Shown in pieces: positions 1 to 37,167 of a stretch of DNA of 37,167 bases. The stretch comes from Gammaproteobacteria bacterium. GTDB taxonomy: Bacteria; Pseudomonadota; Gammaproteobacteria; SZUA-229. A program made the position numbers and the translations under genes. Under the pieces are notes generated by a model, which saw only the letters and a program-made list of their open reading frames with translations, had not been told where the DNA came from and made no database searches. The stretch is taken from contig JAOUKT010000034.1 in NCBI GenBank assembly GCA_029882395.1, positions 1 through 37,167 on the forward strand. Direction: 5' to 3'. The first letter of the stretch is position 1; the number at the start of each line of letters is the position of its first letter.

Positions 1-36
1 TTTCTGTTGCATAGGGTTCACCTCTTTCCACGACAT
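1..36 (-). CDS. Transposase, IS481-family-like, first 12 codons only
   Basis: Reading leftwards from 36, an ATG opens the frame M-S-W-K-E-V-N-P-M-Q-Q-K and runs off the window edge. A strong ribosome-binding site (AGAGGAG, 43-49) sits six bases upstream. The opening M-S/P-W-K-E-x-x-x-M resembles, from memory, the N-terminus of IS481-family DDE transposases, which continue into a helix-turn-helix. A second ATG at 10-12 with its own GAGGTG could also initiate. Only 12 residues are visible, so the family call leans on this motif and on the repeated sequence just upstream. I cannot see whether the gene is intact. Confidence 0.5.
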   Translation of the reverse strand, partial: MSWKEVNPMQQK

Positions 37-124
37 AAGCATCTCCTCTCGTTGATGCTTATAGGTTACTCGTTTGTAACCTATGTCTTTGGACTAATGT
101 GTTACCTATGTGTATAACTCGTAC
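1..124 (-). mobile_element. Transposase-proximal end of an IS481-like insertion sequence
   Basis: Upstream of the partial transposase the motif GTAACCTATG occurs at 76-85, a near copy GTTACCTATG at 101-110, and an inverted copy at 61-69. The 61-69 and 76-84 copies form a perfect 9-bp inverted repeat with a six-base spacer. Clustered short repeats of this kind at the ends of insertion sequences are usual transposase-binding sites. The outer boundary is not certain; I place it near 124 because the repeats end there. The other end and any target duplication lie outside the window. Confidence 0.45.
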
Positions 125-145
125 CGGCGCATTTATTTTGCTTCG

Positions 146-252
146 TTTTCTTTATACGAGTAAAGAAAATGAACACGCCTGTCGGTGCGGGAACCGACGC
201 TTTTGATTTTGATCTTAAATAGCTGGGGTTCGCACAACACACTCACCCCAGC
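146..252. repeat. Cluster of three short inverted repeats downstream of parC
   Basis: Three dyads lie between the insertion-sequence end and parC. The first is TTTTCTTTA/TAAAGAAAA (146-154 and 161-169, perfect, six-base loop). The second is GTCGGT/ACCGAC (181-186 and 193-198). The third is GCTGGGGT/ACCCCAGC (222-229 and 245-252). The last is placed where a parC terminator would be, but no T-run follows it on the minus strand, so it is not a canonical intrinsic terminator. No gene is recognisable in 37-264. Confidence 0.5.
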
Positions 253-264
253 CTACAAAAAAAA

Positions 265-2523
265 CTATGCCTTTTTATGAACCTCAATCGATTTAAGTTT
301 CTGATACAACCTTGGCAACTTTAAACCGCGCTTGCCGCGTTCACCGGCAAACTCGTCGACTTCTGCTGCTGATAGTGTTTTTGTTTTCATACCGGTATCG
401 AGTGTCATCTTTTCTCCGTCTTGCAACAGATCTATTGCCACCACATGTTCACTGCCGTCTTTTAATTTGGCAGAAGGAATATTAATTATTTTGTTGCCTT
501 TTCCGCGCGCCATTTTCGGCAGCTCGACCAAAGGTGTTACCAGCATGTAACCTTCTGAACTGACGGCGACTATCCAGTCTTCGTCAATGTTGCGAACCGC
601 AACCGGTGGCAGCACTTGCGCGCCTGTGGCTGGTTTTAACACCACTTTACCGGCTTTGTTACGGGTTTGCATATCTTCAATGGTATTGACAAAACCATAA
701 CCAAAATTGCTGCACATTAAATACTCGTCTTTTAGATCGCCCATCATCACGGCGACAAAAGTCGCGCCGCTCGGCGGGTTAAAGCGCCCGGTTAATGGCT
801 CGCCCTGACCTCTTGCCGAGGGCAGCGAATGCGCGGCCAGCATGTAGGTTCGGCCGCTTGAGTCGAGAAAAATAGCCTGCTGATTTGACTTGCCCGTGGC
901 TGATGATAAATAAGCATCACCGGCTTTGTAACTTAATGTGGTCGGGTCGATATCATGGCCTTTAGCAGCGCGCACCCAGCCTTTTTCTGAAATAACAATG
1001 GTCACCGGCTCACTTGGAATCAGTGCAGACTCATCCAGCGCTTGTGCAGCGCCGCGTGACACAATCGGTGAACGGCGTTTATCACCGTACTCTTTTGCAT
1101 CGGCCATGATTTCTTTTTTGATCAGTGTTTTCATGCGGCTATCAGATGACAATGTTTTTTCTAATGAAGCGCGTTCGGCTTTTAACTCTTTCTGCTCACC
1201 CTTGATTTTCATTTCTTCAAGTTTGGCGAGGTTTCTTAGTTTTAAATCAAGAATGGCTTCTGCCTGAATATCGCTGATGCCAAAACGTTCCATTAATACG
1301 GGTTTTGGTTTATCGTTTTCGCGAATGATGGCGATGACTTCATCGATATTCAAAAACGCAATTAACATTGCATCGAGGATATGCAGGCGTTTGTTTACTT
1401 TTTCTAAACGCCACTGCAAACGACGGGTGACCGTGGTTCTTCTGTATGTCAGCCATTCCTGCAGCATCATTTTCAGGTTTTTAACACCGGGCCGGCCATC
1501 GATACCGATGACGTTCATATTGACGCGGTAGGTACGCTCCAGATCAGTGGTGGCAAACAGGTGCGCCATTAACTGTTCGCTATCGACACGGTTTGAACGC
1601 GGCACGATGACCAAACGGGTCGGGTGTTCATGATCGGATTCGTCACGCAGGTCTTCAACCAGCGGCAGTTTTTTGGCTACCATTTGCTGGGCGATCTGTT
1701 CCAGAATTTTGTTACCCGAGACCTGATGCGGCAGCGCCGTGATGACGATATCACCGTTTTCTTTTTCATACACCGCTCGCATACGAATGCTGCCGTGGCC
1801 TTTTTCATACATCGCACGAATTTCAGCGGCCGGTGTAATAATTTCGGCATCGGTTGGGTAATCCGGGCCTTTTACATGTTCGCAAAGTTCATCGATGCTG
1901 GTGCGGCTGCTTTCCAGCAAGCGGATACACGCTGTTGCCAGCTCACGTAAGTTGTGTGGCGGGATATCGGTTGCCATGCCCACGGCGATGCCCATGCCGC
2001 CATTTAATAAAACATTGGGCAGGCGAGCCGGTAGCGATTTGGGTTCATCGAGGGTGCCATCAAAATTAGGCACCCAGTCAACCGTGCCCTGGCTGACTTC
2101 ATCGAGCATGACTTGTGCGTAAGGTGATAAACGCGATTCGGTGTATCGCATCGCGGCAAACGATTTAGGGTCATCTGGCGAGCCCCAGTTACCCTGGCCA
2201 TCTACCAGTGGGTAACGATACGAAAACGGCTGCGCCATTAATACCATGGCCTCGTAGCAGGCCGAGTCACCATGCGGGTGGAATTTACCCAGCACATCAC
2301 CGACGGTACGCGCTGACTTTTTATGTTTTGCTGTGGCTTTTAAACCCAGCTCAGACATGGCGTAAATGATTCGGCGCTGTACCGGTTTTAAACCGTCGCC
2401 AACAAAGGGTAAGGCGCGGTCAAGAATGACGTACATCGAATAATCGAGGTAAGCTTTTTCTGCGAAGGCCGCTAAGGCTTGCTGCTCGACGCCTTCGTAA
2501 TTCATTTCGTTTTCTGTTGTCAT
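265..2523 (-). CDS. parC: DNA topoisomerase IV subunit A (ParC)
   Basis: This is the DNA breakage-reunion subunit of topoisomerase IV, which decatenates daughter chromosomes as a ParC2ParE2 complex. The 752-residue protein matches the usual ParC length. The N-terminal winged-helix/tower region carries [12 protein letters not shown] (about 80-91) and the catalytic tyrosine Tyr127 in A-A-M-R-Y-T-E. The C-terminal third is the beta-pinwheel DNA-wrapping domain. The quinolone-resistance positions are wild type: Ser87 and Glu91 correspond to E. coli Ser80 and Glu84. Similarity to E. coli ParC across residues 80-130 is far higher than to GyrA, and the adjacent parE supports the subunit call. It lies 59 bases downstream of parE on the same strand, probably one transcript. 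The Shine-Dalgarno sequence before the ATG is weak. Confidence 0.97.
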
Positions 2524-2582
2524 AATGTTTTCTTAAATTTTATTCAATCAATATTGCAGGTAATAACGTTAATACCGCTGAT

Positions 2583-4466
2583 TTAAATTTCCGCCAGGTT
2601 ACCCGTCGACTCTAACCAGGCCTTGCGATCTGAGGCGCGTTTTTTTGCCAGCAACATATCCATCAACTCATGGGTGTTGTCACCGGGCTGTATTTGCAGC
2701 TGTACCAGTCGTCTTGTATCCGGCGCAATCGAGGTCTCGCGCAATTGCATCGGGTTCATTTCACCCAGACCTTTAAAACGTGTGACCTGGATTTTGCCTT
2801 TCATTTTTTCAGCATCGATACGATCCAGCACACCTTGTCTTTCTGCTTCATCGAGCGCATAGAACACCTCTTTGCCAACATCGATACGAAATAACGGTGG
2901 CATCGCCACATAAATATGCCCCGCTTCAACCAGTGTTCTGAAGTGACGCAGAAATAAAGCACATAATAAGGTAGCAATGTGGTAGCCGTCTGAATCGGCA
3001 TCGGCCAGAATACATACCTTGCCGTATCGCAAGTCTTTAATATCGGTTGAGCCTGGCTCTACGCCCAGCGCGATAGAGATGTCATGCACTTCCTGCGAAG
3101 CCAGTACCTGATCTGACTCCACCTCCCAGGTGTTTAATATTTTTCCACGCAGCGGCATGATTGCCTGAAAGGTTCTGTCGCGCGCTTGCTTGGCTGAACC
3201 GCCGGCAGAGTCACCCTCTACCAGAAATAATTCGGCGCGGGCCAAATCGCTAGAACTGCAGTCAGCTAACTTGCCCGGCAACGCCGGACCCGCCGAGACT
3301 TTTTTCCGCGCGACTTTTTTACCGGCTTTTTGTCGGCTCTGTGCACTCTCGATAGCCAGCATAGCAATGCGCTCGGCATCTTCTGTGTGCTGGTTTAACC
3401 ACAAACTGAAAGCATCTTTAACCACGCCAGAAACAAACGGCGCACATTCACGCGAAGACAGGCGCTCTTTAGTTTGCCCTGAAAACTGCGGGTCTTCATG
3501 TTTGATTGATAAAACGTAGCTGACTTTATCCCAGACATCTTCCGGGCTGATCTTAACGCCACGGGGTACCAGATTACGAAACTCACAAAACTCACGCACC
3601 GCATCGGTTAAACCGCTGCGCAAACCATTAACGTGTGTGCCTCCTTGCGCGGTCGGTATCAGGTTAACGTAACTTTCGGTCACGCCTTCGCCGCCTTCTG
3701 GCAGCCAGAACAATGCCCACTCTACGGCTTCGTGTTCACTACTGAACGCACCCACAAACGGTTCAGCCGGCAGGCATTCACGGCCGGTTAACGATTGCGC
3801 TAAATAATCTTCAAGCCCGGTCTCGTAATACCAGCTTTCTGTTTCACCACTGGCTTCGTCTTGAAAATCAACGGTTAAACCCGGGCATAACACGGCCTTG
3901 GCCCGCAGTACATGCTTTAGCTGGCGAATTGAAAACTTGGCAGAATCAAAATAACTCGCATCTGGCCAGAACCTTAAACGTGTGCCGGTGTTCTTTTTGG
4001 CAACCTTGCCGACCTCTGTCAGCTCTGTGCATTTATCGCCGTTGGCAAAGCTGATGGCCGAGACCACGCCGCCACGATTAATTTCGACCTCAACTTTTTT
4101 CGATAAGGCATTGACTACCGAAATACCGACGCCGTGCAAGCCGCCGGAAAACTGGTAATTTTTATTCGAAAATTTTCCGCCGGCGTGTAATCGTGTGAGC
4201 ACCAGCTCAACACCGGAGATGCCTTCTTCCGGGTGCATATCCACCGGCATGCCGCGGCCATCATCCTGTACTTCGAGTGAGCCGTCTTTGAATACTGTCA
4301 CCTGAATGCGCGATGCGTGGCCCGCCACCGCTTCATCGACGCTGTTATCGATGACTTCTTGCGCCAGGTGATTGGGGCGGGTTGTATCTGTGTACATACC
4401 CGGACGTTTTTTAACCGGGTCCAGTCCTGATAGCACCTCTATCGAGGAAGCATCATAATCGCTCAT
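2583..4466 (-). CDS. parE: DNA topoisomerase IV subunit B (ParE)
   Basis: This is the ATPase subunit of topoisomerase IV. The 627-residue length is typical of ParE and clearly shorter than GyrB. The GHKL ATPase domain shows D-N-S-V-D-E-A (Asn41), D-D-G-R-G-M-P (68-74) and G-G-L-H-G-V-G (108-114). The transducer loop has Q-T-K-E-R-L (331-336). The TOPRIM domain has E-G-D-S-A-G-G (417-423), P-L-R-G-K-I-L-N, and the Mg2+ aspartates in A-D-A-D-S-D-G-Y (Asp489, 491, 493). It precedes parC and is divergent from the helicase-nuclease gene. The gene starts at the ATG at 4466, with only a modest GGTAA upstream. Between residues 380 and 392 there is a Lys-rich stretch (K-K-V-A-R-K-K-V) linking to the TOPRIM domain. 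Confidence 0.97.
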   Translation of the reverse strand: MSDYDASSIEVLSGLDPVKKRPGMYTDTTRPNHLAQEVIDNSVDEAVAGHASRIQVTVFKDGSLEVQDDGRGMPVDMHPEEGISGVELVLTRLHAGGKFSNKNYQFSGGLHGVGISVVNALSKKVEVEINRGGVVSAISFANGDKCTELTEVGKVAKKNTGTRLRFWPDASYFDSAKFSIRQLKHVLRAKAVLCPGLTVDFQDEASGETESWYYETGLEDYLAQSLTGRECLPAEPFVGAFSSEHEAVEWALFWLPEGGEGVTESYVNLIPTAQGGTHVNGLRSGLTDAVREFCEFRNLVPRGVKISPEDVWDKVSYVLSIKHEDPQFSGQTKERLSSRECAPFVSGVVKDAFSLWLNQHTEDAERIAMLAIESAQSRQKAGKKVARKKVSAGPALPGKLADCSSSDLARAELFLVEGDSAGGSAKQARDRTFQAIMPLRGKILNTWEVESDQVLASQEVHDISIALGVEPGSTDIKDLRYGKVCILADADSDGYHIATLLCALFLRHFRTLVEAGHIYVAMPPLFRIDVGKEVFYALDEAERQGVLDRIDAEKMKGKIQVTRFKGLGEMNPMQLRETSIAPDTRRLVQLQIQPGDNTHELMDMLLAKKRASDRKAWLESTGNLAEI

Positions 4467-4519
4467 TTATTATTACCGAATTTCTAAAGTTGGCCAAAAG
4501 GTGAAAACTAATATCTAGG

Positions 4520-4582
4520 ATAAACTGCATGCAATATACCTGCGACAGTTTATAGTGCCAAGCTGTTTTTCTCCAGCTGGCA
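4520..4582. promoter_or_regulatory. Dyad and hairpin in the parE / helicase-nuclease divergent region
   Basis: The 166-base divergent intergenic region contains ATAAACTG at 4520-4527 and its exact inverse CAGTTTAT at 4546-4553, separated by 18 bases. An imperfect hairpin follows immediately: TGCCAAGCTG at 4556-4565 against CAGCTGGCA at 4574-4582, with one bulged A and a T-rich loop. These could be an operator and an RNA structure in the 5' leader of the downstream gene. That role is inferred only from symmetry and position. Confidence 0.35.
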
Positions 4583-4632
4583 TTTATATTGTCTAAATGC
4601 CGGTTTACTCATTTGTTATCTGACTTTATGCT

Positions 4633-7600
4633 ATGCAGATGAGTCTTGAAGCCGCATCCCCCTATATTAGCGCCACTGTAACAGCTTCCGCCGGCAGTGG
4701 TAAAACCTGGTTACTGGTTAGCCGCATGCTCAGAATACTGTTACACGGCGCTGAACCGGCCAGTATTCTCGCGCTCACCTTCACCCGCAAGGCCGCCGGT
4801 GAAATGCAGGCACGTTTGACCGAACGGCTGCGTGAACTGGCGCTGGCCGATGATGAAACAATCGTCACACTGTTACAAGCCTTAGGCGAAGACAGCCATC
4901 AGCCGACCATTGACAAGGCCCGCCAGCTCTACGAGCAATGCCTGTTTCATGATTTTCCTGTGCGCACCATGACCTTTCACTCATTTTGTCAGGATATTCT
5001 CTCGCGTTTTCCGCTAGAGGCCAACTTGCCACCGGATTTTGAGCTGGTGGAGAACACTGAACTGCTGATCGAACAGTCGATCCAGCAGCTCTATAACGAG
5101 GCGACGATCACACCTGATGGCGAGCTGGCAACCAACCTGGGCATTTTATTGCAGCATTGCCAGTCCATTCACAGCACGCAAACCGCACTTAAATCCTTTA
5201 TTGATCACCGCAGTGACTGGTGGGCGTTTACAGAACGACAACAGCAGCCTGTTGAGTTTGCGATTCAAAACCTGTCTGATATTTTAGCTCTGGATAACAC
5301 CACAAACCCGTCACAGGCATTATTCAGCCGCAGTTTGCCGCAGAAGCTAACGCAGTTTCGCGAGCTTCATCTGCAGATCGCCACTGACAAACAAATGCTT
5401 CATGCAGAAAACATCGCTTTAGCCTTGCAGCAGAGCAACGACACAGCAAATGCATTTGCACTGCTGTTACCTGCCTTTTTGAATAAAGATAACTCGATAC
5501 AAAAACGCAAAGCGACAAAAAAGAGTGAAAAGATTCTCGGTGCACAAGGCTCAGACGACTACCTGCGACTGCATTTTGAAATTGCCGAACAACTGCTTGA
5601 AGTTAAAGACCAGTTCGCACGGATTGAAACGCTTAAACGCAATAGTGCCTGGTTTATTGCCGGCGCTCGGTTACTGGCGATCTTTCAACAATTAAAGTCT
5701 CAACTGCACAAGCTCGATTTCACTGATCTGGAATGGCGCACCTACCAGCTTTTAAAACATTCTGAAAATGCCGAGTGGGTGCAGTTCAAACTTGACCAGC
5801 GCATCAATCATTTGCTGATCGATGAATTTCAGGATACCAACCCGACGCAATGGTATTTGCTAAAACCACTGCTCGAGGAACTGGCCTCCGGTGATGTCGA
5901 ACGACAGCGTTCTATTTTTATTGTCGGTGATGAAAAACAATCGATCTACGGCTTCAGGCGTGCCAACCCTGAATTACAGGCTCATGTCTCTGACTGGCTG
6001 CATCATCAGATGGGTGCCCGCCAGTGGCCATTGAATAAATCATGGCGCTCTTCTCCGGCGGTGATTGATTTGGTCAATGCAATCTTCAAACCGGAACAGG
6101 GTGATTTGCTCGCTGACTTTCCGCAACATGGCACACATAAAACCGCACTCGCGGGTCAAATATTTCTTAAAACCATTTTCCCGGCCGCTGATAAGAATGA
6201 ACAGCCTGAACCGGTTTATTTCCGTAACCCGTTAGCCGAAGCCCGCCTCAGCACTGAAAGCCTGCAATACAGCCATGAAGCAGAATGGATTGCGTGCCGC
6301 ATTAATGAGATTGTTGATCAGGGATTATTAATCACTAAAGACAATGCTCAGGTCGCGGTTCAATATGATGACATTTACATTTTATTAAAAAACCGGACGC
6401 ACGTTCGTCAAATCGAACAGACATTGCGACAGCACCAGATTCCTTTTACCTCTGCAAACCGTTACAGCTTGCTTAACTGCCTTGAGATTAACGACCTCGA
6501 AATGTTGCTCGAGGTGCTGGTCTCACCGCATAATGATATCGCGCTGGCGCAAGTCCTTAGGTCACCGATTTTTAATGCCAGCGATGAGGATTTACTGGCA
6601 CTGGTTTCTGTGACAGAACACCAGCGCTGGTTTAAGAAAATGCAGCTACTGGCCACCACGCTGGATGCCGATCAGCCGATTGCCAGGGCGGCATTCTTTA
6701 TCGAAAAATGGCGCAGCATTACTGACCGCATGCCGGTTCATGATTTACTCGATATTATTTTTTACGACAGTAATTTACTCAACCGTTATCAGGCGGCGAC
6801 TGTCGAGTCCGCTCAGGCGCAGATCAAGGCCAACTTGTTAAGTTTTCTCGAGCTGGCACTGGATATAGACAGCGGCCGTTACCCCAGCGTCACGCATTTT
6901 CTCAATAAGCTGCGCAGTTTAAAAAAACTGGCCACTGAAGCACCCGACGAAGCCGCCGCCAGTAGTGGCATGCCGCGCGTTAACATTATGACAATTCACG
7001 CCTCCAAAGGACTTGAAGCGGCGGTTGTGTTTCTGGCTGACAGCGCCAGCCAGAGCAGCCCAAAGCTGGCTCACAAAACCATGGTCGACTGGCCAACCAG
7101 CAGTGAACGACCTGATTCTTTTCATTTGATGGGCGTTAAGACCGACTGGGACAGCATCAGTAAAAAATACGTGGATAAGGCTGCGGCCTTTCAAAACCGT
7201 GAAACCTTGAATCTATTGTACGTCGCCCTGACACGCGCCAAACAATTTTTATTTATCAGCGCCAGTGCGCCAAACCGGGCAACCAAAAGTGAGCTGCCAA
7301 GCTGGTATCATTTAATTGAACAAGGCATGCAACGGCTCACACACAGCGACACGGCCGAAGATGGTCTTAAATATATCTGCGGTGATTTAGAGTATTCCGG
7401 CGAATCTGCAAAACAGGCCACCGCTGCTGTTCAGCCGATCACGGTTGCGCCTGAGTTATCACAGATTATTTTTGAAAAAGAAGAAAGCGAAACGCTCAGA
7501 CCTAGTGAGACAGAGCAAAGCTCAGCGCCAGCCGCGGCCGATGTTGACCACATGACCCGCGGCACCATGATCCACCGTGCACTGGAGCTATTGAGTGGTA

Positions 7601-8028
7601 CAAACGCCATCAGCGACAGCCAGGTACTTTTACAGTTGACCATCGAGTCCGGTCACATACTTGCTAAAGAACAATACCAGGCCTGCCTGGATGAAGCCAG
7701 GCAGGTCATTGCCGAACCGGCTTTTGATTATTTATTTAACAATGCGCATTATCAGCAATCGTTTAACGAATTACCCATTCATTACACAGCCGGAAAAAAA
7801 GACATACACGGCGTGATCGACAGAGTCATTATTAATAATGATATCGTTTACCTGATCGACTACAAAACACATCAGAACGTTAGCAGTGACAATATTTCAG
7901 CCCTGGCTGAAGAATATAAAAAACAAATGCAGTTTTATAAACAGGGCTTGCAAAAGATATGGCCCGCTCACACGATCCGGCCAATGCTGTTATTCACCCA
8001 TTGCAATGAAGTGTTTGAGTTTGAATGA
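4633..8028 (+). CDS. AddA/RecB-like UvrD-family helicase with C-terminal PD-(D/E)XK nuclease
   Basis: This 1131-residue superfamily-1A DNA helicase-exonuclease probably acts in double-strand-break end processing. It begins almost at the Walker A motif (G-S-G-K-T, 21-25). Further motifs follow: F-T-R-K-A-A near residue 50, D-E-F-Q-D-T (397-402, motif II), G-D-E-K-Q-S-I-Y-G-F-R-R-A (432-444, motif III), T-I-H-A-S-K-G-L-E (787-795, motif V) and Y-V-A-L-T-R-A-K (863-870, motif VI). The C-terminal nuclease has R-G-T-M-I-H (His981), G-V-I-D-R (Asp1063) and I-D-Y-K (Asp1076, Lys1078). This order is that of AddA and RecB; it is closer to AddA in compactness, but I do not assign a symbol. No AddB, RecC or RecD gene lies in the window. 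An in-frame stop at 4621 fixes the start at 4633 or at the ATG two codons later. No clear ribosome-binding site precedes it. Confidence 0.9.
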   Translation: MQMSLEAASPYISATVTASAGSGKTWLLVSRMLRILLHGAEPASILALTFTRKAAGEMQARLTERLRELALADDETIVTLLQALGEDSHQPTIDKARQLYEQCLFHDFPVRTMTFHSFCQDILSRFPLEANLPPDFELVENTELLIEQSIQQLYNEATITPDGELATNLGILLQHCQSIHSTQTALKSFIDHRSDWWAFTERQQQPVEFAIQNLSDILALDNTTNPSQALFSRSLPQKLTQFRELHLQIATDKQMLHAENIALALQQSNDTANAFALLLPAFLNKDNSIQKRKATKKSEKILGAQGSDDYLRLHFEIAEQLLEVKDQFARIETLKRNSAWFIAGARLLAIFQQLKSQLHKLDFTDLEWRTYQLLKHSENAEWVQFKLDQRINHLLIDEFQDTNPTQWYLLKPLLEELASGDVERQRSIFIVGDEKQSIYGFRRANPELQAHVSDWLHHQMGARQWPLNKSWRSSPAVIDLVNAIFKPEQGDLLADFPQHGTHKTALAGQIFLKTIFPAADKNEQPEPVYFRNPLAEARLSTESLQYSHEAEWIACRINEIVDQGLLITKDNAQVAVQYDDIYILLKNRTHVRQIEQTLRQHQIPFTSANRYSLLNCLEINDLEMLLEVLVSPHNDIALAQVLRSPIFNASDEDLLALVSVTEHQRWFKKMQLLATTLDADQPIARAAFFIEKWRSITDRMPVHDLLDIIFYDSNLLNRYQAATVESAQAQIKANLLSFLELALDIDSGRYPSVTHFLNKLRSLKKLATEAPDEAAASSGMPRVNIMTIHASKGLEAAVVFLADSASQSSPKLAHKTMVDWPTSSERPDSFHLMGVKTDWDSISKKYVDKAAAFQNRETLNLLYVALTRAKQFLFISASAPNRATKSELPSWYHLIEQGMQRLTHSDTAEDGLKYICGDLEYSGESAKQATAAVQPITVAPELSQIIFEKEESETLRPSETEQSSAPAAADVDHMTRGTMIHRALELLSGTNAISDSQVLLQLTIESGHILAKEQYQACLDEARQVIAEPAFDYLFNNAHYQQSFNELPIHYTAGKKDIHGVIDRVIINNDIVYLIDYKTHQNVSSDNISALAEEYKKQMQFYKQGLQKIWPAHTIRPMLLFTHCNEVFEFE

Positions 8029-8144
8029 GCTGAAGTTTTATCGCCAGCTTTAATCGCAACCTGATCTATTGAGCAAGGCTTCGACTAAGCCATTAAATTG
8101 ATTTTGATTTTACTAAAGGCTTGATATACGAAATTATAAAAAGC

Positions 8145-9104
8145 TTAACAGACGAGTTTTTTTATGCGTTTGATACTGCTGTCAATATGCACCATCAACT
8201 CGCTGCTGAAACGCTCGGTTAATAAAATCTGCTGCCGGCGACCATCTGTTGAATCACCCACTTTTGCCAAAACATCATCATCTATTAAGCTACTTATTCG
8301 TGCGTTAATTGTTGATTTAGCCGAGGGGATGCTGACATAGAGATCCGATACGTATATTTTTGCCGCTTGTAACTGTGCATGCACCACAATAAAAATAAGC
8401 GTCCAGCTCAAGTCCTCACCATTGGCCGATCTCACCAGCTTTCTTCTGTCATTAAAGCGGTCTAGGCAATATTGAATATAACTTATCTCGGTCGACACGG
8501 TGTACTGATCAGAACCGCTTTGACTTGCACCGATGCCGGCAATATCAGAGCCGTTTTCAGGTGATGGCTGGCCGGCTTCTGCCGTCTGGTAATCATGCAT
8601 TGCAGAAACAATCGCACTGACATAACCGCTGGTATTAAGTGTTAACGATGTATAAGACGAGAAGTCATGCTCGATTGTAGCGGGCAGTGAATCTGCAATA
8701 ATATCAAGTTTGTCATTGATATAGGCCGAAACACGACTCACTCTTGACTGGTGAGAGTTAACATGTGCGGCTAAAAGGCTCAAATTAAAGGGCTTTTCAA
8801 AGCAGTTATCGGCTCCTTTATTAAGTCTTTTGATCAGTTCATTCGTAGTGACATCACCACTTATGAATATAAAAGGAATAATATTCAGTTCAGATTCTGA
8901 TGCCCTCAAGGTATCAAATAATTCATCACCGTTCATTTCAGGCATGTTGATGTCACATAAAATGAGATCAGGCAGCGTGGCACGAATCAGTTCCAGACCA
9001 GCGTTTCCGTTGTCCGCTTCGAAAATGTCGTGCCCATTTATTTCTAATAATTCACGGATAACGCTTCTAATACTAGATTCATCATCAATAACAACAATTT
9101 TCAA
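8145..9104 (-). CDS. Response regulator: REC domain plus winged-helix (MarR-like) output domain
   Basis: Residues 1-118 form a receiver domain with Asp7/Asp8, phosphoacceptor Asp51 (L-I-L-C-D-I-N-M-P), Ser82 and Lys104 in E-K-P-F. A linker rich in Ser, Gly and Gln (about 165-200) leads to a C-terminal region (about 205-319). That region shows a helical segment, a putative recognition helix around S-T-I-N-A-R-I-S-S-L, and a wing-like D-G-R-R-Q-Q-I-L-L-T. The pattern is MarR-type winged helix, not OmpR, NarL or LytTR. No histidine kinase gene is adjacent. The start codon is TTG at 9104 with a good TAGGGA six bases upstream, so translation may be deliberately limited. The gene converges on the helicase-nuclease gene. 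DNA binding is inferred from the fold-like pattern only. Confidence 0.75.
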   Translation of the reverse strand: MKIVVIDDESSIRSVIRELLEINGHDIFEADNGNAGLELIRATLPDLILCDINMPEMNGDELFDTLRASESELNIIPFIFISGDVTTNELIKRLNKGADNCFEKPFNLSLLAAHVNSHQSRVSRVSAYINDKLDIIADSLPATIEHDFSSYTSLTLNTSGYVSAIVSAMHDYQTAEAGQPSPENGSDIAGIGASQSGSDQYTVSTEISYIQYCLDRFNDRRKLVRSANGEDLSWTLIFIVVHAQLQAAKIYVSDLYVSIPSAKSTINARISSLIDDDVLAKVGDSTDGRRQQILLTERFSSELMVHIDSSIKRIKKLVC

Positions 9105-9718
9105 CGGTAATCCCTACTTACAAAATATCAAATCAATACTCATTGATGGGCATAATTTACGCAAGTGAATTTTGGTATGAAATCCGCCCCTTATTAATAG
9201 TCTGCACAATTGCGTCAATCAACAGAATTAACCTCAGCAAACAACCGGACTCATGCAGTGGTTATAATCACAGCATTTATAATTCACCACAACAGCATTA
9301 ATAAAAAGCCAATAGCGCTTTCGACGATTTATACGATTTCATTTGTTGTTTGAGCAAAATTTTTAGCATATTTTGATAAATTGACGGCTAATCATTTCAA
9401 ATACTGATACAACAGACTGCAAATGGGTCAACATGAGGACATTTTATTATATGTGCCGATGTATCGGTAGCAGGCAATTTATTATCTGCTCACAAATAAC
9501 CTATACAATAAATGCATCACCGTGAGAATAAATCTTACGCCGATTGTTTAAATGGCATTATTCATTACTATCTGGCCAAAACCGAAAATTTTTAAAACAC
9601 ATTTATAAAGAATGCAAAAGGCTTTTTATGCGATGAGATTGATGAAGCAATAGTGCGGAAAATGATGTTACGCTTTAACGAGAGTAAAAAACTGCCGGCG
9701 GATGTTTTCTTTTAAACT
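9105..9718. other. Gene-poor AT-rich interval of about 600 bases
   Basis: No convincing gene lies between the response regulator and dsbC. A small dyad CCGAT-gt-ATCGG occurs at 9456-9467. Near 9610-9715 one plus-strand frame reads like protein (D-E-I-D-E-A-I-V-R-K-M-M-L-R-F, ending P-A-D-V-F-F-stop). It is preceded by a stop and has no upstream ATG, so it is at best a remnant or a 17-codon ORF. The response-regulator promoter must lie in the left part of this interval. Confidence 0.5.
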
Positions 9719-9745
9719 TAAAAAATCAACGGGAATCCTTTCCCG
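9719..9745 (-). terminator. Intrinsic terminator of dsbC
   Basis: CGGGAA (9730-9735) pairs perfectly with TTCCCG (9740-9745) around a four-base loop. On the minus strand the stem is followed by TTGATTTTTT. It lies just past the dsbC stop codon. Confidence 0.7.
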
Positions 9746-9757
9746 CCTTTGCTGATT

Positions 9758-10468
9758 TTATTGATTTAATATCTTTAGAACATCTTTTGCCGGACGGTAG
9801 CCGGGAATCATCTCACCATTATCCATAACAATCGCCGGGGTACCGCGGATGCCAAACTCACGGCCTAGCTGCATATGCTTTTCTATTGGATTATCACAAG
9901 TTGCTGTTGTTATCTGACGGCCTTCTTTTGCATCCGTCATGGCTTTTGTTGGGTTTTTTGAACACCAGACGCTAACAGATTTTTCTAAACTTTTTTTGCC
10001 TTTAAAGGGCAAAAACAGGTAACGCACACTGACGTTGTTGCTGGTATATTGTGCCACTTCTTCATGTAACTTGCGGCAATAGGGGCAATCGATATCCGTG
10101 AATACGGTGATGAAGTGCTTTTCATTTTTTGCTTTGTAAACCAGGGTATTTTTTTCACCAAAATCATCAAGCGCTGTTTTTCTTACTGTTTTTTCTGATT
10201 CTTCGGTAAGGTTCTGCTGGCTGACCAGGTCATAAATATTGCCCTGAAACAGGTGCCGGCCATCTTTTGTCACGTATAACACCTTGGCACCCATCGTAAA
10301 TTCAAGCATGCCGGGTATCACGGTCTGTTTAAATTTACTGATTTCAATACCAGGAAATGTTTTAGAAATCATCATTCGTAAATTGGCTTGCTGGTCTTCA
10401 GCTGCCTGGGCTTGCCCATTAACAAACATAAAGACGGTGATTAATATGGCTTTGAGGGTGTTTTTCAT
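9758..10468 (-). CDS. dsbC: Thiol:disulfide interchange protein DsbC (periplasmic disulfide isomerase)
   Basis: This periplasmic isomerase rearranges wrong disulfides and is kept reduced by DsbD. I start it at the ATG at 10468, because an AGAGAAA ribosome-binding site and a clear signal peptide follow (A-I-L-I-T-V-F-M-F-V, cleavage predicted after A-Q-A, residue 22). The open frame extends 20 codons further upstream, but that extension would bury the signal peptide. The 236-residue product has an N-terminal dimerisation domain (about 25-90) and a thioredoxin-fold domain with the active site C128-P-Y-C131. The structural cysteine pair is Cys169/Cys191 and the cis-proline loop is G-T-P (209-211). 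It follows xerD by 56 bases, as in many Gammaproteobacteria (xerD-dsbC), and ends at a terminator. Confidence 0.95.
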   Translation of the reverse strand: MKNTLKAILITVFMFVNGQAQAAEDQQANLRMMISKTFPGIEISKFKQTVIPGMLEFTMGAKVLYVTKDGRHLFQGNIYDLVSQQNLTEESEKTVRKTALDDFGEKNTLVYKAKNEKHFITVFTDIDCPYCRKLHEEVAQYTSNNVSVRYLFLPFKGKKSLEKSVSVWCSKNPTKAMTDAKEGRQITTATCDNPIEKHMQLGREFGIRGTPAIVMDNGEMIPGYRPAKDVLKILNQ

Positions 10469-10524
10469 TATTTCTCTGCTTACTTTATTAAATATTAAGT
10501 TGGACAAGTCAGCACCTGAGGAGT

Positions 10525-11445
10525 TCATGCCCGCGGATGATGTGCATGATACAGATTTTTAAGCCGCTGGTCTGCAATATGCGTGTAAATTTGTGTGGTT
10601 GATATGTCGCTGTGACCGAGTAACATTTGCACGACGCGTATATCAGCGCCATGATTTAGCAAATGACTGGCAAAAGCATGCCTTAAGGTATGCGGTGACA
10701 TGATGCTTTCTTCTATGCCAACCACTTTTGCATAGCGTTTAATTAAATACCAGAATGCCTGGCGTGTCATCGCTGCACCGCGACGCGTGACAAAAACCGC
10801 ATTACTGAGGCCATGGCCTTGCATCAACTCGGGTCTGGAAAGGCTCAGGTATTCCTCTATCGCATCAATAGCCGGCTCTCCTAATGGCACCAGCCGTTCT
10901 TTGCCACCCTTGCCTATAATGCGCACCACACCGGGATCGATGCTCATTTGTGAGATTTGCAAATTAACCAGTTCACTGACCCTTAATCCGGTCGCGTATA
11001 GCGTTTCCATCATCGCAAAATCTCGCAGACCCAATGCCTGGCTCTTATCCGGCGCTGTGAGTAAATCATTAACCTGTGATTCACTGATAATTTTAGGCAA
11101 GGGTTTATCCAGCTTTGGCATATCCACCAGGGCACTGGGGTCTTCTGTAACCCGGCTTTCTCGTATCTGGTACTGGTAAAAGCGCTTTAAGCTGGAGACC
11201 AGACGGGCGGCACTGCGTCCTTTTTTGCCGCTTTTAAACTCCGTGTATAAAAAACCCTGAATATCAGTGGTTTCGGCCACTAATAAACCGGCGTTTTTTG
11301 CTTGCAGGCACAGGCTAAAACCCGCCAGATCATTTCGATAGGCATCCAGTGTGTTTTTGCTCAAGCCTGACTCCATCCACAAAGCATCCAGAAACTGTTC
11401 GATCACGGCTTGTTCAGAAACGCTTAATTTATCGAGTTTTGACAT
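10525..11445 (-). CDS. xerD: Site-specific tyrosine recombinase XerD
   Basis: XerD works with XerC at dif to resolve chromosome dimers at the septum with FtsK. The 306 residues comprise an N-terminal SAM-like core-binding domain (about 10-95) and a C-terminal catalytic domain. The catalytic set is complete: Arg155 (A-T-G-L-R-V-S-E), Lys179 (G-K-G-G-K-E-R), His252 and Arg255 (P-H-T-L-R-H-A-F), His278 (L-L-G-H-S-D) and Tyr287 (T-T-Q-I-Y-T-H). The adjacent dsbC is the classical xerD neighbour, which favours XerD over XerC or a phage integrase. A GAGG lies very close to the ATG. The gene is divergent from mobA. Confidence 0.95.
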   Translation of the reverse strand: MSKLDKLSVSEQAVIEQFLDALWMESGLSKNTLDAYRNDLAGFSLCLQAKNAGLLVAETTDIQGFLYTEFKSGKKGRSAARLVSSLKRFYQYQIRESRVTEDPSALVDMPKLDKPLPKIISESQVNDLLTAPDKSQALGLRDFAMMETLYATGLRVSELVNLQISQMSIDPGVVRIIGKGGKERLVPLGEPAIDAIEEYLSLSRPELMQGHGLSNAVFVTRRGAAMTRQAFWYLIKRYAKVVGIEESIMSPHTLRHAFASHLLNHGADIRVVQMLLGHSDISTTQIYTHIADQRLKNLYHAHHPRA

Positions 11446-11470
11446 GGCCTCATCTTAACGGTAAAACTTG

Positions 11471-11515
11471 CGATTTAAAATCGTAATTAATCAATGCCTT
11501 TATCAATGTTAGAAT
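11471..11515 (+). promoter_or_regulatory. mobA-mobB-moeA promoter with upstream dyad
   Basis: An extended -10 element TG-T-TAGAAT (TG at 11507-11508, hexamer 11510-11515) lies 30 bases before mobA. A weak -35 candidate, TTAATC (11487-11492), stands at a 17-base spacing. Immediately upstream is the near-perfect dyad CGATTT-A-AAATCG (11471-11483), a possible operator. No regulator is identified. Confidence 0.45.
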
Positions 11516-11544
11516 GCAGGCCAACTCGATAGCCGATGCAATAG

Positions 11545-12126
11545 ATGAAAGCAGACAGACACAATACAACAGCACTGATACTCGCAGGTGGTCGCGGACG
11601 CCGCATGAACTATGCCGATAAGGGCTGGCTGATGTGGCAAAACAAAGCCCTGATTGAGCATGTAATAGATGCGCTGAAAACCCAGGTGGATCGCATCATC
11701 ATTAATGCAAATCAACACCATGATCAGTATCAGCAGCTAAACTTTGAGCTGCTATCGGATTCGATTGAAGGTTTTAAAGGCCCTCTGTCCGGTATTATGA
11801 CGGCGATGCAACATTGCACGGATGCCGAATATTTGCTGGTTGTACCCTGTGACTGCCCTACACCGCCAAAAGACCTGTTTAAACGTTTAGCCAGCACTCT
11901 GAATGATAATGCCAGCGCCAATATTGCCATTGCTGATGACGGCACACGATACCAGCCTTTATTTGGGCTTTATAAAACCAGTCTTTTACCCAAGCTTCAG
12001 CAGGCGCTGGCGCATGAGCACAACAAAGTATTGCAGTTTATTGAGCAGCACAATGCCGTCATCGCTGATTTTTCAGACCAGCCTGACGCGTTCAAGAATT
12101 TTAATCGACCGGAAGATATGAATTAA
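11545..12126 (+). CDS. mobA: Molybdenum cofactor guanylyltransferase MobA
   Basis: MobA transfers GMP from GTP to molybdopterin to make the guanine dinucleotide form of the cofactor used by DMSO-reductase-family enzymes. The 193-residue protein has the nucleotidyltransferase signature L-I-L-A-G-G-R-G-R-R-M (11-21), followed by D-K-G (25-27). It also has N-A-N (54-56), G-P-L-S-G (79-83) and the Mg2+-binding V-P-C-D-C-P (Asp103). It is the first gene of a tight mobA-mobB-moeA unit; mobB begins one base after its stop. The ATG at 11545 follows an in-frame stop closely. The Shine-Dalgarno sequence is weak. Confidence 0.95.
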   Translation: MKADRHNTTALILAGGRGRRMNYADKGWLMWQNKALIEHVIDALKTQVDRIIINANQHHDQYQQLNFELLSDSIEGFKGPLSGIMTAMQHCTDAEYLLVVPCDCPTPPKDLFKRLASTLNDNASANIAIADDGTRYQPLFGLYKTSLLPKLQQALAHEHNKVLQFIEQHNAVIADFSDQPDAFKNFNRPEDMN

Positions 12127-12127
12127 A

Positions 12128-12718
12128 ATGTCGACTATTAATTACCCCAAACCGGTATTAGGCATTGCCGCTTTTAGCGGCACCGGTAAAACACAGCTAA
12201 TCGTTCAGCTGATACCGCTTTTGAAACAGTGCGGCTTGCGCGTTGCTGTTATTAAACACGCGCATCACCAGATCGATATCGACAAACCCGGCAAAGACAG
12301 TTACAAAATGCGCCAATCCGGTGCCGCAGCTGTGCTGCTTGCATCTGACAAACGCATTGCATTAATGATTGAAAAGCCAGAACCCGGCGCTACCGAGATC
12401 AATGAATTACTGGCTTTGATCAAACCCGAGCTGGTTGATCTTGTTTTGGTCGAGGGTTATAAAAATCTGCCACACGATAAACTGTTTCTTTTCCGCCATG
12501 CGATAAAGGACAGGCATCAACAGCTAGATGATGATGTCTGCCATATTATGAACCAGGCAAGTACTTTAGCCATTGTTTCAGATCTGGATACAGATAGTCT
12601 TGCTGCCTGCCTTAAAACCGATAAGACGGTACTTGATATCAACAATATTAACGCCGTGAAAGATTTCATCCTGCACTATTGCAACACGACAACAGTTAAC
12701 GAGATAAACAATGACTAA
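12128..12718 (+). CDS. mobB: Molybdopterin-guanine dinucleotide biosynthesis adaptor MobB
   Basis: MobB is a GTP-binding P-loop protein that assists MobA; it is not strictly essential in E. coli. The 196 residues begin with the Walker A sequence F-S-G-T-G-K-T (16-22). The family histidines follow (I-K-H-A-H-H) with a D-I-D-K-P-G-K-D-S-Y-K-M-R-Q-S-G-A segment, then V-E-G-Y-K, typical of MobB. Its start is one base past the mobA stop and its end overlaps moeA by eight bases, so the three genes are probably translationally coupled. Confidence 0.94.
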   Translation: MSTINYPKPVLGIAAFSGTGKTQLIVQLIPLLKQCGLRVAVIKHAHHQIDIDKPGKDSYKMRQSGAAAVLLASDKRIALMIEKPEPGATEINELLALIKPELVDLVLVEGYKNLPHDKLFLFRHAIKDRHQQLDDDVCHIMNQASTLAIVSDLDTDSLAACLKTDKTVLDINNINAVKDFILHYCNTTTVNEINND

Positions 12719-13967
12719 CATCAACGATTGTTTTAACAATGCACATCAAACACCGCTACTCACGGTTGAACAAACACTCGAACAGATAAAAAATGCGATC
12801 GAACCGATCAAAAGCACAGATAAACAAATGATTCGTGATGCGCTTGGACAGACACTGGCAGAAAATGTCATTTCAGACATCAATGTGCCGCCGCACAGAA
12901 ACTCCGCCATGGATGGCTATGCTATCAATAGTGAAATATTAGCATCCGCTGAGCCAATTACATTGGCCGTTGTCGGCACCGCTTTTGCTGGCACACCTTT
13001 CCAGGGAAAGGTTTCTGTTAATGAATGCGTTCGTATTATGACGGGTGCGATGATGCCGCAGGACTGCGATACCGTAATCATGCAGGAAGATGCTCAGCGC
13101 AGTGATGATCTGATCAGGATTAGCAATCAGCACCTGAAGGCACAGAATGTACGCCACCCCGGAGAAGATATAGAAAAGGGCGCGGTTGTATTGCATGCCG
13201 GTAAACAAATTTCACCGGCGGATCTCGGCTTGCTATCTTCCATCGGTGTGAGTGAGGTGACAACTTACCGAAAACCCAAAATTGCTTTTTTTTCTACCGG
13301 TGATGAGTTAAAGAGCCTGGGTCAGACACTGCAAGCCGGGGATATTTATGACAGTAATCGTTACACCTTGTATGGCATGCTAAAAAAAATGGATGTTGAG
13401 CTGCTCGATTTAGGTGTTATCGCAGATGACAAGACGCTGATTAAAGAAACACTGGAGAATGCGGCAAACTCAGCAGATATGATTCTTACTTCTGGCGGCG
13501 CCTCGGTCGGTGAAGCTGATTATGTTTCAGAAATTCTGCAGGAATCAGGAAAAGTAAACTTCTGGAAAATTGCAATGAAGCCTGGAAAACCGCTGGCTTT
13601 TGGCTCAATCAATCAAACACCCTACTTTGGCCTGCCGGGTAACCCGGTTTCAGTAATGGCGACCTGTTACTTATTTGTACAACCCGCCATTTCGCGTTTA
13701 AAAGGGCTTGATGACAGTCAGCAGCTGAGTCTTAAAGCTAAATGTATACATTCTCTTAAAAAAGTGGCGGGTAGGACTGATTTTCAACGCGGTATTTTAA
13801 AACAGACGGCTACTGGTGAATTAATAGTAGATACCACAGGACTTCAAGGCTCGCATATCCTGACATCGATGAGTGTTGCAAACTGTTTTATTGTTATCCC
13901 GCAGGATTCAGGCAATGTTGAGGCCGGTGAAACAGTAGAAGTGCTGCCTTTTAATGGCATTATTTAA
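12711..13967 (+). CDS. moeA: Molybdopterin molybdenumtransferase MoeA
   Basis: MoeA inserts molybdate into adenylylated molybdopterin. The 418-residue protein shows the substrate-loop signature N-S-A-M-D-G-Y-A (64-71), G-D-E-L (197-200) and D-S-N (214-216). The MoCF-like domain T-S-G-G-A-S-V-G-E-A-D-Y-V spans 260-272, followed by M-K-P-G-K-P-L-A-F-G (289-298) and G-L-P-G-N-P-V-S (307-314). Its ATG overlaps the end of mobB. It ends the operon, just before a strong terminator. The gene set implies a molybdoenzyme encoded elsewhere; none is in the window. Confidence 0.96.
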   Translation: MTNINDCFNNAHQTPLLTVEQTLEQIKNAIEPIKSTDKQMIRDALGQTLAENVISDINVPPHRNSAMDGYAINSEILASAEPITLAVVGTAFAGTPFQGKVSVNECVRIMTGAMMPQDCDTVIMQEDAQRSDDLIRISNQHLKAQNVRHPGEDIEKGAVVLHAGKQISPADLGLLSSIGVSEVTTYRKPKIAFFSTGDELKSLGQTLQAGDIYDSNRYTLYGMLKKMDVELLDLGVIADDKTLIKETLENAANSADMILTSGGASVGEADYVSEILQESGKVNFWKIAMKPGKPLAFGSINQTPYFGLPGNPVSVMATCYLFVQPAISRLKGLDDSQQLSLKAKCIHSLKKVAGRTDFQRGILKQTATGELIVDTTGLQGSHILTSMSVANCFIVIPQDSGNVEAGETVEVLPFNGII

Positions 13968-13995
13968 CAAATCTGCCATAAAAAACTGGCAACAT

Positions 13996-14027
13996 AAAAA
14001 AAGCCCGGCATAACCGGGCTTTTTTTT
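13996..14027. terminator. Bidirectional intrinsic terminator between moeA and the H1-like gene
   Basis: GCCCGG (14003-14008) and CCGGGC (14014-14019) form a perfect stem with a five-base loop. It is flanked by seven A on the left and eight T on the right, so it can end transcripts from both strands: moeA from the left and the convergent histone-like gene from the right. Confidence 0.9.
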
Positions 14028-14056
14028 ATAGAAAAAATCTAAAAACGTCTGACTAA

Positions 14057-14572
14057 TTACTTCTTCTTAGCTTTACGACGCTTTTTGCCCTTTTTAGGAG
14101 CCATAGATTTTTCCATTTTAGCCATTGCAGACTTCATCCAGTTATCCATGAACTTAGCAGCGGCTGCATCTTTATCAGATGACAGTTTAATCAGCGCATC
14201 TTCACGCTTCTTCATAGCAGAAACCTGATCTTTAGCGGCTTTAACTTCAGCTCTCAGTGCATCCATTTGAGCTTTAGCGGCTGCTTTAGCGGCTGTTGCT
14301 TTAGCAGCGGCCGCTTTTTTCTTCTCTGCAACTACTTTCTTTTTTGCAGCGTCGGCTTTTTTCTTTGCGGCTGCCGCTTTTTTCTTTGCGGCTGTGGCAG
14401 CTTTTTTCTTTACTGCGGCAGCTTTTTTCTTTGCTGCTGCGGCTTTTTTCTTTGCGGCTGCAGCTGCTTTATTAGCTGCTGGTTTTTTCTTAGCAGCTAC
14501 TTTCTTCTTAGCGACTACTTTTTTCTTAGCAGCTACTTTTTTCTTAGCTGGTTTTTTCTTTGCTTTTGCCAT
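14057..14572 (-). CDS. Lys/Ala-rich histone H1-like DNA-binding protein
   Basis: The product is 171 residues from the ATG at 14572, which has GAGG eight bases upstream; an extra ten in-frame codons to 14602 lack such a site. Residues 1-92 are almost pure Lys and Ala in A-A-K-K-K-type repeats, with twelve K-K-K blocks, like eukaryotic H1 tails, AlgP/HC2-type proteins and other bacterial H1 homologues. Residues 100-150 differ. They form a plausible amphipathic helix or coiled coil containing all five non-initiator methionines except Met157 (M-D-A-L-R-A-E-V, K-F-M-D-N-W-M-K-S). The last residues are again basic (K-K-G-K-K-R-R-K-A-K-K-K). It probably binds DNA or RNA non-specifically and acts in nucleoid organisation; that is inferred from composition. 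It faces moeA across a shared terminator. Confidence 0.8.
   Translation of the reverse strand: MAKAKKKPAKKKVAAKKKVVAKKKVAAKKKPAANKAAAAAKKKAAAAKKKAAAVKKKAATAAKKKAAAAKKKADAAKKKVVAEKKKAAAAKATAAKAAAKAQMDALRAEVKAAKDQVSAMKKREDALIKLSSDKDAAAAKFMDNWMKSAMAKMEKSMAPKKGKKRRKAKKK
14297..14572 (-). repeat. Low-complexity Lys-Ala codon repeat
   Basis: Within the H1-like gene the DNA is an irregular tandem repeat of AAA/AAG and GCN codons, 12-18 bases per unit, corresponding to residues 1-92. Such arrays change length readily by slippage. It is not a CRISPR, as there are no unique spacers. Confidence 0.8.
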
Positions 14573-15091
14573 TGTTAGGGCCTCTTTTTTGTGTTGATTC
14601 ATGAATTATAATTCGTAAATCCAGTTTTACAAATTTTTATTGAGTTTTTTTGTATTTATTTTCATAAAAACAGAAAATAATTAAGAATTTATTAATATTT
14701 ATGCTTCAAAAAGAAAATATATTGATGTTAGGGCGTTATGCAATGTTTAATTACATTTTATCTCTTAAATGAATCGACTTTTCATCCTCATAACTTAAAA
14801 ATAAAATGCGATAAATAATCAATTGATTCGGTTTTATATAAATTGGCGCTAATAATAAATTTAGAGAGCTAAAAACCGCGCCGCAGACACTGTTTCAAAG
14901 CATTGATATTAATTTATTTCTATTAATTCAAACATTGGCGACAAAATTTAGCATTTTATTACTGGCTATTCGACTTTTCAGATCAATCAGGTATGATTTG
15001 CAGCAATTTAATAAAACCTGCATGACGACAGTCTTTCAGACAACTTTGATTTGCATAAACACACCGCTTTTCTTTAGCCAGGATTAATAAA
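14573..15091. other. AT-rich intergenic region upstream of the H1-like and RDD genes
   Basis: About 500 bases of strongly AT-rich sequence separate two divergent genes and must hold both promoters. A TATGAT hexamer near 14993 is a possible -10 for the RDD gene, but without a good -35. I see no ORF, RNA gene or long repeat. Confidence 0.5.
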
Positions 15092-15520
15092 ATGATGAAT
15101 AACTATAAACCTGCTTCACTATTTAAACGTTTGCTTGTTATTGGGTACGATGGTTTATTGTTAATCGCTGTTTTGTTCATTGCAACAGCCTTAACATTGC
15201 CATTAAATGGTGGTGAAGCGATAACAAGCCAGCATGCTCTTTTTCCCTTTCTTGTTATTTACTGGTTTCTAATCAGTTTTGTTTTTTATGGCTGGTTTTG
15301 GACACACGGAGGGCAAACATTGGGCATGAAAACATGGCGTTTACAATTAATTAGCACTGATAATAAAAAAGTTAGCTGGAAACAGGCTTTTGTCCGCTTC
15401 TGTTGCGCTATTTTTTCACTATTATTGTTCGGACTGGGTTTTCTTTGGTCAATTTTCAATGAAAAGAAATCGACCTTGCATGACATTTTGTCAAATACGA
15501 TACTGATCGATAAGAACTAG
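15092..15520 (+). CDS. RDD-family integral membrane protein
   Basis: The 142-residue inner-membrane protein has three predicted membrane segments: about 13-35 (L-L-V-I-G-Y-D-G-L-L-L-I-A-V), 50-72, and 103-123. The first carries the family-typical Arg...Asp pair (K-R-L-L-V-I-G-Y-D). The loop H-G-G-Q-T-L-G-M-K-T-W-R-L (about 70-82) and the C-terminal L-H-D-I-L-S-N-T are also typical of RDD proteins. Function is not established for most of the family; a transport or ion-exchange role has been proposed for some. AGGA precedes the ATG; a second ATG follows directly. It converges on lptG with only eight bases between stops. Confidence 0.8.
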   Translation: MMNNYKPASLFKRLLVIGYDGLLLIAVLFIATALTLPLNGGEAITSQHALFPFLVIYWFLISFVFYGWFWTHGGQTLGMKTWRLQLISTDNKKVSWKQAFVRFCCAIFSLLLFGLGFLWSIFNEKKSTLHDILSNTILIDKN

Positions 15521-15528
15521 CTGTTTGA

Positions 15529-16593
15529 TTACCGAATTCTCAAAAAGGCAAACAAACCATAAATTAAAACTATCAGCATCGGTAATATTGCACTTAATAA
15601 AGGGTGCAATCCATAAGACTGGCCGATATGGTTCATAATTTTACCCACAATAAAGTATCCAACGCCGATAAGAATACCGATTAAAACACGTTGTCCTGAG
15701 CTACCGGAGCGCAGTGAGCCAAACACAAAGGGTAAAGCGATCAGCAACATGACCAGGGTCGACAAGGGCGTTATCACTTTCAGCCAGAATGCCAGGCGGT
15801 AATGGCTGGCATCCAGCTGGTTTTTTTCTAGATAATCACTGTATTTATACAAATCGTAAGCTGTCATGTCACCCGGATTGACGGCCACTACTTCGAACAG
15901 GTCCGGATTGAACAAATGATCCCATATCTCGGATTTTATATTGACACTTTTGACACCGCCGTTTTCAAAGGTACTGCGTTTTATATCACTGAGTACCCAT
16001 TCTTTATTTTTATAGATTCCTGAACGCGCCCTGGTGATTGACTGCAGTCGTTTGCCCTCACCAAGCTCATAAATCTCGATGCCGGCCATTCGATTATCGG
16101 GATAGATTTTTTTAACATTGAGATAATAGTTACCCTCTTTTACCCAGAGCCCGTTACTTTTGCCTAATGAAATGTTTTTATGCAGTGACCGGGTCTTGAT
16201 TGACTCGGCCTTTTGAGTTGCCGGAGCCACAAGAAATTCGCCAAAGGCCGCAACCAATACCGTTAACAGCAGGCCTGACTGCAGTACTGAGCGGGAAATT
16301 CGGCTGATTGAAATACCCGCCGCTCTCATGACAATCAGTTCACTGTTACCAGCCAGGGCTCCTAAACCTAACAAACTGCCGATTAATGTTGCCGTTGGAA
16401 ACAACTCATACAATGTTTTAGGTAATGTAAGACTAACAAATACCAGGGCGTTGATTAAACTATAGTCATTCATACCGATGAGATTTATCTCCGATACAAA
16501 TTCCATAAAAGCAAACAAGGCACCGAGAATGGCCAGCACTAATAAAGTGCTTTTGAACACCGTTTTATGAATATAGAGGTCAAGCGTTTTCAT
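15529..16593 (-). CDS. lptG: LPS export ABC transporter permease LptG
   Basis: LptG is one of the two inner-membrane permeases of the LptB2FGC complex that extracts lipopolysaccharide and feeds the LptA bridge. The 354 residues show the family layout: three N-terminal membrane segments (about 15-37, 60-82, 100-122), a periplasmic beta-jellyroll (about 130-270) and three C-terminal segments (about 275-350). The cytoplasmic coupling region N-S-E-L-I-V-M-R-A-A-G-I-S (about 83-95) contacts LptB. Its ATG overlaps the lptF stop (ATGA), so the two are translationally coupled. The order lptF-lptG, divergent from pepA, supports this being LptG and the upstream gene LptF. Confidence 0.95.
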   Translation of the reverse strand: MKTLDLYIHKTVFKSTLLVLAILGALFAFMEFVSEINLIGMNDYSLINALVFVSLTLPKTLYELFPTATLIGSLLGLGALAGNSELIVMRAAGISISRISRSVLQSGLLLTVLVAAFGEFLVAPATQKAESIKTRSLHKNISLGKSNGLWVKEGNYYLNVKKIYPDNRMAGIEIYELGEGKRLQSITRARSGIYKNKEWVLSDIKRSTFENGGVKSVNIKSEIWDHLFNPDLFEVVAVNPGDMTAYDLYKYSDYLEKNQLDASHYRLAFWLKVITPLSTLVMLLIALPFVFGSLRSGSSGQRVLIGILIGVGYFIVGKIMNHIGQSYGLHPLLSAILPMLIVLIYGLFAFLRIR

Positions 16594-17684
16594 GATGCGC
16601 CTAAAAGCCTCTTATGAAAACGAGTCTGTTTCATTAACAACAACAGTCCCAGCAAAATAAATATAAAATGAACCCACCATAACCCCAGCCACACTGGCGT
16701 TTTGCCTTTTTCCATCCAGCTCAACGCGGCTATTAATAAATTAGAATAGATAATATAGACAATGATGGCGGGACCTATCTTTGTAAAACGCCCCTTTCGT
16801 GGCGATGTGTGACTAAAAGGCACGGCCATAAACGCCAGCACGATAATCACAACGGGGATGGCCAGACGCCACTGAAGCTCTGCCTTGTGAGTGAGTTTAT
16901 CCGATGCCCAAAGCACGCTGCTTGGAATTTCATCGCGCTTTGTACGCACTCGTACCGATTGATTATCTTCAACATAGACACCGTGCTTCTTATATTCAAT
17001 CGCCTGATAATCACCTTCGCCAGGCTTGCCCTCGTAGCGTAGGCCATTTTCAAACAGCATAAAACGTCGTCCTTTATCATCCAGATAATAAGAAGCCGTT
17101 GACGAGGTTTCAATAGAACTGCGGTTGGACTTATCAGACTGGTATAAAAATGTGTGGCGCATTTTGCCGTGTTTATCTTTGCGCTCAATAAAGAATATGC
17201 TCGGGTAGGCGCCTTTGGATGCGGTAAAACGCCCTGCTGTCACACCTGTGATATCCACACTGTCTTCAACTGTTGCTTCCAGCTCGTAATATTCATGTTT
17301 TAACGCCGGCACCATCATGAAATTAGCAATAGCCGATAGCAGCGCCATTGGAACAGCGATAAGAAAGAGTGGCCGGTATAAGGCTTTATAAGTGATGCCA
17401 CAGGCGAACATGGAAACCATCTCGGAGTCTTTATACAAGCGGCCAAAGGCAAACAGCGCACCAATAAACAAACTAATGGGAAGTAATTGCACACTAAAAC
17501 GCAAGGTGGCGTTAAATAACAGGGTAAATACAACATTATTTGGCAAACTGCCATCCGCGGCCTGAGAAAACAGGTTACCTAGCGTGCTCCCGCTAATAAT
17601 CAAGGTTAATACAATAAACACGGCAAACCAGGAAAACAGAATCTCCTTTCCAATATAACGATCAATTATTGTTTGTTTTAGCAT
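16590..17684 (-). CDS. lptF: LPS export ABC transporter permease LptF
   Basis: LptF is the partner permease to LptG, and its 364 residues have the same six-helix plus periplasmic jellyroll plan. The N-terminus I-D-R-Y-I-G-K-E-I-L runs into the first membrane helix. The coupling helix contains Y-K-D-S-E-M-V-S-M-F-A-C-G-I (about 88-101). The jellyroll spans roughly 125-265, and three further helices follow. It is divergent from pepA across a 335-base region, the arrangement found in E. coli. lptB, lptC and lptA are not in the window. Confidence 0.95.
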   Translation of the reverse strand: MLKQTIIDRYIGKEILFSWFAVFIVLTLIISGSTLGNLFSQAADGSLPNNVVFTLLFNATLRFSVQLLPISLFIGALFAFGRLYKDSEMVSMFACGITYKALYRPLFLIAVPMALLSAIANFMMVPALKHEYYELEATVEDSVDITGVTAGRFTASKGAYPSIFFIERKDKHGKMRHTFLYQSDKSNRSSIETSSTASYYLDDKGRRFMLFENGLRYEGKPGEGDYQAIEYKKHGVYVEDNQSVRVRTKRDEIPSSVLWASDKLTHKAELQWRLAIPVVIIVLAFMAVPFSHTSPRKGRFTKIGPAIIVYIIYSNLLIAALSWMEKGKTPVWLGLWWVHFIFILLGLLLLMKQTRFHKRLLGAS

Positions 17685-18019
17685 GACTTCATTTTACTAA
17701 CTCTAAACCTAGCAGACTGAATTTATTACATAAATGTCAGTAATGAGTTAAATATTCATCAAAAATATACATTTTGTTAAAAAAAAACGGTTTTTATCTG
17801 ACAAAACACGAAATATAGTTTATAAAGCAATCATTATTAGTGACATATCATTTACTCTGGCCTCAAAGTAAGACGATATTATATAAGTAAACACTGAGTA
17901 ATAGATAAACTTTAACTATTCATAAAATATATTTCCAGATTTGTGAACATTAGCCCATTTTAACTTTATCTACCTGAAAACACTTTTATATCAAATACAA
18001 CTTATCAATAGGAACAGCA
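17685..18019. other. Divergent lptF / pepA intergenic region
   Basis: This AT-rich 335-base region contains no ORF. It holds the predicted pepA promoter (17798-17826) and must also hold the lptF promoter, which I could not assign. Confidence 0.6.
17798..17826 (+). promoter_or_regulatory. pepA: Predicted sigma-70 promoter for pepA-holC-valS
   Basis: CTGACA (17798-17803, five of six to consensus) and TATAAA (17821-17826, five of six) are separated by exactly 17 bases. Transcription would begin near 17833, leaving a leader of about 190 bases before pepA. Confidence 0.5.
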
Positions 18020-19528
18020 ATGGAATTTTCAGTCAAAAGCGGTAGTCCTGAAAAACAACGCATGTCATGCATTGTCGTTGGTGTCTTTGACTCCCGAAAG
18101 CTATCGGCTTCTGCTCAGATTCTGGATGATGCCAGCGAAGGTTTAATATCTAACCTGATCAGACGTGGCGAACTGGAAGGTCTGCTGGGCCAGGATCTGC
18201 TTTTGCATAACGTGCCCAATACCTTATGTGACCGTATTTTACTGCTTGGCTGCGGCAAAGAAAAAGAGCTGGACGTCAACAACTTCAGAAAAATAAACGC
18301 GCAAATGGCAAAAATACTGGATCAGCGCGGTGCCACCGAGGCGTTTTCCTGCCTCACAGAGTTACCGCTTAAAAACCGTGAGATTGACTGGAAAATAAGA
18401 CAGTCTATCGAAGCGATTGAAGAACAGCTTTATCGTTTTGATCAGCTAAAGTCTGACAAACAAAATTCCCGGCGACCATTAAGAAAGGTTGTTTTTAGTG
18501 TCAGTAGCCGGCGTGATTTACCAACCGGCGAACTGGCTGTTCGCCAGGGCAGCGCCATTATTTCCGGCATTAAGCTCAGTAAAGATCTGGCCAATATGCC
18601 TGGCAACATCTGTACGCCGGGTTACCTTGCTGAACAGGCCCGCTCGCTGGGAAAAACCTACCGTAATTTCGAGACGGAAATTTTAGAAGAAAGCCAGATG
18701 GAAGAACTGGCAATGGGAGCATTGCTTTCTGTCAGTCGTGGCAGTCGTGAAAGTGCCAAACTGATCATCATGAAATATTCGGGTGCCGCCTCTGCCGATG
18801 AAAAACCCGTTGTTCTTGTTGGCAAAGGCGTGACGTTTGATTCAGGGGGCATCAGTTTAAAACCCGGTGCCGCCATGGATGAAATGAAATACGACATGTG
18901 TGGTGCCGCTGGTGTCTTTGGTGCCATGAGTGCCATTGCAGAACTGCAACTGCCGATTAATGTCGTCGCTGTTATACCGGCCACTGAGAATATGCCTGAT
19001 GGCCTGGCTTCCAAACCGGGCGACATTGTCACCAGCATGTCTGGCACCACGATTGAAATACTTAACACCGATGCCGAAGGTCGCCTGATACTTTGTGATG
19101 CCTTAACCTATTCTCAAAAGTTCAACCCGGAGGTTGTGATCGATATTGCCACCTTAACCGGAGCCTGTGTGATTGCACTGGGCGGTCACCCGGCGGGATT
19201 ATTCGGCAACCACAATCCTTTGATTAATGATTTGTTAAATGCCGGCAAATACAGCGGTGACCGTTGCTGGCATATGCCAACCTGGCCGGAATACAAACAG
19301 CAGTTAAAAAGTAATTTTGCGGATCTGGCCAATATAGGCGGTCGCGAAGCCGGCAGTATCACGGCTGCGGTATTCCTTGCACAATTTACTAAAAAATATA
19401 ACTGGGCGCATCTCGATATTGCAGGCGTTGCCTGGAAAGGTGGTGAAAACAAAGGCTCAACCGGACGCCCTGTGCCATTATTGATGCAATATATTTTAAA
19501 CCGTGTTGAAGAGAATGCCAGCCATTAA
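18020..19528 (+). CDS. pepA: Leucyl aminopeptidase PepA (M17, cytosol aminopeptidase)
   Basis: PepA is a hexameric two-metal aminopeptidase of peptide turnover; in E. coli it also binds DNA at cer and carAB. The 502-residue protein is one shorter than E. coli PepA, and its metal ligands match at minus one: Lys269, Asp274, Asp292, Asp351, Glu353. The catalytic Lys281 and Arg355 are present. The signatures V-G-K-G-V-T-F-D-S-G-G-I-S-L-K-P and N-T-D-A-E-G-R-L-I-L are both intact. AGGA lies six bases before the ATG. holC overlaps its 3' end. The whole pepA-holC-valS order is conserved in Gammaproteobacteria. Confidence 0.97.
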   Translation: MEFSVKSGSPEKQRMSCIVVGVFDSRKLSASAQILDDASEGLISNLIRRGELEGLLGQDLLLHNVPNTLCDRILLLGCGKEKELDVNNFRKINAQMAKILDQRGATEAFSCLTELPLKNREIDWKIRQSIEAIEEQLYRFDQLKSDKQNSRRPLRKVVFSVSSRRDLPTGELAVRQGSAIISGIKLSKDLANMPGNICTPGYLAEQARSLGKTYRNFETEILEESQMEELAMGALLSVSRGSRESAKLIIMKYSGAASADEKPVVLVGKGVTFDSGGISLKPGAAMDEMKYDMCGAAGVFGAMSAIAELQLPINVVAVIPATENMPDGLASKPGDIVTSMSGTTIEILNTDAEGRLILCDALTYSQKFNPEVVIDIATLTGACVIALGGHPAGLFGNHNPLINDLLNAGKYSGDRCWHMPTWPEYKQQLKSNFADLANIGGREAGSITAAVFLAQFTKKYNWAHLDIAGVAWKGGENKGSTGRPVPLLMQYILNRVEENASH

Positions 19529-19970
19529 TCGCGTTGACTTTTATATGATTCCGGGCAATGACAATCAGGCCCGGCTGCATTTTGCCTGCAAGCTGACACA
19601 TAAAGCCTGGTCGCTGAACAACTCTGTTTATCTTTTTTCCAAAAACAAACCAGAGTCTCAGCAACTGGATAATATGCTCTGGCAGCTTGATCAAGGCAGT
19701 TTCCTGCCGCACGGCATGAAAGATGATGGGTTTGCCGATCAACACCCCGTATTAATTGGCGAAGATGCCGACCCGGGTAAAGGCTTCGATCTATTTATTA
19801 ATTTAACCGACCAGATGCCAGTAGCTGTAGAATGCAATCAGCGTGTGGCAGAAATACTGCATCAGGCAGACGATTGTTTAACACCTGGCAGAGCACGCTA
19901 TAAACAATATAAAACGATTTGCCAGCACAACCACTGCGAACTGAACTTTCATGAACTGGGTCAGACATAA
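19515..19970 (+). CDS. holC: DNA polymerase III chi subunit (HolC)
   Basis: Chi, with psi, links the clamp loader to single-strand-binding protein at the fork. The protein starts M-P-A-I-N-R-V-D-F-Y, and the R-V-D-F-Y motif is typical of HolC N-termini. It continues with L-H-F-A-C-K-L-T-H-K-A and a Rossmann-like pattern ending R-A-R-Y-K-Q-Y-K. It is 151 residues from the ATG at 19515, overlapping pepA by 14 bases. A GTG four codons earlier (19503) is an alternative start. Neither has a clear ribosome-binding site, so coupling to pepA translation is likely. Position between pepA and valS confirms the call. Confidence 0.92.
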   Translation: MPAINRVDFYMIPGNDNQARLHFACKLTHKAWSLNNSVYLFSKNKPESQQLDNMLWQLDQGSFLPHGMKDDGFADQHPVLIGEDADPGKGFDLFINLTDQMPVAVECNQRVAEILHQADDCLTPGRARYKQYKTICQHNHCELNFHELGQT

Positions 19971-20182
19971 TGCATCAAACAATTCCTCTACTCACCGATA
20001 TTATAGAAACAGGCGACCAGGAGAAGGCCGGCCTTCATCAAAAAAACGACACCAAAGTGCATTTGTTAAATGATGATGAGGAGGCACTTAGCCAGAAAAT
20101 TGAGCACGCCATAGACTCCGCCCTGCCTGCTATTAAACGCCAGTTACACCATCAGATCTTATCTTCGTTGCTCAAAAAATAA
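19970..20182 (+). CDS. Small acidic/amphipathic protein coupled to holC, unknown function
   Basis: This is a 70-codon ORF whose ATG shares a base with the holC stop (TAATG), so it is almost certainly translated by coupling. The product has no membrane segment. The middle is acidic (N-D-D-E-E-A) and the last third is a probable amphipathic helix with Leu/Ile spacing (I-K-R-Q-L-H-H-Q-I-L-S-S-L-L-K-K). From memory, a short uncharacterised gene sits between holC and valS in Pseudomonas too, so this may be a conserved partner. I do not recognise a domain. Confidence 0.7.
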   Translation: MHQTIPLLTDIIETGDQEKAGLHQKNDTKVHLLNDDEEALSQKIEHAIDSALPAIKRQLHHQILSSLLKK

Positions 20183-20246
20183 ATACCGTTGACAGAATAA
20201 AAAGCAAAACGCCGGCTTCATACCTGATCAAAAACTCACTTTCCGT

Positions 20247-20270
20247 TATAATACCGGGCTTCATTGCCCG
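20247..20270 (+). promoter_or_regulatory. valS: Possible valS promoter -10 with start-site hairpin
   Basis: A perfect TATAAT lies at 20247-20252, with only a poor -35 at standard spacing. A perfect hairpin CGGGC/GCCCG (20255-20259 and 20266-20270) overlaps the predicted start of transcription. No T-box-like leader is present. Confidence 0.4.
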
Positions 20271-20296
20271 TTACAGAGAATCGAGATTTAAAATCC

Positions 20297-23077
20297 ATGG
20301 ATAAAACCTACAATCCGCAATCTATCGAACAAAAATGGTACGAAAACTGGGAAAATAAGGGCTATTTTTCCCCATCAGAATCAGCTGAAGGCGCGTATTG
20401 CATCATGATACCGCCACCCAATGTAACCGGCACACTGCATATGGGACATGCCTTCCAGGATACCATCATGGACGCGCTTACCCGTTACCACCGCATGAAA
20501 GGCGAAAAAACACTTTGGCAACCGGGCACTGATCATGCCGGTATCGCCACCCAGATGGTAGTCGAGCGCCAGCTTGAAGCCGAGAACAAAAGCCGCCATG
20601 ATTTAGGTCGTGATAAATTTATCGAGCGCATCTGGGACTGGAAACAGGAATCCGGAGGCCATATCACCCGTCAGTTGCGTCGTATGGGCGCATCGGTAGA
20701 CTGGGAAAATGAACGCTTCACCATGGATGAGGGTTTATCACATGCGGTGCAAAAAGTGTTTACCCAGCTTTATGATGAAGACATCATTTATCGCGGTAAA
20801 CGCCTGGTAAACTGGGACCCGGTTCTGCACACGGCTGTTTCAGACCTTGAGGTCATTTCAGAAGAAGAAAACGGCCACCTCTGGCACATGCGTTATCCGC
20901 TGGCCGATGGCGCGGCTTGCAATGGCAAAAATTACATCGTCGTGGCCACAACGCGGCCTGAAACCATGCTTGGCGATACGGCGGTGGCAGTACACCCTGA
21001 AGACAAACGATATAAAGACCTGATCGGCAAAGCGATTCAATTACCACTAAGCGACCGCCTGATCCCCATTATTGCTGATGATTATGTGGATATGGAATTT
21101 GGTACCGGCTGCGTAAAAATCACGCCAGCCCATGATTTCAATGACTATGAAATGGGCAAACGTCACGACCTGCCGATGATCAACATTCTGACTGTCGATG
21201 CCTGTATTAATGAGCAGGCCCCGGAAAAATACCGTGGTATGGATCGTTACGTTGCGCGCAAACAAATGATCGCTGACCTTGAGGCTGCGGGCTTGCTGGA
21301 AGCGGTAAAAGAACATAAATTAATGGTACCACGCGGTGACCGCAGCGGTTCTGTGGTTGAGCCTTACCTCACAGATCAGTGGTATGTTGCCGTTGAGTCT
21401 CTGGCCAAACCCGCGATTGATGCGGTGAAAAACGGCGATATTAAATTTGTACCGGCTAACTGGGACAAAACCTACTTCGAATGGATGAACAATATCCAGG
21501 ACTGGTGTATCTCCCGTCAGATCTGGTGGGGTCACCGCATTCCTGCCTGGTACGATAATGATGGCAAAGTTTACGTTGCCGACAGTGAAGCCGCTGTGCG
21601 TAAAAAATATAACTTAAGCGATGAGATAGCATTAAGACAGGATGAGGATGTGTTAGACACCTGGTTCTCTTCAGCACTCTGGCCTTTCTCTACCCTGGGC
21701 TGGCCTGACTCGACTGAGCGTTTAAAAACATTTTATCCTACCAGCGTTTTGGTCACCGGCTTTGATATCATTTTCTTCTGGGTTGCGCGCATGGTAATGA
21801 TGGGCATTAAATTCATCGGCGAAGTACCCTTTAAAGAAATTTACATTCATGGTCTGGTGCGTGATGCCGAAGGCCAAAAAATGTCGAAATCAAAAGGCAA
21901 TGTGCTCGACCCGATTGACCTGATTGACGGCATAGAACTTGAAACCTTAGTCACAAAACGCACGGCCGGCTTAATGCAGCCGAAGATGGCGGCCAAAATC
22001 GAAAAATCGACACGCAAGGATTTTCCTGACGGCATCCCGGCTTTCGGCACTGATGCACTGCGCTTTACTTTTGCTGCGATGGCATCACAGGGCCGTGATA
22101 TCCGTATGGATTTGAACCGTATCGAAGGCTACCGTAACTTCTGTAACAAATTATGGAATGCAACCCGCTACGTACTGATGAACACGGAAGATCAGGACAC
22201 CGGAATCGATAATGACGATGTGATTTTATCCCTGGCCGACCGCTGGATTATTTCACGCCTGCAAAACATTGAAGATAGCGTTGCCGATAATTTTGAAAAA
22301 TACCGTTTTGATCATGCCAGCCATGAAATATATGCCTTTATCTGGGAAGATTATTGTGACTGGTATCTGGAATTGTCAAAACCGGTGCTCAACTCAGAGC
22401 ACACCAGCGATGCAGAAAAACGTGGCACACGCCAGACCCTGGTACGTGTACTTGAAAGCATTTTAAGGCTGGCACATCCGTTAATCCCTTATATAACTGA
22501 AGAGCTGTGGCAACGCGTTGCACCACTGGCAGGTATCCAGGGTGAAACGATAATGCAACAATCTTACCCGCACGGTGATAGCACAAAGCGTGACCAGCAA
22601 GCAGAGACTGAGCTTGAATGGGTTAAAGCTTTCATCATGGGTGTTCGCCGTATCCGCTCAGAAATGGATATCGCACCGGGCAAACCCCTGCCTGTTTTAT
22701 TGCAAAACTATTCTGACAACGATCAAAACCTGTTTATGCAAAACAAAGACTTTGTCAGCACACTGGCAAAACTTGAATCTGTGCAATGGTTAACTGAAGA
22801 TAACGCTCCTGAGTCTGCCATTGCGCTGGTCGGTGATCTGAAAATTCTTATTCCTCTGGCAGGACTGATCGATAAAGATGCGGAAATTGGCCGTTTGCAA
22901 AAAGACATCGCAAAGATATCGGCTAATCTTGACAAGTCAGAGGCTAAAATGAGCAATGCCAGTTTTGTAGATAAAGCCCCCGAAGCCGTGGTTGCCAAAG
23001 AACGGTTGCGCATTAATGAAATGCACACAGCATTAGCTCAGCTGAATGATCAGCTGAAAAAAATCATGGCCATTTGA
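20297..23077 (+). CDS. valS: Valyl-tRNA synthetase
   Basis: ValS is a class I aminoacyl-tRNA synthetase charging tRNA-Val, with an editing (CP1) domain against threonine. The ATG at 20297 gives 926 residues (E. coli 951) and the usual N-terminus M-D-K-T-Y-N-P. The open frame extends 11 codons to a TTG at 20264, but that falls inside a hairpin and is unlikely. The HIGH motif is H-M-G-H (48-51), within [10 protein letters not shown], and the KMSKS motif is at 528-532. The anticodon-binding domain follows, and the last 65 or so residues form the C-terminal coiled coil typical of ValS. It is last of the conserved pepA-holC-valS group. Confidence 0.97.
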
Positions 23078-23099
23078 GCTGCGACAATCCGGAGTCTTT

Positions 23100-23651
23100 A
23101 TGCCTACAGCCGAACTGTTTGATCAGATTAAAAAAACGCATGCGCCATTAATTGTCGCGGCAGTGCAAACCGCACAGAACCCTTCTTTGCGAGCAGAGTT
23201 TGATAAGGCCTTATTACTCTCGGAACAAAATGGCTGGGGTGATCTGGTGAAAGCCATTCGTAAAATTCTTGACGGCGATCGCAATGAAAACCTTTCCCGC
23301 GGACTTGATGATGAAGATGCATCAATCGTGATTGCCATTTTGCAGGGCTTGCAAAATCCCGCCAGCCTGCCCGACCCTGAGCAAAAGGCGGATGCCAGTC
23401 AGGCAGCACCGATGTTAGCCGGCATGATTCATCAGGCCGCTCGTGGTGATGTCAATGCACTGACCCTGCTCAGCCAGATGGCCGAGCAAATGTCTCAAAC
23501 CAGCGGCGATATGGCGCAACTGAGCGCCATTATCAAACCACTGGTTGATGGCGAACGCGATGTTGACCGGCTGATGGCCAAAATGGGTCCGTCTGGTGAA
23601 TCACTGATCACGGGCATCGTCAGCGAGCTGGCAAAACTCGACAGCCACTAA
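23100..23651 (+). CDS. Unrecognised soluble helical protein
   Basis: The 183-residue protein has no signal peptide, membrane segment or cysteine. It appears almost entirely helical. Residues 1-100 include N-G-W-G-D-L-V-K-A-I-R-K-I-L-D-G-D and L-D-D-E-D-A-S-I-V-I-A-I-L. Residues 100-183 carry several methionine-rich helices (M-L-A-G-M-I-H, S-Q-M-A-E-Q-M-S-Q). A clean GGAG lies six bases before the ATG, 22 bases after valS, so it is likely cotranscribed with valS and the next gene. I do not recognise the family. Confidence 0.75.
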   Translation: MPTAELFDQIKKTHAPLIVAAVQTAQNPSLRAEFDKALLLSEQNGWGDLVKAIRKILDGDRNENLSRGLDDEDASIVIAILQGLQNPASLPDPEQKADASQAAPMLAGMIHQAARGDVNALTLLSQMAEQMSQTSGDMAQLSAIIKPLVDGERDVDRLMAKMGPSGESLITGIVSELAKLDSH

Positions 23652-23672
23652 TACGATATTACGAGAGGCATT

Positions 23673-24356
23673 ATGATTAAAAAGTTCGGCCTGCAAAAAT
23701 GCAAAAAGTGTTATCTTTTTCTGATGGTATTAGGCTTTGTTATCTTAATCACTGCGATCAATGAAAAACGCTACAGCATTTCATCCGATAAACTGCCCTG
23801 GCAAATCAGCCTGACAGATGATGGCAAATCCGAGGTGTTTGGAATCATTTTAGACCAGACCAGTATGCGGGATGCTTTAACCACATTGCAGACATTTCCT
23901 GAAACCGCATTGTTTGAACATAAAAACGGCCGCAGAAATCTTGAAGCCTATATCAGCTCCATTTCACTGAGCGGGCTGACTGCAAAAATGATCCTGGAAT
24001 ACGGCATCGATGACGAAACACTGCAGCGCTATAGACAACACAGCATCGATAAAGAAGGCACACCCAGCGGCGCGTTTAAATATAAACTCAATGAAGAAGA
24101 TGGTTTGCAGGCCATGCAATATCCTGTCATCAGCATCAGCTACATACCCTATGCTCAGTTTGATGACGAGATTATCTTGCAGCGTTTTGGCATTGCGGCA
24201 GAAACCATCACGCTGAATGACAGATCATCGATTCTGCTCTACCCGGAGCTGGGCCTGAGCATCACTTATAATACGGATGAGAAAGAGATATTGCAGTATG
24301 TGGCCCCAGAAAATTTTCAGCGTTTGAAAAAGCTGGCTCTGTCGCAGACTCATTAA
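23673..24356 (+). CDS. Unrecognised membrane-anchored protein
   Basis: The 227-residue protein has a basic N-terminus (K-K-F-G-L-Q-K-C-K-K) followed by one hydrophobic segment (about 14-30, Y-L-F-L-M-V-L-G-F-V-I-L-I). It is probably a signal anchor that leaves residues 31-227 in the periplasm. That part begins with S-S-D-K-L-P-W-Q-I and shows mixed alpha/beta patterning with F-G-I-I-L-D-Q-T-S-M. AGAGG precedes the ATG by five bases. It is 21 bases downstream of the soluble gene, suggesting a two-gene unit after valS. Its stop codon overlaps the stop of the convergent HD-GYP gene. The family is not recognised. Confidence 0.72.
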   Translation: MIKKFGLQKCKKCYLFLMVLGFVILITAINEKRYSISSDKLPWQISLTDDGKSEVFGIILDQTSMRDALTTLQTFPETALFEHKNGRRNLEAYISSISLSGLTAKMILEYGIDDETLQRYRQHSIDKEGTPSGAFKYKLNEEDGLQAMQYPVISISYIPYAQFDDEIILQRFGIAAETITLNDRSSILLYPELGLSITYNTDEKEILQYVAPENFQRLKKLALSQTH

Positions 24357-25441
24357 ACGGCTTTTTCAAAATACTCATCGGGCTCGCGGTAGCGTGCACT
24401 AATCTCCTGTACCTTTGGCAAGATGCTGATAAAGATATCAACCAATGCCGGATCAAACTGACTGCCACTCATGTCCTTTATATAGTCGACGGCCTGCTGC
24501 ACAGGCCAGGCCTTTTTGTACGGTCTTTCTGAGGTTAAAGCATCAAACACATCGGCCAGCGCCACTATTCTGCCAACCAGAGGAATATCCTCACCACTGA
24601 GGCCATTGGGGTAGCCACTGCCGTCCCATTTTTCATGGTGAGTCATTGCAATCAGTCGTGCCTGTTCTAATAATTCTGTATCACCGCCGGAAAGAATCTG
24701 GGCGCCAATCAGCGTATGTGTTTTCATCACATCCCATTCTTCGCTGTTCAATTTGCCGGGCTTGAGTAAAACCGAATCAGGAATGCCCAGTTTTCCAATA
24801 TCGTGCATAGGGCTTGAATTGAGAATTAACTCACACTGCTTTGCATCCATACCGACTGCCCTGGCGAGCTCAGATGAGACTTTGCTCATGCGGATGATGT
24901 GCAAGCCGGTTTCATTATCACGGTATTCTGCTGCCAGACCCAGGCGATGAATTACCTCCAGCCGTGTTTCCTGTAACTCTCTGGTACGAGAGGCCACCTT
25001 TTCTTCCAAATGGTTATTCTGATTCTGAACCATTTCATACAAACGTTTTACTTCGAGCTGGTTTCTGATTCTCGACAACAGTTCGACACGATCAAACGGT
25101 TTGTGTACATAATCTTTTGCGCCACCTGTCAACGCTCGAATACGCGTCTCACGGTCTGTCTGCGCGGTTAGTACCAGAATAGAAGGGAAAGTATTGTCAC
25201 TTTCGATGGCCGACAGTTGCTGCATAACATCAAAGCCATCAAAAACCGGCATGTTTAAATCAAGCAAGACAAGATGCGGCTGCAGCTGCTGGAATAACTC
25301 GACTGCCTGGGTGGAGTCTGACGTTGAAACAAAATTCTGGTAACCATCCAGTTCTAATATTTTTTCTATTAGCGTGACATTCGCCTGCTCATCATCGATT
25401 ATTAAAATACGGCTATCTTTAATATCATTTTCAGAAATCAT
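24353..25441 (-). CDS. Two-component response regulator with HD-GYP cyclic-di-GMP phosphodiesterase domain
   Basis: The 362-residue RpfG-type protein is predicted to hydrolyse cyclic-di-GMP when its receiver is phosphorylated. The REC domain (about 10-128) has Asp16/17, phosphoacceptor Asp61 (L-L-D-L-N-M-P), Thr92 and Lys114. A coiled-coil linker (about 132-160) leads to the HD-GYP domain with His213-Asp214 (H-D-I-G-K-L-G-I-P-D), H-H-E-K-W-D-G-S-G-Y-P (268-278) and A-D-V-F-D-A-L-T-S-x-R-P-Y-K. All residues expected for activity are present. AGAAGG precedes the ATG. No cognate kinase is adjacent. The stop shares the TTAA at 24353-24356 with the opposing gene. Confidence 0.92.
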   Translation of the reverse strand: MISENDIKDSRILIIDDEQANVTLIEKILELDGYQNFVSTSDSTQAVELFQQLQPHLVLLDLNMPVFDGFDVMQQLSAIESDNTFPSILVLTAQTDRETRIRALTGGAKDYVHKPFDRVELLSRIRNQLEVKRLYEMVQNQNNHLEEKVASRTRELQETRLEVIHRLGLAAEYRDNETGLHIIRMSKVSSELARAVGMDAKQCELILNSSPMHDIGKLGIPDSVLLKPGKLNSEEWDVMKTHTLIGAQILSGGDTELLEQARLIAMTHHEKWDGSGYPNGLSGEDIPLVGRIVALADVFDALTSERPYKKAWPVQQAVDYIKDMSGSQFDPALVDIFISILPKVQEISARYREPDEYFEKAV

Positions 25442-25655
25442 TCAATACAACCTTCTAAAAAATTTACTAAAATTAAATGTAAGCAGTAACAAGCCCCGGA
25501 ACCAATACCACGCTGCGGAACAATTAAACTGCAGTTGCTCTTGATTTAATTTTTTATACTATGCCTTATATAGGCGCAGATCCCGTACATATCCGTCAAC
25601 AACATGTCAGGAATGTTAAATTTTAAGCATAAGTTTCTATCTATAGCATAAATCG

Positions 25656-25680
25656 CTTCGGTTTGGGAATAATACCGAAG
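25656..25680. other. Hairpin in the prfC / HD-GYP spacer
   Basis: CTTCGGT (25656-25662) and ACCGAAG (25674-25680) form a seven-base-pair stem. No T-run follows on either strand, so it is not a standard terminator. The rest of the spacer (25442-25738) shows nothing else I can support. Confidence 0.3.
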
Positions 25681-25738
25681 AGGCTGTAGTCTAATTCGGG
25701 CGGTAGTGTAGGAATTTGCTTACAAACGGTAATAACGC

Positions 25739-27334
25739 TTAATCGTAGATGCCATGCTCACGGGTGGCAACAAAGCGAACATCCGGCCATCTTTCTTCTG
25801 CCATTTGCAGGTTCACACGTGTCGGTGCCAGATAAACCAGATCTCCTGCATTATCCAGGGCTAGATTGGTCTGGTTTTTGTTTTTAAAGTCAGCCAGCAT
25901 CTTTTCATCATCACAATCGACCCAGCGAGCGGTATTGGTATTAACATTTTCAAAACTGCATTCAACACCGTATTCATCTTTTAGACGGTACGCCACCACA
26001 TCAAACTGCAATATACCCACTGCTCCCAGAATCAGGTCATTATTGTGCAGGGGTTTAAATAACTGCGTCGCGCCTTCTTCACATAACTGTGTCAGGCCTT
26101 TTAACAGCGCCTTCATGCGCAACGGGTCTCTCAATTGTGCACGCCTGAATAATTCAGGTGCAAAATTCGGAATGCCTGAAAAGGCCAGTTGCTCGCCATT
26201 CGTAAAGGTATCACCAATGCGGATGGTGCCGTGATTATGCAAGCCAATAATATCGCCGGGATAGGCATCATCAACGTGATCGCGGTCCGATGCCATAAAT
26301 GTTAACGCATCACCGAACTTCACTTCTTTTTTAATGCGCACATGGTAGGCTTTCATGCCTTTTTTAAAGACACCGGAGCAAATGCGCATGAAAGCAATAC
26401 GGTCGCGGTGAGCCGGGTCCATATTTGCCTGGATTTTGAAAACAAAACCACTGAATGTTTCTTCCGTCGCCTCAACCTCGCGCGTTAAGGTCTTGCGTGA
26501 TTTTGGTGCCGGCGCATACCTATCAATTGCTTCAAGTAATTCTCTGACACCAAAATTATTGATACCCGAGCCGAAGTAGACCGGCGTGACTTTAGCGGCC
26601 TGGTAGGCGTCAAAATCAAATGCATGACTGGCACCTTTGACCAGTTCTATTTCATCGCGTAAGTCTGCTGCAACCGTTGCACCAAGGTGTTCATCCAGCT
26701 CCGGATTATCCAGCCCCTGAATCAGGTTACCGTCTAATAACTTGCCGCCATGAGTCGCGCTGAACAAATAAACACAGTCATTGTAAAGATCAAACACGCC
26801 CTTAAACTGTTTGCCCATGCCAATGGGCCAGGTCATCGGCGCGCATTTAATTTTTAAAATGTCTTCAATTTCATCCAGTATATCGATCGGGTCACGTGCT
26901 TCGCGATCCATTTTGTTAACGAAGGTGATAATGGGTGTATCACGCAAGCGACAGACTTCCATTAACTTGATGGTGCGTTCTTCAACACCTTTGGCGGCAT
27001 CAATGACCATTAACGCCGAATCAACAGCGGTTAATGTACGGTAGGTATCTTCTGAGAAATCAGCATGCCCGGGCGTATCCAGCAAATTCATGATGCAGTT
27101 TTTATAAGGAAACTGCATCACCGATGAGGTAACGGATATACCGCGTTGTTTTTCCAGCTCCATCCAGTCGGAGGTCGCATGACGTGAGGCTTTTCTACCC
27201 TTTACCGTGCCGGCCATCTGGATGGCTCCGCCATATAACAGGAGTTTTTCCGTTAATGTGGTTTTACCCGCATCAGGGTGAGAAATAATGGCAAAAGTAC
27301 GGCGTTTTTGCAGGGATTCGAGAAATTCACTCAT
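25739..27334 (-). CDS. prfC: Peptide chain release factor 3 (RF3)
   Basis: RF3 is a translational GTPase that recycles RF1/RF2 from the ribosome after peptide release. The 531 residues match the family (E. coli 529). GTPase motifs are H-P-D-A-G-K-T-T (19-26), the switch I region with R-G-I-S-V-T-S (64-70), D-T-P-G-H-A-D-F (86-93) and N-K-M-D-R-E (140-145). The following domains contain the RF3-typical segment [14 protein letters not shown], which distinguishes it from EF-G. The start at 27334 has a weak ribosome-binding site. The gene is on the same strand as rimI and the leu/ilv cluster. Confidence 0.96.
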
Positions 27335-27417
27335 CGGTATTCGGTATTTTTTCTAGTTCGGAGCGCGCATTATAACGCAAGCGGGTGCGACTCTGAATCA
27401 TTCAATAGAAATATAAT

Positions 27418-27912
27418 TCAAGCGATCGATTTCGCCAGAACGGTGGCATCTTCTCGGCCGTCTTCTGCCGGATAATAGCCTTTACGTGTGCCTATTTTTT
27501 CAAACCCCAGGCTGTGATAAAGGCTGATTGCAGTCTGATTAGATTCACGCACTTCAAGCAGGGCTCGCACCGCATTACCGCGTTTCATCAGCGCCAGCAA
27601 ATAGATCAGCAATTCACGGCCATAACCTTTACCCTGGAACGGCCGGCTGACACTCAGGTTTAAAATATGTGCCTCATCCACAATCATGCCGATAATACCG
27701 TAGGCAACAATTTGACTGTCGATTTCATTAACAACGCATAAATGCCCCGTTTTGATACAGTCTTCGAAGATGCCTTCTGTCCAGGGAAAAGGGTAAACCT
27801 GTTTGTCGATCTCAAACACTGATTTGACATCATCAAGCCGCATCAGCCGGTAATGGCTTTCTGTCCGTATCGCATGATGGTTTTCAGCATCTGTGGGCAA
27901 AGCTTCAGTCAT
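27418..27912 (-). CDS. rimI: Ribosomal protein bS18 alanine N-acetyltransferase RimI
   Basis: RimI is a GNAT acetyltransferase acting on the N-terminal alanine of ribosomal protein S18. Of 164 residues, the acetyl-CoA loop is R-P-F-Q-G-K-G-Y-G-R (90-99). The RimI-type C-terminal block is L-E-V-R-E-S-N-Q-T-A-I-S-L-Y (119-132), then L-G-F-E-K-I-G-T-R-K-G-Y-Y and D-A-T-V-L. The protein carries about 20 extra N-terminal residues relative to E. coli RimI, and Met24 could be the real start. However, the ATG at 27912 overlaps the end of the upstream gene by eight bases, which favours coupling from there. Confidence 0.9.
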   Translation of the reverse strand: MTEALPTDAENHHAIRTESHYRLMRLDDVKSVFEIDKQVYPFPWTEGIFEDCIKTGHLCVVNEIDSQIVAYGIIGMIVDEAHILNLSVSRPFQGKGYGRELLIYLLALMKRGNAVRALLEVRESNQTAISLYHSLGFEKIGTRKGYYPAEDGREDATVLAKSIA

Positions 27913-28663
27913 TTAGTTTTTGTTTTATACGTAATAACTGATGCCAGGCCAGCCTTTTATTCTGTGGATTAATCAGTAACTCATCGGCTGAAGGCATCAC
28001 CATCAGCGGCCGTGAATGGTACTGATAAACCTTGGCTGATAATTCCTGCAGGCTTTTTTTACTCACCAGCAAATGTTGCGCGCTGAGCTCGCCAAAAGCA
28101 ATGATCAGTTCAGGCTTTAACATTTCAATTTGCTGACTAAGGTATTGTTCACAACAAAGCACTTCTGTTGTCCTCAGTTCACGATCGTCTGCCAACTGGC
28201 ATTTAACCAGACCGGTTAAAAAAACATCGGCCCGTTGAATATCTATCGCCTGCAGCATTTTGCTCAGCAGCTGACTGGAAGCCGCCGTTAACAACGCTGC
28301 ATCGGACTCTGCATTGAAGGCGGGCGCTGTTGCAATCAACATCACTCTTGCCGCGTGTGAGCCCTCTGCCACCACCGACTTGGTCTTTGTCTGATGCAGT
28401 TCACAGGCTACACATGAGTGGATGGCTTTTTCCAGCGTTAAGCCGTCAGGCACGGCTTGCTTAGCATCGCTGACTTCAGTCTCTGCTGCGGTTTCAATCG
28501 CCTGTGGAATGCGTTCTTTTTCATCGGGCGTAGCTGCAACTGAAGCTGATTGGAATCGACTCTGCCAGACCTGAATGCCCATCATTTGCAAATAATGCTG
28601 ACGCAATTCGGGGCTCATATGAGCCCCGTTTTTAGTTTCATTGTCGTCTTCAGACATTAACAT
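27905..28663 (-). CDS. Uracil-DNA glycosylase family 4-like protein with degenerate active site
   Basis: The 252 residues comprise a variable, probably disordered N-terminus (1-75) and a UDG-fold domain. The domain keeps four cysteines spaced as in Fe-S uracil-DNA glycosylases: C84-x2-C87, C155, and C170 or C171, with 15 residues between 155 and 171. It also keeps the folds around V-F-L-T-G-L-V-K-C and E-L-I-I-A-F-G. The family 4 motif G-E-A-P-G is replaced by A-T-A-P-A (111-115), and the H-P-S motif by M-P-S (223-225). Catalysis on uracil is therefore doubtful; a structural or Fe-S sensing role is possible. It overlaps leuA by 14 bases (eight if Met3 is used) and rimI by eight, so it is embedded in that operon. 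Confidence 0.78.
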
Positions 28664-30197
28664 GTTGTGGGTGTTCGCGATTATCAGGGTTGCGCAACAG
28701 ATTCAGCGCATGGATATAAGCATTTGCCGATGCAATAACGATATCGGTATCAGCTCCCTGACCGTTTATAATTCGGCCATCCAGTTCCAGCCTGACGGTG
28801 ACCTCGCCCTGCGAATCGGTACCGGTGGTTATATTGTTAACAGAATATAACTTCAGTTTAGTACCACTGTTTGCAACCTGCTCTATGGCTTTGAAGGTGG
28901 CATCAACCGGACCACTGCCCGTTGATGAGGCATTGAATTCCTGACCATCGACGGAAACAATCATTTCTGCCAGCGGCACTTCACCGGTCTCGGAACAGAC
29001 TTTCAGACTCACCAGCTTGTAATGCTCGTCTGCCAGCTGAGAAGAGGCCTCACTGACTAATGCGCGCAAATCTTCGTCATAGATTTCATGCTTTTTATCC
29101 GCCAGTTCTTTAAACCGGGAAAAGGCTTCATTTAATGCTTCTTCAGAATCGAATTCAATATCGAGATCTTTCAGGCAACTGCGAAAAGCATTTCGACCTG
29201 AATGCTTGCCCAGAACGATGCGGTTATCACTCCAGCCGACATCCTGCGCCCGCATAATTTCGTAAGTTTCGCGGTTTTTCAAGACACCGTCCTGATGAAT
29301 ACCGGACTCATGAGCAAAGGCATTGGCACCTACGATGGCTTTATTAGGCTGAACAGCAAAACCTGTAATGCCCGACACCAGTCTTGAGCAATTCATAATC
29401 TGGGTAGTATCAATCCCGGTATTACAGCGGAACATGTCCTGACGCGTACGAATCGCCATCACCACTTCTTCCAGTGAGGCATTACCCGCGCGTTCACCAA
29501 GACCGTTAATGGTGCACTCGACCTGGCGGGCACCATTTTGTACTGCGGAGAGTGAGTTGGCTACCGCTAACCCCAGATCATTATGGCAATGCACTGAAAA
29601 CACCGCTTTGTCAGAATTAGGGATTCTTTCGATCAGGTTTTTAATTAATGAGCCAAACTGTTCGGGCACGTTATAACCCACTGTATCCGGGATATTGATC
29701 GTTGTTGCACCGGCATCTATTACCGCTTCTATCACGCGGCATAAAAAATCAAGCTCTGACCGGCCGGCATCTTCCGGTGAAAACTCTACATTATCAGTAA
29801 AACCGCGCGCCATTTTTACCGCGTTAACGGCCTGCTCCAATACCGCATCAGGCTCCATGCGCAGTTTTTGTTGCATATGAATTGGTGAGGTGGCAATAAA
29901 GGTATGAATGCGCGGATTGACTGCATTTTTTAATGCCTCAGCGCAGCGATCAATGTCTTTTTGTAAAGCCCGCGACAGACCACAGACACTGCTGTTTTTA
30001 ATGACATCTGCCACCGCTTTCACCGCTTCAAAATCACCCTGACTGGCTATTGGGAAACCGGCTTCAATCACATCGACTCGCATTTTTTCCAGTGCTTTGG
30101 CAATGCGAACTTTTTCATCTCTGGTCATTGATGCGCCGGGACTTTGCTCACCATCTCGCAAAGTGGTATCAAATATAATCAGCTTATCTGCACTCAT
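28650..30197 (-). CDS. leuA: 2-isopropylmalate synthase LeuA
   Basis: LeuA condenses acetyl-CoA with 2-oxoisovalerate, the first committed step of leucine synthesis. I start it at 30197, not 30209: GGAG stands six bases before this second ATG, and the upstream ATG lacks any site. The 515 residues include D-T-T-L-R-D-G-E-Q (10-18), the metal ligands His203 and His205 in H-C-H-N-D-L-G-L, and [10 protein letters not shown]. The C-terminal regulatory domain, where leucine inhibits, spans about 390-515. Numbering is one more than E. coli His202/204. A dedicated promoter and Leu-rich leader lie upstream. The gene follows pssA and precedes the glycosylase-like gene. Confidence 0.97.
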
Positions 30198-30250
30198 GTT
30201 CTGCTCCATTTACCGATACAATCATCGGAAAATCACTAACGGTTTTATAA

Positions 30251-30330
30251 ATCCTCTGCTGAGGATGTATGAATTCGGGTTTTTGATACGGTTAAGCCTC
30301 GCCAGGACATCATCATCTGCCTTACGGCAG
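30251..30330 (-). promoter_or_regulatory. Candidate leucine attenuator hairpins upstream of leuA
   Basis: On the minus strand, ATCTGC (30355-30350), overlapping the first Leu codons, can pair with GCAGAT (30320-30315). CTGCC/GGCAG (30330-30326 and 30321-30317) is an alternative that encloses the leader stop. GATGT (30311-30307) can pair with ACATC (30268-30264) as an antiterminator. The last stem, ATCCTC/GAGGAT (30266-30261 and 30256-30251), is perfect with loop AGCA, but its tail is TTTATAAAA, weak for an intrinsic terminator. A further hairpin CCGAT/ATCGG (30228-30213) sits before the leuA ribosome-binding site. Confidence 0.55.
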
Positions 30331-30435
30331 CAGTAGAAATAAAACAGAGAGCAGATCAGCTTTAGGCAGGCACAATGAAACAGCACGGTGTGATGCCGCA
30401 TGTTTATTTTCAAATTGTTTCATTGTGTTTTTCAT
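30322..30435 (-). CDS. Leu-rich leader peptide of leuA
   Basis: This short ORF, up to 37 codons (33 from the second ATG at 30423), ends L-L-S-V-L-F-L-L-L-P-stop. Six of its last ten sense codons are Leu, written CTG, CTC, TTA, CTA, CTG, CTG. A run of regulatory codons directly before mutually exclusive hairpins is the hallmark of amino-acid attenuators. It begins within about ten bases of the predicted transcription start, so the second ATG is more likely used. There is no clear Shine-Dalgarno sequence. A 59- to 63-codon frame overlapping it (30222-30413) is better explained as a shadow. Confidence 0.68.
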   Translation of the reverse strand: MKNTMKQFENKHAASHRAVSLCLPKADLLSVLFLLLP

Positions 30436-30445
30436 AGATAATATG

Positions 30446-30474
30446 AATATAGCGCTTTAGCCTGTCATTGCCAA
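30446..30474 (-). promoter_or_regulatory. leuA: leuA promoter
   Basis: On the minus strand TTGGCA (30474-30469) and TATATT (30451-30446), each five of six to consensus, are separated by exactly 17 bases. The predicted start is near 30439. It lies just past the pssA stop codon, so leuA has its own transcript about 240 bases upstream of its start codon. Confidence 0.6.
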
Positions 30475-30505
30475 GCCTGATAATGCCTTTTTATTTCAAT
30501 TGACT

Positions 30506-31297
30506 TTAGTTCTTGTCTTGTTTTGTGTCTGACGCCTGTTTTTCTTTTACCGGACGTTTAAATTTTCTTAACAAAGACAATGCGGGACCTGACAACATAT
30601 AAGCCACAAAGCCTACAAATAAGACTTTTGGCGGATCATATGAGGCAAACATTAGCACCAGAACAGCCACCAATAACACAGCAAAAGGCACTTTATGTTT
30701 GAAATCCACTTCTTTAAAACTGCTATAAAGGAAGTTACTCACCATCAGCAAACCTGCCAGTAAAGTAATGACCACGGCAGGAATCGCCAGCTCTTTTCCA
30801 TTAAAGCCCTGGTCGACACTGACCCAGACAAAAGCCACCACACAGGCCGCCGCCGCCGGGCTCGGTAGCCCCAGAAAGAAGCGTTTATCGGCCGTTCCTG
30901 CCTGGGTATTAAACCTTGCCAGTCGCAATGCCGCCGCTGCGGTATAAATAAAGGCAACCATCCAGCCTAATTTGCCCCATTGCCAGCCTAAATCTGCCAT
31001 CGATGATAATGACCATTCATACATGATCAATGCCGGCGCCAAACCAAAAGACACCATATCGGCCAGGCTGTCGTATTCTGCACCAAATGAGGTTTGTGTA
31101 TTGGTCAGCCGCGCCACGCGTCCGTCCAGGCCATCCAGTATCATGGCTATAAAAATCGCGATCGCAGCCTGTTCAAAGCGACCATTCATGGCCGCCACTA
31201 TGCCGTAGAAACCACCAAAAAGTGCCGCAGTGGTAAACAAGTTAGGCAATAAATAGATACCTTTACGACGTTTAGTTTGTTGTTGTTCTGTTTCCAT
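30506..31297 (-). CDS. pssA: CDP-diacylglycerol--serine O-phosphatidyltransferase PssA
   Basis: This is an integral-membrane phosphatidylserine synthase, the first step to phosphatidylethanolamine. The CDP-alcohol phosphotransferase motif is complete: Asp55, D58-G59, A62-R63, Gly72, Asp76 and Asp80. About seven membrane segments follow, ending in a basic tail. The start chosen is the ATG at 31297 with GGA upstream, giving 263 residues; an in-frame TTG at 31321 is not needed. It belongs to the membrane type (Bacillus/Pseudomonas-like), not the E. coli PLD-type synthase. Its place directly after ilvC is shared, from memory, with Pseudomonas. Confidence 0.93.
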   Translation of the reverse strand: METEQQQTKRRKGIYLLPNLFTTAALFGGFYGIVAAMNGRFEQAAIAIFIAMILDGLDGRVARLTNTQTSFGAEYDSLADMVSFGLAPALIMYEWSLSSMADLGWQWGKLGWMVAFIYTAAAALRLARFNTQAGTADKRFFLGLPSPAAAACVVAFVWVSVDQGFNGKELAIPAVVITLLAGLLMVSNFLYSSFKEVDFKHKVPFAVLLVAVLVLMFASYDPPKVLFVGFVAYMLSGPALSLLRKFKRPVKEKQASDTKQDKN

Positions 31298-31370
31298 AAT
31301 TTCCGCACAGGTTATATACAATTAAACGTAAATTCTACGCCTTAGGAGCCGTCTAGGATAGCACAAATAA

Positions 31371-31395
31371 GAAAGGAGCCATAAAGGCCCCTTTC
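31371..31395. terminator. Hairpin between ilvC and pssA
   Basis: GAAAGGAGCC (31371-31380) and GGCCCCTTTC (31386-31395) form a ten-base-pair stem with one A-C mismatch and a five-base loop. On the minus strand it is followed by TTATTTG, a poor U-tract. It is likely a partial terminator or mRNA 3'-end stabiliser after ilvC. Confidence 0.5.
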
Positions 31396-31418
31396 TTTCA
31401 AGCATTGAAAATGCAGTC

Positions 31419-32456
<1,038 letters not shown>

Positions 32457-32488
32457 TTAGAGACTAAAAAATAAATAAAATAAAACGA

Positions 32489-32980
32489 TTATAAACCGAG
32501 GACTTTTTCACCACGGCTAATGCCCATTGAACCCGAGCGAACCACTTCATGAATGCTGATGCTGGATAAGGACTGCAAAAACGCATCCAGCCTTTCACCG
32601 GGGCCGGTCAGTTCAACCGTATAGGTTGTATCGGTGACATCGATAATATTGCCACGGAAAATATCCACCAGACGTTTAACTTCTGAGCGTGATTCCCCCA
32701 CCGCTTCGACTTTTACCAGCATCATTTCACGCTCGATATGCGGCGACTCGGTCAGGTCTACCAGCTTGATGACATCGACCAGTTTGTTTAACTGTTTCAA
32801 AATTTGTTCGACGATATCATCCGTGCCTGACGTCACCAGTGTCATTCTTGAGAGCGATGAATCATCCGTCGGTGCCACGGTTAACGATTCGATATTGTAT
32901 CCGCGTGCAGAGAACAAGCCAGCAACCCGGGATAAAGCACCGGATTCATTTTCCATTAATATTGAGACTATATGCTGCAT
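32489..32980 (-). CDS. ilvH: Acetolactate synthase small (regulatory) subunit
   Basis: This is the regulatory partner of the large subunit, conferring valine feedback. Its 163 residues have an N-terminal ACT domain (about 3-75), with M-E-N-E-S-G-A-L-S-R-V (9-19) containing the valine-site Asn11 and Gly14, and Y-N-I-E-S-L. The C-terminal domain has E-R-E-M-M-L-V-K-V and T-G-P-G-E-R-L-D-A-F. Its ATG is two bases after the ilvB stop, so the subunits are made together. The length matches IlvH of isozyme III. Confidence 0.96.
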   Translation of the reverse strand: MQHIVSILMENESGALSRVAGLFSARGYNIESLTVAPTDDSSLSRMTLVTSGTDDIVEQILKQLNKLVDVIKLVDLTESPHIEREMMLVKVEAVGESRSEVKRLVDIFRGNIIDVTDTTYTVELTGPGERLDAFLQSLSSISIHEVVRSGSMGISRGEKVLGL

Positions 32981-32982
32981 GA

Positions 32983-34680
32983 TTACACTAACACCATTTC
33001 GTTAAGACCAGCACCGGCTGGAACCATTGGATAAACATTTTCTTCAGGGTCGGTAATAACATCAAGGAACACCAGACGATCCTTATGTTTATTAAAGGCG
33101 GCATCCAGCGCAGCATCCAGATCTTCCGGTTTCTCTACCCGGATACCAACGTGACCATATGCCTCAACTAATGCAACAAAATCAGGCAAAACATTCATCA
33201 CTGACTGCGAATAACGTTTGTCGTAGAAAAACTCCTGCCACTGACGCACCATGCCCATAAAACCATTATTTAAATTTAGGATTTTAATCGGCAAACCATA
33301 CTGTAAACAGGTCGCCAGTTCCTGAATACACATCTGAATACTCGACTCACCGGTAATACACACCACGGTTTCACCCTGGTGTGCCAGTTGCACACCCATC
33401 GCCGCAGGCAAACCAAAACCCATGGTGCCCAGACCACCGGAGTTAATCCAGCGACGTGGCTTATCAAATTTATAATACTGCGCCGCCCACATTTGATGCT
33501 GCCCCACATCGGAGGTGACATAGGCATCGCCATTGGTTAATTCGTAAACCTTTTTGATTGCGCTCTGGGGCTTGATTTTATCACCCTCAGTATCAAACTT
33601 GAGACAATCCTGAGCACGCCAGACATCAATTTGCTGCCACCAGGTGTCAATTGCAGATGTATCGACTTTGCTCTCAGACACATCTATCTGTTTAATCAAC
33701 GCCTCAAGTACTTCTGCCACTTCACCAACAATAGGCACATCGACCTTAACGGTTTTCGCAATCGAGGCAGGGTCAACATCAACGTGTACGATTTGAGCAT
33801 CGGGACAAAACTTTTCTAAATTGCCAGTCACACGATCATCAAATCGTGCACCGATAGCAATCAAAACATCACAATGATGCATCGCCATATTGGCTTCATA
33901 AGTACCGTGCATGCCGAGCATGCCGACAAACTGTTTATCAGTGGCCGGATAAGCACCCAGACCCATCAGTGTATTGGTGACCGGATAGCCCAGCTTCTGT
34001 GAAAACTCGACCAGTTGCTGACAACCCTCGCCCAAAATAACACCACCACCGGTATAGATCACCGGCTTTTTAGCCGATAAAATCAGCTCAACAGCTTTCT
34101 TAATCTGCCCAACATGACCTTTGGACGATGGATTGTAAGAACGCATGCTGATGTCTTTTGGATAACTGAATTTAGCCTTTGCCCCCGTGACATCTTTGGG
34201 CACGTCCACAACAACCGGGCCAGGGCGGCCGGTTGTTGCAACATAAAATGCTTTTTTAAGGGTTGTGGCCAGCTCATTAATATCTTTAACCAAGAAATTA
34301 TGTTTGACGATCGGCCGTGTAATACCAATTGAGTCACACTCCTGAAACGCATCATTACCAATCAGACTGGTCGGAACCTGGCCGGTGATCACAACCATGG
34401 GTATTGAATCCATATAAGCGGTCGCAATGCCAGTAACCGCATTCGTGGCACCCGGACCTGAGGTCACCAGTACAGCGCCAGGCTTTCCGGTTGAGCGTGC
34501 ATAACCGTCGGCGGCATGCGTTGCCGCCTGTTCATGACGCACCAGAATATGTTTGACGTCTTCCTGTTTGTACAATGCATCGTATATATGCAACACCGCA
34601 CCGCCAGGATACCCGAACAAATACTCAACACCTTCTTCTTTGAGGCATTGAACCAGAATTTCTGCACCCGTTAATTCCAC
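32983..34680 (-). CDS. ilvB: Acetolactate synthase large (catalytic) subunit
   Basis: This ThDP-dependent enzyme condenses pyruvate with pyruvate or 2-oxobutyrate; it could equally be named ilvI. Over 565 residues it shows F-G-Y-P-G-G (22-27) and the catalytic glutamate Glu50 in R-H-E-Q-A-A. The ThDP/Mg2+ motif runs from G444-E-S-S to N471-N472-G. The usual third position of that motif is Gly (G-D-G-S or G-E-G-S), so Ser446 is a departure from what I remember. The start codon is GTG at 34680, with GGAG nine bases upstream lying in a small hairpin. Confidence 0.95.
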   Translation of the reverse strand: MELTGAEILVQCLKEEGVEYLFGYPGGAVLHIYDALYKQEDVKHILVRHEQAATHAADGYARSTGKPGAVLVTSGPGATNAVTGIATAYMDSIPMVVITGQVPTSLIGNDAFQECDSIGITRPIVKHNFLVKDINELATTLKKAFYVATTGRPGPVVVDVPKDVTGAKAKFSYPKDISMRSYNPSSKGHVGQIKKAVELILSAKKPVIYTGGGVILGEGCQQLVEFSQKLGYPVTNTLMGLGAYPATDKQFVGMLGMHGTYEANMAMHHCDVLIAIGARFDDRVTGNLEKFCPDAQIVHVDVDPASIAKTVKVDVPIVGEVAEVLEALIKQIDVSESKVDTSAIDTWWQQIDVWRAQDCLKFDTEGDKIKPQSAIKKVYELTNGDAYVTSDVGQHQMWAAQYYKFDKPRRWINSGGLGTMGFGLPAAMGVQLAHQGETVVCITGESSIQMCIQELATCLQYGLPIKILNLNNGFMGMVRQWQEFFYDKRYSQSVMNVLPDFVALVEAYGHVGIRVEKPEDLDAALDAAFNKHKDRLVFLDVITDPEENVYPMVPAGAGLNEMVLV

Positions 34681-34800
34681 TTAATTAGACTCCAGAGTCT
34701 GCGCTTTTTCTATGCATACCGCATAAAAAAGCACTGAATAACCTTAAAAATCATAGACTTTTAGCTGCATAGCAGCCGAACAGTCAAGTTTAATACTTAT
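34681..34800 (-). promoter_or_regulatory. ilvB 5' region: weak promoter and hairpins over the ribosome-binding site
   Basis: TTGACT (34787-34782) and TAAAAG (34763-34758) make a possible promoter with an 18-base spacer. A dyad GCTGC-TAT-GCAGC (34776-34764) sits within it. Downstream is a long hairpin, GCTTTTTTATGC against GCATAGAAAAAGC (34732-34721 and 34715-34703). It is followed by AGACT/AGTCT (34700-34696 and 34691-34687), whose loop and stem contain the GGAG of ilvB. No Ile/Val/Leu-rich leader peptide of the leuA kind was found. Confidence 0.4.
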
Positions 34801-34915
34801 GACGCTAAAATTCACGCAAAAAATAAGAAAATGAGCGTATATTAATGTTTTGATGGCAAATTTATACCTTTATGCAACGATTCATGACTAAACACTTTGT
34901 TTTCGCTGCAAACAT

Positions 34916-34944
34916 AAAAAAACCCGGCCAGGCCGGGTTTTTTT
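34916..34944. terminator. Bidirectional intrinsic terminator after the DUF302-like gene
   Basis: CCCGG/CCGGG within CCCGGCCAGGCCGGG (34923-34937) is flanked by seven A and seven T. It ends the minus-strand DUF302-like transcript 20 bases past its stop. Confidence 0.88.
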
Positions 34945-34964
34945 ATCACGCAAATGAAACAGGC

Positions 34965-35903
34965 TTAAAACTCGTCTGTTTCACCACCGGCAACCGCTGC
35001 CAGCGCTTTCTTAATACCACCAGGCGCTCCCATGATATTCATAAAACTGTTTTCGCCAGCCATACTTAAATCAGGGAAATTGATCGCAATGCGAAAACGG
35101 CCATTCAAGGCTTCAATTTTATTACCAACGACTACCATTTCATAAGGCAAATGCGCCGCATGTTTGTCGTTATCAAAATCAATCACACTCATTATATAAC
35201 CATCATCCTGATACTTATTAAACATATCAGGTGATTTTAGTCCAACACCGTATACCGTCATGTTTTTACCTGGCACATCAACACGGTAGACTTTATAAGC
35301 GCCTACTTTATTTTTCTTAAAACCCTTTTCAATAGCGGCGATAGCCTGCTGGTAAGTGCTATATTCAGCAATCTCATCGGCCTCATCAAACTCTTCCATG
35401 CCCCAGGCATAATTATACTTGCGCAGCTTTTTCTCTGTTAAACCTTCAGCGCCAAAGTCTTTTTGATAACCCAGCGCTTTAATTAAATCAGCACGAATGG
35501 CTTTAAAATCATTTTTAAAGCGATAAACATAAGCCATATATTCTGGGTTAGTAAAAGCAACCTGCAGCTTATCCTTCACCTGGCTCACAGAAACACGCTG
35601 CACCGCACCATAAGCACCGGCTTTTTCATTTTTTACTATATTCAGCACCGTTTCATTGGTAATGGAAAAAATATGCGCGTTTTTATACGGCGAATAATCA
35701 CCCACGATATTGAAACCGGCATTTTTCAACGTACTTTTAGTGCTGGCAACCGCGGCATTAAAATCGCCCGCCGGGGTCTTCGCCATTACAAAGGGTTTAT
35801 ACAGCTTTGCATCGGCTGCGTAGGCTGATGAAAATGAGAATAAAAAAACGGTTAAAAAAGCAATAAGGCATTTAAAAGAATCTTTTCTAAAAAAAAGTCT
35901 CAT
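34965..35903 (-). CDS. Secreted DUF302-like protein
   Basis: The 312-residue protein has a clear type I signal peptide (C-L-I-A-F-L-T-V-F-L-F-S-F, cleavage predicted after A-Y-A, residue 29), so it is periplasmic. Residues 40-130 resemble a DUF302 domain: a helix ending L-K-N-A-G-F, then H-I-F-S-I-T-N, and A-Y-G-A-V-Q-R-V-S-V with L-Q-V-A-F-T-N-P-E-Y. The rest (130-312) is not recognised; it includes M-T-V-Y-G-V-G-L and a C-terminal M-G-A-P-G-G-I-K-K-A-L. GGAG lies upstream of the ATG. A terminator separates it from the upstream porin-like gene, so it probably has weak read-through or its own promoter. The function is unknown. Confidence 0.65.
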   Translation of the reverse strand: MRLFFRKDSFKCLIAFLTVFLFSFSSAYAADAKLYKPFVMAKTPAGDFNAAVASTKSTLKNAGFNIVGDYSPYKNAHIFSITNETVLNIVKNEKAGAYGAVQRVSVSQVKDKLQVAFTNPEYMAYVYRFKNDFKAIRADLIKALGYQKDFGAEGLTEKKLRKYNYAWGMEEFDEADEIAEYSTYQQAIAAIEKGFKKNKVGAYKVYRVDVPGKNMTVYGVGLKSPDMFNKYQDDGYIMSVIDFDNDKHAAHLPYEMVVVGNKIEALNGRFRIAINFPDLSMAGENSFMNIMGAPGGIKKALAAVAGGETDEF

Positions 35904-35925
35904 AAATAGAATCTCCGATAAAACT

Positions 35926-35960
35926 GAAAAATGCCGGGCGACAAGGACATGCCGCCCGGC
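35926..35960 (-). terminator. Intrinsic terminator of the FadL-like gene
   Basis: GCCGGGCG (35933-35940) pairs perfectly with CGCCCGGC (35953-35960) around a 12-base loop. On the minus strand it is followed by ATTTTTCAGTTTT. Confidence 0.75.
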
Positions 35961-35980
35961 TATAAAATTCTAAACTGAAA

Positions 35981-37167
35981 TTAGAATTTTTGTGAGTACA
36001 TCAACTGCCAGTTAGTCTGTGCATGCGTTGTTGTTACACCACTACCGGCAGCAACTTCAACTTCAGGGGCGATGGTTAACGAGAAATCAACACCTGATGT
36101 TTTACCTGTCGCCTGACCCACACCTAAGGTAATGTGGTTTTCGATCGTTGCAGGGAATAATGGGTTTAACGTTGCATCTGGTACAGGATTACTTGCGCTA
36201 TTGATACCTGCACGTAATGTTGTTGCTGAAGATACTTTATAAGCACCACCTAGCTGAACAACCGTCTGGTCTTCCCAGTTCTGGTACATCTCGACATCCA
36301 TCGAAGCGCCAGCAAAACCGGCTGCCATTGGGTTAGCCTGAGTTGCGTCAGCTGTGAAACTCATGCGGAATGAATCCATCACATCAGCCCATTGAATAAT
36401 TTTCACATCAGCGGCAAACATCCACTTATCCTGCTGATAAGCCATACCTACACCAATTTGTGCCGGGAACTGGAAATCATTTACTGATATTTTACCTGTA
36501 ACTGGAAGCACACCAACACCACCACCTATATTTGTAAAATCGCCTCCCATACTTAACGTAGCGTTAGAAGTCTCTAAGTCACCCATATCTGTTTTAGTAT
36601 GGTACGTACCACCAACGGTTAAATTGTTATTCACTTTATATGTAAAACCAATCTTACTTGCTAAGCCTGCACCCTTTGCCTCGCCAGAAAAATCATCATC
36701 GTTTGAAAAATCAAATCGAGTATTATACAAATCAAATGCACCGGTTACAGATTGATCAGCATTTACAACTGGAGTCACTGTATTATTGGCCGTTAACATA
36801 CCACCAAAACCATCCACGAGCGTGCCTGATGCGGCACCACCTTGTTGTGTGCTCACAAAATCAAAAAACTGTGCACCACTCATTGCCATTTTCAGATCCA
36901 TACCGCCAAACACATAATCGAGCGAGCCACCAACGGTTAAATCTTTATTAACGCTATAAGTAATTGGAGCTACCAGTCGTCCGACACCGACTTCAGAGCG
37001 CACTATATCACCTGAACCAGCCGCTAAAAACGAGTTTGCTGCATACTCTGTACCCATGCCGCCTTGAGCAAACATGCCGATACCGTAAGTTAACGCATCA
37101 CTACGCACCGCGTAACCGACCGCTGGCATAAAGAATGAAGTTGCAGATGAATCTGCATCCGGCATAG
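35981..37167 (-). CDS. FadL/OmpP1-family outer-membrane transporter, C-terminal part
   Basis: About 395 codons run from the right edge to the stop at 35981; the signal peptide and N-terminal hatch are missing. The sequence is a series of amphipathic beta-strands with Gly/Asn/Asp-rich loops. It has the FadL-typical Y-G-I-G-M-F-A-Q-G-G-M-G, then K-I-G-F-T-Y-K-V-N-N-N-L-T-V-G-G-T-Y, and F-P-A-Q-I-G-V-G-M-A-Y. The final strand ends with Phe (L-M-Y-S-Q-K-F), as needed for BAM-mediated insertion. FadL-family channels take up hydrophobic substrates such as long-chain fatty acids or aromatic hydrocarbons. The actual substrate cannot be read from this fragment. Confidence 0.85.
   Translation of the reverse strand, partial: MPDADSSATSFFMPAVGYAVRSDALTYGIGMFAQGGMGTEYAANSFLAAGSGDIVRSEVGVGRLVAPITYSVNKDLTVGGSLDYVFGGMDLKMAMSGAQFFDFVSTQQGGAASGTLVDGFGGMLTANNTVTPVVNADQSVTGAFDLYNTRFDFSNDDDFSGEAKGAGLASKIGFTYKVNNNLTVGGTYHTKTDMGDLETSNATLSMGGDFTNIGGGVGVLPVTGKISVNDFQFPAQIGVGMAYQQDKWMFAADVKIIQWADVMDSFRMSFTADATQANPMAAGFAGASMDVEMYQNWEDQTVVQLGGAYKVSSATTLRAGINSASNPVPDATLNPLFPATIENHITLGVGQATGKTSGVDFSLTIAPEVEVAAGSGVTTTHAQTNWQLMYSQKF

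Follow-up and report, generated by a model that had tools for sequence, protein, structure and literature searches.

A candidate translational attenuator with a Leu-codon leader before leuA in Gammaproteobacteria

Gammaproteobacterial amino-acid attenuation is usually equated with terminator hairpins. A short, leucine-rich leader ORF lies before leuA in a gammaproteobacterial contig of 37,167 nucleotides, called the window, and raises the question of whether such a leader acts through a terminator or by other means. The reading preferred here, held with moderate confidence, is that the conserved Leu-codon leader acts as a translational attenuator. The sequence evidence favours control of leuA translation by pairing between leader codons and the ribosome-binding site over classical transcriptional attenuation.

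The leuA locus of the window

The gene presumed to be controlled is identified by NCBIfam as 2-isopropylmalate synthase, at 909 bits against a cut-off of 729. Its longest ORF spans 28650-30209 on the minus strand, and the ATG at 30197 is the likely start because a GGAG lies at 30207-30204 (sequence reading). Ahead of leuA and in the same direction are ilvB, a gene for the small subunit of acetolactate synthase, ilvC and pssA (NCBIfam), and the leader ORF sits in the gap between pssA and leuA.

28650..30197, minus strand: leuA, 2-isopropylmalate synthase, the presumed controlled gene (NCBIfam; relatives carry homologs)
30446..30474, minus strand: promoter-like site TTGGCA-17-TATATT, 10 of 12 matches, 10 nt 5' of the leader ATG
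30322..30435, minus strand: leader ORF of 37 codons with an ATG start, near-leaderless, ending MKNTMKQFENKHAASHRAVSLCLPKADLLSVLFLLLP-stop (related leaders in relatives)
30328..30354, minus strand: Leu-codon run CTG CTC TCT GTT TTA TTT CTA CTG CTG, the predicted stalling zone and anti-Shine-Dalgarno arm (sequence reading, in-frame Leu enrichment and pairing with the Shine-Dalgarno sequence)

An earlier note on this DNA had described a near-consensus promoter, a leader ORF with a Leu-rich end, and a leader start almost at the start of the transcript. The ORF is confirmed at 30435-30322, with a 37-residue peptide ending DLLSVLFLLLP, and 10 nt separate the -10 hexamer from its ATG. The promoter-like site is likewise present, although a promoter search returned two sites versus 1.2 +/- 1.2 in shuffled sequence, such that the match by itself is not significant. 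The fold of 30215-30420 is also unremarkable, with a z of -0.07. The case therefore rests on comparison with relatives, because neither the promoter match nor this fold rises above chance. The conservation of the Leu codons and stems that the note had proposed checking is found in relatives. Its further claim, that leuA is separately controlled through charged tRNA-Leu, holds up in part, in that leuA has a promoter-like site of its own and a Leu-codon leader before it.

Elsewhere in the window, no branched-chain leader ORF is evident by eye 5' of ilvB (34661-34965), where a GC-rich hairpin followed by a T-run could be the terminator of a neighbouring gene. The stretch 14057-14602 encodes a protein very rich in Lys and Ala, histone H1-like by eye and with no NCBIfam match.

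Conservation of the leader and its RNA core

Regions upstream of leuA were collected from relatives via a search of 58 genomes. They share a recurring plan, consisting of a Leu-rich ORF, a hairpin (H2) of the form CUGCC-NUAR-GGCAG, about 12 nt, the motif nYCU-GGCG-AGRn, and ACGC. An exact pattern built from these loci was scanned through a species-genome collection, stated to cover 84,980 species, and occurs at 66 places; at 57 of them a leuA match follows on the same strand after 39-457 nt. The other nine (L053, L060, L064, L065, L067, L079, L084, L087 and L099), which include four near-identical Enterobacter matches and are mostly chance-like with the exception of L053, were dropped before leaders were counted.

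A covariance model (R1) was built from 50 sequences, the window included. In genomes drawn from the class, 82 of 369 match at E <= 0.01, with one place per genome, and a leuA match lies downstream in 80 of the 82, the window's own included (the exceptions are L198 and L204). Within the family the model matches 45 of 54 genomes and all 22 near-complete ones (E <= 1; weakest best match 1.3e-4). A draw from the phylum gave matches in 2 of 398 genomes, one of them the window's own, and the 22 genomes listed all belong to the same class. Given these class, family and phylum counts, the spread is patchy: the model finds the element often in some gammaproteobacterial lineages, and many others either lack it or carry a form that the model does not recognise. 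The named records linked to leuA are metagenome-assembled genomes labelled Gammaproteobacteria or one of its orders or families, apart from one labelled just Proteobacteria. A search of the leader against plasmids returned no matches. A search with LeuA against plasmids returned 521 records, and among the 40 listed none resembled, by eye, the main actinobacterial leuA.

The parsed set comprises 192 leaders, of which 131 unique ones were used; leaders lacking the core or a recognised leuA start were left out. They were sorted into 60 lineages, a grouping of our own from genus and family labels in which unlabelled loci are counted singly. With one representative per lineage, the 12 codons before H2 hold 5.18 Leu codons in frame, the other two frames hold 1.52 and 0.42, and all six Leu codons are in use in these stretches across the 60 lineages. 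Leu-rich leader ORFs before leuA, mostly ending near Leu-Leu-Pro, were also observed in other families (L034, L036, L037, L039, L040, L042, L043 and L046). The leader thus seems more widely spread than the pseudoknot described below, since this set has no exact CUGGCGAG core in its leaders.

Promoter-like elements, a TTGGCA-type -35 with a TATA(G/T)T -10, recur near the leader start in relatives. At a score threshold of at least 8.5 of 12.5, 117 of the 129 leaders with enough upstream sequence pass. In 85 of these 117 leaders, at most 14 nt separate the -10 hexamer from the first in-frame start, and in the other 32 the distance is 17-51 nt; therefore, as read from this spacing, a 5' UTR of only a few bases is a recurring but not universal feature of the leader. 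A precedent for a leader peptide with no ribosome-binding site is C. glutamicum ilvBNC, according to the title of a study cited in PMC4046766.

Three structural features follow the Leu run in the window.

30317..30330, minus strand: hairpin H2, CUGCC-GUAA-GGCAG, with the stop codon in its loop (same-shape stems in distant lineages)
30297..30306, minus strand: hairpin H3, CCU-GGCG-AGG, three pairs, first stem of a likely pseudoknot (covariation in relatives)
30288..30290, minus strand: CGU, which would pair with loop GCG (30302-30300), with one G-U wobble, as the second stem of a likely H-type pseudoknot (loop-CGY covariation)

In 59 of 60 lineages the H2 region has a folding energy of -3 kcal/mol or lower, and its shape is kept while its sequence varies (CUGCC/GGCAG, GCCGC/GCGGC, UGCGCC/GGCGCA). 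H2 usually contains the stop codon, which lies outside the loop in some leaders, such as L009. Arrest of the peptide at Leu-Pro-stop was considered and rejected, given that L188 and L200 end in Leu codons followed by Arg-Arg-stop and have a different H2 stem; the Pro thus seems to be dictated by the RNA stem.

In H3, all 60 lineages form the pair that directly flanks CUGGCGAG, nearly always as C-G. The second pair outward is formed in 50 of 60 lineages, versus 23.7 in shuffled sequence, as CG, GC, AU and UA as well as wobbles, and the third has no support (23 of 60 versus 26.5); in the window the second pair, U30307 with C30296, is not formed. In the alignment, the invariant columns include those of the core. 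The conserved CUGGCGAG...ACGC core likely forms an H-type pseudoknot, to judge from how the second loop base varies with the last base of CGY. Among the 131 leaders the combinations are G-CGC in 95, G-CGU in 15, A-CGU in 21 and A-CGC in none, and by lineage entries they are 52, 9, 4 and 0 (Fisher p = 0.001). Seventeen of the 21 A-CGU leaders belong to one genus, the sister genus of which has G as the loop base. The window combines G with CGU, which makes a wobble, and its relative L004 combines A with CGU. The support for the second stem is clear but comes from one pair, because only one of its three pairs varies. Comparison thus recovers a leader ORF with its Leu run, H2, covariation within H3 and between its loop and CGY, and linkage of these to leuA.

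Two genomes with the family label f144, L167 and L171, have no pseudoknot core but a plain hairpin at that position (CUGGCGUCGCGCCAG and CUGGCAUCGCGCCAG), as though a simpler structure preserved the contact.

Pairing of leader codons with the leuA Shine-Dalgarno sequence

The complementarity between the Leu run and the leuA Shine-Dalgarno (SD) sequence exceeds, at the level of sequence, that of permuted, shuffled and neighbouring-region controls. With one random representative from each of the 60 lineages, the duplex between the 36-nt Leu run and the 16 nt before the leuA start averages -12.8 kcal/mol, versus -11.6 +/- 0.28 for permuted SDs, a value reached in none of 20,000 permutations. Neither the 38 nt preceding the run (p = 0.43) nor the linker between pseudoknot and SD (p = 0.61) shows an effect in the same test. 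The advantage is positive in 41 lineages and negative in 19, with a mean percentile of 0.61 (p = 0.003); g12, g6 and g167 are among the lineages with no advantage, and in genus g12 the SD can sit in a local hairpin. The fraction of SD nucleotides paired to the 36-nt run is 0.42; letter-shuffled runs reach 0.26 (p = 3e-5) and the 36 nt before the run 0.20 (p = 7e-6). Examples of the duplex are CUACUCC:GGAGUAG, ACCUGCU:AGCAGGU, GCUAUCUC:GAGAUAGC and UUACUCC:GGAGUAA.

Folding of the whole leader points the same way. In minimum-energy folds, 39 of 60 lineages pair at least four of ten SD bases with the leader and 21 pair fewer than four, and SD bases are paired on average 45% with the leader versus 3-10% with each other part. 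When 27 nt at -27..-1 from H2 were masked in silico, SD accessibility rose by more than 0.1 in 28 of 60 lineages. The SD was freed in 21 of 60 by a mask at -18..+8, in 15 at -36..-10, in 12 at -9..+17 and in 11 at -45..-19, and the eleven masks that do not overlap -27..-1 freed it in just 2-10 of 60. Two results count against a specific match. Chimeras with foreign leaders pair almost equally (0.38 versus 0.455; own leader better in 33 of 60, p = 0.03), and shuffling the order of codons costs only 0.77 kcal/mol (p = 0.016). Part of the effect therefore comes with the codons themselves, because Leu codons are CU-rich and partly anti-SD by composition.

The predicted fold of the window itself, from 30372 to 30178, has an energy of -53.7 kcal/mol, and 5 of 200 shuffles are equally good (z = -2.08). 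Its base stem has the following arms.

30336..30361, minus strand: 5' arm of the predicted base stem, leader codons A-D-L-L-S-V-L-F (minimum-free-energy fold, z = -2.08)
30181..30207, minus strand: 3' arm of the predicted base stem, with the SD GGAG (30207-30204), the ATG (30197-30195) and the first leuA codons (fold; sequence reading)

Against the preferred reading, masking the run in the window lowered SD accessibility from 0.28 to 0.06-0.10; the SD stays closed because the leader segment -75..-37 from H2 takes over the pairing. Only one of the 27-nt masks, at -9..+17, raised accessibility, to 0.52, and masking the whole of -75..-1 raised it to 0.45. The run mask raised accessibility by 0.17-0.19 in the sister L002, and in the sisters L003 and L004 the SD is paired with a leader segment further upstream from the outset. 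The permutation advantage in the window's genus is modest (percentile 0.66). In this genus the SD is thus predicted, from these folds, to be held by leader codons; the part could be played by more than one segment, and one stalled ribosome may not be enough to open it.

In the translational attenuator preferred here, a ribosome would clear the short ORF when leucine is plentiful, after which H2 and the pseudoknot would fold. With these folded, the Leu run would pair with the SD and start codon of leuA, turning it off. When charged tRNA-Leu is scarce, a ribosome stalled on the run would keep it off the SD, and leuA would be translated. The pseudoknot is proposed to compact the loop, which would bring the two distant arms together. 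In most lineages the Leu run itself, and otherwise other leader codons, would close the SD unless occupied by a ribosome.

Competing explanations and known systems

Rho-dependent attenuation, in which a stalled or terminating leader ribosome would gate the access of Rho to the stretch between pseudoknot and leuA, is unlikely but survives best among the alternatives. It would fit the absence of a convincing intrinsic terminator and a linker that is often C-rich and G-poor (by eye only), and the available text of PMC1262725 proposes such a mechanism for terminator-less leader peptides before actinobacterial cys operons. The linker is short, however, with 56-138 nt between core and leuA start in 129 of 131 leaders, and Rho would leave the complementarity between Leu run and SD unexplained.

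Classical transcriptional attenuation, in which, as in the leu operons of enteric bacteria, stalling at Leu codons decides whether an antiterminator or an intrinsic terminator forms, is judged improbable. The leader peptide with its Leu run, the promoter-like site and the hairpins 3' of the run all suit it, as does a further hairpin, AUCCUC-AGCA-GAGGAU, lower in the window. Terminator-like sites occur between H2 and leuA in 6 of 60 lineages, versus 1.5 expected by shuffling, but in three of the six H2 itself accounts for the site and U runs in the tails reach four at most, and no convincing intrinsic terminator or conserved U-tract was found before leuA in the 60 lineages. The conserved H2 and pseudoknot are not mutual alternatives, because they do not overlap. 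A swap of the H2 5' arm to the H3 loop (UGCC:GGCG) was also considered and rejected, since lineages with a GACG loop retain H2 and lose that pairing (by eye). Rfam gave no match at gathering thresholds across the whole window, T-box, riboswitch and Leu_leader families included, and a lax scan of the leader gave five weak matches only, far under gathering scores.

These results separate the parts of what the earlier note had proposed for the RNA. Its observation that the final stem lacks a strong U-tract agrees with the tails and terminator-like sites just described. The hairpins that it placed after the leader exist (30330-30317 and 30306-30297), but not as alternatives, and no terminator/antiterminator pair was seen. 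The enteric leu layout that it invoked is not supported, given this, the missing Leu_leader match and the lack of a conserved terminator or U-tract.

Leu_leader in Rfam, RF00512, is the enterobacterial leu operon attenuator. That system shares with the present one a Leu-rich leader peptide with consecutive Leu codons before leuA and a proposed sensing by stalling. It differs in that no terminator/antiterminator or U-tract was seen here, there is no Rfam match and control is likely translational. The leuA attenuator of Shewanella is also a gammaproteobacterial leuA leader with Leu codons, but terminator, antiterminator and anti-antiterminator stems are described for it in the available part of the source (PMC2659441). 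The ilvB-II and ilvB-OMG motifs, as far as the source text at hand describes them, likewise place a uORF rich in branched-chain codons before a single biosynthetic gene, and ilvB-II is found once per genome, as is the element here; ilvB-II differs by ending in an intrinsic terminator and by preceding ilvB rather than leuA (PMC10272879).

The pseudoknot might instead be the sensor, with a small ligand or protein binding the near-invariant CUGGCGAG...ACGC and the leader peptide secondary, but this is quite improbable. The invariance of the core columns would suit such binding, and a protein is suggested for the actinobacterial LEU element in the accessible text of PMC1262725. Against this, the in-frame enrichment of Leu codons persists in distant lineages, and by our own reading 10 of the 13 extra-family loci shown have a Leu-rich leader ORF before leuA, one of these ten with the exact core; the replacement of the core by a plain hairpin in L167 and L171 also speaks against it. 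That the region is merely an unconstrained CU-rich spacer, a product of chance, is hardly credible: a promoter match no better than shuffles and the unremarkable fold of 30215-30420 would fit, but it is contradicted by the leuA-linked recurrence across many families, by the compensatory changes that H3 and the loop-CGY pairing show, and by the conservation as a whole.

The closest known system to the preferred translational attenuator is the LEU element of Actinobacteria, itself a prediction only (Seliverstov et al. 2005, PMC1262725). The architecture matches that element as described in its text, rather than by sequence alignment. According to the available portion of that paper, the LEU element lies before leuA and has a leader ORF containing consecutive Leu codons and a pseudoknot, features shared by the element here, where the pseudoknot is a likely one; it also has a base stem of the Leu run with the leuA SD. 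The corresponding stem is statistically supported here, although unclear in 21 of 60 folds, and in the window the SD is shared with a second leader segment. The same portion names no terminator for the LEU element, and the plan here is likewise terminator-free. The LEU element belongs to a different phylum and its alignment, as given there, has no conserved unpaired nucleotides, whereas the loop bases here are near-invariant; the stop-codon hairpin present here is not described in that portion (PMC1262725). Also reported there is a leader mutation of S. coelicolor leuA that had some effect, inconsistent with classical attenuation, and this counts against the reading preferred here (PMC1262725).

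No such gammaproteobacterial leuA element was found in a full-text literature search that covered few subscription papers. A broader claim is put forward more tentatively than the mechanism itself: that these leaders may make up a family of leuA switches that is widespread in Gammaproteobacteria and works with no terminator, with Leu codons serving as sensor and also as lock of the ribosome-binding site and a near-invariant H-type pseudoknot at the centre, on a plan shared with Actinobacteria by descent or convergence. If true, a terminator-free plan at the level of translation, found in print just as an actinobacterial prediction, would extend to many gammaproteobacterial lineages. The compact, likely pseudoknot matches no Rfam family, and the covariance model and the named loci are further products of the analysis.

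Two loci carry leader-like sequence with no LeuA match. L053, on the minus strand near 4012 of a Centralia metagenome-assembled genome, has a complete-looking leader with the end LFLFFIIRLILP-stop, H2, CCUGGCGAGG and ACGCA. It precedes an ORF that is F-box-like by eye, at a locus with no LeuA match, and may be an orphan or re-used leader. In L198 (G101), a hairpin and CCCUGGCGAGGGUCGUACGC at about 300-380 lie 5' of an ORF with no LeuA match.
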